Shown here piece by piece: positions 1 to 64,000 of a stretch of 64,000 bases of DNA. The notes beneath the pieces were generated by a model. It was not told the DNA's origin. It was given only the letters and a program-made list of their open reading frames with translations, and did no database searches. The DNA is from Limibacillus halophilus. GTDB lineage: Bacteria; Pseudomonadota; Alphaproteobacteria; Kiloniellales; CECT-8803. The stretch lies in contig NZ_JACHXA010000007.1 in NCBI RefSeq assembly GCF_014191775.1, positions 124,001-188,000 of the forward strand, written 5' to 3'. The translations under genes were made by a program, and so were the position numbers. The stretch's first letter is position 1. Every line of letters starts with the position of its first letter.

Positions 1-378
1 GGCTTTGTGCGGGAGCAGATTCGCCATGGCGCTGCGGCAGCGCTTCCGGTGGTTGTCGAGAAAGCTGCGCCGGTCGAATTCTGGCGTTGGCAGCCCCGCC
101 AACCCTTGGCGCGTGGCATATGGGACATCCCCATTCCCGCAGAACGGGAGGTTGTGCTGCCGACAGTACTGTTGGTTCCGCTGCTGGGTTTCGATCAGCA
201 AGGGTACCGTTTGGGGTATGGCGGCGGCTACTACGATCGGACGCTGGCCTCTTGCCGGCAACGTCCACATGCGATCGGCGTCGGTTTCGAGGTTGGCAGA
301 TTGGACTCAATTCATCCTTTTCCGCATGACATTCCGATGGATGTAATCGTGACGGAAGAGGGAATCTTCAGGAGGTAA
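1..378 (+). CDS. 5-formyltetrahydrofolate cyclo-ligase, C-terminal part
   Basis: ATP-dependent enzyme that returns 5-formyl-THF to the active folate pool as 5,10-methenyl-THF. The visible 125 codons carry the family signature: a run of hydrophobic residues ending in LVPLLGFDQQG, then the glycine-tyrosine-rich loop RLGYGGGYYDRTL that binds substrate phosphate and folate. The frame is open to the left edge, so the N-terminal third (the family is about 190 residues) lies outside the window; the in-frame GTG at 7 is unlikely to be the true start. The stop codon overlaps the Shine-Dalgarno sequence of the next gene. In many proteobacteria 6S RNA lies just upstream of this gene, which would be outside this window (known context, not seen). 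Confidence in the family is high. Confidence 0.9.
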   Translation, partial: GFVREQIRHGAAAALPVVVEKAAPVEFWRWQPRQPLARGIWDIPIPAEREVVLPTVLLVPLLGFDQQGYRLGYGGGYYDRTLASCRQRPHAIGVGFEVGRLDSIHPFPHDIPMDVIVTEEGIFRR

Positions 379-383
379 TCGGC

Positions 384-671
384 ATGGATTTCAACAGCGA
401 GAGCTTTGACAGAGTATTCTTGACCCTCAATGCGCGCCGATTGGAGGAACGCTCGGTCGTTACCAAGGCCGCGCTGTTGGCGACACTGGGGACACTTTCC
501 GTACTGATCTTGTACCTCCTCTACGCCGAAGTACAAGTCATGGCTTACCTGGCCGATGCCGGGGGGTTCGCCGCCGTCTTCTTGATCTATGGGGTCATGG
601 TGCCCTTGGCGGGCGTCCTGTGGATCTGGTTGTTTAGCCGCCTGTTGCCGCTCTACTCCGACAGAAGCTGA
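384..671 (+). CDS. small two-helix inner membrane protein, unknown function
   Basis: A 95-residue protein I do not recognise. It begins with a charged stretch (residues 1-25) and has two hydrophobic segments, about residues 28-48 and 60-85, so both ends probably face the same side of the inner membrane. The start is well supported: AGGAGG at 370-375 overlaps the end of the cyclo-ligase gene and lies 8 bases from the ATG. Only 5 bases separate the two genes, so they are probably co-transcribed. No catalytic motif is visible. Confidence 0.6.
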   Translation: MDFNSESFDRVFLTLNARRLEERSVVTKAALLATLGTLSVLILYLLYAEVQVMAYLADAGGFAAVFLIYGVMVPLAGVLWIWLFSRLLPLYSDRS

Positions 672-819
672 GCGCCGGGTTTCGGGCGGGATTCCAGCAG
701 TGACAGGCCTGACAATACCTGCATCGGGAACCTTTTCTTCCTTGTGTGCATCAAATGACTGTACGGCGCTTTTTGTCGCCGCAGGCATTCCAGATGTACG
801 ACAGCAAGGGAGATACTCC

Positions 820-1425
820 GTGTCCATTCAGAACCCTTTTCCGACCTCGTTCCTTTCCCGTGAACTCTTGACCAAGCCGTTGAATCGCCGTGTTGCCTTG
901 GGCCGTCTTGGTGGCGGCGTTCTCAGCGCTGCGGCGGTTGCGCTTATGGCCGGGCAAGACAATGTTGCAAAGGCGCACAGCAGCGGCGATACCGCCAATG
1001 ACGTAACGATCCTGAACACGGCGCTTAGCGCAGAATTGGAAGCGATCGCAGCCTATCAGGTCGGCGCTGAGAGCGGCTTGCTGAGCAAAGGCGTGTTGGG
1101 CGTGGCGGTGCAATTCCAAGGCCACCACAAGGAACATGCAGACGTTCTGGCTGACACCGTCAAGAAGTTGGGCGGAACACCCTCCGAAGCCAAGCAAGAG
1201 TACATGTTCCCGACCGATCAGTTGAAATCCGAGGCCGATGTGCTGCAGTTTGCCGCAGGGCTTGAGCGCGGCGCGGTCAGCGCTTATCTGGGCGCTGTGC
1301 CACTGTTCGATAATCGCGACCTCGCAAAGGCGGCGGCCTCGATCCTTGGCGACGAAGCGATGCACTGGGCTGTCCTTCGTCAGGCACTGGGCGAGAACCC
1401 GGTTCCCTCCGCCTTCGTAAACTGA
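820..1425 (+). CDS. Tat-exported ferritin-like domain protein
   Basis: A 201-residue protein with a four-helix ferritin-like fold, probably periplasmic. The N-terminus has a twin-arginine motif (NRRVALGRLGG, about residues 22-32) followed by an alanine-rich hydrophobic stretch, which suggests folded export through Tat. Downstream, helices carry candidate metal ligands in LSAELEAIAAYQ, GHHKEHADVL, LERGAVSAY and DEAMHWAVL; the last contains an ExxH pair typical of diiron sites. I chose GTG at 820 because AAGGGAGA lies just upstream and the twin-arginine stretch then falls near the N-terminus; an open frame reaches back to 589 but has no signal. A strong hairpin follows the gene. Function is unknown; iron handling or oxidative-stress protection is an inference. 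Confidence 0.7.
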   Translation: MSIQNPFPTSFLSRELLTKPLNRRVALGRLGGGVLSAAAVALMAGQDNVAKAHSSGDTANDVTILNTALSAELEAIAAYQVGAESGLLSKGVLGVAVQFQGHHKEHADVLADTVKKLGGTPSEAKQEYMFPTDQLKSEADVLQFAAGLERGAVSAYLGAVPLFDNRDLAKAAASILGDEAMHWAVLRQALGENPVPSAFVN

Positions 1426-1443
1426 TTACACCCTCTCTCCCCC

Positions 1444-1481
1444 GGGGCGGCACCTTTCCCTCTCTCCTCTGGTGCCGCCCC
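1444..1481 (+). terminator. strong hairpin after the ferritin-like gene
   Basis: Perfect 11-base arms, GGGGCGGCACC at 1444-1454 and GGTGCCGCCCC at 1471-1481, with a 16-base pyrimidine-rich loop. There is no U-tract after it, so it may act as a factor-dependent terminator or as an mRNA 3'-end stabiliser rather than a classical intrinsic terminator. Confidence 0.5.
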
Positions 1482-1520
1482 ACTCGTTACTCATCCAAGC
1501 AGGAAAGGTTGAAGGAGATC

Positions 1521-1913
1521 ATGCTTCGGCTTGCCTTATCTCTGGTTCTTTCAGTCTTCATGGCCTCGGTCGCGTCGGCAGAAACAGCAACGACCGGCGA
1601 CCCGCAGCGTGGTGAAGACCTCTATGGGCGGTGTCTGGCTTGTCACGCGCAGAGTTACGACCGAACCGGCCCCAAACATTGTGGTCTGATGGGCCGGGCG
1701 GCGGGCGGCGTCGAGGGGTTCCACTACTCCAAGGCCCTTCGGAACTCCGGCATCATCTGGGATGCGCAATCCCTGGATCAATTCCTCGAAGCACCCCGTC
1801 GCGCGGTACCGGGAACGACGATGGCTTATGCTGGCATTCCCGACCAAAAGGACCGACAGGACTTGATTGCTTATATCGCTACCTTGACGCCGGAAAACCC
1901 TGCCTGCCAGTAG
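1521..1913 (+). CDS. class I c-type cytochrome (cytochrome c2-like)
   Basis: A 130-residue periplasmic electron carrier. Residues 1-20 form a signal peptide ending in ASA. The heme site is CLACH at residues 38-42, and the likely distal methionine lies in the PGTTMAYAG stretch. A GPKHCGLMGR segment corresponds to the GPxLxGLxGR loop of c2 cytochromes, here with an extra cysteine. ATG at 1521 is preferred over a TTG at 1509 because it begins the signal peptide directly and follows GAAGGAG. The redox partner is not identifiable from the neighbours. The gene ends 8 bases before the convergent threonine aldolase. Confidence 0.85.
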   Translation: MLRLALSLVLSVFMASVASAETATTGDPQRGEDLYGRCLACHAQSYDRTGPKHCGLMGRAAGGVEGFHYSKALRNSGIIWDAQSLDQFLEAPRRAVPGTTMAYAGIPDQKDRQDLIAYIATLTPENPACQ

Positions 1914-1921
1914 TCGCCGAT

Positions 1922-2989
1922 CTAGCGGTACCTGTAGAACTGCCGAAAGGCGGCGCAACAGCGCTCCAGTCCATCATCGTCGATGTCCTTGTGCAAGACG
2001 AGCCGGATGGTCGGGCGCTGTCCGCCGATCAGAATACCTTTATCCCGCAAGTATAGGGTCAGCGCCGCGTGGTCTTCTGTCCTTGGCGTGATGAAGACCA
2101 TGTTGGAGGGGGCTGCCTGGCGTTGTACTTCCAGCCCATCGAATTGCGCCAAGGCGCCGGCCAAAAGCGCCGCGCGGCGGTGATCTTCCGCCAGGCGCTG
2201 AATGTTGTTCTCCAAAGCATAGAGCCCACAAGCGGCCAAGACCCCGACCTGGCGCAAGGCGCCACCAAGAATTTTGCGTTGTCGCCGCGCGGCGGCAATG
2301 AAATCTTCCGCGCCAACCAGCAGGGTCCCCGCCGGTGCGCCCAGACCTTTCGAAAGGCAGATGGAGACGCTGTCCGCGGGTGCGGCCAGCTCCGATGCCT
2401 GGATGTTCAGCGCCACTGCGGCATTGAAAAGCCGCGCGCCGTCCAGATGGACACGCAAGCCAGCCTTTGCAGCCACTGCCGCGGGACCGGCAATGCGATC
2501 CGGCGACAAGACTTTTCCAGAAACACTGTTCTCCAGGCACAGCAGCCGGGTCACCGGGTAGTGCGGGTCGTCGGGTTTAATAGCGGCGCGCACGGCTTCC
2601 GGGTCCAGGCCGCCATCGGCCTGCGTAGCAATGGGGCAGGGCATGATTCCACCCAACACTGCCGCGCCGCCCGCTTCGCTGGTATAGACGTGATAGCGGT
2701 CACCGGCGATGTACTCCTCGCCGCGCCCGCAGTGGGTGAGCAAGGCCGCGAGGTTGCTTTGCGTGCCGCTTGGAAAGAACAGAGCCGTTTGTTTGCCGAG
2801 AAGGGCGGCGCCTTTCTCCTCTAGTGCGGCGACTGTCGGGTCTTCGCCGTATACATCGTCCCCTACAATGGCGGCGGCCATGGCGGCACGCATGCCCTCG
2901 GACGGCTGGGTGACGGTATCGCTGCGCAGGTCAACAATCGTGATGCCGCTATCGGGCGTCTGGTTCGCCTGGGTCATCCCCTCGTACAA
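1922..2989 (-). CDS. ltaE: low-specificity L-threonine aldolase
   Basis: PLP-dependent enzyme that cleaves L-threonine or L-allo-threonine to glycine and acetaldehyde, and in some relatives other beta-hydroxy-alpha-amino acids. The family signatures are VDLRSDTVTQP at the N-terminus, GDDVYGEDPTV, the FFPSGTQSN loop and the PLP lysine in CLSKGLGAPAG. The length of 355 residues is normal. The TTG at 2989 has AGGAG seven bases upstream; an in-frame ATG at 2977 has no well-placed ribosome site. It lies just downstream of a putative 2-oxoglutarate oxygenase on the same strand (31 bases), so a physiological substrate related to that enzyme is possible but inferred. Confidence 0.9.
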   Translation of the reverse strand: MYEGMTQANQTPDSGITIVDLRSDTVTQPSEGMRAAMAAAIVGDDVYGEDPTVAALEEKGAALLGKQTALFFPSGTQSNLAALLTHCGRGEEYIAGDRYHVYTSEAGGAAVLGGIMPCPIATQADGGLDPEAVRAAIKPDDPHYPVTRLLCLENSVSGKVLSPDRIAGPAAVAAKAGLRVHLDGARLFNAAVALNIQASELAAPADSVSICLSKGLGAPAGTLLVGAEDFIAAARRQRKILGGALRQVGVLAACGLYALENNIQRLAEDHRRAALLAGALAQFDGLEVQRQAAPSNMVFITPRTEDHAALTLYLRDKGILIGGQRPTIRLVLHKDIDDDGLERCCAAFRQFYRYR

Positions 2990-3020
2990 AGCAGATCTCC
3001 TGGTTCTCGGTGGGCAAGCA

Positions 3021-3692
3021 TCAGATGCGGCCGTCCGGCAAGGCGGCCACTATGTGTACGCGCTGCGTCTCGCCGCCATTGAGCGCCGTATGATAGCCCC
3101 GTGTATCGGTGAAATACACCGATCCGTCGGCCGGCAAATGGGTGACATGATGGTTGACGATGAAGAGCGAGCCTGGGTTGGTGACAACCGGAATATGCAG
3201 CCGAGGTTCAGGGTCACGATGCCAGGAGTTGCAATTGTAGAGGCCCTTGGAAAGCACGCGCAATCTGCCGATCGTAAAGCGCTGGCTCAGCGCATGGTAT
3301 ACCTCCTCGAAATAGGTTCCCGCGAACATCGGGTCAAACTCGGAATAGGCAGCCTCATCGACATACTCTTCGCGCGGCACCTCCTCGTAGCTGTCGTCGG
3401 GGCGCAACCAGTAGCGGCCGGATAGGTCGTTCTCCGAAACCTCGGCCACGCCGGGTCGACGTGTGAGGGGTAAGGCGGCAAAGCCTTCGGCCTGCATATT
3501 GCCCTGGTAGTGAGCGCGCGAGAGGCAAACCGTCAAGGCCTCGCGTAATTTGGCGATGTCGAACATCAGGTTTAGCCGGGCAATACCTGGACCTGGAACG
3601 AAAGAGGCTACCGATCGCGTGTCCAGGCGTGTGGCCAACCAAGCTTTCATCCTGGTGCTATCGTCCTGAATCGAACCTGAATCCGCACCCAT
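3021..3692 (-). CDS. putative Fe(II)/2-oxoglutarate-dependent oxygenase (Asp/Asn beta-hydroxylase-like)
   Basis: A 223-residue soluble protein. The C-terminal half looks like a double-stranded beta-helix oxygenase: an HRD triplet in NSWHRDPEPRLHIPVV could supply the first His and Asp of the metal triad, a later His in RGYHTALNGG the third ligand, and Arg in TQRVHIVAAL the 2-oxoglutarate carboxylate anchor. This is closest to the aspartyl/asparaginyl beta-hydroxylase fold, but the substrate is unknown. The start ATG has AAGGAG ten bases upstream. The gene is divergent from a LysR regulator, shares its intergenic operator, and is followed by threonine aldolase, suggesting control by that regulator. 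Confidence 0.65.
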   Translation of the reverse strand: MGADSGSIQDDSTRMKAWLATRLDTRSVASFVPGPGIARLNLMFDIAKLREALTVCLSRAHYQGNMQAEGFAALPLTRRPGVAEVSENDLSGRYWLRPDDSYEEVPREEYVDEAAYSEFDPMFAGTYFEEVYHALSQRFTIGRLRVLSKGLYNCNSWHRDPEPRLHIPVVTNPGSLFIVNHHVTHLPADGSVYFTDTRGYHTALNGGETQRVHIVAALPDGRI

Positions 3693-3780
3693 GGCACTTC
3701 CGCTCCTTAGCTTTTAAACGATCAGACTTTCAGATTATGAACGGGGAAATAGTCGAAAAATATCGGAATTTTGGCATTAA

Positions 3781-3801
3781 TTAATCAGAAAAAGTGATTA
3801 A
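3781..3801. promoter_or_regulatory. palindromic LysR-type operator in the divergent promoter
   Basis: Perfect inverted repeat TTAATCA (3781-3787), 7-base spacer, TGATTAA (3795-3801). It contains a T-N11-A core (T3785, A3797), the consensus of LysR recognition sites. It lies 34 bases upstream of the regulator ATG and about 90 bases from the divergent oxygenase start, in an AT-rich stretch. Autoregulation and control of the oxygenase/aldolase pair are inferred. Confidence 0.65.
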
Positions 3802-3835
3802 CTAGCGACTATCGCTCCATGAAGGGAGTTTCAGC

Positions 3836-4768
3836 ATGCGTCGCAGTCTACCGTCGACAACAGCCTTGCTTTGCTTTGAAGCGGCGGCACGAAGCGGCAG
3901 CTTCACCCAAGCTGCCGTAGAGGTAAATCTCAGTCAAAGCGCAGTTAGCAGGCAAATCGCCATTCTGGAGAATTTCCTACATCGCCCCCTCTTTACGAGG
4001 GTACGGCAGCGGGTCCGGCTGACCGACGCAGGCGCTCGATATCTGGCCGAGATCGTGCCGCTCTTGGAGGACTTGGAATCCACCACTCTCAGATTGCGTT
4101 CGTTCGACCTCCGGGAAGGCTCGATCAATGTTGGGGTTTACCCGACGCTCGGGTCCCGTTGGCTGCTGCCTCTCCTGTTGGCTTTCGCGGAGGCCCATCC
4201 GGAGTTCAGCACAAACAGCATCACCTATCTGAGGAACGAGGAGTTCGATCCGGAACGAATCGATATCGGGATCGTTCAGGGCGATCCCCCCTGGCGCGGC
4301 TTGCAATCGGATTTCCTGATGCCTGAGGATCTGGCCCCGGTGGCCTCGCCCCGATTGATCGATCGGTCGTTCGATGCGCCTGAGGAATTGCTGGAGTTCC
4401 GCAGTTTGCAGCACACCACACGACCGTTGTCCTGGCCAATTTGGTTCAAGAGCCTGGGGCGTGAGTTGGCCGCGCCCCCTTCCGGTCTCATGTTCTCGCA
4501 ATTCGAGATGGTGATAGAGGCGGCACTATCCGGGCATGGCATTGCGATCCTGCCCTTGGTTCTGGTGCGTCGTGAACTGGCGGCGGGGCGGCTAATCCTC
4601 GCCCATAGTCATGTTGCCAGGCCGCAAAGCGCATACTATCTGGTGATCCCTGATGCCAAGCGCGCGACACCTAAGATAGAGTGCTTTCGCCGATGGATCT
4701 TGAGCCACACCATCGACGAACGCGCCGGGTCGGAGGAAGCCGCCGGACAGATGACGCGAGGTACCTGA
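3836..4768 (+). CDS. LysR family transcriptional regulator (GcvA-like)
   Basis: A 310-residue DNA-binding regulator. Residues 1-65 form the winged helix-turn-helix (CFEAAARSGSFTQAAVEVNLSQSAVSRQI), and residues 90-300 the periplasmic-binding-like effector domain. The opening LPSTTALLCFEAAARSGSF is characteristic of the GcvA/AmpR branch. The ATG has GGGAG seven bases upstream. It is divergent from the oxygenase gene and reads directly into the 2-hydroxyacid dehydrogenase gene, whose ATG lies 3 bases after its stop, so the regulator and dehydrogenase are co-transcribed. The effector is unknown; an amino acid or hydroxy acid linked to glycine metabolism would suit the neighbours. Confidence 0.9.
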   Translation: MRRSLPSTTALLCFEAAARSGSFTQAAVEVNLSQSAVSRQIAILENFLHRPLFTRVRQRVRLTDAGARYLAEIVPLLEDLESTTLRLRSFDLREGSINVGVYPTLGSRWLLPLLLAFAEAHPEFSTNSITYLRNEEFDPERIDIGIVQGDPPWRGLQSDFLMPEDLAPVASPRLIDRSFDAPEELLEFRSLQHTTRPLSWPIWFKSLGRELAAPPSGLMFSQFEMVIEAALSGHGIAILPLVLVRRELAAGRLILAHSHVARPQSAYYLVIPDAKRATPKIECFRRWILSHTIDERAGSEEAAGQMTRGT

Positions 4769-4771
4769 TTC

Positions 4772-5707
4772 ATGGCTTTGTTGATAGACATCGACGATCC
4801 GGACTGGATGACCGATGAGAAGTTGGCCCACATTCTTCGCCCCTTGTTGCCCGGAGTCGATGTTCGTTGCGCGCGCGATGTTGGTACACCTGAGGCGATT
4901 GAGATGCTGGCGGTCGCACGCCTCAAACCCGGTCAGGCCAGACGCTTCCCTAACCTCAAGTTGATCCAGAAGTTGGGCGCCGGCGTCGAGACCATCGTTG
5001 CGCAACCCGATTTGCCGCCTGCGGTGAAAATCGCGCGCCTCAAGCCGGCAACGGCGGCCCGGGAGATTGCAGCCTTTAGCTTGGGCTATGTGCTGCGGGA
5101 GCAGCGCGATATGGCGTACTACGAAGACGCGCAGCGCAGCCGCGCTTGGTCACCCAGAGAGCCGCGAGAAGCTGCGGAAACAACGGTGGGTGTGTTGGGG
5201 CTTGGTCACATAGGGGGCCAGATAGCCGCAACTTTTGCCGCGCTCGGCTACAATGTTATGGGCTGGAGCCGGTCCCTCAAGACGCTTGAGGGCGTTGTTT
5301 GCCACGCGGGGCAGAAATCTTTCTTCCCCCTTTTGGGCGCCTGCGACTATGTGGTGTCGGCGCTGCCTTCTACACCGCAAACCCAAGACCTCCTCGGCTC
5401 CGCAGCTTTTGCGGCAATGAAACCGGGCAGCGTCTTGATCAACGTTGGTCGAGGCGATCTGATTGTCGAAGCGGCTTTGCTATCCGCCCTTGATAACGGC
5501 CATCTTTCCCGAGCTGTGCTTGATGTTCAGCGCCAGGAACCTCTGCCAAACGACCATCCTTTCTGGTCACATCCAAAAATCACCGTCACACCCCACGTTT
5601 CCGGATGGCATTTGACAGGGGGATTGGCGGACGTGGCCGAAAACTACAGGCGCTTGCAGGCGGGCCAACCGCTGCTCCACGAGGTGGATCGGAATGCGGG
5701 TTACTAG
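4772..5707 (+). CDS. ghrA: glyoxylate/hydroxypyruvate reductase A-like D-2-hydroxyacid dehydrogenase
   Basis: NAD(P)H-dependent reduction of glyoxylate or hydroxypyruvate is the likely reaction. The 311-residue length and lack of the extended C-terminus fit the GhrA branch. The Rossmann motif is GLGHIGGQIAATFAALG, followed by a basic patch MGWSRS after beta-2, which favours NADPH. Catalytic Arg is in NVGRGD, Glu in the LDVQRQEPLP stretch and His in TPHVSGW. Co-transcribed with the LysR regulator. With threonine aldolase nearby, it would link glyoxylate and glycine to the glycerate or serine pool. Confidence 0.85.
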   Translation: MALLIDIDDPDWMTDEKLAHILRPLLPGVDVRCARDVGTPEAIEMLAVARLKPGQARRFPNLKLIQKLGAGVETIVAQPDLPPAVKIARLKPATAAREIAAFSLGYVLREQRDMAYYEDAQRSRAWSPREPREAAETTVGVLGLGHIGGQIAATFAALGYNVMGWSRSLKTLEGVVCHAGQKSFFPLLGACDYVVSALPSTPQTQDLLGSAAFAAMKPGSVLINVGRGDLIVEAALLSALDNGHLSRAVLDVQRQEPLPNDHPFWSHPKITVTPHVSGWHLTGGLADVAENYRRLQAGQPLLHEVDRNAGY

Positions 5708-5722
5708 CGCTGGGTAACTGTT

Positions 5723-7477
5723 CTAGAGACCAGCGGCTTTCGCATGCTTGACGGGAGCGCCGTAGGTGTTTGGTATGGCGTCCTCAAAGGTTCGAATGAG
5801 GTCCAGGTTATCCTCGTCCTCCTGCGAGCCATGTATCAGGGCCTGATCGCTGTAGTTCTTGGCGGCGGGGTCCTTCAGAACGCGAGCGTGCAGGCGCTTG
5901 AGCCGCAGATAAAGCGCCAGCCATTTCAAATGTGTTGTCGTGATCTCCCAGGCCCGACGAGGATAGAAGATCAGAGGATTCTCGATCGGCAAGCCGGGCC
6001 GTCTTTGAAGCCGGACCTTGTGCCGGAAGAACCCGGCTTCCAACGGGTGCAGCTTTTCGATCGTCACGGACCCGTAGAAGGCGCCAAGTGTCAGGAAGAG
6101 TTGCTTGGTGTTCAGTCCTCGCGCGACGCCCCGACGCAGCACGGTTTCGATGTGTTCCAGCGTGTAATACTGCTTCCAGGCGTCCAGGTAGATCTGCTCC
6201 CAAGCCTGATCGCTCATAAGAGGGTGATGCGACACCCGATGGTTCAGGTCGTATTTGTTCAGGTCGGGGTCCATCCAGACCCCGTTGCGCGCCATCTTCT
6301 GGTGATCCTCCGAGCCTGGTAAAGGCGTCAGGAAAAAGAACTCGACGAGATCGAGCGGTAACTCCCGCTTCATGATTTCAATGTTGCGGCGAATCTTCTC
6401 GGGCGTGTCTTCGGGAAAACCCAAGATATACCCAGCATAGGTTACCACGCCCGCGTCCTTCCAGGCCTGGAGCATCTCCCGATACTCCCAGATCTTATTC
6501 TGGCGTTTCTTGGCACTGAGCAGCGCCTCCGGGTCGATGTTTTCCAAGCCGATGAAGACGCGGTTGCAACCCGCACGGGCAGCCTTTTCAATGAATCCGG
6601 GCGATTTATGGCAGAGCGTGTCCACCTGGATGATGAACTTGAAGCGGAGGCCGTCGATCTCGCGCAACCGTATCAAGCGGTCGAGGATCGCTTCCCAGTT
6701 CTTGTTTCGGGCAAAGTTGTCGTCGGTGATGAAATAGCGCCGAATCCCTTGCGCGTCGTTCTCTCGAATGATCCGTTCGATGTCATCGGGCGTGCGGTAT
6801 CGGGACTTGCGGCCCTGGACGTTGATAATCGTGCAAAAGGAGCATTGGAAGGGGCACCCGCGTCCGGAATCGAAGCTGGTGTAATGCCCGGCCGCGCGCG
6901 AAACCAGAGTGCTCGGCAGGAAGGGAGAAGGCGCGCCAGCCATGTCCGGCAAGGCAGCCATATAGTTGTAAAGCGGTTTGATTGTACCGTTGCAGGCGTC
7001 CAGTAAAATTTCGTCGATGCGGCCTTCCGCTTCACCCGCGTAAAGAGAAACGCCAAGCTTTTCAGCCTCGCGCAGTTCCGGCGGTATCTCCGGCAGCATG
7101 GCAAGGCAACCTGCGACGTGAAAGCCACCGACAATTACCGGGATATCGGCGGCGCGAAACTGCCGTGCCAATTCCAATGCCCTTGGGAATTGATTGGACT
7201 GCACCCCGACCAGGCCAACGAAGGAAGCATCTGCGGCCTTGCAGGAAGCGATGATGGCCTTGATCGGAATAATGCAATTGGTTTCGTCGTAGGCATCCAA
7301 CTCAACTGCCATGCGCCCGGCCAAATCGGGCTCCTCCGCCCGGTCCCGGATGATGCCGTAGAGGGACGCTAGGGTGTTCGAGGGAATCGAAGAGCGATGC
7401 CACTGAATGACATAGCCGTCATCGTCATAGTGCGACGGCTTGATCAAAGCAACGCGCAGTCGTATTCGCTGGGGCAT
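5723..7477 (-). CDS. B12-binding domain radical SAM protein
   Basis: A 584-residue enzyme. The first 190 residues resemble a cobalamin-binding Rossmann domain (VGLVGVQSNQFPRALELARQF and IPVIVGGFHV), without the DxHxxG motif of base-off cobalamin proteins. The radical SAM core has C208, C212 and C215 in GCPFQCSFC, GLEN and GFPEDT segments, and extends to about residue 420, followed by a helical C-terminal domain of unknown role. The chosen ATG at 7477 has AGGAA eight bases upstream; an open frame extends 20 codons further. The fold fits methylases or cyclases acting on unactivated carbon, but the substrate cannot be read from sequence. It is convergent with the hydroxyacid dehydrogenase and stands alone. 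Confidence 0.75.
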   Translation of the reverse strand: MPQRIRLRVALIKPSHYDDDGYVIQWHRSSIPSNTLASLYGIIRDRAEEPDLAGRMAVELDAYDETNCIIPIKAIIASCKAADASFVGLVGVQSNQFPRALELARQFRAADIPVIVGGFHVAGCLAMLPEIPPELREAEKLGVSLYAGEAEGRIDEILLDACNGTIKPLYNYMAALPDMAGAPSPFLPSTLVSRAAGHYTSFDSGRGCPFQCSFCTIINVQGRKSRYRTPDDIERIIRENDAQGIRRYFITDDNFARNKNWEAILDRLIRLREIDGLRFKFIIQVDTLCHKSPGFIEKAARAGCNRVFIGLENIDPEALLSAKKRQNKIWEYREMLQAWKDAGVVTYAGYILGFPEDTPEKIRRNIEIMKRELPLDLVEFFFLTPLPGSEDHQKMARNGVWMDPDLNKYDLNHRVSHHPLMSDQAWEQIYLDAWKQYYTLEHIETVLRRGVARGLNTKQLFLTLGAFYGSVTIEKLHPLEAGFFRHKVRLQRRPGLPIENPLIFYPRRAWEITTTHLKWLALYLRLKRLHARVLKDPAAKNYSDQALIHGSQEDEDNLDLIRTFEDAIPNTYGAPVKHAKAAGL

Positions 7478-7722
7478 CGCGCGGTTCCTGTTCGGTGCCG
7501 CTACAGGGAATCCGGGTAATTCCCGTAACCGGAGCAATGAGCTTAAAACAATTACTCGGGTAGGTAAAATCGGATCGCTCGCAGTTACGGAGAGTCGGGT
7601 GCAGAAGGCGCTCGACTCGGCATGGTCAATCGCTTCACCCTGGACAGCCTGTGCAATGAACTATTTGCTGCAGGATAATGATTGGCTATTCAACGCTCAC
7701 TCGATCAAGGGACACGCTAGCT

Positions 7723-8856
7723 ATGCAGGGTCGTGAAACACAAACGAGAATGCCCCCCGTTCTTTCGAGGTCGCGCCGAACACGTCGCACGCCTTTTTCC
7801 GATCGCGTTGAAGCGCAGGGCGTCAAGGCTTACACCGTTTATAACCACATGCTCCTACCCACGGTGTTTGAATCCCTGGAGGCCGACTACCATCATCTGA
7901 AGCGGCAAGTACAGCTCTGGGACGTTTCCTGCGAGCGGCAGGTTCAGGTGCGAGGGCCCGACGCGCAGCGACTCGTTCAATTGCTCACGCCGCGCAATCT
8001 ATCCGGTATGTCGGTCGGTCAATGTTTCTACACGCCGATGGTGGACGAAACCGGCGGCATGTTGAACGACCCGGTTACCTTGAAGCTTGCGGAGGACCGC
8101 TACTGGATTTCGATTGCCGATTCCGATCTCTTGCTTTGGGTCAAGGGGCTGGCGAATGGCATGCGGTTGGATGCCGCGGTCGACGAGCCGGACGTGTCGC
8201 CGCTGGCGGTTCAAGGACCCCGCGCCGACGACCTGATGGCGGCTGTCTTTGGCGAGGACATTCGTAGCTTGCGTTTCTTTCGATTTAGGGAAGTCAAACT
8301 CGACGGTCAAACGTTGGTCGTTGCCCGGTCAGGTTATAGCAAACAGGGAGGCTTCGAGGTTTACTTGCAGGACTCCAGCTTCGGTGGCGCTCTGTGGGAC
8401 AAGCTGTTCGAAGCGGGGCAAGCCTTTCAGGTGCGTGCAGGTTGTCCGAATTTGATTGAGCGGATTGAGGGGGGATTGTTGTCTTACGGCAACGATATGA
8501 CGCGTGAGAATACACCGCACGAATGTGGGCTTGGCCGCTTTTGCCAGACTGCTGACGCCATTGGCTGCATTGGCCGCGATGCTTTGATTCGCGCGTCAAT
8601 GGAAGGACCACAACGGATGATCCGAGGTTTGCGGATTGCGGGCGAAGCGCTGACACCGCCAACGCAGCCCTGGGCGATCCATACCGACGACCAATGGGTT
8701 GGGCAGGTCACTTCGGCGGTTTGGTCGCCTGATTTCCGCTGCAACGTTGCGATAGGGATGCTGGAACTGGGTTGGTGGGATGAGGGGAGCGTTGTCGAGG
8801 TCGAGACGCCCTTTGGCAACCGCCAAGCGACGGTTTCGCAGCTCAACTTTTCATAG
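7723..8856 (+). CDS. dmdA: dimethylsulfoniopropionate demethylase (DmdA-type), GcvT family
   Basis: A 377-residue tetrahydrofolate-dependent methyltransferase. DmdA moves a methyl group from DMSP to THF, giving methylmercaptopropionate and 5-methyl-THF. Segments that match my recollection of alphaproteobacterial DmdA and differ from glycine-cleavage T protein are RRTPFSDRVEAQGVKAYTVY, NHMLLPTVFESLEADYHHLK, GGMLNDPV, ARSGYSKQGGFE, RAGCPNLIERIEGGLLSYGN and DMTRENTPHECGLG. ATG at 7723 is chosen for AAGGGA ten bases upstream; ATG 7750 is an alternative. No glycine cleavage H or P genes are adjacent, which argues against a GcvT role. Related DmdA-like proteins without DMSP activity exist, so the substrate needs an assay. 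It ends four bases before a convergent ABC gene. Confidence 0.72.
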   Translation: MQGRETQTRMPPVLSRSRRTRRTPFSDRVEAQGVKAYTVYNHMLLPTVFESLEADYHHLKRQVQLWDVSCERQVQVRGPDAQRLVQLLTPRNLSGMSVGQCFYTPMVDETGGMLNDPVTLKLAEDRYWISIADSDLLLWVKGLANGMRLDAAVDEPDVSPLAVQGPRADDLMAAVFGEDIRSLRFFRFREVKLDGQTLVVARSGYSKQGGFEVYLQDSSFGGALWDKLFEAGQAFQVRAGCPNLIERIEGGLLSYGNDMTRENTPHECGLGRFCQTADAIGCIGRDALIRASMEGPQRMIRGLRIAGEALTPPTQPWAIHTDDQWVGQVTSAVWSPDFRCNVAIGMLELGWWDEGSVVEVETPFGNRQATVSQLNFS

Positions 8857-8860
8857 CAGT

Positions 8861-9493
8861 CTAATGCTCAGCTAGTTCAACGACCGGGCCGCCGGTCGCC
8901 TGTGCGTCAGCGGCATCGTGAGTTACCAGGAGTGCCGGGAGCCCCGCTTGTCGAAGCCGGGCGAAGACCAGTCGCCGCAAATCATCCCTGAGACTCTGAT
9001 CGAGTTTAGAGAAGGGTTCATCCAAAAGCACAGCGCGTGGTTCCGACAGCAAGACCCTGAGCAACGCTACCCGGGCCTTCTGTCCGCCCGACAGGGTCGC
9101 GGTATCCCGTTGCTCGAATCCCTGCAGTCCGGCTTCGGCAAGGGCGTCACACATGCGCTGCTTGCGGTTGGGAGTTCGACGGTCCATGCCGAACAGAAGG
9201 TTGCCGCCAACCGAAAGATGCGGGAACAGCAAGGGGTCTTGGAACAGCAGTCCGATATGGCGGGCCTCGGCAGGTTTGGACGTGACATCCTCGCCATCGA
9301 GCAAGATGTTTCCCTGTGCCGAGAATATAGGGTCCAAGAAGCCCGCGACATAAGCGAGGAGGGTTGATTTCCCCGATCCGGAAGGGCCCATCACAGTCAG
9401 AACCTCTCCCGGGCCGATCTCTGCGTTCAGCGAGAGCAAAACCTTTTCCTTGAGGCGGATCCGGATATCGTTCAACAGCAGCCGGTGGGCCAT
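8861..9493 (-). CDS. ABC transporter ATP-binding protein (YnjD-like)
   Basis: A 210-residue ATPase subunit of an importer. Walker A is GPSGSGKS at residues 36-43, the signature is TLSGGQKARVALLRVLL, Walker B is AVLLDEPF, and the switch His is in LLVTHDAADA. ATG at 9493 shares one base with the stop codon of the permease gene (TAATG), so the two are translationally coupled; an open frame runs 12 codons further upstream but is less likely. Last gene of a four-gene minus-strand operon. Confidence 0.88.
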   Translation of the reverse strand: MAHRLLLNDIRIRLKEKVLLSLNAEIGPGEVLTVMGPSGSGKSTLLAYVAGFLDPIFSAQGNILLDGEDVTSKPAEARHIGLLFQDPLLFPHLSVGGNLLFGMDRRTPNRKQRMCDALAEAGLQGFEQRDTATLSGGQKARVALLRVLLSEPRAVLLDEPFSKLDQSLRDDLRRLVFARLRQAGLPALLVTHDAADAQATGGPVVELAEH

Positions 9494-11175
9494 TAATGCA
9501 CCTCTCTCAATTGGCGCCTGTGACGCCACACCAGGCGCGGCAGCAATAATGCCAAGCCGAAGCCCAAGGCGGGAACGAGTGCCTGCACCAGGGCCCAGAC
9601 GCCGATCACACGTCGGTCGCCGCCTGTGGCGAGCGCCACAGCTTCAGTCGTAATCGTGGGGACCCTGCCTGCGCCTAGCAACTGTGTAGGAAGGTACTGG
9701 CCGATACTGACGGCCAGCCCAATCGCCACCGCGGTCAGTATTGGGGTCGTAAGCATCGGTAGACGCACCATCCAGAAGGCGCGGGTCGGCGTGTTGCCCA
9801 ACGTGCGGGCCGCCATGATCCAGCGCGGGTCGAGCTGCCGGTAAGCCTCGGCCAGTGACAGATAAACATAAGGCAGGACGAACAACACATGACCGAACGC
9901 GACCGGCCAGAACCCCGGCCGAACGCCCACCGCCTCCAGCCCGATCAAGAGACCGAAGAGGAAGGCAACCTGCGGGACGATCAGTGGTAAATACAGAATA
10001 CGCATTGCCCGTCGGCCAGCAGGATGGTTGCTGCGGACTTCGTTCTCCAATGCCGCGAGAACCAGAATGAGCGATATCGACGTGGCCACCAAGCCAACGA
10101 GAAGCGCCGTTACGAAGGGGCCCTCTATGTTTGGCAAAGCACGAACCCAGTGTTTCATGGTAATCGCTTGTGGCAGCGTGTCGGGGAAACGCCAGAAGCC
10201 CGCAAAGGAACTGACGGCCAATCCGGCCAGTCCCGCGAAAGCGGCAAACGCGGCCAACGTGATTCCGCCGGCTCCTGCTTTTGCCAGCAAGCGGTCGCAG
10301 TGGCCTTTGCGCCCGTTCGTGTACCAGGCGCGTGCGCAAAACCCCAAGAGGCGCTCCATGAGATGCCAGGTCAGAAGTGCTGAAAAGGTCACTAGAAGTT
10401 GCAGCAGCGCACCGGCCGAGGCCACGAAGCGCAGCGACAGGTCGGGATCGTTTAGCCAGCGGACCACCGCCACGCTGAGGGTCGGTGGATTGGTCGGCCC
10501 CAAAATCAAGGCGACGTCCACTGTCGATGAGGCAAAGGCGATGACGGCGTAGATGGGCAATCGGATCAGCGGATAAAGTCCCGGCGCCACCGCTTTGAGC
10601 CATGCGGTTACGGGGCCGTATCCAAGCGACCGCGCCACGGCCAAGCGGCGCGGCGCATCGATCTGTGGCAATGCAGCCAGGCTCATCAGGAGCAGGAAGG
10701 GTATTTCCTTGGCTATGAGTCCGGCCATCATCGCCAATCCCGAGGGATCATGTACAATCAGCAGGTCCGGTGGCCTGTCCCATCCTGTCAGCCAGGGTGA
10801 AAGGAAGCGCACGATCAACCCGGAAGGCGCAATCAGAAAGGCGAGGCCGAACGCAGCCGCGGCATGCGGTATCGAAAGCAGCGGTGAAATCGCCCGTTTG
10901 AGCCAGCGGTCCAGCCATGTGCCGCCCGAACCCGATAGAAAAAGAAACACGATGGCCAAGGAAACGGCAGGTGTAATCAAGCCGCTTGCTAGGCTGATCC
11001 AAACCGAAGTCCAGAGGCCCGGCCGCTGAAACAGGTGCGCCCAATGTTCGAGCGTGAGGCTCGAACCACCAAGCGTAGGCATCCAACCAAATGCCGGCAG
11101 GAAAGCGCCAGCGATCCCGGCCAATATTGGGCCAACCAGAAGCGCCACGGTCAGATAGGGAACGACTCTCAACAC
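9493..11175 (-). CDS. ABC transporter permease with two fused permease domains (YnjC-like)
   Basis: A 560-residue inner membrane protein with about twelve hydrophobic segments, built as two consecutive permease units of roughly 270 residues. EAA-loop-like sequences occur twice, around RRLAVARSLGYGPVTAWLKA and RWIMAARTLGNTPTRAFWMV, which contact the ATPase. Fused double permeases are typical of the YnjC and ThiP/FbpB-type branches. The gene lies 40 bases downstream of the binding-protein gene. The substrate is not known; YnjBCD in Escherichia coli is also of uncertain specificity. Confidence 0.85.
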   Translation of the reverse strand: MLRVVPYLTVALLVGPILAGIAGAFLPAFGWMPTLGGSSLTLEHWAHLFQRPGLWTSVWISLASGLITPAVSLAIVFLFLSGSGGTWLDRWLKRAISPLLSIPHAAAAFGLAFLIAPSGLIVRFLSPWLTGWDRPPDLLIVHDPSGLAMMAGLIAKEIPFLLLMSLAALPQIDAPRRLAVARSLGYGPVTAWLKAVAPGLYPLIRLPIYAVIAFASSTVDVALILGPTNPPTLSVAVVRWLNDPDLSLRFVASAGALLQLLVTFSALLTWHLMERLLGFCARAWYTNGRKGHCDRLLAKAGAGGITLAAFAAFAGLAGLAVSSFAGFWRFPDTLPQAITMKHWVRALPNIEGPFVTALLVGLVATSISLILVLAALENEVRSNHPAGRRAMRILYLPLIVPQVAFLFGLLIGLEAVGVRPGFWPVAFGHVLFVLPYVYLSLAEAYRQLDPRWIMAARTLGNTPTRAFWMVRLPMLTTPILTAVAIGLAVSIGQYLPTQLLGAGRVPTITTEAVALATGGDRRVIGVWALVQALVPALGFGLALLLPRLVWRHRRQLREVH

Positions 11176-11215
11176 GACAGCACGAGCCTAAGGCATGGGT
11201 GCGTGCCGGATTTCA

Positions 11216-12436
11216 TTACTGGTCCGTGTAGCGCCGCTGCCACTCAGCCTCCAAATGCTCCATCCAACTTGGGTGCGGTTCCGGAATGATGGCCCCCAAC
11301 TCATCAGGCTTGAGTGATGCGACACCGAGGTCAAGGCGATCGAAAAGAGCGCGCTCGTCGGGATCTAGGCGATCCATGACCAGCACGGTCTCGCCACCCC
11401 AGATAGCGGGGTCCTGCTTGCGTGCCTGCGCTTCTGGGGACAGCAGGAAATTGGCGAGAACCATCGCGCCAGCCTTGTTGCTGGCATTGAAGGGAATGGC
11501 TAGAAAACTCACGTTTCCTATAGTGCCGCCGTCCAAGACGAAGCTGCGAACCGTATCCGGGAACTCGCCGTTGGCAATGGCGGAGGAGGCTTCGGCAGGG
11601 TTGAACGACAGGCTGATGGCGATCTCGCTGTCGGCTAACAGGCGGCGCATCTCTGTGCTGTTCGCCGGAAAGGCGCGGCCTTGCCGCCAGAGTTGGGGGT
11701 GAAGCGTGTCGAGATAGCTCCAGAGTGGCGCGGAGACGACCGCGAAATCGGATTCATCGACTGGCCGGTAGAGAGGGGCTGTGTCGGGCACCAGCTTCAA
11801 CAGCGCTTGCTTGAGGAAAGTCGACCCTAGGAAATTGGGCGGGAGCGGATAGGTGAAACGACCGGGGTTCGCCGTCGCCCACTCCAATAGCGCCGCCAGT
11901 GTTGTCGGGGGCTCGGATACGAATGCTTGGTCATAATAAAAAACGATCTGCGCCTTCCCCCAGGGTGCCTCGTACCCCTCGACAGGCACGGTAAAATCAT
12001 TGCGCACGCCGGGATTGTTGTCGGGGTCGGTCAACGGGAAGTTGGGCAGGGACTCCGCCCAGGGACCGAACAGCAGGCCGTTGCGTTTCATCGACGCGAA
12101 GTTCTCGCCGTTGATCCAGATGAGATCGACGGCCCCGCCCGTCAGGGTTCCGGCGGCTTTCTCCGCGACGACCCGTGACACCGCTTCGGCGGTGTCACCA
12201 AGCTTCACGTGGACAACGTCGACTCCATAACGCTCGGCCACCTGCTTGCCGGCCCAGGCGATGTAATCATTGGTTCGCGGTTCGCCTGCCCAGGCGTTCC
12301 AGTAAACCGTCTGCCCTTTCGCCTCTTCAAGCACGGCCGACCAATTTCCCGGGTCAGGTTCAGCGGCCCGGGGCGATAGAGGAAACTGGAGCGCCAGAAG
12401 GATAAGGACGGCAAAGACTTGCAGGCGTAGGGGCAT
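11216..12436 (-). CDS. ABC transporter substrate-binding protein (YnjB-like)
   Basis: A 406-residue periplasmic binding protein. Residues 1-24 form a signal peptide ending in PRAAE. The sequence WNAWAGEPRTNDYIAW, together with the DLIWINGENFASMKRNGLLFGPWAESLPNF segment split across residues 105-135, is characteristic of the YnjB group within the iron/thiamine/spermidine-type binding proteins. The gene starts 41 bases after the end of the radical SAM gene on the same strand and is followed by the permease. The ligand is unknown. Confidence 0.85.
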   Translation of the reverse strand: MPLRLQVFAVLILLALQFPLSPRAAEPDPGNWSAVLEEAKGQTVYWNAWAGEPRTNDYIAWAGKQVAERYGVDVVHVKLGDTAEAVSRVVAEKAAGTLTGGAVDLIWINGENFASMKRNGLLFGPWAESLPNFPLTDPDNNPGVRNDFTVPVEGYEAPWGKAQIVFYYDQAFVSEPPTTLAALLEWATANPGRFTYPLPPNFLGSTFLKQALLKLVPDTAPLYRPVDESDFAVVSAPLWSYLDTLHPQLWRQGRAFPANSTEMRRLLADSEIAISLSFNPAEASSAIANGEFPDTVRSFVLDGGTIGNVSFLAIPFNASNKAGAMVLANFLLSPEAQARKQDPAIWGGETVLVMDRLDPDERALFDRLDLGVASLKPDELGAIIPEPHPSWMEHLEAEWQRRYTDQ

Positions 12437-12477
12437 CGGAAGCTCTCCTATCGGGGGCGGCTATGGAATACTATCGG

Positions 12478-13563
12478 CTATTTGGCAGTCTCGAGGGAAG
12501 ATCGCCTTTGACGATCGGCTTCCCGCTTGCTTCGGAGTTGCTCCAGAAGCGGCCCCATGACTGTTTCATGGAACCGGTCGCAACCTATGCAGAGATTTGC
12601 GTAGTCGTCGCCCTTGGGCGTCTTGGTGTGACAGGCGGCTTCAAAATCCGCTACGCTCCAGCCCTGCGCCAGACCCATTTTCCCAGGGTCGCCGGCATTG
12701 ATGGCCTCATAGACTGGATGCCCCACCAGAGAATCGAGAATCTCCAGTAACGGTTCCTCGGTCAGGTTGCCCAACGCGCGCCCGGTTTTCATACAACAGG
12801 GGAAGATCTGGCCCGTCGGTTCAATGGCGACTTCCGAGCCTGAGAAACGATGATCCAAGAACCCAAGGCCACCAGACCAGGCGTTGCAAAAATTGTCGGC
12901 CATCGTGGCTTTCGACAGGCCGTTTTTCCAGGCACGGCCACGCGGCCAAAGCTTGCCGATCCAGGCATCCTCGGTTGCCCCGAAGAAGCTGTAAATCGGG
13001 CCTGCTTCATCCGTCCACTTACGTTTGGTGGCGTCGAGTCCGGACGGGTGCATGCCTGCAGCTTTAAATATGGCGGTCACTTTCTCCTGAAGGACTCGTT
13101 TCTTGTCGCCTTCCATGCCGACGTGGAAATCGTCGATGCCAGCAACGGAAATCATCCAGACTCCGCGGGCAAGAAGTTCCGTCACAATGTCCTTTGTCAC
13201 CAGATCGCCAGTCGTCTGGACCACGATCTTGACGCCGCCCCTGTTGGCGTACTTGGCACGTAATCCCTCGATGATGGGATAGAGAACGCGCGTGCGCACG
13301 GGATCGGTAAGCACCTCGCCGCCGGACAGAATGATTCGCCCGACCTTCTCGCGAAATCCGCCGGGCGCGGTCACGTCCGGTTCGTCGCGATCCAGAAAGG
13401 TCATGCGATCCGGCAAGTTGGCGATGATGCGCGGCGCATTTGCCTCGGCCTCGGCGACGACGCCTTCCAAGGCGTCGCGCGCATAGGGATGAAACCGGTC
13501 CTCGTAGCAGTGTTTGCAGCGGCGGTGGCAATGCCAGCAGATCGAATAGTAAATCGATTCCAT
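12478..13563 (-). CDS. radical SAM protein with SPASM-like C-terminus
   Basis: A 361-residue protein. The 4Fe-4S cluster motif C12-x3-C16-x2-C19 sits in CHRRCKHCYED right at the N-terminus. LSGGEVLTDP matches the GGE SAM-binding motif. The C-terminal third has further cysteines (FPCCMKTG, ACHTK, LCIGCDRFH) arranged like an auxiliary-cluster SPASM or twitch domain. Such proteins modify peptides or small molecules, but no precursor peptide is evident nearby. It is the first gene of the operon with the YnjBCD-type importer, which makes a joint substrate or cofactor plausible. The promoter should lie in 13564-13832. Confidence 0.75.
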   Translation of the reverse strand: MESIYYSICWHCHRRCKHCYEDRFHPYARDALEGVVAEAEANAPRIIANLPDRMTFLDRDEPDVTAPGGFREKVGRIILSGGEVLTDPVRTRVLYPIIEGLRAKYANRGGVKIVVQTTGDLVTKDIVTELLARGVWMISVAGIDDFHVGMEGDKKRVLQEKVTAIFKAAGMHPSGLDATKRKWTDEAGPIYSFFGATEDAWIGKLWPRGRAWKNGLSKATMADNFCNAWSGGLGFLDHRFSGSEVAIEPTGQIFPCCMKTGRALGNLTEEPLLEILDSLVGHPVYEAINAGDPGKMGLAQGWSVADFEAACHTKTPKGDDYANLCIGCDRFHETVMGPLLEQLRSKREADRQRRSSLETAK

Positions 13564-13832
13564 GGAAATTCCGTCTCATCAAAAAGCAAGTTAGGCAATC
13601 TATCCGAATCCTTGCGCCAAGGAGAGAGCGGTAACTTCACATCTGCGTTAGACCCGGATATCCGCGGTAGACGGATGACCTGACGTTTGCGGTGGCCGCA
13701 GGTTCTCTCGCGCCACCGGCCGTGTCGTTACATTAGAATTCTGGTATGGGATCGACGGGCAGTCTATGTTGCCGGGCAAATGGGCGACCAGAGGGTTGCT
13801 GTGCACCATCAGTTGTGAGGTTTTCGAATACC

Positions 13833-14528
13833 ATGGACATGTTGAAGATCGTAGCGCCGCCAATTCATTCCGAAGGGTGGAAGTTCATAGGCATCTTTGC
13901 CGCAGTGACGCTTGTTCTGTTCTTGTTTATCGAACCACTTGGTTGGATTGGGGCGGGCGCGACCCTCTGGTGCTACTATTTCTTCCGTGATCCCGAGCGG
14001 GCGACGCCGCTGCGCGAAGGACTCGTGATTTCACCTGCCGACGGCAAGGTTTGCAGTGTCGCCCCGGTAGCGCCGCCTTCGACTCTGGGCCTTGGTGATG
14101 AGCCGCGCGTGCGGGTCTCCATTTTCATGAACGTGTTCAATTGCCATGTGAATCGCTTGCCGATCGCTGGACGTATCACCAAAATCGTTTATACGCCGGG
14201 CAAGTTCTTGAATGCCTCACTCGATAAGGCCAGCGAGGATAACGAGCGCAATGCCCTGGCAGTAGAAATTGACGGCGGCTATGGCGATCTCGGCGTTGTG
14301 CAGATCGCCGGGCTTGTCGCCCGCCGTATCCTCTGCGAAGTGGAGGAAGATCGTCACCTTGAAACTGGAGAACGCTTTGGGATGATCCGTTTTGGCAGCC
14401 GCTTGGATGTCTATTTACCGGTTGGGTCCGCCTCGCTGGTCGCCGTGGGACAAACCGCGGTCGCGGGCGAAACGGTCATTGCCGATCTGACAAGTAAGGA
14501 GGCGCAGCGTGGCGCCAGGATTAGCTGA
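13833..14528 (+). CDS. psd: phosphatidylserine decarboxylase proenzyme
   Basis: Makes phosphatidylethanolamine from phosphatidylserine at the inner membrane. The 231-residue size is that of the short alphaproteobacterial form. An N-terminal membrane anchor spans about residues 17-45, FFRDPER follows, and the self-cleavage site is F187-G188-S189 in MIRFGSRLD, where Ser becomes the pyruvoyl group. ATG at 13833 is chosen over an upstream in-frame start at 13746 because the preceding 29 residues are cysteine-rich and unlike the family. Its stop overlaps the pssA start (TGATG), indicating translational coupling. Confidence 0.92.
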
Positions 14529-15283
14529 TGCCCGAATCCCGCCGCCGTAAGGCTATTCCAATCCGATTCTTGATTCCCAGCCTGATGACGGTGCTGGCGA
14601 TTTGCGCCGGTCTGACCTCCATCCGTTTTGCCATCGACGGGCGGCAGACGATGGCCGTTTATCTCATACTGCTGGCCGCCTTGCTGGACGGCATGGATGG
14701 TCGCGTGGCCCGCTTGTTGAAGGGCACCAGCAAGTTCGGCGCAGAGCTCGACTCCCTCGCCGATTTCGTCAATTTCGGCGTTGCTCCTGGATTGCTGCTC
14801 TACCTAAGCCTTCTTCAGGGGACCGGGCCGCTGGCCTGGTTGTCCGCCTTGATCTTCGTGATCTGCTGCGGCCTGCGCTTGGCGCGCTTCAATGTGATGG
14901 CCCAGGCGACCGACGGGCCAGCCTGGGGAAAAGAGTTCTATGTCGGCGTGCCTGCGCCAGCCGCGGGCTTGTTGGCATTGCTCCCGTTGTTCCTCCATTT
15001 CCTCGGCGTATCGGTAATCGAGGGCGCGCCGGTACTGGCGGCCTTTTATCTCATTTTCGTTGGTTTTCTCGCGGTCAGCCGGATACCGACCTTTGCAGTC
15101 AAGAAGGTCAGCATTCGGCGGGATTTACTGTTCCCGACCCTGTTGGGCATGGCGGCTTTCGTGGCGTTCCTCTTCACCAACGTCTGGCTGGCGATGACCT
15201 TGGGATCGCTTCTCTATCTTGGAAGCTTGCCGCTGTCATTGCGGGCCAAGCGCCGCCGCTTCGGCAAGGGCGAAGACGGCTAA
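14528..15283 (+). CDS. pssA: CDP-diacylglycerol-serine O-phosphatidyltransferase
   Basis: Integral membrane enzyme that makes phosphatidylserine, the substrate of the preceding decarboxylase. The CDP-alcohol phosphatidyltransferase motif DG-x2-AR-x8-G-x3-D-x3-D is complete (D57, G58, A61, R62, G71, D75, D79). About eight hydrophobic segments are visible and the 251-residue length is normal for the membrane-bound type II enzyme. The start overlaps the psd stop by one base. Confidence 0.93.
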   Translation: MPESRRRKAIPIRFLIPSLMTVLAICAGLTSIRFAIDGRQTMAVYLILLAALLDGMDGRVARLLKGTSKFGAELDSLADFVNFGVAPGLLLYLSLLQGTGPLAWLSALIFVICCGLRLARFNVMAQATDGPAWGKEFYVGVPAPAAGLLALLPLFLHFLGVSVIEGAPVLAAFYLIFVGFLAVSRIPTFAVKKVSIRRDLLFPTLLGMAAFVAFLFTNVWLAMTLGSLLYLGSLPLSLRAKRRRFGKGEDG

Positions 15284-15321
15284 GGAATCAACAGATTTGT
15301 GTGAGATTGAGGGGGCGTGCG

Positions 15322-15747
15322 ATGCCTGATCTTTTCTTTTATGGAACGTTGCGCGATGCGCTGGTGCGCGAACGGGTGATCGGTCGGGCCGGTGCACCGC
15401 AGGATCTGAGGAGCGCCACGCTTTCCGGGTATGCCGTGCGCCGGGTGCGTGGCACGGCGTACCCCATGCTGGTAGCAGAGGAGGGAGCCAGGGCCGAGGG
15501 AATTGTTATGATCGGCTTGGTTTATGACGAAATCGCGCGCCTAGACCGGTTTGAAGGTGTGAACTATCGACGCGTGGCCGGCGATGTGATGTTGTGCGAT
15601 GGCTGGTCCTCGGTAGAGTTCTATCTGCCATCCAGACCGCTTCCCCAGGACAAGGACCCTTGGGTCTTCGAGCAGTGGCAGCGTGAGGATCGCGATCGCT
15701 TTTTTCATCGTGATTTCAATCTTGAGGGTGTGAAGCCGCCCGCCTGA
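15322..15747 (+). CDS. gamma-glutamylcyclotransferase-like (AIG2/GGCT) protein
   Basis: A 141-residue protein of the gamma-glutamylcyclotransferase fold, which typically releases 5-oxoproline from gamma-glutamyl compounds. The N-terminal LFFYGTLRD contains the YGTL substrate-binding loop. The segment LVYDEIARLDRFEGVNYRR holds the conserved acidic residue region (Glu in RFEGVNY). ATG at 15322 is preceded by GAGGGGG; the frame is open far upstream across pssA but in the wrong frame for that gene. It lies 38 bases after pssA and may be co-transcribed. The substrate is not assigned. Confidence 0.8.
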   Translation: MPDLFFYGTLRDALVRERVIGRAGAPQDLRSATLSGYAVRRVRGTAYPMLVAEEGARAEGIVMIGLVYDEIARLDRFEGVNYRRVAGDVMLCDGWSSVEFYLPSRPLPQDKDPWVFEQWQREDRDRFFHRDFNLEGVKPPA

Positions 15748-15768
15748 TCAATGCCGATGGTGGCCTGC

Positions 15769-18396
15769 TCAAAGAATTCTGCCGCGCAAGCATTTGTATA
15801 GCTCCATGACGACGACAAGCCCTAGTGCCAGGGGCAGAACTGATACGATCATGTACCAGGTTGGCTGGACGATCCCAAGGGTGCTTCCCAATCCCGGAAT
15901 CCAGGCAGACGCCAAGTGAAGTCCTAGCGCCAGTAGAATAGACGAGATCAAGACGGGGTTGTCACGCAGCGGCAAGCGAAGGATCGAGACCCGTTCCGAG
16001 CGGCTGTTGAGCGCTTGCACGTTCTCGAAAAGCACCATCATCAGCAGGGCCGTGGTTCTTGCCTCCGCGTCACTCCAACCTTGCGCAATGGCTTGTTGGA
16101 AAACGAAGAACGTGGCCACTCCCATGTAAAGTCCCGCCAGCAACACCTGTTCGGCCATACGGCCGTCGAACAGTGCTTCCTCCGGTGGGCGGGGCTTTTG
16201 CTTGAGCACATCCCGATCACTCCGTTCGAAAGCCAGCGCGATATCTTGAATGCCATTGGTTACGAGATTGAGCCACAGCAGTTGGACCGCAAAGAGCGGT
16301 AGGGGCAGGTTCGCGACCAGCGTCAGCAGGAACAAAACGATTTCACCGAAGCCAGTGGCCAGCAGAAGCAGGGTCACGCGACGGACGTTGTTATAGGCAA
16401 TTCGTCCTTCCTCGATCCCATTGACAATGGATGCGAAGTTGTCGTCCGTGATGATGAGGTCGGCGGCTGCGCGGGCCACATCGGTGCCAGCCTGACCCAT
16501 GGCCACACCTACATTCGCAGCGCGCAGGGCGGGCGCGTCATTAACGCCGTCGCCTGTGACCGCGACGAAGTGCCCTGTTTCGCGCAGGGTCTCGACGATC
16601 TGCAGTTTTTGCATCGGCTCAACCCGTGCAAATACCTGCGCGCGAGCGATGAGGGCCGCGGCGCCTTCGCCAGCCTCATGCAGTTCCGTGCCGGTGATAA
16701 CCTGACTTGGGTGCTGGGCAATACCAAGGTCGGAGGCAACGGCCAAGGCGGTTTTCGGGTGGTCGCCGGTGACAAGGCGAACTTCAATCCCAGCTTGCTG
16801 ACATCGCTGGACAGCGAGTGGAGCGTCGGGGCGTAGAGGGTCGCTGATTCCTGCAAATCCCAAGAACTTTAGGTTCTGAGGGGGCTCCCCCTTTTCAAGG
16901 GCCTCTCGCGGGACCTGTCCTTGAGCAACGGCAATTACGCGCAAACCCTCGGCAGCCCAGGAGGCGGCCAACTGAAGCATTTCCTCGGAGCTGTTGGCGC
17001 AAAGGGGTAACACCGTTTCCGCCGCGCCTTTGACGCAAGCCAGATAACCCCCTTTGGCATCGTCGTGGAGAGTGGCTTGAAAGCGCTTTGCGGGTTCATA
17101 GGGAATTTCTGCCAGCCGGGGGTGCTCCAGTGCCATTTTCGCGCGCTCCAGTCCGCTTCTGCGGGCGGCCATTAGAAACGCGCAGTCCACGCTGTCGCCT
17201 ACCGGACCGTTCGGTCCGATCTCTGCATCATTGCAAAGGCAGGCTGCTTCCAAAAGTCGTGCCTTGCCCGGTGATGAGGTGTCGATATCTATTGCCGAGT
17301 CCCAGCTCCCGTCGAGGGGCGAAAACAGTTGCACGACCGTTAGCTTGTTCTGCGTGAGGGTCCCGGTCTTATCGCTTGCGATCAGCGTGCAAGCACCGAG
17401 CCCTTCCACGGCAGGGAGCGAACGCACGATGACATGCCGCGCCACCATGCGGCGGCTGGCAATTGATAGGGCAACGGTGATTGCAATCGGTAAACCTTCG
17501 GGAATGGCTGCGACGGCCAAGGCGACGGCGGTTACGAAGACCTCTTCCAGGGCGGTGCCTCGGCTGTAGGCGGCAAACCCAATTGCCGATACGGCGAGAA
17601 GGCTCAGGATCGATAGGCGCCGGGTAAAATGCCGAACCCGCACGACCAGGGGCGGGTCGCTCAGATCCGGGCTGTGCAGGGATTTTGAAATGCCTCCGAT
17701 AGCCGTCTTGGCCCCGGTCGCTGTGACGAGGCCCACGGCGCGGCCTCGATCGATCGTCGACCCGGCAAAGATCATTCCCCATTGATCCGCCAATCCGCAT
17801 TCAGTCGCAGATTGGTGCTGGGTGTCCTTACTCGTGGGTTCTGATTCCCCGGTTAGCAGAGACTCGTCGGCGGCAAGGATTTGGGCGAACAAAAGACGTA
17901 TATCAGCAGGCACGGCATCGCCGCCTTCAACCTCGACCACGTCCCCGGGAACGAGTTGGCTGGCGGGCTGCCGGATGAGCGTGTGACCGGAATCGCTCGG
18001 TCGCCGCACACGGGCAATTGTTCCCAGATAGTGATCAAGGGCCTCGGCGCTCCGTTCGGCTTTCCATTCCTGAAACGCACCAACGAGGGCGTTGAACAAA
18101 AGGACGGCGCCGATAAACAGTGCGTCCGCAGGCTCTTCGATAAGCAGCGATACCGATGCGGCGGCGATTAGAAGCACGACCAGCGGATTTGCGAACTGGC
18201 GCAGGATGATGGCGACGGGGCCCCGCTTCCGTGGCCTTGGGAGGCTGTTCGGTCCTTCCCGCGCCAGACGCCGCGCGGCCTCCTCCGTTTCCAGCCCTTG
18301 CATCGACGACCGTAGGCGCTCAAGCGCTGCGTCCGGTGTCAAGGACTGGAAGGGTGCCTCGGCCTCGCCGTTGTTTTCGCGTCGCGACGGCGTCAT
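15769..18396 (-). CDS. P-type cation-transporting ATPase (P2-type)
   Basis: An 875-residue membrane pump. The phosphorylated Asp is D342 in SDKTGTLTQNK. Other signatures are ADESLLTGES (actuator domain), the TM4 motif AIPEGLPIAITVALS, the TGDHPKTA segment, and TGDGVNDAPALRAANVGVAMG in the hinge. An N-terminal cation-ATPase domain (residues 14-80) and about ten membrane segments fit the Ca2+/Na+/K+-type P2 class rather than heavy-metal pumps; no CPC motif or metal-binding domain is present. The NGIQD sequence in the TM6 region differs from classical Ca2+ pumps, so the ion is uncertain. Its ATG overlaps the stop of the upstream metallo-beta-lactamase gene by four bases (ATGA). Confidence 0.88.
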   Translation of the reverse strand: MTPSRRENNGEAEAPFQSLTPDAALERLRSSMQGLETEEAARRLAREGPNSLPRPRKRGPVAIILRQFANPLVVLLIAAASVSLLIEEPADALFIGAVLLFNALVGAFQEWKAERSAEALDHYLGTIARVRRPSDSGHTLIRQPASQLVPGDVVEVEGGDAVPADIRLLFAQILAADESLLTGESEPTSKDTQHQSATECGLADQWGMIFAGSTIDRGRAVGLVTATGAKTAIGGISKSLHSPDLSDPPLVVRVRHFTRRLSILSLLAVSAIGFAAYSRGTALEEVFVTAVALAVAAIPEGLPIAITVALSIASRRMVARHVIVRSLPAVEGLGACTLIASDKTGTLTQNKLTVVQLFSPLDGSWDSAIDIDTSSPGKARLLEAACLCNDAEIGPNGPVGDSVDCAFLMAARRSGLERAKMALEHPRLAEIPYEPAKRFQATLHDDAKGGYLACVKGAAETVLPLCANSSEEMLQLAASWAAEGLRVIAVAQGQVPREALEKGEPPQNLKFLGFAGISDPLRPDAPLAVQRCQQAGIEVRLVTGDHPKTALAVASDLGIAQHPSQVITGTELHEAGEGAAALIARAQVFARVEPMQKLQIVETLRETGHFVAVTGDGVNDAPALRAANVGVAMGQAGTDVARAAADLIITDDNFASIVNGIEEGRIAYNNVRRVTLLLLATGFGEIVLFLLTLVANLPLPLFAVQLLWLNLVTNGIQDIALAFERSDRDVLKQKPRPPEEALFDGRMAEQVLLAGLYMGVATFFVFQQAIAQGWSDAEARTTALLMMVLFENVQALNSRSERVSILRLPLRDNPVLISSILLALGLHLASAWIPGLGSTLGIVQPTWYMIVSVLPLALGLVVVMELYKCLRGRIL

Positions 18397-19751
18397 TCCA
18401 AAGTCACCGCATCACGATAATCGGGAACCCGGCAACGCCAACCGAGGGCTTCCTCGATGCTGTGGCGCAAGGCATCGGCGGCGGCAGGCTCGCCGTGCGT
18501 GACAAAAGTTGTGCGAGGCGCGCGTTTGAAGGTCGTCAGCCAAGCCAGAATCTCAAAGTAGTCCGCATGTGCTGAAAGCATGTCGAGCATCTCGACCTTA
18601 GCGCGCAACGGGTAATAGTAACCGTGAATTTTGATTCGGTTTGCCCCCTCGGCCATATCCGCGCCGCGCGTGCCGCCGGCCTGGAAACCGGCGAACAGAA
18701 TGGTGTTCTTCGGATCCGGCGCGAAATGCTTGAGGTGATGGAGCACGCGCCCACCCGTCGCCATGCCGCTGGCTGAAATAATGATGAGCGGCATGCTGGA
18801 GCGGTCCAGTGCTTTTGAGCCTTCGACGTCGCGTACAAAGGTTGCTGCCCGACACGCTGATCGGCTCTCCGCCGCCGTCAGTCGATGTTCATCGTGATGT
18901 GCCAGGAAAAGCTCGCTTGCGTCGATGGCCATGGGGCTATCGAGATAAACCGGCACGTTTGCTATTCGCCCAGTCTGCTTTAGTTGGTGGAGATGATAAA
19001 GCAGCGCCTGTGTCCGCCCGACCGCAAATGAGGGGATCAAAACACTGCCGCCGCCTGACACTGTCTGATTAATGACGTCGGCCAGCTTTTCCTCGACATC
19101 GCCATCTGGATGCCTGCGGTTTCCATAGGTTGATTCCACCACCAGGTAATCGCATTCAAGGCCAACCGTAGGTGGTAACATGACGGGATCGTTTGGACGT
19201 CCAAGGTCGCCGGAAAACAGCAGGCTGCGTTCCTCGGCACGCAGTTCAACCATTGCCGCGCCAAGGATGTGACCTGCGCGCCGTAAGGTAAAGCTGACGC
19301 CGTCCCCGAGTTCCATGGACTCTTCGAAGGAGACCTCTCGGAGGGACTTCAACGCTAGGCGGGCATCCTCTTCTGTGTACAGCGGCAAAGCCGGAGAGTG
19401 CTTCGAGAAACCGTGGCGGTTGGCGAACTCGGCGTCGCGCTCCTGTAAATGGCCGCTATCCGGCAGGAGTATGCCGCAAAGCGCGGCGGTCGCGCGGCTC
19501 GTAAAGACCGGGCCCTTGTAGCCGTCACGTACGAGCAGCGGCAGATACCCCGAATGATCAATGTGGGCGTGCGTCAGGATCACGGCATCTATTGTTGCTG
19601 GGTTAACAGATAGCGGTTCACGGTTCCGCAGGCGCAGGTTTTTGAATCCTTGGAATAGGCCACAGTCTATCAACAGGCGTTTGCCGGCAGCTTCGACCAG
19701 ATACTTTGACCCGGTCACTGTTCCCGCCGCACCGAGAAAGGTTATACGCAT
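18393..19751 (-). CDS. metallo-beta-lactamase fold RNA-processing-type hydrolase (CPSF/Ysh1-like)
   Basis: A 452-residue protein of the beta-CASP RNase family. The zinc site is H61-A-H63-I-D65-H66 in LTHAHIDHSGYLP, and later ligands include His in RRAGHILGAAMVE and Asp in FSGDLG. The beta-CASP part contains ASGMATGGRVLHHLKHF and the C-terminal ADYFEILAWL and THGEP segments typical of the group. Bacterial relatives are annotated as exonucleases of RNA, often from sequence alone. It is translationally coupled to the downstream P-type ATPase, an association that gives no obvious functional clue. Confidence 0.85.
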   Translation of the reverse strand: MRITFLGAAGTVTGSKYLVEAAGKRLLIDCGLFQGFKNLRLRNREPLSVNPATIDAVILTHAHIDHSGYLPLLVRDGYKGPVFTSRATAALCGILLPDSGHLQERDAEFANRHGFSKHSPALPLYTEEDARLALKSLREVSFEESMELGDGVSFTLRRAGHILGAAMVELRAEERSLLFSGDLGRPNDPVMLPPTVGLECDYLVVESTYGNRRHPDGDVEEKLADVINQTVSGGGSVLIPSFAVGRTQALLYHLHQLKQTGRIANVPVYLDSPMAIDASELFLAHHDEHRLTAAESRSACRAATFVRDVEGSKALDRSSMPLIIISASGMATGGRVLHHLKHFAPDPKNTILFAGFQAGGTRGADMAEGANRIKIHGYYYPLRAKVEMLDMLSAHADYFEILAWLTTFKRAPRTTFVTHGEPAAADALRHSIEEALGWRCRVPDYRDAVTLE

Positions 19752-19978
19752 GGTGACTATGATCTCCGTTCCTGGGGTTGAACCGCCACAATCTCAATTG
19801 TCGCTGCATAAACCGATTAGCGGGATGACGTAGATCAATCGGCGGTGTCATTAGCGCCTGAGGCAAGGAACCGTCGGGTGTCGGATTTGTTCTAGTTAGA
19901 GTCGAGAGAGGGCTGATTTCTCAAAGTCGCTGCCCCTAGCATCATACAGAGAGGGCAGCACCAAGGGAGTTCGCCACA

Positions 19979-21523
19979 ATGACTGAAGAGAGCCCGCGCC
20001 GCCGCCGTCGCCAATCGGCGCGTGAGGATTTTGAAGCGCGTGCGCTAAACCAAATTCCCTGGCGCAACATCGAATCGCCGTTTCCGCCGTTATGTCCTCT
20101 GAGCGACGATCAATTGGAAGCGGTGCACGAGGCCTCGCTTCGCTTGCTTGCCGAGCAAGGCGTCGAGGTTATGAGTGTCCGGGCCCGCGACCTGTTTCGC
20201 AAGGCCGGGGCCACGGTCGATGAAGCCTCCGGCGTTGTCTGCCTGGAGCCTGAGCTGATCTTGCAGCTCATCTCGACAGCGCCAAATGAGTTCATGCTAA
20301 CGCCCCGTAATGCCGGTCACGCAATTCGGATTGGTGGAAATGCAATCAATTTTGGGTTGGTTTCTGGCCCGCCCAACGTCCACGACTGCTTGCGTGGCCG
20401 TCGTGCCGGTAATCTCGAAGACTACTGCAGCCTCATCAAGATGGCGCAAAGCTTCAACGTGATTTCCTTCCTGGGCAACCAGGCAACGGCGCCTCAGGAG
20501 TTGCCCGCAAACAACCGTCACCTCGATACCTGTCGGGCCAACATCGTCTATACGGACAAGATCTGGAACTGCGTATCGATCGGTGCGGGGCGCGCACGTG
20601 ATGCCGCCCAGATCATGGCCTTGTCGCGCGGGCTGACGTTGGAGGAAATGGCCGAGAGCCCCGGCGCCATCACCAACATCAATATCAATTCGCCCCGTAA
20701 GCTCGATGAAACCATGGCCGAGGGCGCCATGCAGATGGCCGAATTGGGACAGGCGGTAATTGTCACGCCCTTCACGCTGATGGGGGCGATGACGCCTGTC
20801 ACCATGGCGGCGGCGTTGGTGCAGCAAAATGCGGAAGCCTTGATCGGCATTGCTCTCACCCAGTTGGTCCGCGCCGGTGCGCCAGTGATCTACGGCGGCT
20901 TCACCTCCAACGTGGATATGCGATCAGGCGCCCCCGCTTTTGGCACGCCGGAGAACTGCAAGGCGAATATGGCCGGCGGACAATTAGCAAGACGCTATGG
21001 GCTGCCTTACCGCACGAGTGCCTGCAATGCCTCCAACACGGTCGACGGTCAGGCTGTCTACGAGACGCAGTTCGCCCTTTGGGGTGCCGTCAACGGATAC
21101 GGGAACCTGATCTATCATGCCGCCGGGTGGCTGGAGGGTGGGCTCGTCGCTTCTTTTGAAAAGCTGATCATGGATGTGGAGACGCTGCAGTGCATGGCCA
21201 AGGTTCTGGAGCCGATTGCGGTGTCAGAGGAGGAGTTTGGTCTGGAGGCGATCCGCGAAGTGGGGCCGGGTGGGCATTTCTTTGGATCGTCCCACACGAT
21301 GGAGCGCTATAAGACCGCGTTTTATGAACCGCTCCTCAGTGACTGGCAGAACCACGAGAATTGGGAAATTGCCGGCGCGAAGGATGCCACGGCTCGCGCG
21401 ACGGAAGTTTGGCAAAGGGTGTTGCAGGAATACGAGGCACCGCCAATCGATCCCGCGCGGCTGGAAGCGGTCGATGCCTACATCGCGCGACGCAAGGAGG
21501 CAATCGGAACCGGCGAACCCTGA
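19979..21523 (+). CDS. trimethylamine methyltransferase (MttB) family protein, non-pyrrolysine
   Basis: A 514-residue soluble methyltransferase-like protein. Characteristic features are the LSLLAEQGVEV-like region (LRLLAEQGVEV), the long TIM-barrel core with GNQATAPQELPAN, TNININSPRKLDE and PVIYGGFTSNVDMRSG, and the C-terminal GPGGHFFGSSHTMERY. No in-frame amber codon is present, so it belongs to the large non-pyrrolysine branch that acts on quaternary amines such as glycine betaine. Members normally pass the methyl to a corrinoid protein, none of which is visible here. AAGGGAG lies nine bases from the ATG. First gene of an operon with the flavoprotein and the DddP-like gene; the substrate is inferred to be an onium compound. 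Confidence 0.85.
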   Translation: MTEESPRRRRRQSAREDFEARALNQIPWRNIESPFPPLCPLSDDQLEAVHEASLRLLAEQGVEVMSVRARDLFRKAGATVDEASGVVCLEPELILQLISTAPNEFMLTPRNAGHAIRIGGNAINFGLVSGPPNVHDCLRGRRAGNLEDYCSLIKMAQSFNVISFLGNQATAPQELPANNRHLDTCRANIVYTDKIWNCVSIGAGRARDAAQIMALSRGLTLEEMAESPGAITNININSPRKLDETMAEGAMQMAELGQAVIVTPFTLMGAMTPVTMAAALVQQNAEALIGIALTQLVRAGAPVIYGGFTSNVDMRSGAPAFGTPENCKANMAGGQLARRYGLPYRTSACNASNTVDGQAVYETQFALWGAVNGYGNLIYHAAGWLEGGLVASFEKLIMDVETLQCMAKVLEPIAVSEEEFGLEAIREVGPGGHFFGSSHTMERYKTAFYEPLLSDWQNHENWEIAGAKDATARATEVWQRVLQEYEAPPIDPARLEAVDAYIARRKEAIGTGEP

Positions 21524-21598
21524 AGGGGGCGCTGGCAAAGGCAACATTAACGGCCTCTGGCCACTTGGACACGAGAAGCAAGGAAGAAGGCCCACTCT

Positions 21599-24031
21599 AT
21601 GAAATCCCACGCGCAAGTTGTTGTCATCGGCGGTGGCGTCGTCGGTTGCTCGGTTCTCTATCACCTCGCGAAGTTCGGTATGAAGGACTCGGTGTTGCTG
21701 GAGCGTTCGGAGCTTACCTCCGGGTCGACCTGGCATGCGGCGGGCGGCATGCATACGATCAATGGCGACCCCAACGTCGCCAAGCTGCAGAAATACACCA
21801 TCGAGCTTTACCGGGAGATCGAGGCGCTGTCTGAGCAATCAACGGGCCTGCATATGACGGGCGGCGTGATGCTGGCGGCGACCGAGGCGCGATTTGATTG
21901 GATCAAGGGGCTTGTCGCCAAGGGTCGCTATCTGGGGATCGAAGCCGAGATCATCACGCCGGAAGAAGCGCATCAGGACATGCCCTTGCTCGACCCCAAG
22001 CGTTTTGTCGGGGCCATGCGGACGGTCGTCGACGGCCACCTCGATCCTTCGGGCACGACCCATGCCTACGCCAAGTCGGCACGCAAACTGGGCGCCGAGA
22101 TTCACCGTCATACCAAGGTCGAAGACATCGTACGCCAACCGGACGGGCAATGGCTGGTGGTGACCGACAAGGGCAATATCCTGGCGCAGCACGTGGTCAA
22201 CGCGGGCGGACTTTGGGCGCGCGAGGTTGGGCGCATGGTGGGGTTGGAGCTGCCGGTTTTGGCGATGGAGCACATGTACCTCATCACCGAAGACATGCCC
22301 GAAGTTGCCGAGGTCAACCGCACCACGGGGAAGGAAGTGGTGCACGCTGTGGATTTTGACGGTGAGCTGTACTTGCGCCAGGAACGCGGCGGCATGTTGA
22401 TGGGGACCTATGAGAAAGCCTGTGTCCCCTGGTCCGAGAAGCGAACGCCCTGGGATTTCGGGCATGAACTTCTTGAGCCGGATATCGACCGCATTGCACC
22501 GTCGTTGGAGGTGGGCTTTCAGCATTTCCCGGCCTTCCAGAACGCCGGCATCAAACAGATCATCAATGGCCCCTTTACCTTCGCACCGGATGGCAATCCG
22601 CTTGTCGGCCCGGTTCGCGGCTTGCCGGGCTTTTGGTGCGCCTGCGGCGTCATGGCGGGTTTCTCCCAGGGCGGTGGTGTCGGTCTCGCGCTGGCGAATT
22701 GGATTATCGAAGGTGACCCGGGTTTCGACGTCTGGGCCATGGACGTCGGCCGCTATGGCGATTGGGCAACGCTAAAATACACCAACGCAAAGGTGCGCGA
22801 GAATTACTCGCGCCGCTTTTCCATCAAGTTCCCCAACGAGGAGCTGACCGCCGCGCGGCCGCTCAGAACGACGCCCATCTACGACAAACTAAAGGAATCA
22901 GGCGCTCAGTTTGGTGCTGCCTATGGATTGGAGGTTCCTCTGTGGTTCGCGCCGAAGGGGGTTAAGGACAGCTTTTCATGGCGGCGCTCAAGCGATTTCG
23001 AGCAGGTAGGCAAAGAGGCCAGGGCCGTCCGCAGTTCCGTGGGTTTGAGCGAGATTTCAGGCTTTGCAAAATACAGTGTGACCGGCACGGGCGCGCGCGC
23101 TTGGTTGGACGGTATCCTGGCCTGCCGGATTCCCGATCAGGGACGCATGACCTTGGCGCCAATGCTCAAACACGACGGCAAGCTGATCGGCGATTTCACG
23201 CTCGCCAATCTGGGCGAAGATGCCTTCTTCATCGCGGGATCGGGGATCGCCGAGGAATACCATATGCGCTGGTTCGAAGAGCACCTTCCCGGAGATGGCT
23301 CGGTGACGGTCAAGGCGGAGGGTCTGGGACTCGTCGGTCTGGCGCTGGCGGGGCCGAAGTCCCGAGATTTGCTGGCGCGCCTGGCGGACCACGATTTGTC
23401 GGATCAGGCCTTTCCCTTCATGGCGATTTCCTGGATGGATATCGGCATGGCGCCTGCTTTGGTTGGGAGGGTGAGCTACACCGGCGACCTGGGTTACGAG
23501 ATTTGGTGCCGCCCGGAGTATCAGCGCTACCTCTTCGATGTTCTGATGGATGCAGGTGCGGCGCATAGCATCGCGCTCTTCGGGTCACGTGCGCTCAATG
23601 CTCTTCGCCTCGAAAAGGGCTTTGGAAGCTGGGCGCGTGAGTACCGACCGATCTACGGCCCTTATGAAGCGGGCCTTGGACGGTTCGTGTCCCTGACGAA
23701 GAACGCGGACTTCATTGGCAAGGCGGCGGCAACCAAGGAAAAGCAGCAGGGCGGCAAGCTCCGTCTTTGCAGCTTCATACTTGCAGCCAAGGACGCCGAT
23801 GTGATCGGTGACGAGCCGATCTGGTTCAGAGGTGAAGTGAAAGGTTGGGTGACTTCCGGCGGCTATGCGCACGCTTCCGGAAAATCGGTTGCCATGGGCT
23901 ATGTTCCGAGGGAGATCGCCGGAGAGGCAGAGGGCTGGGAGATCGAACTGCTAGGCGAGAGATTGTCCGCGCGTCTGCTCAGCGAACCCTTGTTCGATCC
24001 CAAGGGCGAAAGAATGCGCGGTGCGATCTGA
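21599..24031 (+). CDS. dimethylglycine/sarcosine dehydrogenase-like flavoprotein fused to a GcvT domain
   Basis: An 810-residue two-part enzyme. The N-terminal half is an FAD-dependent oxidase/dehydrogenase: dinucleotide motif GGGVVG at residues 11-16, E35 at the end of beta-2, and H46 in GSTWHAAGG, the residue that attaches FAD covalently in relatives. From about residue 430 it continues as a GcvT-like tetrahydrofolate domain (GLSEISGFAKYSV, YTGDLGYEIW, RLEKGFGSWAREY). Relatives oxidise N-methyl groups of dimethylglycine or sarcosine and hand formaldehyde to THF as 5,10-methylene-THF. It follows the MttB-like gene by 75 bases and precedes the DddP-like gene by 41. The exact amine is unknown. 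Confidence 0.85.
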   Translation: MKSHAQVVVIGGGVVGCSVLYHLAKFGMKDSVLLERSELTSGSTWHAAGGMHTINGDPNVAKLQKYTIELYREIEALSEQSTGLHMTGGVMLAATEARFDWIKGLVAKGRYLGIEAEIITPEEAHQDMPLLDPKRFVGAMRTVVDGHLDPSGTTHAYAKSARKLGAEIHRHTKVEDIVRQPDGQWLVVTDKGNILAQHVVNAGGLWAREVGRMVGLELPVLAMEHMYLITEDMPEVAEVNRTTGKEVVHAVDFDGELYLRQERGGMLMGTYEKACVPWSEKRTPWDFGHELLEPDIDRIAPSLEVGFQHFPAFQNAGIKQIINGPFTFAPDGNPLVGPVRGLPGFWCACGVMAGFSQGGGVGLALANWIIEGDPGFDVWAMDVGRYGDWATLKYTNAKVRENYSRRFSIKFPNEELTAARPLRTTPIYDKLKESGAQFGAAYGLEVPLWFAPKGVKDSFSWRRSSDFEQVGKEARAVRSSVGLSEISGFAKYSVTGTGARAWLDGILACRIPDQGRMTLAPMLKHDGKLIGDFTLANLGEDAFFIAGSGIAEEYHMRWFEEHLPGDGSVTVKAEGLGLVGLALAGPKSRDLLARLADHDLSDQAFPFMAISWMDIGMAPALVGRVSYTGDLGYEIWCRPEYQRYLFDVLMDAGAAHSIALFGSRALNALRLEKGFGSWAREYRPIYGPYEAGLGRFVSLTKNADFIGKAAATKEKQQGGKLRLCSFILAAKDADVIGDEPIWFRGEVKGWVTSGGYAHASGKSVAMGYVPREIAGEAEGWEIELLGERLSARLLSEPLFDPKGERMRGAI

Positions 24032-24072
24032 GTGCGTTTTTCTGCGACCTGTTTGGAAAGGGAGAGTCGGGG

Positions 24073-25338
24073 ATGAGCATTGATGCAGTAGAGGTTGCCG
24101 GCGGTCATGCGAAAGAGCTTGCGTCGATGGCACGCCAACACGGTGCCATGGAGTATACGCAAGCTCCCGTGGACCTGGATGTGGTGCGTCTTTACCGTCT
24201 GGGTCGCCTGCGAGAGGAGATGCAGAAAGCCGATGTTGCCGGGTTACTCCTCTATGACCAAATCAACACCCGCTACGCGACCGATGCGACGAACATGCAA
24301 ATCTGGTGCTCCCATTATGAAGCGCGCTGCGTTTTCGTGGCACTCGACGGTCCGGTGGTCCTTTTCGACTATGCCAACTTGCCGCATCTGGCCGAGGGTC
24401 TGCCGACGGTGGATGAGTACAGGGTCAACTCCTCGGCCTACTACTTCACCGCCGGCCCCCATGCCGAAGCGCGGGCCAAGAAGATGGGTCAGGATGTTGC
24501 CGAACTCATGCGCCAGTACGGCGGCGGTAGCAAGCGCCTCGCGGTGGATCGATTGTCCCATCTGGGGAGCGACGCGCTGCGGGCCGAAGGTTTGACGCTC
24601 CTGGAAGGCGAGGGGATCGCGGAGCGTGCCCGCGCCGTGAAGTCAACGCAAGAACTGGCGCTCATGCGGGCTTCTATTGCGGTCTGCGAGGAAGGCTGTC
24701 GCGAGATGCGGTCCATCCTTGAGCCCGGCATCACGGAGAACGCACTCTGGGCCAAACTGCACGAAGTAAACATTCGTCTGGGCGGTGAGTGGATCGAAAC
24801 GCGGCTGTTGTCTTCCGGGCCGCGAACCAATCCCTGGTTTCGAGAATGCTCAATGCGTGTCATCGAGCGAGGGGATATGGTCAGCTTCGATACGGACCTC
24901 ATTGGCCCCTATGGCTACTGTGCCGACATATCCCGCGCTTGGCTGTGCGGTGACAGGCCGAACGACGAGCAGCGCCGTCTCTATGCCAAGGCATACGAGC
25001 AGATCGAGCACAACATCGCCGTCCTGAAGCCTGGCATGAGCTTTCGCGAGCTTTCCGAGGCCTGTTGGCGGATCCCCGAGGAGTTCCTCTCGTTGCGTTA
25101 TCCAAGTTTGATCCATGGGGTCGGGCTGGCGGACGAGTACCCCTCCATCAAGCATTGGGAAGATTTCCCGACGAAGGGCTATGACGGCATTATCACGCCG
25201 GGCATGACGCTTTGCGTGGAAAGCTTTATCGGCGTTGCCGGCGGTAGAGAAGGCGTCAAGTTGGAAGAACAGGTGCTGATCACCGAGACCGGCGTCGAAC
25301 GCCTTTCCAGCCTGCCCTACGAGACCGACTGGCTTTAG
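24073..25338 (+). CDS. dddP: DddP-type M24 metalloprotein (candidate DMSP lyase)
   Basis: A 421-residue protein of the M24 creatinase/aminopeptidase fold. The candidate metal ligands are D273, D275, D285, H348, E383 and E398. Their spacing (2, 10, 63, 35, 15) almost equals that remembered for characterised DddP (D295, D297, D307, H371, E406, E421), including the paired Asp in SFDTDL. The segments RYATDATNMQIW, GGEWIETRLLSSGPRTNPWF and VKLEEQVLITETG also match DddP. DddP cleaves DMSP to dimethylsulfide and acrylate. ATG at 24073 is chosen for the purine-rich GGAAAGGGAGAG upstream. The operon suggests the alternative that it is a close relative acting on another onium compound or amide. Confidence 0.75.
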   Translation: MSIDAVEVAGGHAKELASMARQHGAMEYTQAPVDLDVVRLYRLGRLREEMQKADVAGLLLYDQINTRYATDATNMQIWCSHYEARCVFVALDGPVVLFDYANLPHLAEGLPTVDEYRVNSSAYYFTAGPHAEARAKKMGQDVAELMRQYGGGSKRLAVDRLSHLGSDALRAEGLTLLEGEGIAERARAVKSTQELALMRASIAVCEEGCREMRSILEPGITENALWAKLHEVNIRLGGEWIETRLLSSGPRTNPWFRECSMRVIERGDMVSFDTDLIGPYGYCADISRAWLCGDRPNDEQRRLYAKAYEQIEHNIAVLKPGMSFRELSEACWRIPEEFLSLRYPSLIHGVGLADEYPSIKHWEDFPTKGYDGIITPGMTLCVESFIGVAGGREGVKLEEQVLITETGVERLSSLPYETDWL

Positions 25339-27047
25339 TTTGCTTCGGGCGCAGCAAAGGTCAATTTTTCGACCGCGCTTCGGAAATCACTTTCCTCTCG
25401 AACGCCTTGGCGGGCCAGGAGGCCCATGCGATCCAGGACTTCGCGCGGTTGCGGCTGCAGGCCGGTCAGAATGACTTCGGTGTCATGGCGTCGGCACCGG
25501 GCGACAAAACTTTCCAGGGCCTGAGCGCCGGTTGCATCTACCATTGGCACCAGACGCATCCGCAATATGAAGATCTTTGGCGGCGCGCTGATCCGCTCCA
25601 TGACCTCCCCCAAAAGGTCGGCGACACCGAAGAAGAAAGGCCCGCGAATCTGATAGGCCTCCACCCCAGGCGGCAAGGCGGCGCGCATGCCGTCCTTGCC
25701 GTTACCGTTCGCGGCATCGAGTGTGTCTTCCTGGTCTTCCTCGATCAGCAGATCATGGGATTGAATTGCGACCGCACGGGTCATGCGATGCATGAAGAGC
25801 ATTGCCGCAAAGACCACCCCCACCTCGATGGCCACGGTCAGATCGACAGCCACGGTTAAGCCGAAGGTGATGACCAGCACAAGGCGCTCATCCCAGGGAG
25901 CGTGGAGGAGCAGGCGCTTGAAGCGATCGACCTCGCTCATGTTCCAGGCAACGATGAACAGGACGGCGGCGAGGCCGGCCAGGGGAACGAAACTTGCCAA
26001 GGGGGCCAGCAGCAGCATGAATAACAACACAAATAGAGCGTGAAATATGCCCGCAAAGGGTGTCCGGCCGCCGGCGCGAATGTTGGTCGCCGTGCGGGCG
26101 ATCGCGCCGGTCGCGGGAATCCCGCCAAAAGCGACGGACGCGCTGTTGGCAAGGCCTTGAGCAACCAACTCGCAATTTGATCGATGCCGCCGACCGGTCA
26201 TGCCATCGGCAACCACGGCGGACAGCAAGGATTCCACGCCTGCCAGAAAGGCGATGGTGAAGGCGCTGGGCAGCAGTTCCGCCAGGCGTGCAAAATCGAT
26301 CCTGGGCAGACTGGGAGAGGGTAGAGTGCTCGGAATGCCGCCGAACCGAGTGCCGATGGTCTCAACGGGGAGCGTGAACAGCGCCGTGGCGGCAGCCGCC
26401 ACGGTCACGGCGATCAGGAAACCCGGTGCTTGAGGCCGCCAGCGGCGCAGGGCGATGATCAATCCCAAGGAGGCAAGGGCCAGGGCCAGTGTCGTGGGAT
26501 GAATCAGATCGATATGGGTGAGATAGCTTTGCCACTGCGCGGCGAACCCGGCAGGCGGCTGCTCAATGGCCAGCCCGAGGAAGTCTTTGACTTGGCTGGA
26601 AAAGATAATGACCGCGATCCCTGCGGTGAAACCCACGACGACAGGTTGCGGGACGTATTTGATCCAAGTGCCGAAACCGGCAAGCCCCGCCAGCACCAGT
26701 AAGGCGCCGGCCATTAGGGTTGCCAGGACAAGGCCGTCGTAGCCGTACTGCGCGATGATTCCATAGACAACAACGACAAAGGCGCCCGTCGGCCCGCCAA
26801 TCTGAAATCGGCTCCCGCCGAAGGCAGAGATCACGAAACCGGCAATGATAACGGTAATCAAACCCCGCTCCGGCGTCGTGCCGGAGGCGATCGCCAAGGC
26901 CATGGCCAACGGCAGGGCAACGATGGCGACCGTCAGTCCGGCGATACCGTCGGCCTTCAGGTGCGGCCAGCCGTATCCTTCCTTGATGCAAGTTACCAAC
27001 TTCGGAATAAAAAGACGCCACCGGGTCGGCGCAGCATGTTGCGACAT
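25335..27047 (-). CDS. SulP family anion transporter with STAS domain
   Basis: A 570-residue inner membrane protein of the sulfate-permease/SLC26 family, which carries sulfate, bicarbonate, or carboxylates. About twelve membrane segments span residues 30-430, with GGSRFQIGGPTGAFVVV and GIPATGAIARTATNIRAG as family signatures. The cytosolic C-terminus (about 455-560) is a STAS domain (PKIFILRMRLVPMVDATGA). Its stop overlaps that of the convergent DddP-like gene by three bases. The transported anion is not deducible; sulfate release or acrylate handling by the adjacent pathway makes several options possible. Confidence 0.9.
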   Translation of the reverse strand: MSQHAAPTRWRLFIPKLVTCIKEGYGWPHLKADGIAGLTVAIVALPLAMALAIASGTTPERGLITVIIAGFVISAFGGSRFQIGGPTGAFVVVVYGIIAQYGYDGLVLATLMAGALLVLAGLAGFGTWIKYVPQPVVVGFTAGIAVIIFSSQVKDFLGLAIEQPPAGFAAQWQSYLTHIDLIHPTTLALALASLGLIIALRRWRPQAPGFLIAVTVAAAATALFTLPVETIGTRFGGIPSTLPSPSLPRIDFARLAELLPSAFTIAFLAGVESLLSAVVADGMTGRRHRSNCELVAQGLANSASVAFGGIPATGAIARTATNIRAGGRTPFAGIFHALFVLLFMLLLAPLASFVPLAGLAAVLFIVAWNMSEVDRFKRLLLHAPWDERLVLVITFGLTVAVDLTVAIEVGVVFAAMLFMHRMTRAVAIQSHDLLIEEDQEDTLDAANGNGKDGMRAALPPGVEAYQIRGPFFFGVADLLGEVMERISAPPKIFILRMRLVPMVDATGAQALESFVARCRRHDTEVILTGLQPQPREVLDRMGLLARQGVREESDFRSAVEKLTFAAPEAN

Positions 27048-27131
27048 CTTAAGGCTGATCTCATTCTCGATGAAACGAAGCAGGACTATAGACGCCGACC
27101 GGAAGGGACGCAGCCCGGTAAGCCATGCTTA

Positions 27132-27154
27132 TTTAACACAACAGCAATGTTAAA
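27132..27154. promoter_or_regulatory. perfect inverted repeat upstream of the SulP gene
   Basis: TTTAACA (27132-27138), 9-base spacer, TGTTAAA (27148-27154). It lies about 85 bases upstream of the SulP start in a short AT-rich intergenic stretch between two minus-strand genes. A dimeric regulator site is plausible; the protein is unknown. Confidence 0.4.
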
Positions 27155-27198
27155 CAATAGCTCTATGATATTCGCCTATGGAGGCTGGGCGTTCGATC

Positions 27199-28548
27199 CT
27201 ACTGAAGAAGCGCCGCGGCCTGACGATAACAGAGGCGTTCAGGTACGTCCGAGAATCCAAAGGCTTTGGCGTCGTCTACCACGATGGCCAGGAGATCGGC
27301 CTGCCCCAGCCGGCCCAACGCAAACACCAGCATCTGCGTAAAAACATCCCGCTGTGCGTGACTGCCGCCCATTTGCCAAAGTGACCTGCGCGCGGGGAAC
27401 AGGGCGGCGACGACATCCTCGTATTGGGCCTGTCTGAAGGCGATTGCGCCGCGCGCCGCCGGAATCGCAGCGGCGCGATAGCGCGGACCCAGGGTTCCCT
27501 TGTCAGTGGCAGCGAAAGCCTCCATCGATGCCAAGAGACCATAAGACTCTTCGAAGCGCCCGCTAGCGGCCAGGATCAGCGCGTAATGAGGGCTGGTGAA
27601 GGGGCTGGTGTGGTCCTCCAACCGATTGAGCGTGAGTTGTAGCAATTCCTCCCAACGGTCTCCGACAGGGACCTTGCACATCTCCAAGCGCTGCAGCATT
27701 GAGGCGCCGTTCTGCATGTCGATGTAAAGGTCCGCCATGGATTTGAGCAACGGAAGTTCGCGGTTGCGGATCCAGTTGTCGTAGATGTCGATTACCGCCT
27801 CGAACTCGCCGTGCTCCAGGTGGAACAAGCAGCGATGCCACCAAAGATGCAACGCCATCTGATTGGCCTCGCCCCAATGGTCTTTTAGCCCATCGAGCCA
27901 GGCGATACCCTCGTCTATCCGGTTCTCCATGATCATTACATGAGCCATGGCGTGCGTGCCCCAGACATCGGATGGGTCGATCTCAACGGCCTGACGGGCA
28001 AGCTTCTCCGCGCCGCGATAATCGCCGCTTTCTTCCAAATCGAAAGCGCGGCAGGAAAGGTGGATGCCGTAGCTGGGCACCGCTTCGCTCCAAGCGGGAG
28101 CGACACGGGCCGAAATATCTGCGGACCACTCCATTTCGCCGATCCAGAACAACTCCATTTGAGCGAGGCGCTGAGCAAAAAGGTCCAGGGGGTGTTGAAC
28201 TAAAATTGTCTCGTAGAGCGCAACCGACCCGGAGATGTCGCCTTGGAAAGCGGCTTTCAGAGCCGCTAGGTAGAGTTGCTCGCGAGGCGTCATCGCCGTC
28301 GTGGTTTCTTCGGCGCTGGCAATGGCCGCGGCAATTTTCGGGCGGAAGTGGATGTTGCGTGCGCCGTGTAGAATCAAGCCGCTAACGATGTGGGCAAACC
28401 CAAAGTCAGGATCGGTCTCGAGACTGTTGCGTAATGGAGGAATGACGGCGGCCCGCCAATGCAGAAAATTGTGAATCGCCAAGTCCAACGCAGCGGCCGC
28501 GTCGGCGCTGTCGCTGGTCATTGCATGACCACGTTCATCCTGCTGCAC
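27199..28548 (-). CDS. tetratricopeptide repeat protein, TTC38-like
   Basis: A 449-residue soluble helical-repeat protein. The segment EANQMALHLWWHRCLFHLEH, with GTHAMAHVMIMENRIDEGIAWL before it, is typical of the TTC38 family, found in bacteria and animals with no established biochemical role. GTG at 28548 is preferred because GGGAGGA lies six bases upstream; an ATG at 28521 lacks a ribosome site. The gene is on the same strand as the SulP transporter, 151 bases upstream of it. No signal peptide is visible, so it is probably cytoplasmic. Confidence 0.75.
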   Translation of the reverse strand: MQQDERGHAMTSDSADAAAALDLAIHNFLHWRAAVIPPLRNSLETDPDFGFAHIVSGLILHGARNIHFRPKIAAAIASAEETTTAMTPREQLYLAALKAAFQGDISGSVALYETILVQHPLDLFAQRLAQMELFWIGEMEWSADISARVAPAWSEAVPSYGIHLSCRAFDLEESGDYRGAEKLARQAVEIDPSDVWGTHAMAHVMIMENRIDEGIAWLDGLKDHWGEANQMALHLWWHRCLFHLEHGEFEAVIDIYDNWIRNRELPLLKSMADLYIDMQNGASMLQRLEMCKVPVGDRWEELLQLTLNRLEDHTSPFTSPHYALILAASGRFEESYGLLASMEAFAATDKGTLGPRYRAAAIPAARGAIAFRQAQYEDVVAALFPARRSLWQMGGSHAQRDVFTQMLVFALGRLGQADLLAIVVDDAKAFGFSDVPERLCYRQAAALLQ

Positions 28549-28668
28549 GCCAAATCCTCCCGCTTAATACTATCCAGTCTGATACCGGTCATAGTAGCGG
28601 AAGGATCACATGAGGCCAGACCCTCCTGCCGTTTTTTGGGTCCTGACCTGACTTCTCAAGCGTACCTA

Positions 28669-28857
28669 CTAGCGGCCACTGCCCCGGTGGCGATTGTTTA
28701 TCGACATCAAGAAAGCATCGGTGTCGCTGTTTCCTGTCGCAGCGATGTCCTTGCCGTCGGCTTCAATGTAGTTACCTTGGGACGATCCGCCTTGCGTGCA
28801 GGCCGACACGACGAAGGCCGTTAGCGCAACAAGAGAGATATTCTTGAAACTCAACAT
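28669..28857 (-). CDS. small lipoprotein, unknown function
   Basis: A 62-residue protein with a lipoprotein signal: hydrophobic residues 6-18 and lipobox VVSAC. The mature part is about 45 residues, polar and Gly/Ser/Asp-rich, with no recognisable domain. ATG at 28857 has AAGGAG eight bases upstream, which decides it over a start six codons earlier. It stands alone between the TTC38-like gene and the homocysteine methyltransferase gene, on the same strand as both. Confidence 0.6.
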   Translation of the reverse strand: MLSFKNISLVALTAFVVSACTQGGSSQGNYIEADGKDIAATGNSDTDAFLMSINNRHRGSGR

Positions 28858-29001
28858 CGGTCCGCTCCTTTTCAAATTGCCATGGGTTTCGACGCTGCCG
28901 CCAAACCCTGTCCAGCACAGTGACTATTATTTCAGTGAAAACTGGATGAATTAAAATACACAATCGTGCGATTTCTTTGCGATCAGACCTCCAAACCCCA
29001 A

Positions 29002-29931
29002 TCAGAGTGGTATTTCTTCATGCAGTTTGCGAATGTGTTCGGGTTCGATGCCGCAGCAGCCACCGACTATACATGCGCCGGCTTCAACCCAACGGCGCAC
29101 GAATGTCAGATAGCTATCGGGTGTCAGATCGCGACGAAGACCGGAAGTGCTTTCATTGGCCCCTTCAGCGCTGCTGCGATCCTCGAATGTGTTGGCGTAA
29201 ACGCCGAGCTTCAGAGCCGTTTGGCCTAAGGTGGCCTGCTCCCTGATCGCTGTTGCGGCCAGGGTGATTGCAGGCAACATGACCTCGGGCTGGCTGCAGT
29301 TGAAAAGCAGGGCATGGGCGCCAAGCGCATGCGCTGCGGCCACGCTGGCGGCAATGCTTTCACCAGATCGAAGACGAGGAGGGTGCAGTCTGTCGTCAGC
29401 GATATCCTCCAAAGTAAAGGACAGCCAGAGCGGCCGTTGATCTTCGCTGTCGGCGCGGTCGAGGCCTACCTTGATCGCCTCGGCTTCCGCAATGCTGCCC
29501 AAAGTTTCGCCGAGCCAGATATCGACCCATGGCGACAGGCCTGCGATCAGGGGTTCCAGGATACTTTGCGCTGTCGGCGCATTGAAAAGATCTGGGCGAT
29601 ATGACCCGAATAGCGGTGGCAGCGATCCCGCGACCCTGGCGGTATGAGAGGCTCGCTCAACTGCTTGACGCGCAAGACGCCCGGAGAGATGTGCCAGTGT
29701 TTGAGCCTGATCCCGGAACCGCTGCTCGCCGATGTGAAACGGCACCAATGCATAGCTGTTGGTTGTCACGATCTCTGACCCAGCCTGCAAGAAAGCCTGG
29801 TGGACGGCCTCTACTGTCTCCGGAGCCTCCATCAGTGCTAGAGCCGACCATTCGGGTTGGCGAAATGGTGCGCCGATTCGCATGAGTTCGCGGCCCATGC
29901 CGCCGTCTAGAAGGATAACGCCACCTTGCAT
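29002..29931 (-). CDS. homocysteine S-methyltransferase family protein
   Basis: A 309-residue zinc-dependent methyltransferase of the BHMT/MmuM type that methylates homocysteine (or another thiol) from an onium donor such as glycine betaine, S-methylmethionine or DMSP. The start ILLDGGMGREL is the family's substrate loop, NSYAL the usual TNSY motif, and the three zinc ligands are the Cys in LLFNCSQPEVM and the two in IVGGCCGIEPEHI. The length is normal for the short MmuM/BHMT-like group. Divergent from the CoA-transferase operon across about 150 bases. The methyl donor is uncertain, but the neighbourhood makes an osmolyte donor attractive. Confidence 0.85.
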   Translation of the reverse strand: MQGGVILLDGGMGRELMRIGAPFRQPEWSALALMEAPETVEAVHQAFLQAGSEIVTTNSYALVPFHIGEQRFRDQAQTLAHLSGRLARQAVERASHTARVAGSLPPLFGSYRPDLFNAPTAQSILEPLIAGLSPWVDIWLGETLGSIAEAEAIKVGLDRADSEDQRPLWLSFTLEDIADDRLHPPRLRSGESIAASVAAAHALGAHALLFNCSQPEVMLPAITLAATAIREQATLGQTALKLGVYANTFEDRSSAEGANESTSGLRRDLTPDSYLTFVRRWVEAGACIVGGCCGIEPEHIRKLHEEIPL

Positions 29932-30087
29932 CTGATGTCCCTTTCCCTGTCCCCGGCTGCCGAGGGCTTGCCGCGAACCGACCCGATCCCATCGATAAGA
30001 AAAAAGTGCCCCGATAGCGCTTTCTTTTCGCGTGCTGCGCCGATAGCCTGACCTCCTTCCCTCACAGGATACGAGAGATTGATCAGC

Positions 30088-31353
30088 ATGAGCGACGAGT
30101 CTGCGCCTGATACCAAGAAAGGCCCTCTTTCGGACTTACGAATTCTCGACCTGAGCCGGATTTTGGCCGGACCAACCTGCACGCAGTTGCTAGGCGATTT
30201 GGGCGCCGATGTCATCAAGATTGAAAAGCCCGGTGCAGGCGACGATACCAGGACTTGGGGGCCACCCTTCGTGAAGGCGCCCGACGGGCAGGAAACCAGC
30301 GAGAGCGCCTACTATCTTTGCGCCAACCGGAATAAGCGCTCGGTTACCGTTGACGTGGCCTCACCCGAAGGAGCGTCGTTGATCCGCGAGCTTGCTGGTC
30401 ACTGCGATGTGCTGGTGGAAAATTTCAAGGTTGGTGGGTTGGTCAAGTACGGCCTGGGCTATGAAGACCTCAGGGCGCTTCATCCGCGTCTGATTTATTG
30501 TTCGATCACAGGCTATGGCCAGACAGGGCCGCATGCTTCCAAAGCCGGGTACGACGTCATGGCGCAAGGCTTCGGCGGTATCATGAGCTTGACCGGTGCG
30601 CCCGAGGGCGAACCGATGAAGGTTGGTGTGGGGATCGCCGACGTCATGTGCGGTATGTATGCTTCGACCGCTATTCTTGCGGCGCTGCGTCATCGCGATA
30701 AAACGGGCGAGGGCCAGCATATCGATCTGGGGTTAGTCGACACACAGGTGTCCTGGCTGATCAACGAAGGAACGAACTATCTGACCTCCGGGAAGGTGCC
30801 GCAAAGGCGCGGCAATCAGCATCCCAACATTGTGCCCTATCAAGTTATGGAGGCTGCTGACGGCCACGTCATCATCGCCGTCGGGAATGACAGCCAGTAC
30901 AAGCGATTCTGCCAGTTTATCGGTGTGGCAGAACTTGCCGAGGATCCGCGCTTTGCGGTCAATCGGCAGCGATTGGCCAACCGGGAAGAGCTGATACCGC
31001 TGTTGGAAGCCGCAGTCAGGAAGATCGCCAAGCAGGATTTGCTGGAGGGGCTGGGTAAACTCGGTGTCCCCGCCGGCCCCGTCAATAATCTGCAGGAGGT
31101 CTTCGATTCCGATCAAGTGGCGGCGCGGGAGATGCGGGTACGCATGGCGCATCCGCTGTCCGGCCCCGAAGGTGTTGAATTGATCGGCAACCCGACGAAG
31201 CTCTCGGCTACCCCTGTGACCTATCGGCGACCGCCGCCCTATCTAGGGCAGCATACTGCCGAGGTGTTATCCGAACTGCTCGGCGCACAAGGATACGAGA
31301 AGGCCCGCGCGAGCGGCGCACTCGGCGTGATGACTGAAAGAAACAAGGACTGA
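30088..31353 (+). CDS. CaiB/BaiF family (class III) CoA-transferase
   Basis: A 421-residue single-unit enzyme moving CoA between carboxylic acids. The N-terminal LRILDLSRILAGPTCTQLLG, DLGADVIKIEKPGAGDDTR and NRNKRSVTVD segments are family signatures, and the catalytic Asp is in KAGYDVMAQG. It is half the size of the two-domain DMSP enzyme DddD, so it is not that enzyme. ATG at 30088 is chosen; a TTG three codons earlier is possible. The acyl-CoA dehydrogenase gene starts six bases after its stop, and the ThDP-enzyme gene overlaps that, making a three-gene operon. Donor and acceptor acids are unknown. Confidence 0.88.
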   Translation: MSDESAPDTKKGPLSDLRILDLSRILAGPTCTQLLGDLGADVIKIEKPGAGDDTRTWGPPFVKAPDGQETSESAYYLCANRNKRSVTVDVASPEGASLIRELAGHCDVLVENFKVGGLVKYGLGYEDLRALHPRLIYCSITGYGQTGPHASKAGYDVMAQGFGGIMSLTGAPEGEPMKVGVGIADVMCGMYASTAILAALRHRDKTGEGQHIDLGLVDTQVSWLINEGTNYLTSGKVPQRRGNQHPNIVPYQVMEAADGHVIIAVGNDSQYKRFCQFIGVAELAEDPRFAVNRQRLANREELIPLLEAAVRKIAKQDLLEGLGKLGVPAGPVNNLQEVFDSDQVAAREMRVRMAHPLSGPEGVELIGNPTKLSATPVTYRRPPPYLGQHTAEVLSELLGAQGYEKARASGALGVMTERNKD

Positions 31354-31359
31354 TCGGCA

Positions 31360-32574
31360 ATGTTTGATTTGACCAGCGGGCAACAAGATTTACGGGCGCG
31401 GGCGCGCAGTCTTGCAGAATCGCATGTAGCGGGCCGGGCAGCAGAAGTGGATGCAAGCGAAGCCTACCCGGTCGACACCGTGGAAAAACTCACAGCGGCC
31501 GGTTTCATGGGCATGACCGTCCCCAAGGATTTGGGCGGCGCCGGCCGCAGCTATCTGGACACGGTCCTGGTCATCGAGGAGATGGCGCGCGTTTGCGGCG
31601 TGACCGGACGCATTGTCGTTGAAGGCAATATGGGTGCCATTGGCGCGATCCTGCGGTATGGATCGCCTGAACAAAAGGAACTGGCAGCCAAGCTGGTGCT
31701 GGCCGGAGATAAGCCCGCCATCTGCATCACCGAACCGGGCGCCGGCAGTGCTGCGACTGAAATGACCACGACGGCTGAAAAGCAGGGAAACCACTTCGTA
31801 CTGAACGGAACCAAACATTGGATAACGGGCGGCGGAGTGTCGCGCTTGCATCTGATCTTCGCGAAGCTGGTCGAGGATGGTGAGCCGAAGGGTATCGCCG
31901 GGTTCATCGCTCTCCGCGATGAAGATGAGGGGCTGGAGATTGGGACCCGTGAACCGGCATTGGGGCTTAGGGGGATTCCTGAAACGCGGGTTCATTTTCG
32001 CAATCTGAAGTTGGGCGCGGATCGTTTGCTCGTACCGCCGGAGGGCATTGCCCGTGGGTTTGCGGGCCTGATGACGGCTTACAATTCCCAGCGAGTCGGT
32101 GCGGCAACAGTGGCGCTGGGAATAGCCCAGGGCGCGTTCGAGACGGCTCGGGACTTCACCAAGAAGCGGGAGCAGTTTGGACGTCCAATAGCCGAGTTCC
32201 AAGGTCTGCAGTGGATTCTGGCGGACATGAAGGTTGCTATCGATGCGGCCCGGTTGATGATCTGGCAGGCTGCCGCCAGTGCCGAGACCAACGGCACCGG
32301 TTTTCCGGACCCCCTGCTTGCTGCCCAGGCAAAGATATTGGCGTCGGAGACTGCCGTTAAGGTCACCAACGATGCCTTGCAGTTGCACGGGGCGGCGGGC
32401 TATTCCCGAAACAACCCGATCGAACGGATGCTCCGGGACGCGCGCATGTTCACCATTGGCGGCGGCACCGCCCAAATGCTGCGCAATCTGGTTGCAGGAA
32501 AGATCCTGGGCATCAAGACCCCGCAAACGCGAGACGGTTACCATAAGCTTATGAAAGGCAAAGCCGGATCATGA
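31360..32574 (+). CDS. acyl-CoA dehydrogenase
   Basis: A 404-residue FAD enzyme forming 2,3-enoyl-CoA, presumably from the product of the CoA-transferase. The FAD/substrate-binding signature CITEPGAGSAATEMTT, the FVLNGTKHWITGG loop and the AREQFG-like KKREQFGRPIAEFQ are present. A candidate catalytic base appears in the LQLHGAAGYSRNNPIERMLRD region near residues 360-375. The stop overlaps the start of the next gene (ATGA), so translation is coupled. It could act in a DmdC-like step, but sequence alone does not show it. Confidence 0.9.
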   Translation: MFDLTSGQQDLRARARSLAESHVAGRAAEVDASEAYPVDTVEKLTAAGFMGMTVPKDLGGAGRSYLDTVLVIEEMARVCGVTGRIVVEGNMGAIGAILRYGSPEQKELAAKLVLAGDKPAICITEPGAGSAATEMTTTAEKQGNHFVLNGTKHWITGGGVSRLHLIFAKLVEDGEPKGIAGFIALRDEDEGLEIGTREPALGLRGIPETRVHFRNLKLGADRLLVPPEGIARGFAGLMTAYNSQRVGAATVALGIAQGAFETARDFTKKREQFGRPIAEFQGLQWILADMKVAIDAARLMIWQAAASAETNGTGFPDPLLAAQAKILASETAVKVTNDALQLHGAAGYSRNNPIERMLRDARMFTIGGGTAQMLRNLVAGKILGIKTPQTRDGYHKLMKGKAGS

Positions 32575-34175
32575 CCACTGCATCCGATCTGATCGCCAAA
32601 CGGCTTTACGATGCAGGCTGTCGCTACGCCTTCGGCATCCCCGGTGGAGAAGTATTGGCGATCATGGAGGCCTTGGATCGGGTGGGAATCAAGGTCGTGC
32701 TTGCCCGGCATGAAAACTGCGCCGGGTTCATGGGTGAGGGCGCCCACCATCACGACGGTGCCCCCGCCATCTTGGTGGCGACGATCGGTCCGGGTCTGGC
32801 GAACGCTGCGAACGTGATTGCCAATGCGCATCAGGACCGTGTGCCGATGATCGTCTTGACGGGCTGCGTTCCGGCCCGCGAGCGGCACAGCTACACGCAC
32901 CAGGTTTTCGACCACGTGCGGCTCATAGAGCCTATTGCCAAGGCTGCCTACCGTGTAGAGGCAGGGAACGCGGCGCTGCTGATCGACAAGGCTGTAACAC
33001 TGGCGAGCGAAGGACGTCCTGGGCCGGTGCTCTTGGACCTGCCCATCGATGTGCAGACAATGGAGGAAGAACCCATTCATCCGCGCCGGCAAGCCCTGCA
33101 AGCGGTCGTCCCGGCGGCGGGCGAAGGGCTGGAACAGGCGCGCTATTGGCTCTCCCAAGCAGAGCGCCCCATAGTGATCGCGGGCGTTGGGGTGCTTGAC
33201 GAAGTCGGCGCCGAGGCCGTGGCGACGTTCTGTCGGCAGTTTCGGATCCCCTTGATCACGAGTTACAAGGCCAAAGGCATCTTGCCGGAAGACGATCCAT
33301 TGGCGCTGGGCGGCGCTGGGTTGTCGCCGCGAGTGGACGCGCATTTACTGCCCTTGATAGCCAAGTCTGACTGTATCGTCCTAGCCGGGTACGATCCCAT
33401 CGAAATGCGTGTCGGGTGGCGCGATCCTTGGCCGGAAGGCGCTCGGGTGATCGACATATCGGCTGTGGCCAATGATCACGGAATGCACCAGGCCGCCCTC
33501 AACTTCGTCGGTGACGTGGCCGCGTCCCTCAAAGTGCTGGGTGCCGGGTTGTCGTCTCGCAAGAACTGGGCTGCGGGTGAAGCCGCCGAGGTTCGTCGGA
33601 AGCTGTGGGCGGAAAGTGGCGCGGACGAGACCTGGGGACCTGCCGCCGTGGTCGACGAGTTGCGGCGCGGATTGCCGCGCGAAGCGGTCGTCACGACGGA
33701 CAGTGGGGCGCACCGTATCCTTTTGAGTCAAATCTTCGAATGTTACCGGCGTCGCGGCCTATTGCAGTCCTCTGCGCTCTGTACCATGGGCTGTGCGGTG
33801 CCCTTGGCCATCGGACGAAAGTTGGCCGAGCCGGACTGTCCGGTCGTGGCGACGGTCGGCGACGGCGGATTGGAAATGTTCCTTGGAGAGTTGGCGACCA
33901 TTCGCGACCTGAATCTCTCTTTGCCGATCATTGTGTTTGTTGACGAGCAACTTGCCCTGATCGAGGTCAAGCAGCGGCGCTCGAACCTGCCACCGCTGGC
34001 GGTGGATTTTGGCGCGACGGATTTCCCTGCTGTCGCCAAGGCTCTGGGAGGCGCGGGTGAATGGTGCCGCAACCGTGCAGAGTTCGCCGAAGCGTTGCAG
34101 CGGGCCTTGCAGTACCCGGGCTTCACAGTGATTGCCGCAGTCATCGGCAAACGCGCGTACGACGGGCGTCTTTAA
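32571..34175 (+). CDS. thiamine diphosphate-dependent enzyme (acetolactate synthase-like)
   Basis: A 534-residue ThDP enzyme with the usual Pyr, central and PP domains. The catalytic Glu is in LARHENCAGFMGEGA, and the Mg-ThDP motif is VGDGGLEMFLG ending in an Asp (FVDEQ) where relatives have Asn or Asp. The family includes acetolactate synthase, oxalyl-CoA decarboxylase and 2-hydroxyacyl-CoA lyase. There is no FAD-type loop or regulatory subunit gene nearby to support acetolactate synthase. In a CoA-transferase operon, a 2-hydroxyacyl-CoA or oxo-acid cleavage is the most attractive idea, but this is inference. Confidence 0.8.
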   Translation: MTTASDLIAKRLYDAGCRYAFGIPGGEVLAIMEALDRVGIKVVLARHENCAGFMGEGAHHHDGAPAILVATIGPGLANAANVIANAHQDRVPMIVLTGCVPARERHSYTHQVFDHVRLIEPIAKAAYRVEAGNAALLIDKAVTLASEGRPGPVLLDLPIDVQTMEEEPIHPRRQALQAVVPAAGEGLEQARYWLSQAERPIVIAGVGVLDEVGAEAVATFCRQFRIPLITSYKAKGILPEDDPLALGGAGLSPRVDAHLLPLIAKSDCIVLAGYDPIEMRVGWRDPWPEGARVIDISAVANDHGMHQAALNFVGDVAASLKVLGAGLSSRKNWAAGEAAEVRRKLWAESGADETWGPAAVVDELRRGLPREAVVTTDSGAHRILLSQIFECYRRRGLLQSSALCTMGCAVPLAIGRKLAEPDCPVVATVGDGGLEMFLGELATIRDLNLSLPIIVFVDEQLALIEVKQRRSNLPPLAVDFGATDFPAVAKALGGAGEWCRNRAEFAEALQRALQYPGFTVIAAVIGKRAYDGRL

Positions 34176-34474
34176 GCTTATTGCATCGGAAGGGGCCACC
34201 GCCGTGAAACGGAGGTGTGAAACGTTCGCTGCTTACGTCGCCGGTCTGTGGGTATTTCCTATAAGTATTTGAAAAATCACAATTATATGTAGCCAAACTG
34301 TGTCATGTCTGTGACAGCGGTTGTTGACCCTCGTGGGCTTTCCTAGGTGGTTGGGTACGTTCGATTGCAGCCCCATTCGCCATGACGACGCTTGGGGTGT
34401 TGCAGGAAAAACGCAAAAGGGAACTGCACAGTAAGAAGACGTACGAGGAACGCGGTTCCGAAAGGAGGACAGGC
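34176..34474. other. intergenic region upstream of the glycine-zipper gene
   Basis: About 300 bases with no credible gene. It contains an AT-rich run at about 34258-34295 that could hold a promoter, and GGAAC-GCG-GTTCC, a perfect short palindrome at 34447-34459, just before the ribosome site. No hairpin followed by a U-tract was seen. Confidence 0.4.
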
Positions 34475-34717
34475 ATGAGCTCCCTGGCAAAAACGATGAT
34501 GATTCTGACGGTTGCCGCTCCGCTGGCAGCCTGCGGGAACACGCAAGGTGAGCGCGCCCTGAGTGGTGCCGGTATCGGTGCGGGTACAGGTGCCGTTGCA
34601 GGTGCCCTGACCGGCGGCAGTGTACTTGGCGGTGCTGTCCTGGGTGGTGCAGCGGGTGCTGCGGTTGGTGCGCTGACCGACGAAGACCAGATCAACCTTG
34701 ATCACCACCATCACTGA
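34475..34717 (+). CDS. small glycine-zipper lipoprotein with a His tail
   Basis: An 80-residue envelope protein. Residues 1-20 form a lipoprotein signal with lipobox LAAC. The mature part is dominated by a glycine-zipper run (GAGIGAGTGAVAGALTGG and the following GGAVLGGAAGAAVGAL), typical of small proteins that pack into or against membranes. The C-terminus ends with four consecutive histidines after Asp, a possible metal-binding tail. AAAGGAGG at 34461-34468 is a strong ribosome site six bases before the ATG. Related small proteins occur near stress and envelope genes. No function is claimed. Confidence 0.75.
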   Translation: MSSLAKTMMILTVAAPLAACGNTQGERALSGAGIGAGTGAVAGALTGGSVLGGAVLGGAAGAAVGALTDEDQINLDHHHH

Positions 34718-34769
34718 TGATGTTGAGCGTCATCGATTCGTTGTGACCGAACTCAGCAAGGAGAGTGTG

Positions 34770-35126
34770 ATGAAACGCGAAACGACATTCTACAACCGTA
34801 CGGCCACCGCCCTTGTGGTGGGGCTCGGTCTGACTTTCGGCGCCGCCGCTTTGCCTGCTTCCGCCACGGCCTCCACGGAAAGCGATCGAGCCGCCTACCT
34901 GGAGCGCCAGGAGCAGCAGATCATGAAGGCTGAAGAGATGATCGAACAGCAGCCCGACTCCGAAGAGCCCGCCATGGCCGATCTTAAAAGAGCCTGGCAG
35001 CAGGTCGAACACGACTGGGCCCGCTTGAAGGACTCGGCGGCGGAAGACTGGCAGGACGCAAAGCAGGCCTTTGAGGAAACCTGGATTGGGTTTCAGGAGG
35101 AATGGGACGAGATGACCGCCGAGTAA
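34770..35126 (+). CDS. secreted coiled-coil envelope protein, unknown
   Basis: A 118-residue protein with a signal peptide (about residues 1-32, ending SASATAS-like in PASATAS). The mature part is acidic and highly helical, with Trp spaced through AWQQVEHDWARLKDSAAEDW, suggesting an amphipathic helix or short coiled coil. It follows the glycine-zipper gene by 52 bases and ends at an intrinsic-type terminator, so the two are probably one unit. The ATG at 34770 has an AAGGAGAG site seven bases upstream. I do not recognise a family. Confidence 0.65.
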   Translation: MKRETTFYNRTATALVVGLGLTFGAAALPASATASTESDRAAYLERQEQQIMKAEEMIEQQPDSEEPAMADLKRAWQQVEHDWARLKDSAAEDWQDAKQAFEETWIGFQEEWDEMTAE

Positions 35127-35147
35127 AACACGACCCGCTCATATTGT

Positions 35148-35188
35148 GGCCCGGTGAGCCGTGCAGGCTGCCGGGCCATTTCTTTGTT
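35148..35188 (+). terminator. hairpin terminator after the small envelope genes
   Basis: Arms GGCCCGG (35148-35154) and CCGGGCC (35171-35177), with inner AGCC/GGCT pairing, followed by ATTTCTTTGTT. It ends the transcript of the two small envelope genes. Confidence 0.75.
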
Positions 35189-35361
35189 GCCCCCTGCTTT
35201 GTCGAAGACCGGGGTTACTTGCAAGGGAACGCCAGATGGGGCGTCTTGCCGCGAATCCCCGCCAGAGCGTAAAAGAACAAATCATCGTTAGATAAAATTT
35301 TACTTTTAAGCCTCATGCTCTCACCCGGTTCAGCGCTGAGAGGAGAAGACAAGAGGTGCCA

Positions 35362-36891
35362 ATGAGATTGAGAAAGCTGCTTCTCGCGACCTTGTCGTAT
35401 GAGGCTCTGCCCTTTTACCTCTTGTTCCTGCTGGCGGTCGTATCGACGCTCGGCAGTGCCGCGCCCGGTGTAAGTGACCCGGATTATTTCTGGCATCTAT
35501 CGACGGGTCGCTATATCTCGGAAACTGGAGCAGTCCCCGGCGGCGATCCGTTTTCCTTCAGTATGAAGGGCGCGGAGTGGGTGCTCGAAGAATGGCCATT
35601 TCAATACCTCGTGTTTCAGATTTACCAACTGTGGGGACACGCAGGCAATCTGGTGATGGCCGCTTTGGTGATGGCGGTTTCGCTGGGGATTACCTACCGA
35701 TCTGCCCGCTTGTTCATGGCCAATGCTTTTCCAGCCTTGATACTCACGGCCGCCGCCAGCTTGCCAATGCTGGCCTTTACGGCGCCCAGACCGCATCTGA
35801 CGACCTATCTGCTGTTCGCCGTCTTCCTGCATTTACTGTTGAAGGCCAAGTATCTCGGACGCCATCGTATTCTCGCCTGGCTTCCGGTCATCATGATCGT
35901 ATGGGTTAACCTCCACGGAGGTTTCATGATCGGACTGGCCCTTCTTTTGTCTTTTCTGGCCGGCGAAGCGGTGCGGTGGTTCTTTTTCGACAGAACCGAA
36001 AATGGCGGCGCGCGCTTGGTGACAGTTCTTGGATGGTCATTCCTGGCTTGTATTCTGGCCAGCTTCATAAATATCGACGGCCCGCAGAGGCTCATCTACC
36101 CGCTGCAGGTTGTTGGCATGAGCATTAATGCCGATTTGGCAGAATGGCGGCCGTTGAATTTGAACGACACCTTGCCGCGCATCTTCGCGGCAACGCTTTT
36201 GGCCTACCTTCTGGCGCTCGTTTGGCGGCGTGGAAAGGCGGACCTAACCGAGGTTGCGCTACCGATCGCTCTGTCATTTGCGGCCTTTAGTGCCGCCCGG
36301 CACCTGCCCTTTGCAATCATGACATTGATTCCTCTGACGGCTCGCTTCATGTCGAGCTTGGCGCTTAGGGACGGTCTTGAGGACGCGCGCACGCGATGGA
36401 ACTGGCTTTCTGATTGGATCGGGAAAATGAACAGCCCTCGACAGGGCAAAGCAGCGGTGGACGGCCTGTTTTGTCTTCTCGTCGCTGTTGCGGCTGCGGT
36501 TCTCGTGCCGATGAGCGTAGCGCGGTCGCTGACATCCGAGGTGAATCCGCTGATCGAAGTGGCGGACTATCTGGAGGCCAATCCGCGCCAAGGCCGAATG
36601 CTCAACGCCTATGGCGACGGCGGCTATCTCATCTGGCGGCTTTTTCCGGAAACGGAGGTCTTCATAGATGGCCGCGCGGGGCTCTATCGGAATGCCTTCG
36701 TCAGTGACTATTTTCAGGCTGCAACGGGTGGCCGGAACTGGCGCACCTTCCTGGAACGATGGGACTTTGACTATGCCGTCCTTCCCGCGACGCTGCCGCT
36801 TGCGCAGTTGATGATCGCAAGCGGCCAATATCACGAAGAGCGCCGCATTGGCGCCCATAGCCTCCTCCTACGGGATCGCAACAAGGATTGA
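35362..36891 (+). CDS. polytopic membrane protein, glycosyltransferase-C-like (copy 1)
   Basis: A 509-residue inner membrane protein with about ten hydrophobic segments. Near the first one is the loop DPDYFWHLSTGRYISETG, followed by PGGDPFSF and a Trp-rich turn (AEWVLEEWPFQYL); this acidic and His/Trp-bearing first loop is typical of GT-C-fold membrane glycosyltransferases or their relatives. A soluble tail (about residues 400-500) includes NAYGDGGYLIWRLFPETEVFIDGRAGLY split across its length. ATG at 35362 has AGAGG upstream. The next gene is a paralog seven bases on. No donor or acceptor can be assigned. Confidence 0.65.
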   Translation: MRLRKLLLATLSYEALPFYLLFLLAVVSTLGSAAPGVSDPDYFWHLSTGRYISETGAVPGGDPFSFSMKGAEWVLEEWPFQYLVFQIYQLWGHAGNLVMAALVMAVSLGITYRSARLFMANAFPALILTAAASLPMLAFTAPRPHLTTYLLFAVFLHLLLKAKYLGRHRILAWLPVIMIVWVNLHGGFMIGLALLLSFLAGEAVRWFFFDRTENGGARLVTVLGWSFLACILASFINIDGPQRLIYPLQVVGMSINADLAEWRPLNLNDTLPRIFAATLLAYLLALVWRRGKADLTEVALPIALSFAAFSAARHLPFAIMTLIPLTARFMSSLALRDGLEDARTRWNWLSDWIGKMNSPRQGKAAVDGLFCLLVAVAAAVLVPMSVARSLTSEVNPLIEVADYLEANPRQGRMLNAYGDGGYLIWRLFPETEVFIDGRAGLYRNAFVSDYFQAATGGRNWRTFLERWDFDYAVLPATLPLAQLMIASGQYHEERRIGAHSLLLRDRNKD

Positions 36892-36898
36892 GAATGTC

Positions 36899-38500
36899 AT
36901 GACCCGGTTGCGACAGAACCCTATTGCAGTCTTGGTTAGCGCCGAGATGGTGTCCTTCGTCACTTTGATCTTCATCTGTCAGCTCGTCATGCAGACCGGG
37001 ATTGCGCCGGGCCTGGCCGATCCGGACTACCAGTGGCATCTGAAGGCCGGGGAGCTGATCGCCGCGACCGGCGCCTTGCCGACAGGCGATCCTTTTTCCT
37101 GGACCTTTGAGGGTCAACCCTGGGTCTTGCATGAGTGGCTGTTCCAGCTTCTTCTCTATGGTGTTTATAGCCTTGGTGGTGAGCCTGCCGTGCTTTTCAT
37201 GACCGCGCTGGTTGGTGGCGCGGCGCTGTTCGTTGCCGCGCGCCTGGCCGATAGGTTTATTCAAAGGCCGTTGGCGAGCTGTCTGCTTACACTGTTCTTC
37301 TGTGTGATCCTGGTGAGTTTCATGGCGCCGCGTCCGCACCTGTTCAGCTACCTGTTTTTCGGCGTGCAGTTGGGTCTTTTGTGGCGCGCGCGGTATGAGA
37401 CCAAACAAGGCGGTCTTTTCCTGCTGCCGGTGCTGATGGTGGTCTGGGTCAATCTGCACGGCGGTTATTTCGTCGGCCTTGCCTTCTTATTTGCCTTTGC
37501 CGCATCGGAGTCGCTGCGGTTGCTCTTGGTGGAGCGCGTCGCGCCGACGGGCCCCGGCGGGGGTTACTTGGCGCGGCTATGGATTGTTTTGCTTCTGACG
37601 CTGGCGGCCAGCGGCGTGAATCCCTACGGCTTCGGTCACCTTCTTTATCCGCTGACGGTCATGCAGATGGAAGCCATCAGCACGATCAGTGAGTGGGCGA
37701 CCCTGAACTTTAGCGATCTGAAGAATCTATCGTTTGTCGTGGCGTTCATGGGATTCGTGGCCTTGATGGTGGGGCGGCGCGATAAACCTGATCTGACCGA
37801 GATACTGCTGCCTTTGGTTACGGTTGCGGCCGGCATCGCTTCAGCCCGGAACGCGCCCTTTGCGGTGGTTATCATGGTGGCCTACGCGGGCAGATTTATC
37901 GGCGATGGTGCGTTGCTGCCGCTGGCGAGCGCCTTCGGTTTAGACAGGCGTTCTGCCGAGTCGCAGGGGGATTCGCTCAACCCGAGGATAGAGCGTCTGC
38001 TAAATGGGCTTATCGTCGTTCTGCTTGCCGGTTATGCAATCGGTGCCAGCAACAGCGCGCAGTATTTCTCCAGGATTGCGGCGTTCAGACCGACTGAGTT
38101 GACTGATTTCATCAAGCAGCAGGACCTCCAGGGCCGGATGATGAACGAGTACGGCTTGGGCGGGCACCTGATCCGGGACCTTTATCCGGAGCGCAAGGTG
38201 TTCATCGACGGTAGAGCGGATCTCTATGGCGACTCCTTTGTCCTCGCCAATCATCGGGCTACTAAACAGGGCGAAAACTGGCGGCGGCATTTGGACGATT
38301 GGCAGATCGATTACGCCGTCGTCCAAAAGCAGGACGCTATTGCCAAGCTATTGTACGAGGCGGGCGACTTCGCCTTGGTTTTCGACGGAAAGATTTACGA
38401 AATTTATGTTCGACGGGGCGACAAGAACGGTGCGGTCATTCAAAGGTTCGAGACAACTAGAACCGACGGAACGCCTGGTAACCAGGGTGTAAAAGAGTAG
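36899..38500 (+). CDS. polytopic membrane protein, glycosyltransferase-C-like (copy 2)
   Basis: A 533-residue paralog of the preceding gene. It repeats the same architecture and motifs: LADPDYQWHLKAGELIAATG, PTGDPFSWTF, HEWLFQLLLY, a WVNLHGGYFVGLA segment where copy 1 has WVNLHGGFMIGLA, and the tail MNEYGLGGHLIRDLYPERKV followed by FIDGRADLYG. ATG at 36899 is chosen because the earlier open frame overlaps copy 1. Both sit directly upstream of the Flp pilus locus, which raises the possibility of pilin or surface glycosylation, but there is no direct evidence. Confidence 0.65.
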   Translation: MTRLRQNPIAVLVSAEMVSFVTLIFICQLVMQTGIAPGLADPDYQWHLKAGELIAATGALPTGDPFSWTFEGQPWVLHEWLFQLLLYGVYSLGGEPAVLFMTALVGGAALFVAARLADRFIQRPLASCLLTLFFCVILVSFMAPRPHLFSYLFFGVQLGLLWRARYETKQGGLFLLPVLMVVWVNLHGGYFVGLAFLFAFAASESLRLLLVERVAPTGPGGGYLARLWIVLLLTLAASGVNPYGFGHLLYPLTVMQMEAISTISEWATLNFSDLKNLSFVVAFMGFVALMVGRRDKPDLTEILLPLVTVAAGIASARNAPFAVVIMVAYAGRFIGDGALLPLASAFGLDRRSAESQGDSLNPRIERLLNGLIVVLLAGYAIGASNSAQYFSRIAAFRPTELTDFIKQQDLQGRMMNEYGLGGHLIRDLYPERKVFIDGRADLYGDSFVLANHRATKQGENWRRHLDDWQIDYAVVQKQDAIAKLLYEAGDFALVFDGKIYEIYVRRGDKNGAVIQRFETTRTDGTPGNQGVKE

Positions 38501-38619
38501 TCATCGAATGTTGAATTATAGGAACACACTGTTGCAAAATTGCATCAACAGGCGGGTCGAAGCTTGTTTTGGATCGCTTTTTCTCGCCAAGAAACAAGAT
38601 GATTGCTACCATAATTCAT

Positions 38620-38664
38620 AATTCGTTACATTTGAGCGCCTTATCGTGTAGAGTGTAACGAATT
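38620..38664. promoter_or_regulatory. 11-base inverted repeat upstream of the pilin gene
   Basis: AATTCGTTACA (38620-38630) and TGTAACGAATT (38654-38664) are perfect inverted arms with a 23-base spacer. The pair lies in the AT-rich 296-base leader between the second membrane protein gene and the Flp pilin, about 130-180 bases upstream of the pilin ATG. A regulator binding two half sites, or an mRNA structure, would fit. Confidence 0.5.
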
Positions 38665-38796
38665 GTTTAGTAAATGTGCCTTAAGAGTACATACGGCCAA
38701 TAACCTTTCATCCCATAAAAGTGGGGGTGAGGTTTGGCCTCGCTGCAAAGCGAAGGGGAAAAACGAAGGTGAACGTGAAAATAGGAGAAGCAAGTT

Positions 38797-38970
38797 ATGA
38801 AGAAGCTTAACAAACTTATCGCTGGTTTCGTCCGTGACGAAGACGGCGCGTCCCTGATCGAATACTCGATCCTGATTGGTCTTATCGCAGCTCTGGTGGT
38901 CGCCATCATTGGCGCCGTCGGCGGTTGGATCAACACCCAGTGGGATACGCTGAACACGGCGTTGACGTAA
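38797..38970 (+). CDS. flp: Flp type IVb pilin
   Basis: A 57-residue prepilin, the structural subunit of the Flp/Tad pilus. It has a positively charged leader (MKKLNKLIAGFVRDEDG), the prepilin peptidase site near G17, then the conserved SLIEYSILIGLIAALVVAI stretch with Glu-Tyr at 22-23, which forms the pilus core. The mature protein is about 40 residues, as expected. AGGAGAAG lies upstream of the ATG at 38797. No prepilin peptidase gene (cpaA/tadV) is present in the window; it may lie elsewhere. Confidence 0.93.
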   Translation: MKKLNKLIAGFVRDEDGASLIEYSILIGLIAALVVAIIGAVGGWINTQWDTLNTALT

Positions 38971-39015
38971 GCCGGGTGAAGGTTCAGCAAAAAATTGCTG
39001 GACTTCTAAGCTAGG

Positions 39016-39055
39016 TCGAGGGGGCTGGAGGCTATCAAGCCCCTGGCCCCCTCGA
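39016..39055 (+). terminator. hairpin between the pilin gene and cpaB
   Basis: Ten-base perfect arms TCGAGGGGGC (39016-39025) and GCCCCCTCGA (39046-39055), with an inner GGCT/AGCC stem. There is no U-tract. It could partly terminate transcription after the pilin gene or protect the pilin mRNA 3' end, giving more pilin than assembly proteins. Confidence 0.6.
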
Positions 39056-39086
39056 TTACTTTGCGGCTCAATTACTTTGCGGCTCA
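39055..39086. repeat. 16-base tandem duplication
   Basis: ATTACTTTGCGGCTCA occurs twice head to tail, at 39055-39070 and 39071-39086, immediately after the pilin hairpin. It looks like a recent local duplication in the leader of cpaB; a function is not evident. Confidence 0.75.
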
Positions 39087-39195
39087 ATCGAGAGTTCGCA
39101 GTTGATCTCCGGGTACATTTGTCACAAGGGGCGGATTGCCGGGGGTTCTCGTAGGAGGCGCCGACGGTTGCTTCTGACGTAAGGGGAGAAGGTCC

Positions 39196-40830
39196 ATGCG
39201 TGCTCGCGGATTTCTGATCGTTGCTCTGGCGCTGATTTTGGCAGTTGGTGCAGTGTTCCTGGTTCAGCGATGGATGTCGCAGCAACAAGGCTCTGCCGTC
39301 GTCGAGCAAAGGGGCCCCCAGATGACCACCGTGGTCGTGGCCCGTACGCCGCTACGTTATGGCGACCGTATCCGCGGTGAACATATCCGGGCCGTCGAAT
39401 GGCCCGCCGAATTTGCTCCCGAAGGAGCTTTCACGAAAACGGAAGAAGTTTTGGTCGAGGAAGGCCGGGTGGCCTTGCGCGCCTTCGAGCCTAATGAACC
39501 GCTCCTGCGTAACCGGGTCTCCGGTCCGGGCGGTCGGGCTTCGATGTCCACGCGCATCGACCCCAGCAAGCGCGCCGCGACGATCGTGGTGAACACGGTT
39601 TTGAGCGTCGGCGGTTTCGTCGAGCCAGATGATCGGGTCGATATCCTTTTGACCTGGGAACGCGAAGACGGGCAGATGGGCACGGACGTACTGCTTCAGA
39701 ATGTCCGTATTCTTGCCGTGGACCAGCAGATCCAAGCCGACGACAAGACTGTCGTTGCCAAGAGCGTAACCGTAGAGTTGCTGCCCGAGCAGGTTCAGAA
39801 GCTGACATTGGCGCGCACTGTCGGTCAGTTCGCGATCGCGCTGCGTAACGTTGGCGATGTCGAGGCAATTCAAGCGCGCACTATTACGATGCAGGACCTG
39901 CAGGCCAGCGAAGCGCCGCCGACACAGGCGGTCGTAGAACCTGAGCCGGTTATGACGCCGACGAGCCCGGTCCTCGCGGAAACGCCCAACATCAGTCAGT
40001 CTGGGACCACAGAAATGACGGCGGAGCAGCAGGCCGCCGCCGCCGCCGCCGAGGCAGCCGCGGTCGCAGCGGCGCAAGCCGCCCAGGCAGCCGCTGCGGA
40101 AGCCGAGAAGGCCGCGATGGAAAAGGCGAAGATGTCGCAGATCGTCGTCGCACGGGTGCGCTTGCCCTTCGGCAGCCGCATCGGTGCACAGCACCTGGCG
40201 CTACGTGATTGGGAGACCGATCAGATTCCGGAAGGCGCCTTTACCTCGATCGATGATTTGATCGGCGCGCAACCACGCAAGGTGCTGCAACCGATTGAAC
40301 CGAACGAGCCTTTGTTGGTTTCCAATGTGACGGACCCGGGCGGACGGGCGACGCTGTCAGCGATTGTCGAACCGGAGAATCGCGCTGTTACGATTTCAGT
40401 CAACGAAGTGTTGGGTGTGGCCGGTTTCGTAAAGCCCGATGATCGCGTTGACGTGATTTTGACGCGCGAGGCGCCCAGTGGCCCGGAATCCAGGACATTG
40501 CTCCAGAATATCAAGGTGCTTGCGGCTGATCAGCAAGTAACCAATGAAAACGAGGTTCCTGAGATCGTTACGACGGTGACGCTTTCGGCTGATCCCGTGC
40601 AGGCCAAGAAGCTTGTTCTGGCCAGCACGATCGGGACGATGGCCTTGATGCTGCGGTCCAACAAGGACGACGATGTGGTCGACGACAAGGCGGTGACATT
40701 GGGGAACTTGTTCGCTGATCAGCCTGTTGTCACGAAGGCGGCGAGTAACACGCCGGCATATAATCCCTTTGCGACGGTCAAGGTTCATCGAGGTCTAACT
40801 TCGACAACCGAGAGCGTTCGCAAGGAATAG
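39196..40830 (+). CDS. cpaB: Flp pilus assembly protein CpaB with duplicated periplasmic unit
   Basis: Inner-membrane-anchored periplasmic protein that helps position the secretin of the Tad pilus. It is 544 residues, nearly twice the usual length, because the SAF-plus-RcpC unit occurs twice: residues 43 to about 235 and 313 to about 520. Matching segments include VVVARTPLRYGDRI versus IVVARVRLPFGSRI, EPNEPLLRNRV versus EPNEPLLVSNV, and GGFVEPDDRVDILLT versus AGFVKPDDRVDVILT. One transmembrane helix (residues 5-23) precedes the first copy, and an Ala/Glu-rich linker at about 276-312 probably forms a helix. The ATG has GGGGAGAAGG upstream. Confidence 0.9.
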   Translation: MRARGFLIVALALILAVGAVFLVQRWMSQQQGSAVVEQRGPQMTTVVVARTPLRYGDRIRGEHIRAVEWPAEFAPEGAFTKTEEVLVEEGRVALRAFEPNEPLLRNRVSGPGGRASMSTRIDPSKRAATIVVNTVLSVGGFVEPDDRVDILLTWEREDGQMGTDVLLQNVRILAVDQQIQADDKTVVAKSVTVELLPEQVQKLTLARTVGQFAIALRNVGDVEAIQARTITMQDLQASEAPPTQAVVEPEPVMTPTSPVLAETPNISQSGTTEMTAEQQAAAAAAEAAAVAAAQAAQAAAAEAEKAAMEKAKMSQIVVARVRLPFGSRIGAQHLALRDWETDQIPEGAFTSIDDLIGAQPRKVLQPIEPNEPLLVSNVTDPGGRATLSAIVEPENRAVTISVNEVLGVAGFVKPDDRVDVILTREAPSGPESRTLLQNIKVLAADQQVTNENEVPEIVTTVTLSADPVQAKKLVLASTIGTMALMLRSNKDDDVVDDKAVTLGNLFADQPVVTKAASNTPAYNPFATVKVHRGLTSTTESVRKE

Positions 40831-40870
40831 TGTGGGGGTCGCAAAGGTGAAGCTGGGGGAGGCAAGACAT

Positions 40871-42298
40871 ATGATGGCCAGTTATACACGGTCAATGAAC
40901 GTGATCGTCAGTATCCGGTCCGGGTTTTTCGCGACCCTGATCGCATTGCTCGGGTTGGTGGTGATGGCAAACGCCGCCACGGCCCAGATCACGATCGAGA
41001 ATGGACGCGACACCGGTCGACATGCCGGCGAGATCATCGTCCCGCTTAACAAGTCACAAATCTTGCGTACCCAGGAGCCTTTCACAGAGATCATGATTGG
41101 TAATCCTGAGATCGCGGACGTTGTTCCGTTGACCAATAAATCGGCTTACGTCCTAGGACGCGCGCTCGGTAATACGAGCATCACGATTTACGGGGCGGGA
41201 CGTAAGTTGATCGCGATTGGCGATCTGGTGGTTGGCTACGATGTCGCCGGCTTGAAGGCGAAACTTTACGAAGTGATGCCCGATGAGCGGATCGAAGTTC
41301 GCTCGGTCAACGACGCTGTGCTCTTAAAAGGCCATGTTTCCAGCACGCCGGTTGCCGCACGGGCCGCCGCCATCGCGGAAAGCTATGCGCCGGGCAAGGT
41401 GCAGAACGGTCTATCGGTGGATTCGAGCCAGCAGGTTATGCTGCAGGTCCGATTTGCCGAGGTGTCGCGTTCGGTTGGCAAGGCACTCGGGTTGTCCTTG
41501 GATACCTCTTACAGCAGCGGTGATTTCACCTTCAGCGGTGTCACAACCGGTGGACTGGCGAGCGCATTCGGCACGATCGGAATTGGCGGCACGTTGGGCG
41601 CCCTGGCCATTGATGCCACGCTTGACGCGTTGGAAACGAAAGGGCTGGTACACAGCCTCGCAGAGCCGAATCTTGTCGTGCTATCAGGTGACACGGCCAG
41701 CTTCCTCGCTGGTGGTGAGTTCCCGGTCCCCGTGGCGCAGGACAACGATTCCATCACGGTTGAATTCAAGGAGTTTGGCGTATCGCTGTCCTTCACGCCG
41801 ACCGTGCTCGATGGCGATCTCATAAACCTGATCGTCCGACCCGAGGTCAGCGCTATCGACCCGACGCGCAGCTTCGCTGTTCCGGGAAGCGGTTTGAACA
41901 TTCCCGGTTTGATTACGCGCCGTGCCGAAACCACGGTAGAGCTTCGCGACGGGCAGAGCTTCGCAATCGCGGGGCTTTACCAGAGCAGTTACGACAACGC
42001 CATCCAGCAGTTCCCATGGTTGGGCGACATCCCGATTATAGGGGCGTTGTTCCGCAGCTCCGACTTCCAGCAGGACGAATCGGAACTGGTGATCATTGTC
42101 ACGCCGCGCCTTGTCAAACCGGCGCAGTCTCCTGACGATCTCCGGGTTCCAACCGATCTTTATCTGCGTCCCAACGAGGGAGAATTCTTCCTTCTGGGCC
42201 GTACCGTGGGAGCTGGCCAAGGCGGCACGGCCGCTGCGCCCATGGCAGCGGGTTCTGCCGGCGGGATGGCCGGTAACCATGGCTACATTTTAAAGTGA
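40871..42298 (+). CDS. cpaC: Tad pilus secretin CpaC (RcpA)
   Basis: A 475-residue outer membrane secretin that forms the pilus exit pore. A signal peptide ends near ANAATA. Residues 45-120 hold the BON-like/T2SS N-terminal domain (VPLNKSQILRTQEPFTEIMI), and the secretin domain follows with VMLQVRFAEVSRSVGKALG, LAEPNLVVLSGDTASFLAGG and the C-terminal QFPWLGDIPIIGALFRSSDF. ATG at 40871 has GGGGGAGG eight bases upstream; a GTG at 40832 is less likely. The protein ends in a Gly/Ala-rich tail. Confidence 0.93.
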   Translation: MMASYTRSMNVIVSIRSGFFATLIALLGLVVMANAATAQITIENGRDTGRHAGEIIVPLNKSQILRTQEPFTEIMIGNPEIADVVPLTNKSAYVLGRALGNTSITIYGAGRKLIAIGDLVVGYDVAGLKAKLYEVMPDERIEVRSVNDAVLLKGHVSSTPVAARAAAIAESYAPGKVQNGLSVDSSQQVMLQVRFAEVSRSVGKALGLSLDTSYSSGDFTFSGVTTGGLASAFGTIGIGGTLGALAIDATLDALETKGLVHSLAEPNLVVLSGDTASFLAGGEFPVPVAQDNDSITVEFKEFGVSLSFTPTVLDGDLINLIVRPEVSAIDPTRSFAVPGSGLNIPGLITRRAETTVELRDGQSFAIAGLYQSSYDNAIQQFPWLGDIPIIGALFRSSDFQQDESELVIIVTPRLVKPAQSPDDLRVPTDLYLRPNEGEFFLLGRTVGAGQGGTAAAPMAAGSAGGMAGNHGYILK

Positions 42299-42306
42299 GG
42301 TCCAAG

Positions 42307-42600
42307 ATGAACGGCACGACACCAAAATTCGCGGCTTGCCTGCTCATGCTCCTTGGCCTCGCGGCCTGTGAGAATCATGCGAGCACCTGGAACTTCGGGC
42401 CGCCGCGCCAATCCTTGATGTCCGGCGAGTCCTCGTCTTTCAACGCTAGTGTTCATACGATTGATCCGGCGCCGGAGTCGGCGAAGAATACTGATATTGA
42501 AATGAATGGTACGCGTGCGGCGGCGGCCTATGGCCGTTATGTCACGGGCACTGTAATTGCTCCTGAGGAGATTATCACCAGTGACGTAGGAGAGGATTAG
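42307..42600 (+). CDS. small lipoprotein in the cpaD position, unknown
   Basis: A 97-residue predicted lipoprotein (lipobox LGLAAC after a short hydrophobic segment). The mature 77 residues include NFGPPRQSLMSGESSSFNAS and end acidic. The position between the secretin and CpaE is where CpaD, the secretin pilotin-like lipoprotein of about 200 residues, usually sits. No clear similarity to CpaD is visible, so it is either a shortened analogue or an unrelated lipoprotein. ATG at 42307 has GAGG six bases upstream. Confidence 0.6.
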   Translation: MNGTTPKFAACLLMLLGLAACENHASTWNFGPPRQSLMSGESSSFNASVHTIDPAPESAKNTDIEMNGTRAAAAYGRYVTGTVIAPEEIITSDVGED

Positions 42601-42733
42601 CCGCTGTAGGGATTGCTAACCGCGGATAGCGTCGGCCAACTAGGGCCGACTGGGTGAGAATGCGCCAAACCGTGGTTGAAAAGAGTCGAAATCGGCCGCT
42701 AGGCGACGTGAGAAGTAATATAAGCGGGGACAA

Positions 42734-43897
42734 ATGAACATCGTAGCGATCGCACAAAGTGACCAGGTCAAGACGACCGTAAAAAAAGTCGCTGATGATT
42801 TGCAGAACTCGAAGGTGAGTGTGCTAGACGGCCGCTTGGCTGAGGCGATGGAGAAGTCGGCGTCTTGGCAGCGCGCAGATGTCATCATCGTTGAGATGCA
42901 CTTGAATCAAGAGACGGATCGGGCCGCCTTCACGGATTTGGTACGTAAGGCACGCGGTTCGGTTATTGTTACGGCAGATGATGCGAAGGTCGAGGATGTG
43001 CGCTGGCTTATGCGCAACGACGTCTCGGATTTCCTTCCGCACCCTCTCTCAGAGGCAGAACTCGCAAATTCGCTCACTTCGGTTGCGAAGCAATCAAGTG
43101 ACGCAGGCGGCACAGAGCATGCCCACGCCGTTATTCTGGCTGTACTGGCGGCCTCCAAGGGTTTGGGCGCGGCCACGGTAGCCTGTCAGACGGCTATCAG
43201 GGTTCGTGAGCAGGCCGCGAAAACCGATAGCGTGTGCCTAGTCGACCTGGACTTTCAATTCGGCAAGGTGTCCACACACCTGGATGTCGAGGGCCGCTTG
43301 GATATTGCGGAGATTTCCAATGCACCCTCCCGGCTGGATGAATCGTTTCTGAGTTCGCTGGTCGTCAAGCATCCCTCGAAGATCGATGTGCTCGCGCCTA
43401 TCGAACGGCTTTCGCTCTGGGAGAACGTAACCAGCGAAGCGGTGTGCCGTTTGATGGAGATCGTGGCACACGCTTATGACTACGTGATCGTCAACATGCC
43501 GCCTTACTGGGCGTCTTGGACATCGGAGATTTTGCGGGGTGTGGATGCGGTAAACATCGTGTTCCAGGTTAATGTGGAATCGATCCGCCACACCCGCCTT
43601 TTGATCGATACCATCTTCGAAAACGGCGGTGGTCAGGTGCCGATGTTCCTGCATGCCAATCGTTTCAAGAAGAAGTTCCTTTGGTTTGGTGTCAATATGA
43701 AGGATGTCGAGAAGGCGTTAGGCCGGGAGATTTCCTTCTATGTGCCTGATAACCCGACGATCGTGACCGATTCCATCAACCGCGGCGTTCCTTTGAAGGA
43801 AGTGAAGCCGGGGAGTGATGTAGAAAAGGCGATTTCCGATGCGGCCGACGAGATTCTAGCCTCGATACGCCAAGGGCGTGGCGCCGTCGCCGCCTAA
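42734..43897 (+). CDS. cpaE: pilus assembly protein CpaE (TadZ), MinD-like with degenerate Walker A
   Basis: A 387-residue polar-targeting factor of the Tad system. It has a receiver-like N-terminal domain (about 1-115, lacking a clear phosphoacceptor set) and a ParA/MinD-type domain. The usual KGGxGKST loop is replaced by A140-S-K-G-L-G-A-A-T148, losing the second Lys, so ATP hydrolysis may be absent, as in many CpaE proteins. The LVDLDFQFGKVSTHLDV segment contains the Walker-B-like Asp. A 133-base gap precedes it with no hairpin noted. CpaE localises the secretin and ATPase to the pole in Caulobacter (known). Confidence 0.88.
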   Translation: MNIVAIAQSDQVKTTVKKVADDLQNSKVSVLDGRLAEAMEKSASWQRADVIIVEMHLNQETDRAAFTDLVRKARGSVIVTADDAKVEDVRWLMRNDVSDFLPHPLSEAELANSLTSVAKQSSDAGGTEHAHAVILAVLAASKGLGAATVACQTAIRVREQAAKTDSVCLVDLDFQFGKVSTHLDVEGRLDIAEISNAPSRLDESFLSSLVVKHPSKIDVLAPIERLSLWENVTSEAVCRLMEIVAHAYDYVIVNMPPYWASWTSEILRGVDAVNIVFQVNVESIRHTRLLIDTIFENGGGQVPMFLHANRFKKKFLWFGVNMKDVEKALGREISFYVPDNPTIVTDSINRGVPLKEVKPGSDVEKAISDAADEILASIRQGRGAVAA

Positions 43898-43925
43898 GTA
43901 AGCGCTCTTAAGAAGGGAGCAGTAA

Positions 43926-45368
43926 ATGTTTGGACGTTTTTTAAAACCCGACGAAGTGCAGCCGAAGCCATCGCCGGATCAGAAGGCGCCAGCACCTGCA
44001 CCGGCGCCTGAAGTCGCACCCAAGGCGCCAGTCAATCCGAAGCGGAACATCGCCACTGCTGGGCACGGCATGTCCGCAGAAGCGCGTGAAGCTTCCGATA
44101 AGATGACCGACCTCAAGGTCAAGCTGCATCGGACATTGTTGGACCGCATTGATTTTTCGAAACTCGATCAGATTCCCGAAGCCGAGTTCGCGCCGCAGGT
44201 CGAGCGCCTGATCCGCGAACTGATCATTTCCGAACGTTTGCCGCTCAACAAGACCGAGCAGGAAAGTCTTATTACCGACGTCGTCAACGAGGTTATCGGC
44301 TATGGCCCGATCGAGCCGCTGCTGAAGGACCCGACCGTTACCGATATTCTGGTGAATACCCATAGCAAGGTCTTCGTTGAACGCTACGGCAAGCTCGAGC
44401 TGACCAACGCCCGCTTTGCGGACAACCGGCACTTGATGCGCATCATCCAGAAGATCGTTGCCCAGGTTGGACGCCGTATCGACGAGTCCCAACCACTGGT
44501 CGATGCGCGCTTGCCGGACGGCTCGCGCGTCAATGCGGTGGTTCATCCCATCGCCGTTGATGGTCCCTTGGTGTCCATCCGTAAGTTCGCCAAGGTGCCA
44601 ATCACGATGCCCCGGTTGATCGAGCTTGGGGCACTGGCTCAGGATATGGCTGACGTCCTCAAGGGCTGCGTGGAAGCGCGCCAGAACATTATCATCTCGG
44701 GTGGTACCGGTTCCGGTAAAACCACGATGCTGAACGCATTGTCGGCTTACATCGGGAACGCGGAACGTATTGTTACGATTGAAGACGCAGCGGAGTTGCA
44801 GCTGCAGCAAATCCATGTTGCGCGACTGGAAACCCGGCCCCCCAACGTTGAAGGTCGTGGTGAAATTCGGCAGCGCGAGTTGGTCAAGAACGCACTGCGT
44901 ATGCGTCCTGACCGTATTATTCTTGGTGAGGTACGTGGCGGTGAAGCGTTTGACATGCTGCAGGCCATGAACACCGGCCATGAAGGCTCCATGACGACGA
45001 TTCACGCCAACACGCCGCGCGACGCGCTTTCGCGTATGGAACAGATGATCGGCATGTCGGAGATCGAAATTCCGACAATCTCCATGCGGTCTCAGATTGC
45101 ATCGGCCATCGACGTTATCGTCCAGACGCAGCGCTTGAGCGACGGTAAACGGCGATTGGTCAGTGTTTCCGAAATAACGGGCATGGAAGGCAGCGTCATC
45201 CAGATGCAGGAGATCTTCCACTTCCAGCGCAAGGGCATTGCCGACGACGGCACCGTGATGGGTGAATATCGCGCTACCGGAATCCGGCCGCAATTTGCCA
45301 AGGAATTCAAAACCCGTGGGATTGAGATCGACCCGGAAGTCTATCGCGAAGATCGCGTTCTCGGATAA
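43926..45368 (+). CDS. cpaF: Tad pilus assembly/retraction ATPase CpaF (TadA)
   Basis: A 480-residue hexameric secretion ATPase driving pilus assembly. Walker A is GGTGSGKTT with K265; the Asp box, [20 protein letters not shown] (Walker B), and the His box in [19 protein letters not shown] are complete. A Pro/Ala-rich N-terminal tail (about residues 10-40) precedes the helical domain. The ATG at 43926 follows GAAGGGAGC. The gene ends 12 bases before tadB. Confidence 0.95.
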
Positions 45369-45380
45369 GGGAAAGCGGGC

Positions 45381-46346
45381 ATGGAAACTACAACCATCAT
45401 CATTCTCGGGGTCGTGTTCCTCGTATCATTCCTTCTCATAGAAGGATTGTATTTCCTAATTTCGGACTGGCGTAAGAGCAAGTATCGCCAGATGAACCGA
45501 CGCATGGCGATGCTGTCCGAAGGGCGAAGCTCTCAGGAAGTCATGCTGCGTCTGCGCCGCGAGAGTGCATACGATGCTCAGGGCAATATCCTGGAGGTCC
45601 TGGCTAACAAGCTGGACGGGCTGCTGGCGCAGTCCGGCGCTGGCGTATCGATCCCGCAGCTTTTCATGATCTGCACGATGTTTTCCTTGATCAGCGTCGG
45701 GGCGTTTTTTGTACTTCAGGCGCTCAACCCCTTGACCATCGCGGTTTCGGTTATTCTGCCGTTCCTCCTACCGTTGCTGATACTCAAGCTCGTTCGCGGC
45801 CGGCGCATATCGAAGTTCAATGAGCAGTTGCCGGAGTGCATCGACGTTGTTGTGCGCGCCTTGCGGGCCGGGCATCCGATATCCTCGGCTATCGGTCTGG
45901 CGGCGTCGGAGCTTCCTGATCCCATCGGCTCTGAGTTTGGCCTTGCCGTGGACGAGATGCAGTATGGTTTGGACCTCAATGAATCGCTGACCAACATGGA
46001 AAAGCGGGTTGGTAGTCCCGACCTCCGCATGTTGGTTATCACAGTGCAGATTCAGGGCGAGATAGGCGGCAATCTGGCTGAGATCCTATCCTCGATTTCG
46101 AGGGTTATTCGCGAGCGCTTCAAGATTCGCCGTAAGGCCAAAGCTCTTTCCGCGGAAGGTCGGTTCTCTGCGATCGTCCTGGGAATTCTGCCAATTGCCG
46201 TGTTCCTGGCCATCAACGTTCTATCGCCCAAGTACTACACACTCGTTCAGGATGATCAGGGATTCATCATCAGCATGGGCATCGGAATGATTCTGATGTT
46301 CATTGGTTATTTCGTCATGTACCGCATGACCAACTTCAAGATCTGA
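45381..46346 (+). CDS. tadB: Tad pilus inner membrane platform protein TadB (CpaG)
   Basis: A 321-residue platform protein with a T2SS-F-type domain. Hydrophobic segments occur at about residues 7-28, 100-140, 255-275 and 290-312. The conserved LPECIDVVVRALRAGHPISS and GSPDLRMLVITVQIQGEIGG regions are typical. It forms a heteromeric base with TadC that couples the CpaF ATPase to the pilus. Spacing from cpaF is 12 bases. Confidence 0.92.
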   Translation: METTTIIILGVVFLVSFLLIEGLYFLISDWRKSKYRQMNRRMAMLSEGRSSQEVMLRLRRESAYDAQGNILEVLANKLDGLLAQSGAGVSIPQLFMICTMFSLISVGAFFVLQALNPLTIAVSVILPFLLPLLILKLVRGRRISKFNEQLPECIDVVVRALRAGHPISSAIGLAASELPDPIGSEFGLAVDEMQYGLDLNESLTNMEKRVGSPDLRMLVITVQIQGEIGGNLAEILSSISRVIRERFKIRRKAKALSAEGRFSAIVLGILPIAVFLAINVLSPKYYTLVQDDQGFIISMGIGMILMFIGYFVMYRMTNFKI

Positions 46347-46359
46347 GGACGGAGCAAGT

Positions 46360-47304
46360 ATGCCGGACTTCCTGGCAAATCTTCTAGTACTGGCTGAAGC
46401 CAATGCGCCGATAGTCGTCGGCGGCTTGGTGTTTTTGGTTGCCGGCTTGCTCTTCTTCGGATTGACGGCGGTTGCGGGCGGCGAAGGCGGTTTCGCGCGG
46501 CGCTTGAGCCAGAAGCCGACCGATCGTGAGGAGATCAGCGCCAACCGCAAGGACAAGATTGCCAAGGTCCTTTCGAAGGTTGGTGAAAGCCTCCCGCAAG
46601 ATATGACCGATCTATCGCGGGTCCGTCGGCAACTGGTGTTGGCCGGTTATTATTCGGCCCGTGCCGTCCCGATCTTTTACGCGGTGCGCGCTGTTATTGC
46701 GATAACCCTGCCGGTATTGTTTTCACTAGTTTTCCCGCTGGTCACGCGTGAGTTCACGGTTTCTACCGCAGTAGGTGGCGCCGCAGTGCTCGGCATCGTC
46801 GGCCTTTATCTGCCGGTTATGTTCTTGAAGCAGAAAATAGGCGCGAGGCAACAGCAGGCCCGGGATGGCTTCCCCGATGCGCTGGATTTGTTGGTGGTGT
46901 GTGTGGAGGCCGGTTTGTCGCTCGACCAGGCCATCGAACGTATCAGCCGAGAAATCGGCAGATCATATCCGGTGCTGGGTGAAAACTTCAGAATGATGGC
47001 TAGTGAGTTGCGCGCGGGTCAATCGCGAACCGAGGCGCTGCGCAATGTGGCTGAACGTATGGGAGTGGACGAGGTCAAGGCCTTTGTCGTGTTGCTGATC
47101 CAATCCGAAGAATTGGGAACCAGCATCGCTGAAACGCTCCGTGTCTACACCGACGAGATGAGAGATAAGCGGGTCACCCGCGCTGAGGAGAAAGCACAGG
47201 CGCTACCGGCCAAGTTGTCGGTGCCGCTGGTGCTGTTCATTTTCCCGGTGTTGATGATCGTCATTCTGTCACCAGTCATCATTCGAATGATGAAGGTGAT
47301 GTGA
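46360..47304 (+). CDS. tadC: Tad pilus inner membrane platform protein TadC (CpaH)
   Basis: A 314-residue partner of TadB with the same T2SS-F fold. DGFPDALDLLVVCVEAGLSL, ELRAGQSRTEALRN and QSEELGTSIAETLRVYTDEM are family landmarks. Four hydrophobic segments place the T2SSF domain in the cytoplasm. The start lies 13 bases downstream of tadB, in the same operon. Confidence 0.92.
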   Translation: MPDFLANLLVLAEANAPIVVGGLVFLVAGLLFFGLTAVAGGEGGFARRLSQKPTDREEISANRKDKIAKVLSKVGESLPQDMTDLSRVRRQLVLAGYYSARAVPIFYAVRAVIAITLPVLFSLVFPLVTREFTVSTAVGGAAVLGIVGLYLPVMFLKQKIGARQQQARDGFPDALDLLVVCVEAGLSLDQAIERISREIGRSYPVLGENFRMMASELRAGQSRTEALRNVAERMGVDEVKAFVVLLIQSEELGTSIAETLRVYTDEMRDKRVTRAEEKAQALPAKLSVPLVLFIFPVLMIVILSPVIIRMMKVM

Positions 47305-47358
47305 GCGGGCCGCTGTCTGGCGCCGCCGACATTTAGAGGACGAGGGGAGGGTATGATC

Positions 47359-48798
47359 ATGAGAAACAAGCTGCTCCAGGGCGCGGGCTTGATCGTAGCC
47401 ATGTCGGCGCTGAGCGCCTGCGGAAGTCTTGGCAATTCTGCGGCACAGTTGACGGCAGCTCCTTCAGCACCGGAGAAGGTGAACCAGGAAACGACGTCGC
47501 AAGCCCAGTCTGCCGTCACTGTTTCGCAGGAATATGAGCAGGGCAAGCAGGAGTTGAACCGAGGCAATGTCGGTAAGGCGATTGAGTATTTTTTGAAGGC
47601 GCATCGCAAGGCGCCGGATTCTCTTGAGGGTATCAATGCCCTGGCGGTCGCTTACGATATGGTTGGGCGCCCGGATCTTGCCGATCGCTATTTCAACAAG
47701 GCCCTGGCGCTGGCGCCGCAAGACCCGGATGTTTTGAACAACGTCGGTTATGCCCATCTCAAGCGCGGTGATGAACAAACAGCCCAGCGCTACCTGAACG
47801 AGGCCAGGGCGCTCTCCGCTGGCAATGATGTCATTTTAGCCAACATCGCCTTGCTCGAGAACAAGCCGGAACCCACTTCCGACATACAGGAAGACACGCC
47901 GCCTGCGGCACAGGTTGCGGAGCTAACGAAACCCTATGTCGCAAAGACATCGGACCGAAGCCAGATCATCGTTACTCAGCCGTCGGCTGAGATGACCGCT
48001 TTGGCTCCGCAGCCAAGTCAGCCGGAACCGAGCCCGTCGGAGCGACAGATGCCGGCAACCATCCAGGAGGCTAGCCTGCCGGCCCCGCAACGGTTGGTGC
48101 CCGAGCACACCGCATCCTTTGCGCTTGAGCCGGTGAGCTTGACGCGGACACCGGAGCCTTCGGCCTCGGAATCATACGATACATTGCCGTCGATACCGCT
48201 CCCTGCAGTGAAGCCCGATACGCTTTCTCAGGTTGTTAGTGGTCCATTGAAAGCCGGACTAGGCGGTTCCCGACTGATGCCCGCGAAGCTGGAGCAAGTC
48301 GCGCTTGCGGTGCTGCCCGACGGATCGCGCCCGAAAAGGCAAGAGCCAGCTGGTCCCACAGAGATGCCGGCCCTACCGGTTACGGCGGTGATCGTGGAGC
48401 CTTTGGAGGCTCCGTCCGTGACACCAAGCGACGGCAAAGGTGATAGCGTCGCGTCGGTGATTGATGCCGCACGAAACTGCTCGCTATCCATCGGTGAGGC
48501 GCAGATTACCTTGGTCAATGGCAATGGTCGCGAGGGGATGGCGCGGCGGACGCGTGGTTGGCTCAAACATGATGGGCTGGTCACGGCGCGCCTGTTGAAC
48601 GCAGATCATTACAATTATGCGAGCAGCACCATTCACTACCGTTCTTCGGCCCGCTGTACGGCCGAGCGTCTGGCAGTAACCTTCGATTCCTTGCCGCGGT
48701 TGGTTAAGGACGATACCTTGGCCGAAGACTTGCGTGTCCTGCTTGGCGCGGATGTCCTGATTTTCGACACGATGGTGGCCCAGGCGGAAAACAACTGA
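47359..48798 (+). CDS. TPR lipoprotein with C-terminal LytR_C-like domain
   Basis: A 479-residue predicted lipoprotein (lipobox LSAC). Residues 60-165 contain three tetratricopeptide repeats (EYEQGKQELNRGNVGKAIEY; AVAYDMVGRPDLADRYFNKA; NVGYAHLKRGDEQTAQRYLN). A long Pro/Ser/Glu-rich linker follows, then about residues 380-470 resemble a LytR_C domain (ITLVNGNGREGMARRTRGWL, with RLLNADHYNYASSTIHY). ATG at 47359 is preferred because GGAGG lies eight bases upstream; a start at 47353 would be too close. It lies after tadC and before tadD, so it is probably an envelope component of the pilus machine. The domain combination is unusual. Confidence 0.75.
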   Translation: MRNKLLQGAGLIVAMSALSACGSLGNSAAQLTAAPSAPEKVNQETTSQAQSAVTVSQEYEQGKQELNRGNVGKAIEYFLKAHRKAPDSLEGINALAVAYDMVGRPDLADRYFNKALALAPQDPDVLNNVGYAHLKRGDEQTAQRYLNEARALSAGNDVILANIALLENKPEPTSDIQEDTPPAAQVAELTKPYVAKTSDRSQIIVTQPSAEMTALAPQPSQPEPSPSERQMPATIQEASLPAPQRLVPEHTASFALEPVSLTRTPEPSASESYDTLPSIPLPAVKPDTLSQVVSGPLKAGLGGSRLMPAKLEQVALAVLPDGSRPKRQEPAGPTEMPALPVTAVIVEPLEAPSVTPSDGKGDSVASVIDAARNCSLSIGEAQITLVNGNGREGMARRTRGWLKHDGLVTARLLNADHYNYASSTIHYRSSARCTAERLAVTFDSLPRLVKDDTLAEDLRVLLGADVLIFDTMVAQAENN

Positions 48799-48823
48799 GA
48801 ACCTGGAGCTAAAGGGGGGAACC

Positions 48824-49756
48824 ATGACGTTGCGACCTACCGAGGCTTCGGCCCAGACTGGAAATCGTTCCCGTCTGGCGGTTGCCTTGATACCTCTTGC
48901 CGCGCTCATTCTCAGTGGTTGTCTGTCGAGCGAGCCCGAAGGCCCGCCGGCGTCGCAGGTCCGCGGTCTGGTCAAAGACGTAATCCCACCTGGCGATCTC
49001 GATCGATCGGATGAACTTCTGGCCGACGGGAGAGTTTACGAAGCGCAGCAGGAATACGCACGCGTGCTGCAGGATGACCCCAGCAATCCGCGGGCCATTT
49101 ATGGATTTGCCGAAACGCTTCTCCAAACGGGACAGTTGGACGCAGCTCGGAAGCATTTTGCTTCGATCGTCGGGGACCCGGAGTATGGCGCCCGCGCGCT
49201 TCAGGGTGAGGGACTCATTCTTTTGGTGCAAGGTGAGCTTGGTGAAGCAAGGGCGCGGCTTGAACTCGCGGTCCAGCGCGATCCCGGTCTATGGCGGGCC
49301 TGGAACGGCCTGGGCAGGGCCAAGGATGCGGGGCGCGACTGGGTCGGTTCGTCGGAGGCTTATACCCACGCGATGGAGTTGGTGCCTCGGTCACCGGTTC
49401 CGGTCAACAACCTGGGGATGTCGAAGTTGCTTCAAGAACAGTACGTTGAAGCAGAGAACACCTTTCGGCTGGCGATTGATCTCGATCCAAAGTTTGTCGC
49501 GGCGCAGAACAACCTGAAGCTGGCAATCGCCTGGCAGGGTCGCTATGTGGAGGCTCTCATGGGGGTCTCTCCCGAAAACCTGCCGGAAGTCATGAACAAT
49601 GTGGGTTATGTCGCCATGCTGCGCGGCGACTATGATGTTGCGGGAACTTATTTTAACCGGGCTCTTGACCTCAGTCCCGCTTATCACGCCCAGGCGGCGG
49701 AAAACCTGCGCTATCTGGAAAGTTTACGTAATTCACCTGTTGCATCGGCACAGTAA
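48824..49756 (+). CDS. tadD: Tad pilus assembly TPR lipoprotein TadD (CpaO-like)
   Basis: A 310-residue lipoprotein (lipobox LILSGC). Repeated TPR units occur from about residue 64 to 300, including YGFAETLLQTGQLDAARKHF and NVGYVAMLRGDYDVAGTYFN. TadD is needed for secretin assembly in the Aggregatibacter Tad system (known). It is the last gene of this plus-strand locus in the window; TadE/TadF minor pilins and the prepilin peptidase are not seen here. It ends 31 bases before the convergent RND gene. Confidence 0.85.
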   Translation: MTLRPTEASAQTGNRSRLAVALIPLAALILSGCLSSEPEGPPASQVRGLVKDVIPPGDLDRSDELLADGRVYEAQQEYARVLQDDPSNPRAIYGFAETLLQTGQLDAARKHFASIVGDPEYGARALQGEGLILLVQGELGEARARLELAVQRDPGLWRAWNGLGRAKDAGRDWVGSSEAYTHAMELVPRSPVPVNNLGMSKLLQEQYVEAENTFRLAIDLDPKFVAAQNNLKLAIAWQGRYVEALMGVSPENLPEVMNNVGYVAMLRGDYDVAGTYFNRALDLSPAYHAQAAENLRYLESLRNSPVASAQ

Positions 49757-49786
49757 GGCCTAGCGCGCCCATTTCATTGCTGACGA

Positions 49787-52700
49787 TCAGTCTGCCTGTG
49801 CCGGTTGTGGCACCTCCGTGGTGCCTGCGCTCTGGCCCTTGACTTTCTCACGCAAGGATTGGAAGAGCGCGAAAAGCGGCGGGATGAAGAAAATTCCCAG
49901 AAGTGTAGCGCCCAACATGCCGCCAAAGACGGTGGTGCCGACAGATTGCCGACTTGCCGATCCGGCGCCGCTGGCAAAGACCAGCGGGAGTACGCCTAGA
50001 ATGAAAGAGAGCGCTGTCATCATCACGGCCCGGAATCGCAGATCGGCGGCCTCTAGCGTCGCATCGAATATGCTTTTCCCTTCCTCGCGAAGCTGTTTGG
50101 CGAACTCGACAATCAGGATCGCGTTTTTGGCCGCCAAGCCAACCAGCAGGACAAGCCCGACCTGCGCGTAAGCATCGAGCGCAATACCGCGCCAGCCAAG
50201 CAATGCTACAGCACCAAGCACCGCTACGCCGATCGAGAGCATGACTGAGAAGGGAACAGTCCAGCTTTCATACTGTGCTACCAGGAACAGGTAGGCGAAC
50301 ACGATGGAGAGAATCATGACCATCGACCCCGCCTGCCCGGCCTTGATTTCCTGCAGGGCCATGCCGGTCCATTCGAAGCTGTAGCCGCTAGGCAGCGTTT
50401 CCTGCGCCAAAGTCTCCATGGCTTGCAAAGCCTCGCCCGAGCTGCGGCCGGGTGCTGGATTTCCATTGATGGTCGCAGAACGATAGAGATTGTAGCGCTC
50501 CACCTGTTCTGGTCCCAGAATCGGCTTCACCCGCACGAGTGTACGCAAAGGCACCATTTCTCCGTTGCTGGCGCGGACGTAGATGTCCTCGATATCTTCC
50601 GGGGCATTGCGACGTTCCGCTTCGGCCTGGAGCATCACCCGATAGACCCGGCCGAACAGATTGAAGTCGTTGACATAGAACGCCGTCAGATTCGCCGCCA
50701 AACCCTGAAATACCTCGCCCAAATTGACGCCGCGGGTCTTAACCGATTCACGGTCGACATCGACGAAGAGCTGCGGAACATTGGCTCGGAACATGCTGAA
50801 GACGGCGTTCAGCTCGGGCCTTCCATTGGCCTCGAAGATGAACCCGCCGAGTGCCGAGGCGAGTTCGGATGAATCCCGCCCCTCGGTGTCCTGGAGAACG
50901 AATTCGAAGCCGCCAGTCGTACCCAAACCGGGGATGGGGGGCGGATTGAAGGGGATCGCCGTCACGCCGGGGAGCGTATAAAGTTTCGCGCGTAGCTGCG
51001 CGAGTATGGCGTTGAGGTGAAGGTGCGGCTCCTGACGCTCGTCCCAGGGGTCAAGCACAACGACAAGCATTCCGCCATTGGGCACTACCGCGCCGGAAAG
51101 GAGTGAATAACCGCCGACCGAGGTAATGCTTTCCACTCCGGGAATCGCAGCGACGACAGCTTCGACTTCTTCCAGTTGAGTTGCTGTACGGGGTAGCGCG
51201 GCGGCATCGGGCAAGCGCATATCGATGAAGAGCGCACCGCGATCCTCCTCAGGTACGAAGCCGGTGGGCAGGCTCTGCAGCAACCAGCCGGTAGCGGCCA
51301 GGCTGGCGACAAAGACAATACCGGTAATCGCCAGCCGCCGGGTCATCAGTCCGACAATGCCGGTGTAACCCTTCCGTGTGCGGTTCAGAAGCTTCTCGAA
51401 CCAGAACAATGGGCCGCGTTTGGCTGGCTTGGGGAGTCTGAGGAAGCTCGCACAAAGTGCAGGACTGAGCGTCAGGGCATTGATTGATGAAATCGCGACT
51501 GCGACCGAAATGGTGACGGCGAACTGCTCATACAGGCGCCCCGTCAGACCGGGCGTGAAGCCCACCGGCACGAAAACCGCCAGCAGCACCAGGGTGGTGG
51601 CGACGACCGGGCCGCTCACTTCCTTCATCGCCAGCCAAGTGGCCTCGCGGGGCGCTTTGCCTTCGGACATATGTCGTTGGACGTTCTCGACCACCACGAT
51701 TGCATCATCGACCACCACGCCGATCGCCAGGATCAATCCGAAGAGGCTCACGGTGTTGATAGTGAAGCCCATGGCCAGGAGCGCTGCCAACGTGCCGATC
51801 AAAGAAACCGGTATGGTGATGGTCGGAATGAGCGTGGACCGCCAGTCTTGCAAGAACACAAAGACCACCAAGATGACCAGCGCCATGGCTTGCAGCAGGG
51901 TGACGAGTACCTCGCGCATGGATGTTTGAACGTAACGGGTCGTGTCGTAGGTAACCTTGTAGGCTAGCCCTTCCGGGAAGTTCGTGGAAATTTTTGCAAG
52001 CTCTGCCTTGATGCCCTCTGCGACGTCGAGCGCGTTGGCGTCAGGCAGCTGATAGATGGCGATAACCGCTGCTGGTTTGCCGTCCAGCCTGGCAAACCAG
52101 CCATAGGTTTGCGCGCCCAGATCCACGCGCGCCACGTCGGCCAAGCGGACTAGGGTGCCGTCACCGCCAGCTCGAATGACAATTTGCTCAAACTCCTGAA
52201 CGCTTTCCAAACGGCCCTTGGTTTGGATGCTGAACTGGAACTGCTGCCCTTCGGTGGTTGGTGCCTCGCCGATGCTACCTGCAGATACCTGGACGTTCTG
52301 CTCGCGAATTGCATTGATCACGTCGCCAGCCGTCATCTCTAAGCTCGTAAGGCGATCCGGGTTCAGCCAAACGCGCATGCCGTAATCGCGTGCACCCAGA
52401 ATATCCGCGCTCGCCACACCGGGCACACGGGCCAATCTGTCCCGCACGTTGATGCTCGCGTAGTTGCTCAAGAAGATGTCGTCAAACCCGCCGTCCGGCG
52501 CATAGATATTGGCCAGCATCAGCATCGACGTGCTCTGCTTCTTGGTTGTTATGCCTTGCCGTACGACCTCTTCGGGCAGTCGCGCAGTGGTTAAGGCGAC
52601 GCGGTTCTGCACATTTACCTGTGCTTGGTCGCCGTCCGTTCCGACTTCAAAGGTTATGGTCAGCGTGTAGCTTCCGTCGTTGGCGCTTTTCGAGGACATG

Positions 52701-52933
52701 TAAATCATGCCTTCGACGCCGTTGACCTCGGATTCAATAACTGCCGCAACCGTCTGCTCGACAACTTGAGCATTGGCACCGGGATAGCTGGCCTTTACCT
52801 GGACTTGCGGGGGCGTCAGCTCCGGGAACTCTGCAATCGGTAGCCGCGACAGCGACAGCATTCCCGCCAGAACGATGACAATCGCGATGACGAAGGCAAA
52901 CTTAGGCCGGTCGATGAAGAAACCGCTGAGCAT
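49787..52933 (-). CDS. RND efflux transporter, hydrophobe/amphiphile (AcrB) type
   Basis: A 1048-residue inner membrane proton-driven efflux pump. It begins with [20 protein letters not shown], a family start, and the TM4 relay pair is in [19 protein letters not shown]. Two large periplasmic loops and twelve membrane segments fit HAE1 pumps of multidrug or solvent export. The gene follows its membrane-fusion partner with one base between them. No outer membrane channel gene is adjacent, so it probably uses a shared TolC-like protein. Confidence 0.92.
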
Positions 52934-52934
52934 G

Positions 52935-54080
52935 TCAGGAATCCGAGCCGACTGGGGTGATCACGGTCGGGCTTACCTTGGCGCCCGGACGCACTTTCTG
53001 AACACCCTCGACGATCAACATTTCGCCGACGGCGACACCCTGCTTCACAACGATGTCTCTACCGCTGCGCTCGCCGAGTTCGACGGGTTTAGCAGTCACT
53101 TGGTTGTCTGCATCTACGGTCAGCACAAAGGCACCCGCCTGGCTTGTCTGGACTGCAGCCTGGGGCACCACGACCTCATCGCGCGGCTCGCTGCTTACCA
53201 GGAGGACGTTGACGAACTGGCCCGGCAAGACCAGCCCCTCCGCATTGGGAAAACGAACTCTTAGCTTGATGGTGCCAGTCACGGGATCAACTTGGTTGTC
53301 GATGAAGTAAAGCTCGCCCGGTGTTTCAAGCATAGTGTCGTTTGCCAGCCGCAACTTCGGCTCGAAACTGCGGGCCTCGCCCGTTGCCTTGCGCTGTTGG
53401 TAGTCGAGCATCTGCCGTTCCGATATCGCGAACTCGACCTCTATGGGATTGAGATCGAGAATTGTCGCCAGCACACCGGCATCCGGTCCAACAAGGTTTC
53501 CCGCATCGACCGTCGTAGCGCCGATGCGTCCCGAAATCGGTGCGGTAATGGTTGTGTAGCCAAGGTTCAGTTCGGCTGCGGTAAGGTCGGCCTGCGCCGC
53601 GGCCAAATCGGCCTGAGCTTGGGCGGCGGCGGCCGTCGACTCGTCAAGCTTGGCTTGGCTGACTGTGCCACGAGCCGCGAGGGTTCGGCTTCGCTCCAAA
53701 GTTTTGTTGGCATCGACAAGGGTGGCCTGCGCTCTTTCAACGCCTGCGGTTGCAACCTTCTTGGCTGCTTCGAACTCAGCCGGGTCAATCTGATAAAGCA
53801 GTTGACCTCTATTGACGTCACTACCCTCCTTGAAGGGGCGCTCTAGCAAGAAGCCGGTAACGCGCGCACGTAGTTCAACCTGCTGATTTGCGCGTGTACG
53901 ACCGACGTATTCAAGCGACGTCGATATCTGCTTCGACACGATAGGGGCTACAGTGACGCTCGGCGGCGGCGCTGCCGGCGTCTGCGAGGTTTTATCTTGC
54001 TGATCGCAGGCCGCTAGCAGACCCAGCGTGCAGATAAGCAGGAATCCGTTACGGATTCCCCAAAAATGTTTCAGCAGCAA
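52935..54080 (-). CDS. RND efflux membrane fusion protein (AcrA type)
   Basis: A 381-residue periplasmic adaptor linking the RND pump to an outer membrane channel. Lipobox LLAAC lies at the end of a short hydrophobic segment. It has lipoyl half-motifs ([14 protein letters not shown] and [19 protein letters not shown]), a long helical hairpin between them (about residues 85-160), and a barrel and membrane-proximal domain. TTG at 54080 is chosen because GGGGGA lies upstream; a TTG at 54104 would add eight residues but has no ribosome site. It is the first gene of the efflux pair, with a palindrome just upstream. Confidence 0.88.
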
Positions 54081-54119
54081 ATTCTTTCCCCCGAGCCGAC
54101 GCAATTACGCCGTTGATGA

Positions 54120-54134
54120 TCATTGTAACAATGA
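54120..54134. promoter_or_regulatory. 15-base perfect palindrome upstream of the efflux pair
   Basis: TCATTGTAACAATGA: two 7-base arms around a central A. It lies 40 bases upstream of the membrane-fusion protein start. TetR- or MarR-type repressors of efflux genes use sites of this kind, but no regulator gene is adjacent. Confidence 0.5.
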
Positions 54135-54191
54135 CTTGGAACCGACGAATTCAGAATAAGGGCAATGCCGCACAGGCTTCAATCGAAAGTA

Positions 54192-55871
54192 TTACATTGT
54201 ATTATTGCGATGAATTGTCCGTGGATTGATGGCGACGATGGCCAGCGTTTCACGCCGTCCTCGCAAAGTAATTTCATGCTGTTCTTGAGCGGGTAAATCT
54301 ATGCCGCTTAGTTCAAGGGTCGAAACGGAGACGACGAGATCATTGCCATATTCTTTAGTTAGCGCCTCCATTCGGCTTGCGGCGTTCACGACGTCGCCAA
54401 CGGCGGTCAGGCTACGCGCGTCGCCAAAGCCTATTTCGCCGATAATGACTGACCCGGCGTGAATGCCGATCCCCATGCGCAGCCGCTCCGGTAGGTCATG
54501 CGCCAGGCTTTCGTTCAATTGATCCAGCCGCTCCGCCATCAAGGCCGCAGCGCGCAAAGCCTGTTGGGCGCCAATTTCGCCACTGCTTTCCAGACCGAAG
54601 AGCGCCATGACACCGTCACCCATGAATTTATCGATCTTGCCGCCTGCTTCGGTGATCGCCTCGCCCATTTCACGGGCGAAGCGATTGAGAAGGAAAATGA
54701 CATCATAGGGCAGGCGGCCTTCGGCCAGGGTTGTGAAGCCGCGGAGATCGGCGAAGAGCACTGTGGTCAGGCGCTCCTCGCCATGGCGGCGCCCGACAAG
54801 CGAGTGGACGTGTCGCGGCGCGCTCTCGGGCGGCAGCAATGGGTGTACCTCCAAATCAGAGGCTAGCCTCAACTGACAGGCGAGGCGTACGTTGGCCGGC
54901 GCGTGAATACGATCTAGGACCCGTTGCTCTTCGTCGCTGGACTTGGGTAAGGATTCCAGACCTCGCCTGACGCCGATCCGGCAGGTCGAGCAGCGACCAC
55001 GACCGCCGCATACGGATGCATGGGGGATGCCGGCGAACTGGCTGGCCTCCAACACCGATGTGCCCTTGGCAACCGTCACCCGCGACCCGTTGCTGTACTG
55101 CACAACGACCCGGCCGGCACGGTGTTGCAGACCATAGCGGACCAAACGTGAGCTCAGCGCCAGGGCCAGCAATGCCACCTGCAGGCTCAGCAGCAAGGTT
55201 TCGGCTAAGCCCAATGTTGCGACTTCCGGCTCGCCCAGAACCTGAAGCGCGGCCCGGTAGGGTTCAGCCCAATCCGGATTGGCGCGTGCGCGAAGCAGTG
55301 CCTCGCGCCCCGCCGCGGTGAATCCTGAGAGTGCGAGCAAGGGAATACCAACGGCCGAAGCGAGCAACAGCGCCCGCACCTGCGGGAAAAACCGCTTTAG
55401 CCGCAGCCAAAAATAAATACCGAAGCAGCCGTGCGTCCAAGCCACAAGCAGCAGCAGCGACTGCTTGAGGGCCAGCATTGAATCGCCGCCCCAAAAGAGA
55501 AGCAACAGAGTGCCGTAGCTAGTCTCCAGATCGTACAGTTCAACGGCCAATCGCGTGCCGAAGAGATGCGCCGCGAGGAGTGGAGGGATTGTCAGGCCCA
55601 GAAGCAACTGCGCCCACTCGGATACAGGCATCCGTAGGCGGCGTCGTTTGTAGATCGCCCAAAAGGCCAGCAGCAAGTGGATAACCAAACTGCCGTACAG
55701 CAGGATAGTGCCTGGCAGGGAGCGCCATAAGCCTTGCAACAATTCGCGCAGGTTCTCCATCGCAAAGAGACCGGCAAGCCCCATGGCGTGATTAATCAGA
55801 TGACCGCTGATATAGGTAAAAAGGATCAGCCCGGTAACAAGTCGCAGTCGACGCAGGGACGGGATTTTCAC
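54192..55871 (-). CDS. class III adenylate cyclase with heme-type membrane anchor and 2Fe-2S ferredoxin domain
   Basis: A 559-residue signalling enzyme. Residues 1-240 form about six membrane helices with His at 24, 28, 65, 102 and 147, like the diheme anchor of SdhC and of the CyaC adenylate cyclase described from Sinorhizobium (recalled). Residues 252-345 are a plant-type ferredoxin domain with C288-x5-C294-x2-C297 and C332. Residues 365-540 are a class III cyclase: metal Asp D375 and D419, adenine-specifying K415 and T489, transition-state N496 and R500, so cAMP production is expected. Redox or quinone control is inferred. The start is divergent from the DUF1289 gene. No cAMP receptor gene is nearby. 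Confidence 0.85.
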   Translation of the reverse strand: MKIPSLRRLRLVTGLILFTYISGHLINHAMGLAGLFAMENLRELLQGLWRSLPGTILLYGSLVIHLLLAFWAIYKRRRLRMPVSEWAQLLLGLTIPPLLAAHLFGTRLAVELYDLETSYGTLLLLFWGGDSMLALKQSLLLLVAWTHGCFGIYFWLRLKRFFPQVRALLLASAVGIPLLALSGFTAAGREALLRARANPDWAEPYRAALQVLGEPEVATLGLAETLLLSLQVALLALALSSRLVRYGLQHRAGRVVVQYSNGSRVTVAKGTSVLEASQFAGIPHASVCGGRGRCSTCRIGVRRGLESLPKSSDEEQRVLDRIHAPANVRLACQLRLASDLEVHPLLPPESAPRHVHSLVGRRHGEERLTTVLFADLRGFTTLAEGRLPYDVIFLLNRFAREMGEAITEAGGKIDKFMGDGVMALFGLESSGEIGAQQALRAAALMAERLDQLNESLAHDLPERLRMGIGIHAGSVIIGEIGFGDARSLTAVGDVVNAASRMEALTKEYGNDLVVSVSTLELSGIDLPAQEQHEITLRGRRETLAIVAINPRTIHRNNTM

Positions 55872-56019
55872 TCGGCGGCCCCTTCCTTGGCGAGGTTTCG
55901 GTAATCATAGTCGTTTGTCGGCTGAACGTGAACGGCAAGTCGTTTATGGTTGCAGCGTTTACTTGATCTTGGCCCGGCGCCATATGAGGAGCGTGAGTTT
56001 GGAAGACGGGAGTAAGATA

Positions 56020-56262
56020 GTGAATCCGGAAGATCGAGCCGAACGCCGCCGCCGCCGCCGCGAAGCGCTTGGGCGTAAGATCGACACCACAATCCCATCG
56101 CCCTGTATTTCGGTCTGCACGCTTGATCCGGTTACGAACTGGTGCATGGGATGCCACCGAACCATCGACGAGATTCGCAACTGGCCGATTCTGTCGGCTG
56201 AAGAAAAGCAAAGTATCCTGGCGGCGATCGAAGACAGGTGTTCTGGCGCAAGCGAGCGATAA
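56020..56262 (+). CDS. DUF1289 family small cysteine-rich protein
   Basis: An 80-residue cytosolic protein. Cysteines in PCISVC and WCMGCHRTIDEI give the conserved C-x3-C ... C-x2-C pattern, suggesting a small metal or Fe-S site, with an Arg-rich N-terminus (RAERRRRRREALGRK). GTG at 56020 is chosen for GGGAG seven bases upstream; ATG at 55984 is an alternative. Function is unknown across the family. An intrinsic terminator lies about 200 bases downstream. Confidence 0.75.
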   Translation: MNPEDRAERRRRRREALGRKIDTTIPSPCISVCTLDPVTNWCMGCHRTIDEIRNWPILSAEEKQSILAAIEDRCSGASER

Positions 56263-56462
56263 GCCTTGGCGCAGGGCGTTAATATCCCTGAGTAAATTTA
56301 GTACAAACTTCAACTTGAGCTGGGCCCGCCACTCATGGAGATTGCCTTTACCAGGGCCATGCGCTGTTCTTCCAGTTGGTCTCGGTCGGTCGTCATCTCC
56401 GGCCGGTAGGTTGAACGATGGGGGTGTTCGCCTACAGCTAAGAGATATCCTCGCAAATACTG

Positions 56463-56513
56463 CCGACCCTCGATGGAAGAGAAGTTCTCTTTACGTCGGG
56501 GGTCGGTTTTTTT
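56463..56513 (+). terminator. intrinsic terminator with U-tract
   Basis: Outer arms CCGACCC (56463-56469) and GGGTCGG (56500-56506), inner palindrome AAGAGAA-G-TTCTCTT (56477-56491), followed by seven T residues at 56507-56513. It is the clearest rho-independent terminator in the window, on the plus strand. The last gene on that strand ends 200 bases earlier, so it may end that mRNA or a small RNA in 56263-56460. Confidence 0.85.
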
Positions 56514-56537
56514 GTGGCGCTTTAAGCCGCCACTTCG

Positions 56538-57089
56538 CTACTGGAGCGCGGCTTCGATTGCTGTGGTTACCGGCTCCTCGTCAGGCTTCACGGCTGATGG
56601 CCATGCGTCCAACAATTCCCCCTCTGCCGACAGCAAGTATTTGTGGAAGTTCCAGCGCGGCTCGCCAGCCTCGCCCAAGCTCTCGCGAATCCATCGATAC
56701 AGTGGATGTGCATCGGGACCGACAACCTTCTCTTTTCGGGTCATCGGAAAATCAATACCGAACCGCGTCTCGCAAAAGGTCTTTATTTCGGCTTCGCTGC
56801 CCGGCTCCTGTGCGCCGAAGTCGTTTGAGGGCACGCCAAGAACCACCAATCCCCGTTCACGGTAGGTCTCCCAAACACGCTGAAGGTTTTCGTATTGGGG
56901 TGTGAAACCGCACTCGCTGGCGACATTCACCAGCAAGACGGGGCGCCCGGCAAAGGTCTCCATCGGTAGGGGCGCGCCTTCAATGGCGGTGAAACCAAAG
57001 GCATGGGCGTTCCCTTGGGACTCTGCGGACATGGCGGATCCTCCATTGGTGATCAGAAGGGTTGCGCAGATCAGGAGCAGTCGGAGCAT
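56538..57089 (-). CDS. glutathione peroxidase family protein, exported
   Basis: A 183-residue thiol peroxidase. An N-terminal signal-like segment (residues 1-20) precedes the domain, suggesting a periplasmic form. The catalytic Cys is C60 in NVASECGFTPQYENLQ; Gln in NDFGAQEPGS and Trp in WNFHKYLL complete the tetrad. ATG at 57089 has GGAAAGG nine bases upstream; an open frame reaches 57158 but would overlap recX. It lies 65 bases downstream of recX on the same strand. Reduces hydrogen or lipid peroxides, probably via thioredoxin or another thiol partner. Confidence 0.85.
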   Translation of the reverse strand: MLRLLLICATLLITNGGSAMSAESQGNAHAFGFTAIEGAPLPMETFAGRPVLLVNVASECGFTPQYENLQRVWETYRERGLVVLGVPSNDFGAQEPGSEAEIKTFCETRFGIDFPMTRKEKVVGPDAHPLYRWIRESLGEAGEPRWNFHKYLLSAEGELLDAWPSAVKPDEEPVTTAIEAALQ

Positions 57090-57154
57090 TTGGCCAAACC
57101 TTTCCCGCGTTCGTAATCTTCGTAATCTAAGAAATAGCGCAGGTCGCTTCGAGA

Positions 57155-57775
57155 TCAAAGGGACGCCAGGATTTTGTGCGCGACGGCCTCAAGAATCTCA
57201 GGGTCCTCGGCATCGATAACTTCGCGTGCCGTTGCGTAGTCGAAGCCTCTTCGCGCCAGCGCGGCCAGGTCCCGTTCCCGCGTTTCCGCTCGCTTCTCCG
57301 AGGGGCGGTAAGGGCCGAGGCGCCGCCGCCTGGCATAGGTTGCCGCCGCGGCCAAATCCGTGTCTTCGTCCGCTTCCTCGAACTGCTCGATGGCGGCCTG
57401 ACGATCCTCTTCGGCTAGGCCCTTCTGCCGGAGTGATTGATCGATCGCTTTCAAGGACTGGCCTTTGCGGAACAACCCACGGGCTCGGGATTGTGCGTAG
57501 GCACGGTCGTTCAGCAACCCTGCGCGTTGCAGTTTCGAGACCAATGCGACGATCGCTTTGCGACCCTCTTCGGGATCCGTCCCATGTTCTTTGGCGCTTC
57601 GCTCCACGCGCCGCCATAGAACCCGTTCGAAATTGGCCGAGGATGAGCCATAGCGCTCCAGATACCAGAGGCCGACACGCTCAAGATACTGCGGCGTTAC
57701 TTTCTTGATGCGCCTGCGTCGCGCGCCTTGTCGCCGCTCAGACATCCGGCCATCGTCTGCATCCTTGTCGGTCAT
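57155..57775 (-). CDS. recX: RecX family regulator of RecA
   Basis: A 206-residue protein that modulates RecA filaments. The Arg/Lys-rich start (MSERRQGARRRRIKKVT) is followed by the three-helix repeats, with GRKAIVALVSKLQRAGLLND and YAQSRARGLFRKGQSLKAI as typical segments, and a C-terminal repeat (ALARRGFDYATAREVI). Start choice is uncertain: ATG 57775, 57811 and 57742-range starts all lack a clear ribosome site; 57775 fits the family length. recA is not adjacent. It is divergent from the ABC-2 permease gene at 57892. Confidence 0.75.
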   Translation of the reverse strand: MTDKDADDGRMSERRQGARRRRIKKVTPQYLERVGLWYLERYGSSSANFERVLWRRVERSAKEHGTDPEEGRKAIVALVSKLQRAGLLNDRAYAQSRARGLFRKGQSLKAIDQSLRQKGLAEEDRQAAIEQFEEADEDTDLAAAATYARRRRLGPYRPSEKRAETRERDLAALARRGFDYATAREVIDAEDPEILEAVAHKILASL

Positions 57776-57891
57776 CCAGGGAATATGCCACGAAAGACGG
57801 CGTCTGGTCATCTGCTTGGCGCTTGTATGGGACGGTGTATTGCCAGTCCGGAACTTGCTTTCAGAAAGGAAAGAGCCTAAGTGGTCCTGCC

Positions 57892-58701
57892 ATGTCCAAT
57901 ACCGGTTTCGATACACCCCTGCCGCGCCAATTGGGTGTGGTCAACTGGCGCGGCTTCTGGACGCTCTACGTCAAGGAAGTTCGCCGGTTTCTGAATGTAT
58001 TCACGCAGACGGTCATGGCGCCGATGGTGACCACGCTGCTGTTTCTCGCGATCTTCACACTGGCCTTGGGCGGGCGGGCGCGCGCGCCGAGCAACATTCC
58101 CTATGACCAGTTCCTGGCTCCCGGCTTGATCATGATGGCGATGGTCCAAAATGCTTTTGCAAACACATCGTCATCAATTCTGATCGCCAAGGTTCAAGGC
58201 AATATCGTGGACCTTCTGATGCCGCCGCTATCGCCTGCGGAGTTGACGTTGGGTTTGATTCTTGGCGGGATCACGCGGGGTCTCGTCGTTGGCAGCGCGG
58301 TTCTGGTCGGTATGTGGATCTTCGTGCCGATGCAGATACCGCACCCCGGTTTCGTGATCTTGCACGCGTTAATGGCGTCGTCTTTGCTTTCGTTGATTGG
58401 GTTGCTGGGCGGTATATGGGCCGATCGATTCGATCATATAGCGGCGATTACAAACTTTGTTGTGACGCCTCTAGCATTCCTGTCCGGTACTTTCTATTCA
58501 ATCGAGCGCTTGCCCGATGTCTGGCAAACAGTCGCCCATTTCAACCCGTTCTTCTATATGATCGACGGCTTCCGTTTCGGTTTTATCGACCGCGCCGATG
58601 GTAGCTTGCTTTTGGGTGTTCTTGTGCTTGGTTCGGCTAATCTGATCCTCGGATTCGTCTGCTACCGGCTGCTAAAGAGCGGCTGGCGATTAAAGAGCTG
58701 A
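57892..58701 (+). CDS. ABC-2 type transport permease (copy 1)
   Basis: A 269-residue inner membrane protein with six hydrophobic segments, of the NodJ/CcmB-like ABC-2 exporter family. NIPYDQFLAPGLIMMAMVQ and the C-terminal FNPFFYMIDGFRFGFI are typical (ABC-2 membrane domain signature region). The ATG at 57892 starts the conserved region; its ribosome site is weak. It is followed five bases later by a paralogous permease. No ATP-binding subunit is encoded next to it. Confidence 0.85.
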   Translation: MSNTGFDTPLPRQLGVVNWRGFWTLYVKEVRRFLNVFTQTVMAPMVTTLLFLAIFTLALGGRARAPSNIPYDQFLAPGLIMMAMVQNAFANTSSSILIAKVQGNIVDLLMPPLSPAELTLGLILGGITRGLVVGSAVLVGMWIFVPMQIPHPGFVILHALMASSLLSLIGLLGGIWADRFDHIAAITNFVVTPLAFLSGTFYSIERLPDVWQTVAHFNPFFYMIDGFRFGFIDRADGSLLLGVLVLGSANLILGFVCYRLLKSGWRLKS

Positions 58702-58706
58702 GGGCG

Positions 58707-59510
58707 ATGAGCCTGCCGCGCACACTGCAGCCGAGGGCTTTCGGCGCCCTAAATTCCATCGGACTGTGGACGCTCTTTTGGCGATGCGTTAGCCGATTCC
58801 TGAAAGAGGCCGTGGAAACAATTGGTGGCCCTATGGTTTCCGGCGGGCTTTTCCTGGGCGTGTTCGCGGTTGCCTACACACCGGGCACTATCCTTGAGGG
58901 CGGTTTGCTGCCGGTAACTTTTGTTGCCCCGGGTATCATCATCTTCGCGTTGGCGCATTCGGCCTTTGAATTCGGTGCCGTACCGCTGCTGTATGACAAG
59001 CTCGAGGGCATGATCGGCGATATTGTCTCCGCGCCGCTGTCAGCCGGCGAAATGATGCTTGGTTACGTCCTTGGAGCCGCGGTGGTCGGCTTGATTGTCG
59101 GCTGTGCGGTATTTCTCACGCTGACGCCATTTGCCGGCTTTTCGTTTGCGGCCCCACAGATTTCACTTCTATTTGCCATACTGACCGCGGTTTTGTTCGG
59201 TTTGATTGGCGTTCTGGCGGGCCTCTGGGCGGATCGATGGGAACACTACGCGGCAACCGATACTTTTATGATCTTGCCACTGGGGTTTCTGTCGGGGGCC
59301 TTCTTCCCGACAACCAGTCTGCCGGACCTGGCGGCGATGGCCATTCGCCTCAATCCGGTTTTCTACCTGGTCGATGGTTTCCGCTATGGCTTGATAGGCA
59401 AAAGCGAAAGCAATCTTCTGGTTGGCTTCCTGGTGCTTGTTGGTGTGATCACTTTCTTGGCGTGGCTTTGCGCGCGCCTGTTCCGGTTGGGGTACAAGAT
59501 CAAAGCCTAA
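58707..59510 (+). CDS. ABC-2 type transport permease (copy 2)
   Basis: A 267-residue paralog of the preceding permease with the same order of six membrane segments and the matching LNPVFYLVDGFRYGLIGKSE near the C-terminus. The pair could form a heterodimeric channel served by an ATPase encoded elsewhere. Substrates of the family include polysaccharides, heme-related compounds and drugs; none can be chosen here. Confidence 0.85.
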   Translation: MSLPRTLQPRAFGALNSIGLWTLFWRCVSRFLKEAVETIGGPMVSGGLFLGVFAVAYTPGTILEGGLLPVTFVAPGIIIFALAHSAFEFGAVPLLYDKLEGMIGDIVSAPLSAGEMMLGYVLGAAVVGLIVGCAVFLTLTPFAGFSFAAPQISLLFAILTAVLFGLIGVLAGLWADRWEHYAATDTFMILPLGFLSGAFFPTTSLPDLAAMAIRLNPVFYLVDGFRYGLIGKSESNLLVGFLVLVGVITFLAWLCARLFRLGYKIKA

Positions 59511-59639
59511 ATAGCGCCGGCTTGCTCAAGGCTTGTTTCTCCCGGGCGCAACCCCCTGGTTGTCTTGACACAAGCGGGGCCATCGGCAAAAGTCAGCTCC
59601 TTCCCACACGGGACGTACTTATGGAGTGGAGGAACCTCT

Positions 59640-60818
59640 GTGATTTCCGCCGTTATGCCCACCTATGCGCGCGCCGATCTCGCTTTCGAGCGGGGCGAGG
59701 GCGCTTATCTCTTCACCAGCGACGGGCGGCGCTACCTGGACTTTGCGGCAGGGATCGCCGTCAACAGTCTGGGGCATAGCCACCCGCACCTCGTCAAGGC
59801 GCTGGAGGAGCAAGGGCGACGACTTTGGCATTGCGCGAACCTCTATCGAATTCCCGCAGGCGAGCGTCTGGCGGAAAGGCTGGTTGCGGCAAGCTTTGCG
59901 GACACCGTGTTCTTCACGAACTCCGGCGCGGAGGCGCTGGAGTGTGGAATTAAGATGGTGCGCAAGTACCATGACGACACCGGTTCTCCGGGGCGGTACA
60001 AGATCATCACCTGCCGTGGCGCTTTTCATGGTCGTACGCTGACGACTATCTCGGCGGCCGGGAACGAAAAGTACATGAAGGGGTTCCTTCCGGAAGTGCC
60101 GGGCTTCGTTCACGTGGCTTTCGGCAATCTGAACGAGCTGCGTGCCGCCATTGATGACGAGACAGCGGCGATCTTGGTTGAGCCGGTTCAGGGCGAGGGC
60201 GGTATCCGCCCGGCCGATTTGGAGTACCTGCGCGCCTTGCGCACGATCTGCGACGAGTTCGGCCTGCTGCTGTTTCTTGACGAAGTTCAGTGCGGCATGG
60301 GGCGCACCGGAAAGCTCTTCGCCCATGAATGGGCGGGGATCACCCCCGACATCGTCGCCTCGGCAAAGGGGATCGGCGGCGGCTTCCCGCTGGGCGCATG
60401 CCTGGCGACCGAGAAAGCCGCGGTCGGCATGACGGCCGGCACCCATGGCTCCACCTATGGCGGCAATCCACTTGCCATGGCCGTTGGCAACGCGGTGATG
60501 GATATCCTGCTTGAAGAAGGTTTCTTCCAAGAGGTCGATCGTGTTGGCCGTCACCTTTGGCGTGAACTGGCAGCGCTCTGCGACCGGAACCCCGAGGTGC
60601 TGGAAGAGGTGCGTGGCGCCGGCTTGATGCTGGGATTGAAATGTCGGGTTCCGAACACGGATTTTGGACTTCAAGCACGCGAACTGGGGCTTTTGACGGT
60701 GGTGGCGGCTGAGAACGTTGTGCGCATTCTGCCGCCGTTGATCATTAAGGAGGCTGAGGTCAAGGAAGCGGTCGCTATTCTTGAGCAGACCTGCAAAGCC
60801 ATGGCGAAGGCGGCCTGA
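59640..60818 (+). CDS. argD: acetylornithine aminotransferase
   Basis: A 392-residue PLP-dependent class III aminotransferase of arginine biosynthesis, converting N-acetylglutamate semialdehyde to N-acetylornithine. [49 protein letters not shown] and [18 protein letters not shown] are family landmarks; the PLP Lys is in [16 protein letters not shown] at 59640 is chosen because GGAGGAA lies five bases upstream; an ATG at 59655 is the alternative. It is followed by argF with one base between them, and a 129-base gap separates it from the permease genes. Confidence 0.93.
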
Positions 60819-60819
60819 T

Positions 60820-61737
60820 ATGAATAACCCAAGACATTTTCTGGACATCGATCGGTTGGACGCCAAGTCCCTGCGGAACATCTTGGAGTGGGGCAAGGCC
60901 TACAAGGCCGGTAAGCCGCCGGAGGGCGATGCCAAGCCTCTGGACAACAAGTGCGTTGCTCTGATCTTCGAGAAACCCTCGACGCGCACAAGGGTTTCCT
61001 TTGAGGTCGGTATCAAGCAGCTGGGCGGTTACCCAGTCGTTCTGGAGCCCGGCGGATCGCAGTTAGGGCGTGGTGAGACAATTGCCGATACGGCCCGCGT
61101 CCTGTCGCGCTACGTCGATGCCATCATGATTCGCACAACCCGTGAAGAAAAGCTGCTGGAGTTGGCGGAGTTTGCCAGCATTCCTGTCATCAACGGGTTA
61201 ACGGACCGCACCCACCCCTGTCAGTTGATGGCCGATATCCTGACCTTCGAGGAACGCCTGGGCAGCATCGAGGGGAAGGTGGTGGCTTGGTGTGGGGACG
61301 GCAACAACATGGCGGTATCCTGGTTGCAGGCGGCCGCGCGCTTCCGTTTCGAGTTACGACTTGCCTGCCCCGAGAAGCTGATGCCGCCTTCCGATGTCGT
61401 GAATTGGGCGCGGGGTGAGGGTGCGACCATCGTCGTCACCGGCAACGTCGAAGAGGCGGTGACCGATGCCGACTGTGTCGTCACCGATACTTGGGTATCC
61501 ATGGGTGACGACGTTGGCGATAGCGAACGTCGAATGAAGCTGCTTAGTCATTATCAGGTCGACCAGAAGGTTATGGACATGGCTCACAAAGGCGCCATCT
61601 TCATGCATTGCCTGCCAGCCTACCGCGGCAAGGAAGTCGCTGCCGAGGTGATGGATGGGCCTGCCTCTGCCGTATGGGACGAGGCCGAGAATCGTTTGCA
61701 CGCCCAGAAAGGGATCCTCCGCTGGTGTCTGATGTAA
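60820..61737 (+). CDS. argF: ornithine carbamoyltransferase
   Basis: A 305-residue cytosolic trimeric enzyme that makes citrulline from ornithine and carbamoyl phosphate. The carbamoyl-phosphate site is S54-T-R-T-R58; HPCQ and the HCLPAYRGKEV motif (ornithine site) follow. Length is normal. The gene starts one base after argD and overlaps hslO by 13 bases, so the three form one operon. Confidence 0.95.
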   Translation: MNNPRHFLDIDRLDAKSLRNILEWGKAYKAGKPPEGDAKPLDNKCVALIFEKPSTRTRVSFEVGIKQLGGYPVVLEPGGSQLGRGETIADTARVLSRYVDAIMIRTTREEKLLELAEFASIPVINGLTDRTHPCQLMADILTFEERLGSIEGKVVAWCGDGNNMAVSWLQAAARFRFELRLACPEKLMPPSDVVNWARGEGATIVVTGNVEEAVTDADCVVTDTWVSMGDDVGDSERRMKLLSHYQVDQKVMDMAHKGAIFMHCLPAYRGKEVAAEVMDGPASAVWDEAENRLHAQKGILRWCLM

Positions 61738-62693
61738 GTACGACGTCTGAGGCGCAGGCGGGTTCGACCGATCAGATAAAGCCGTTCATGGTCGAGGCGG
61801 CGGGTGTGCGTGGCCGCGTCGTCCGCTTGGCCGACGCTGTCCAGGAAGTCTTGTCGCGCCATGCCTATCCCGCGCCCGTTGCCGGAGTCCTTGCCGAGAT
61901 GCTGGCGTTGGGTGCGGCGCTGGGCAGTCTTCTGAAGTTCGAGGGCATCTTTACCCTTCAGACGAAGAGCGATGGTCCGGTCCGCACGATGGTTGTCGAT
62001 ATGACCTCCGAGGGAAACTTGCGGGGATATGCCGACTACGATGCCGATGCCGTTGCCGCTGTGGCAACGGATAGGACCACCTTGGAAGTCAGCGACCTTT
62101 TAGGTGAAGGCTATCTGGCCTTTACAGTCGATCAGGGCGCCAACACGGAGCGCTATCAAGGGATTGTTCAGTTGACCGGCAGCAAGTTGGCCGACAGCGT
62201 GCAGCACTATTTTCGCCAATCGGAACAATTGTCGACAGCACTGCGCTCGGCGGCCGGCCAAAGCGAGGACGGCGGCTGGCGAGCAGGCGCCATCATCCTG
62301 CAGCAGATGCCTGCCGAAGAGGCGAAGGAGCAAGGGCTCGCCAGGGACAGTGAGCGTGAGGAAGGTTGGCTGAGGGCTTTGACGCTGCTGTCGACGGCCA
62401 AGGATCAGGAGTTGCTTTCTGAGGAGTTGACGCCCAACGAGTTGCTGTTCCGCCTGTACCATGAAGACGGCGTCAGGGTGTTTCCAGGACGCGACCTTGC
62501 TTTTGGTTGCCGTTGTTCGAGGGACCGGGTCAGTCAGGTCTTAATTTCCGTTGCACCCAATGATCTGGAATCCTTAAAGGACAATGGGCGCGTCGAAGTG
62601 ATATGCGAGTTCTGCCGCACGGCTTATCATTTCGATGATGACGACCTGCGCGTGTTACAAGAAAACGCCGACGCGGAAACGCCGAGGAACTGA
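61725..62693 (+). CDS. hslO: redox-regulated chaperone Hsp33
   Basis: A 322-residue holdase activated by oxidation. The C-terminal zinc centre is CxC in FGCRCSRDRV and CxxC in VICEFCRTAYHF. The N-terminal core includes GVRGRVVRLADAVQEVL and GGWRAGAIILQQMP. GTG at 61725 overlaps the argF end; this argF-hslO order is common in Rhizobiales (known). The oxidative-stress role fits with the nearby peroxidase only loosely. Confidence 0.92.
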   Translation: MSDVSTTSEAQAGSTDQIKPFMVEAAGVRGRVVRLADAVQEVLSRHAYPAPVAGVLAEMLALGAALGSLLKFEGIFTLQTKSDGPVRTMVVDMTSEGNLRGYADYDADAVAAVATDRTTLEVSDLLGEGYLAFTVDQGANTERYQGIVQLTGSKLADSVQHYFRQSEQLSTALRSAAGQSEDGGWRAGAIILQQMPAEEAKEQGLARDSEREEGWLRALTLLSTAKDQELLSEELTPNELLFRLYHEDGVRVFPGRDLAFGCRCSRDRVSQVLISVAPNDLESLKDNGRVEVICEFCRTAYHFDDDDLRVLQENADAETPRN

Positions 62694-62727
62694 GACGAAC
62701 CGCAAGCTCTGGAGGTCTGCCAAGGCG

Positions 62728-63330
62728 ATGCGAGCGCTGTTGAAACGAAGATGTGTAATGGCCGTGTTACTGCTGTTGGGTGTGGTGGCCTTGACAGGAT
62801 GCAGGACACCGCCGCCCGAGAACAGCTTTCCGGAACTCACCTGGGCTCATAAGAAGCCTTATTTTCTGGCGGTCTCGGAAATTGTCGTCGAGCAGCAGTA
62901 CCGGACCAGGTCACAACTGCCCAACATAGAAGAACGCGCACCGCTACCGCCGGTCAAAGCTGCTGCCGACTGGGCTGCGGATCGTCTGAAGGCGGTGGGT
63001 AGTGGCGGGCGTGCGCGTTTCATTATCCTAGACGGTTCGATTCTGCGTCGTGAGCTCGAAACCAAGGGTGGTTTGACCGGGCTGCTGACCAACGATCAAT
63101 CCCGTCAGTATGATGGCCGGATCGCCGTCGAGTTGATCGTTACGGACGCGCAAGGTAACACGACGGGTCGTGTGTGGGCTGAAGCGCGGCACTCGCGCAG
63201 CATCGCTGAGAATGCAACGCTCAACCAGCGCGACCGCATTCTCTTTAGGATCGTCGAGCAAATCATGAGAAATCTAGACGCGGAACTCGATAAGGAAATT
63301 CCGCGCTATTTGGGGCCGAGTTTGCGCTGA
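62728..63330 (+). CDS. predicted lipoprotein, unknown function
   Basis: A 200-residue protein. A basic N-terminus and hydrophobic segment lead to lipobox LTGC at about residue 25. The mature domain includes FLAVSEIVVEQQY, a tandem beta-type stretch RARFIILDGSILRRELETKG, and ELIVTDAQGNTTGRVWAEARHSR in two pieces, ending DAELDKEIPRYLGPSL. I do not recognise the family. ATG at 62728 is chosen; GGAGG lies 12 bases upstream and ATG 62758 is possible. It follows hslO by 34 bases. Confidence 0.6.
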   Translation: MRALLKRRCVMAVLLLLGVVALTGCRTPPPENSFPELTWAHKKPYFLAVSEIVVEQQYRTRSQLPNIEERAPLPPVKAAADWAADRLKAVGSGGRARFIILDGSILRRELETKGGLTGLLTNDQSRQYDGRIAVELIVTDAQGNTTGRVWAEARHSRSIAENATLNQRDRILFRIVEQIMRNLDAELDKEIPRYLGPSLR

Positions 63331-63338
63331 TCGGCAAC

Positions 63339-64000
63339 CTAGGTCGAGGGATGCGAAAGCCAGGCGGCAAGCTTCCGCATGAAGGTCTCGCAGGCCTCTA
63401 CCTGGGATAGAGCAATAAATTCATTGGGCTTATGGGCCTGCTCGATTGATCCGGGGCCACAAACCACGGTGGAAAGCCCTGCTGCCTGGAACATGCCGCC
63501 CTCGGTGCCGTAGGCGACGACATTCGTTGCGTTGGCGCCCGTCAGATGACAGGCCAGCGCTTCGGCGGCCCCGTTTTCTTCAGGTTCCAATGGTGGCACG
63601 GTGCAAATTGACCGTGTGGTGATCTGGGCCGCGGGGAAAGTGGCACGCAGATAAGGCAGCACTTCCTCCGCGACGGCCGCTTCGTAGCGCGCGATAATCG
63701 CCTGGGCGTCATCGCCAGGTAGCAGACGGAACTCCCAGACAAACTCGCAATGTCGCGGTACGATGTTGAGCGCCGTGCCGCCATTGATCTGGCCGACATT
63801 GAACGTGGTATAGGGTGGTTCGAAGGGGCAGTCCGCCGACGCAGATTGCCGCTTCTCTTCCGCCAGATCCGCGATCAGGTTGACCAGCCGGCCGGCGGCA
63901 AGATTGGCGCTGGCGCCCAGGTGCGGCAGGCTGGAGTGTGCAGCCTGACCGTCGATCGTCGTATGAAAGCCAAAGACACCCTTGTGAGCGTTGACCACCT
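63339..64000 (-). CDS. argE: acetylornithine deacetylase (M20 family), C-terminal part
   Basis: The 220 visible residues are the dimerisation and C-terminal catalytic part of an M20 zinc hydrolase. Features are GVFGFHTTIDGQAAHSSLPH (dimerisation-domain His), NVGQINGGTALNIVPRHCEF, YGTEGGMFQAAGLSTVVCGP and EQAHKPNEFI (metal ligand His). This matches proteobacterial ArgE, which releases ornithine for ArgF. The N-terminus, with the first metal ligands, lies outside the right edge. Convergent with the lipoprotein gene, 8 bases away. Confidence 0.85.
   Translation of the reverse strand, partial: VVNAHKGVFGFHTTIDGQAAHSSLPHLGASANLAAGRLVNLIADLAEEKRQSASADCPFEPPYTTFNVGQINGGTALNIVPRHCEFVWEFRLLPGDDAQAIIARYEAAVAEEVLPYLRATFPAAQITTRSICTVPPLEPEENGAAEALACHLTGANATNVVAYGTEGGMFQAAGLSTVVCGPGSIEQAHKPNEFIALSQVEACETFMRKLAAWLSHPST

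Follow-up and report, generated by a model that had tools for sequence, protein, structure and literature searches.

On balance, three adjacent genes of Limibacillus halophilus appear to be an operon for breaking down a betaine (a quaternary ammonium acid) that is not glycine betaine, a reading drawn from comparative sequence analysis. They lie within a stretch of 64,000 nucleotides (hereafter, the window), where the open reading frame (ORF) list places all three on the + strand, and encode an MttB-family methyltransferase, a dimethylglycine dehydrogenase (DMGDH)-type FAD/THF enzyme and a DddP-like M24 protein. We rate the trio as a variant of the MtgBCD-type demethylation system. The features of the locus are as follows.

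19979..21523, + strand: gene 1, MttB-family (PF06253) non-pyrrolysine methyltransferase, 514 aa (ORF, Pfam, PDB relatives, tree)
21524..21598, + strand: gap between genes 1 and 2, 75 bases, with the ribosome-binding-like AAGGAAGAAGG ahead of gene 2 (read by eye)
21599..24031, + strand: gene 2, DMGDH-type protein with FAD oxidoreductase and GcvT (THF) domains, 810 aa (ORF, Pfam, PDB alignment, motifs)
24032..24072, + strand: gap between genes 2 and 3, 41 bases, with GGAAAGGGAGAG ahead of gene 3 (read by eye)
24073..25338, + strand: gene 3, DddP-like M24-family binuclear-metal protein, 421 aa (ORF, Pfam, NCBIfam, PDB, residues, tree)

The ORF coordinates agree with the initial annotation, which had described three co-directional genes separated by 75 and 41 bases; a purine-rich, ribosome-binding-like run was seen by eye upstream of each of the three starts. 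The start of the DddP-like gene was placed at the ATG at 24073; the mechanical ORF opens at a TTG at 23845. Because both flanking genes, one for a beta-CASP protein and one for a SulP transporter, are on the opposite strand, the unit consists of the trio alone. A scan of positions 19700-25700 returned one promoter-like and one terminator-like site, both on the - strand and in numbers no higher than in shuffled sequences. An Rfam scan of the window found no family at threshold, and no substrate-specific gene is present at the window locus.

The MttB-like protein matches the Pfam MTTB profile at full length (positions 1-500 of 500; 635.8 bits, cut-off 25), which makes it a member of PF06253, and its ORF has no internal stop. 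Its Cys349 aligns with the unknown letter X of 7xcl, which we take to be the pyrrolysine position. PDB comparison identified 4yyc and the glycine betaine methyltransferase 9yce/2qne as solved relatives, and the score of 290 bits against the trimethylamine methyltransferase equivalog TIGR02369 was below the cut-off of 525. In the phylogenetic tree, a 49-row clade (SH-aLRT 100) that includes the window MttB stands apart from 4yyc and from MtgB, which was represented by one sequence only (2qne). This clade holds 23 of 25 DddP-linked MttBs as well as one paralog from the same genome (L004), and the DddP-linked label required 8 changes on the tree versus a shuffled mean of 18.9; the DddP-linked MttBs of loci L145 and L153 fall on the 4yyc side. 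Because the tree was filled partly by likeness to the window MttB, so that sampling leans toward window-like proteins, the size of the 49-row clade says little. This tree and all others were of the 'quick' type, with SH-aLRT as the only measure of support.

The second gene product carries DAO, FAO_M, GCV_T and GCV_T_C domains (Pfam), in agreement with the THF-binding GcvT domain noted earlier, and shares its full-length, DMGDH-type domain plan with dimethylglycine dehydrogenase (4p9s, 5l46) and dimethylglycine oxidase (1pj5). PDB comparison with mammalian DMGDH (4p9s) gave an E-value of 6e-179 and about 600 bits, with the WHAAG sequences of the two proteins aligned; this sequence is presumably the FAD-linking His motif. 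Six DMGDH matches were shown for the window genome, indicating several paralogs. The sequence GFSQGGG is common to the DMGDHs of the window, of loci L018, L122, L135 and L147, and of contig C3 of the same genome, which are 55-74% identical. Mammalian DMGDH differs at this site, as do the paralog on contig C2 and two on C10, these three paralogs being without GFSQGGG and sharing 35-42% identity with the window and C3 proteins.

The DddP-like protein consists of Peptidase_M24 and Creatinase_N domains (Pfam), and its M24 relatives include proteins named as hydrolases (creatinase, ectoine hydrolase and prolidase). It aligns with the DMSP lyase DddP (4rzy, E 5e-102; 4b28, E 3e-101) and keeps all eight letters (DDDYHDEE) whose metal-binding and catalytic roles are given in PMC4108388, namely the six metal ligands, Tyr366 and Asp377. 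The same eight letters are kept in 83 of 96 aligned rows, window included. However, the protein is 42-43% identical to true DddPs, scores 422.4 bits against the DddP equivalog NF043017 (cut-off 600), and lies outside the 15-row known-DddP clade (SH-aLRT 99), as marked by two bacterial DddPs in a tree built without fungal DddP. Proteins of this kind are often encoded beside demethylation genes, and gene 3 probably does not encode a known-clade DMSP lyase. No MttB-linked row fell inside the known-DddP clade, and the MttB-linked label required 13 changes on the DddP-like tree and 12 on an enlarged tree, so MttB linkage is spread over several DddP-like subclades. Fifteen group-specific positions were also listed.

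The initial annotation stated that no corrinoid protein is present to accept the methyl group from the MttB-like enzyme. While this is true of the locus, a search of the rest of the genome (3.48 Mb, 18 contigs), which had been recommended, revealed one MtgC-like protein. A profile search found six PF06253 proteins and one PF02607 match; the latter is a single PF02607/PF02310 corrinoid gene on contig C2, followed by DUF1638, MTHFR-like, Pterin_bind and RACo-type genes, and by Pfam the genome holds the MtgBCD(E) gene set of MtgC, MtgD, RamA and DUF1638. As there was only one PF02607 match, no separate MetH was seen in this genome. The C2 protein scored 206 bits against the MtgC model NF047996 (cut-off 370), a result that does not decide its identity, since the aerobic MtgC is described as distinct from the anaerobe type (PMC12478193).

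A shared corrinoid protein has a precedent in Ruegeria pomeroyi, in which, according to PMC12478193, both glycine-betaine demethylation and methionine synthesis depend on MtgC and MtgD, and genetic studies of glycine betaine showed that the corrinoid partner is provided in trans. The same source describes the composition of the corrinoid core as common to aerobic marine bacteria and reports up to seven PF06253 genes in such genomes, from which its authors suggest further methylated substrates. In this MtgBCD(E), or split methionine synthase, system a PF06253 enzyme is served by one separate corrinoid protein, and the window genome has Pterin_bind, DUF1638 and RamA-like genes and several PF06253 paralogs in common with it. 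The window MttB differs in its position in the tree, away from the side that holds MtgB, and in its linkage to a DddP-like gene; the term DddP has 0 occurrences in PMC12478193. Another MttB-DMGDH gene pair of the window genome starts about 13 kb away from the C2 RACo gene, and this pair is the likely glycine-betaine pair, likelier than the window trio. We infer that the C2 corrinoid protein also serves the window MttB.

The trio recurs in other genomes, where the initial annotation had proposed to look for it, and does so in various orders. Among 385 genomes of the same class, 78 contained a DddP-like match (E <= 1e-90), and PF06253 was counted in 77 of these (all but the window genome), giving 322 matches in 291 Mb. 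Within a set of 76 loci, which represent part of the listed DddP-like matches and mostly the best-scoring ones, MttB was found within 8 kb of the DddP-like gene in 13 loci versus 1.46 expected, and none of 200,000 simulations reached 13 linked loci (maximum, 9). The distance was 500 bases or less in 8 of the 76. DMGDH was present within 8 kb in 15 loci, and both partners in 11. The 13 linked loci come from 11 genomes and 8 family codes, with sister species among them. L184 is included in the set but not in the trees, and a frame break divides its DddP-like gene; L135, L136, L221-L226 and the own-genome and gammaproteobacterial loci are outside the count.

Gene order is MttB-DddP-DMGDH in L122 and L123 and DddP-MttB-DMGDH in L130, and strands are mixed in L135/L136 and L145. 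The order MttB-DMGDH-DddP, exactly that of the window, was found in L221 and L222, both from near-complete genomes and both with a betaine-homocysteine-methyltransferase (BHMT)-type gene downstream. Four loci of gammaproteobacterial MAGs (L018, L020, L021 and L038) read MttB-DMGDH-TauD-DddP, with 64-66, 74 and 71-72% identity to the window proteins. A TauD link is not claimed for the window trio; the window genome has one homolog (54%), located in a different gene run (L117). A phylum-level search matched 17 of 398 genomes at E <= 1e-120, own included, with DMGDH in the 1.5-kb flanks of 6 of the 16 loci checked. Separately, the genes beside the DddP-like gene of L130 resemble, by eye only, threonine dehydrogenase and its ligase.

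Linkage is nevertheless partial. In the ortholog group of the window's DddP-like protein (about 67-75% identity), 5 of 15 members are linked to MttB/DMGDH, 4 of these being mutually close, and the other 10 have neither partner in the fetched flanks, some of which end at contig ends. Loci found with the window MttB mostly (25 of 29) have no DMGDH or DddP in the fetched DNA, one weak DMGDH match of 81 bits in L015 aside, and in 63 of the 76 DddP-like loci no MttB was found within 8 kb. G011 has adjacent MttB and DMGDH genes and a DddP-like gene on another contig. Furthermore, L180 and L187, both inside the known-DddP clade, have a 67% identical DMGDH nearby, so linkage to DMGDH also occurs outside the new clades. 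These observations together indicate that the three genes are not obligately linked. Outside the window the longest ORF was taken as the gene, and overlaps such as those in L147 may therefore be overstated.

Other genes near the related loci also concern demethylation. In L138, L143 and L147, a corrinoid gene whose product is 78-80% identical to the MtgC of the window genome lies between the DddP-like and MttB genes; in L147 MtgC and MttB are separated by a DUF1638 gene, and RACo- and BHMT-type genes are near in L138 and L147. In L225, from the same 10-row DddP-like subclade (SH-aLRT 100), the DddP-like gene is instead immediately preceded by genes for a GbcA-like Rieske oxygenase and a GbcB-like reductase, with OpuAC/ProV-type transporter genes nearby. 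Beside this subclade (support 93), L224 contains GbcB-like and DddP-like genes, then a gene for a glutathione-independent formaldehyde dehydrogenase that scored above cut-off. The GbcA and GbcB scores were under their cut-offs (409 of 670; 350 and 318 of 500), and weaker GbcA-like matches (27-36% identity) were found near 5 of the 76 class loci. Rieske betaine demethylases (GbcA/GbcB; 3vca, 4qup), which use oxygen-dependent chemistry, occupy the MttB position beside the DddP-like gene in L225 and L224, and none is present at the window locus. These arrangements suggest that betaine N-demethylation, by whichever chemistry, is often the context in which DddP-like proteins from outside the known clade act.

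A BCCT transporter gene is found in the L135 and L136 clusters, and another adjoins the DddP-like gene of L223, which belongs to the known-DddP clade. Proline or hydroxyproline betaine was weighed as the substrate on the basis of an aldehyde dehydrogenase (ALDH) in L135, nearest to alpha-ketoglutaric-semialdehyde dehydrogenase (487 of 770 bits). A 56% identical ALDH is encoded beside MttB in L070, together with gluconolactonase-type (PF08450) and epimerase genes, and because that context looks like sugar catabolism, the L135 ALDH was dropped as a guide to substrate.

The proposed pathway would begin with transfer of one N-methyl group by the MttB-like enzyme to cobalt in the genome's single MtgC-like corrinoid protein (contig C2), from which the MtgD-like Pterin_bind protein would hand the methyl to THF, with a RACo/RamA-like protein re-activating the cobalt. 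The DMGDH-like enzyme, as predicted from its domains, would then oxidize the remaining N-methyl group(s) at FAD, and the carbon would be converted to methylene-THF in the GcvT domain. These transfers follow from the established chemistry of the families. In the least certain step, the DddP-like protein may break up the carbon skeleton through hydrolysis or a beta-elimination of the DddP type, either ahead of demethylation or following it. The onium-catabolic scheme of the initial annotation is partly supported, namely in its linked gene set, which recurs elsewhere, its C1-to-THF step at the DMGDH-like enzyme and its extra DddP-like step; a corrinoid partner acting in trans means that the GcvT domain need not accept the methyl from MttB. 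More tentatively, many DddP-like M24 proteins outside the known clade could be metal-dependent betaine lyases or hydrolases rather than DMSP lyases, plugging interchangeably into a corrinoid (MttB/MtgC plus DMGDH) or a Rieske (GbcA/GbcB-like plus formaldehyde dehydrogenase) module.

Transfer of methyl directly from the MttB-like protein to THF bound at the GcvT domain of the neighboring DMGDH-like enzyme would be in line with the absence of a corrinoid gene from the trio itself. It is highly improbable, given the MtgC/MtgD/RACo-like core of the genome and the MtgC genes between DddP-like and MttB in related loci; moreover, the GcvT domain of DMGDH enzymes handles the formaldehyde of the same enzyme. 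The DddP-like gene might instead be a chance neighbor of the other two, as the 10 ortholog-group members that stand alone in their fetched flanks could suggest, but the excess of linked loci over expectation and the occurrence of the trio in shuffled orders, other families and a second class make this decidedly unlikely.

An ordinary osmolyte operon, in which MttB acts on glycine betaine, DMGDH on dimethylglycine and a genuine DddP on DMSP, with the genes adjacent since both osmolytes are algal, would be compatible with the superfamilies of the three proteins, which hold these enzymes, with the eight conserved DddP letters, and with the fold and motifs that gene 3 has in common with true DddPs despite an identity of only 42-43%. 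This interpretation is considered unlikely because the window MttB is off the side of the tree with MtgB (2qne) and 4yyc, another MttB-DMGDH pair is found near the MtgC core, and the DddP-like protein falls short of the equivalog cut-off and outside the known clade. It also seems unlikely that the DddP-like protein precedes the other two enzymes, releasing a small betaine from some larger conjugate by hydrolase or lyase action so that MttB and DMGDH can then demethylate it. Such a role would fit the hydrolases among its M24 relatives, the adjacency of DddP-like genes to a corrinoid or Rieske first demethylase, the peptide-type ABC binding proteins encoded nearby in L138, L143 and L146, and the amidase found in 3 of the 4 gammaproteobacterial MAG clusters; however, retention of Y366 and D377 suits DddP-type elimination at least as well, and no such conjugate is known.

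A literature search that covered few subscription papers found, among the papers listed, none joining MttB, dimethylglycine dehydrogenase and DddP, in keeping with the earlier remark that no characterized pathway contains this trio. The preferred reading, a demethylating operon for a betaine other than glycine betaine, points to an uncharacterized degradation route in bacteria that possess the recently described shared-corrinoid system, which would gain an additional client distinguished by its partner gene. DddP-like genes that fall outside the known clade may act differently from DddP, a point of relevance to DMS estimates and to what becomes of methylated organic nitrogen. If these proteins do form a family of betaine lyases or hydrolases, loose counts of dddP would make DMS production look larger than it is and would conceal an unknown pathway for betaines.

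Besides the trio of MttB-family methyltransferase, DMGDH-type and DddP-like genes, two genes on the minus strand of the window are of note:

18393-19751, minus strand: beta-CASP metallo-beta-lactamase protein (profile match)
29002-29931, minus strand: homocysteine S-methyltransferase family gene (PF02574; ORF and Pfam)

The former scored 356 bits against the type VII CRISPR Cas14 model, below the cut-off of 800, and is probably an ordinary beta-CASP nuclease. Downstream, 3.7 kb separate the trio from the latter, which has the opposite orientation.

In three MAG loci, the window-type MttB gene lies within approximately 15 bases of the end of an MmgE/PrpD-family gene, and DMGDH and DddP are both absent from these loci, hinting that this family provides an alternative partner for the window MttB clade:

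L023, 6436-7962: MmgE/PrpD-family gene beside window-type MttB
L027, 6485-7951: likewise
L030, 6564-7925: likewise

The DddP-like genes also occur in other arrangements. One locus of another genome (L134; G145 contig C7) holds a single MttB gene amid five DddP-like genes, all within approximately 15 kb. The window's own genome (G000) encodes a second DddP-like protein (52% identical), followed by a 2OG-Fe(II) oxygenase gene, homologs of which are found in each of the clusters L138, L143, L146 and L147:

L118 (G000 contig C1:127500-147000), 9255-11603: second DddP-like gene and oxygenase

The same genome carries an MttB paralog (L004) approximately 2 kb from histidine-utilisation genes:

L080 (G000 contig C3:28000-47500), 5947-17561: MttB paralog, Hut and DMGDH region

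HutF, HutI, HutG and HutC exceed the cut-offs of their profile models, and there follow a DMGDH gene, its product 74% identical to the DMGDH of L135 (a DddP-like, MttB and BCCT transporter locus), and a betaine-homocysteine-methyltransferase-type gene. This gene set possibly represents a histidine-betaine (hercynine) route.
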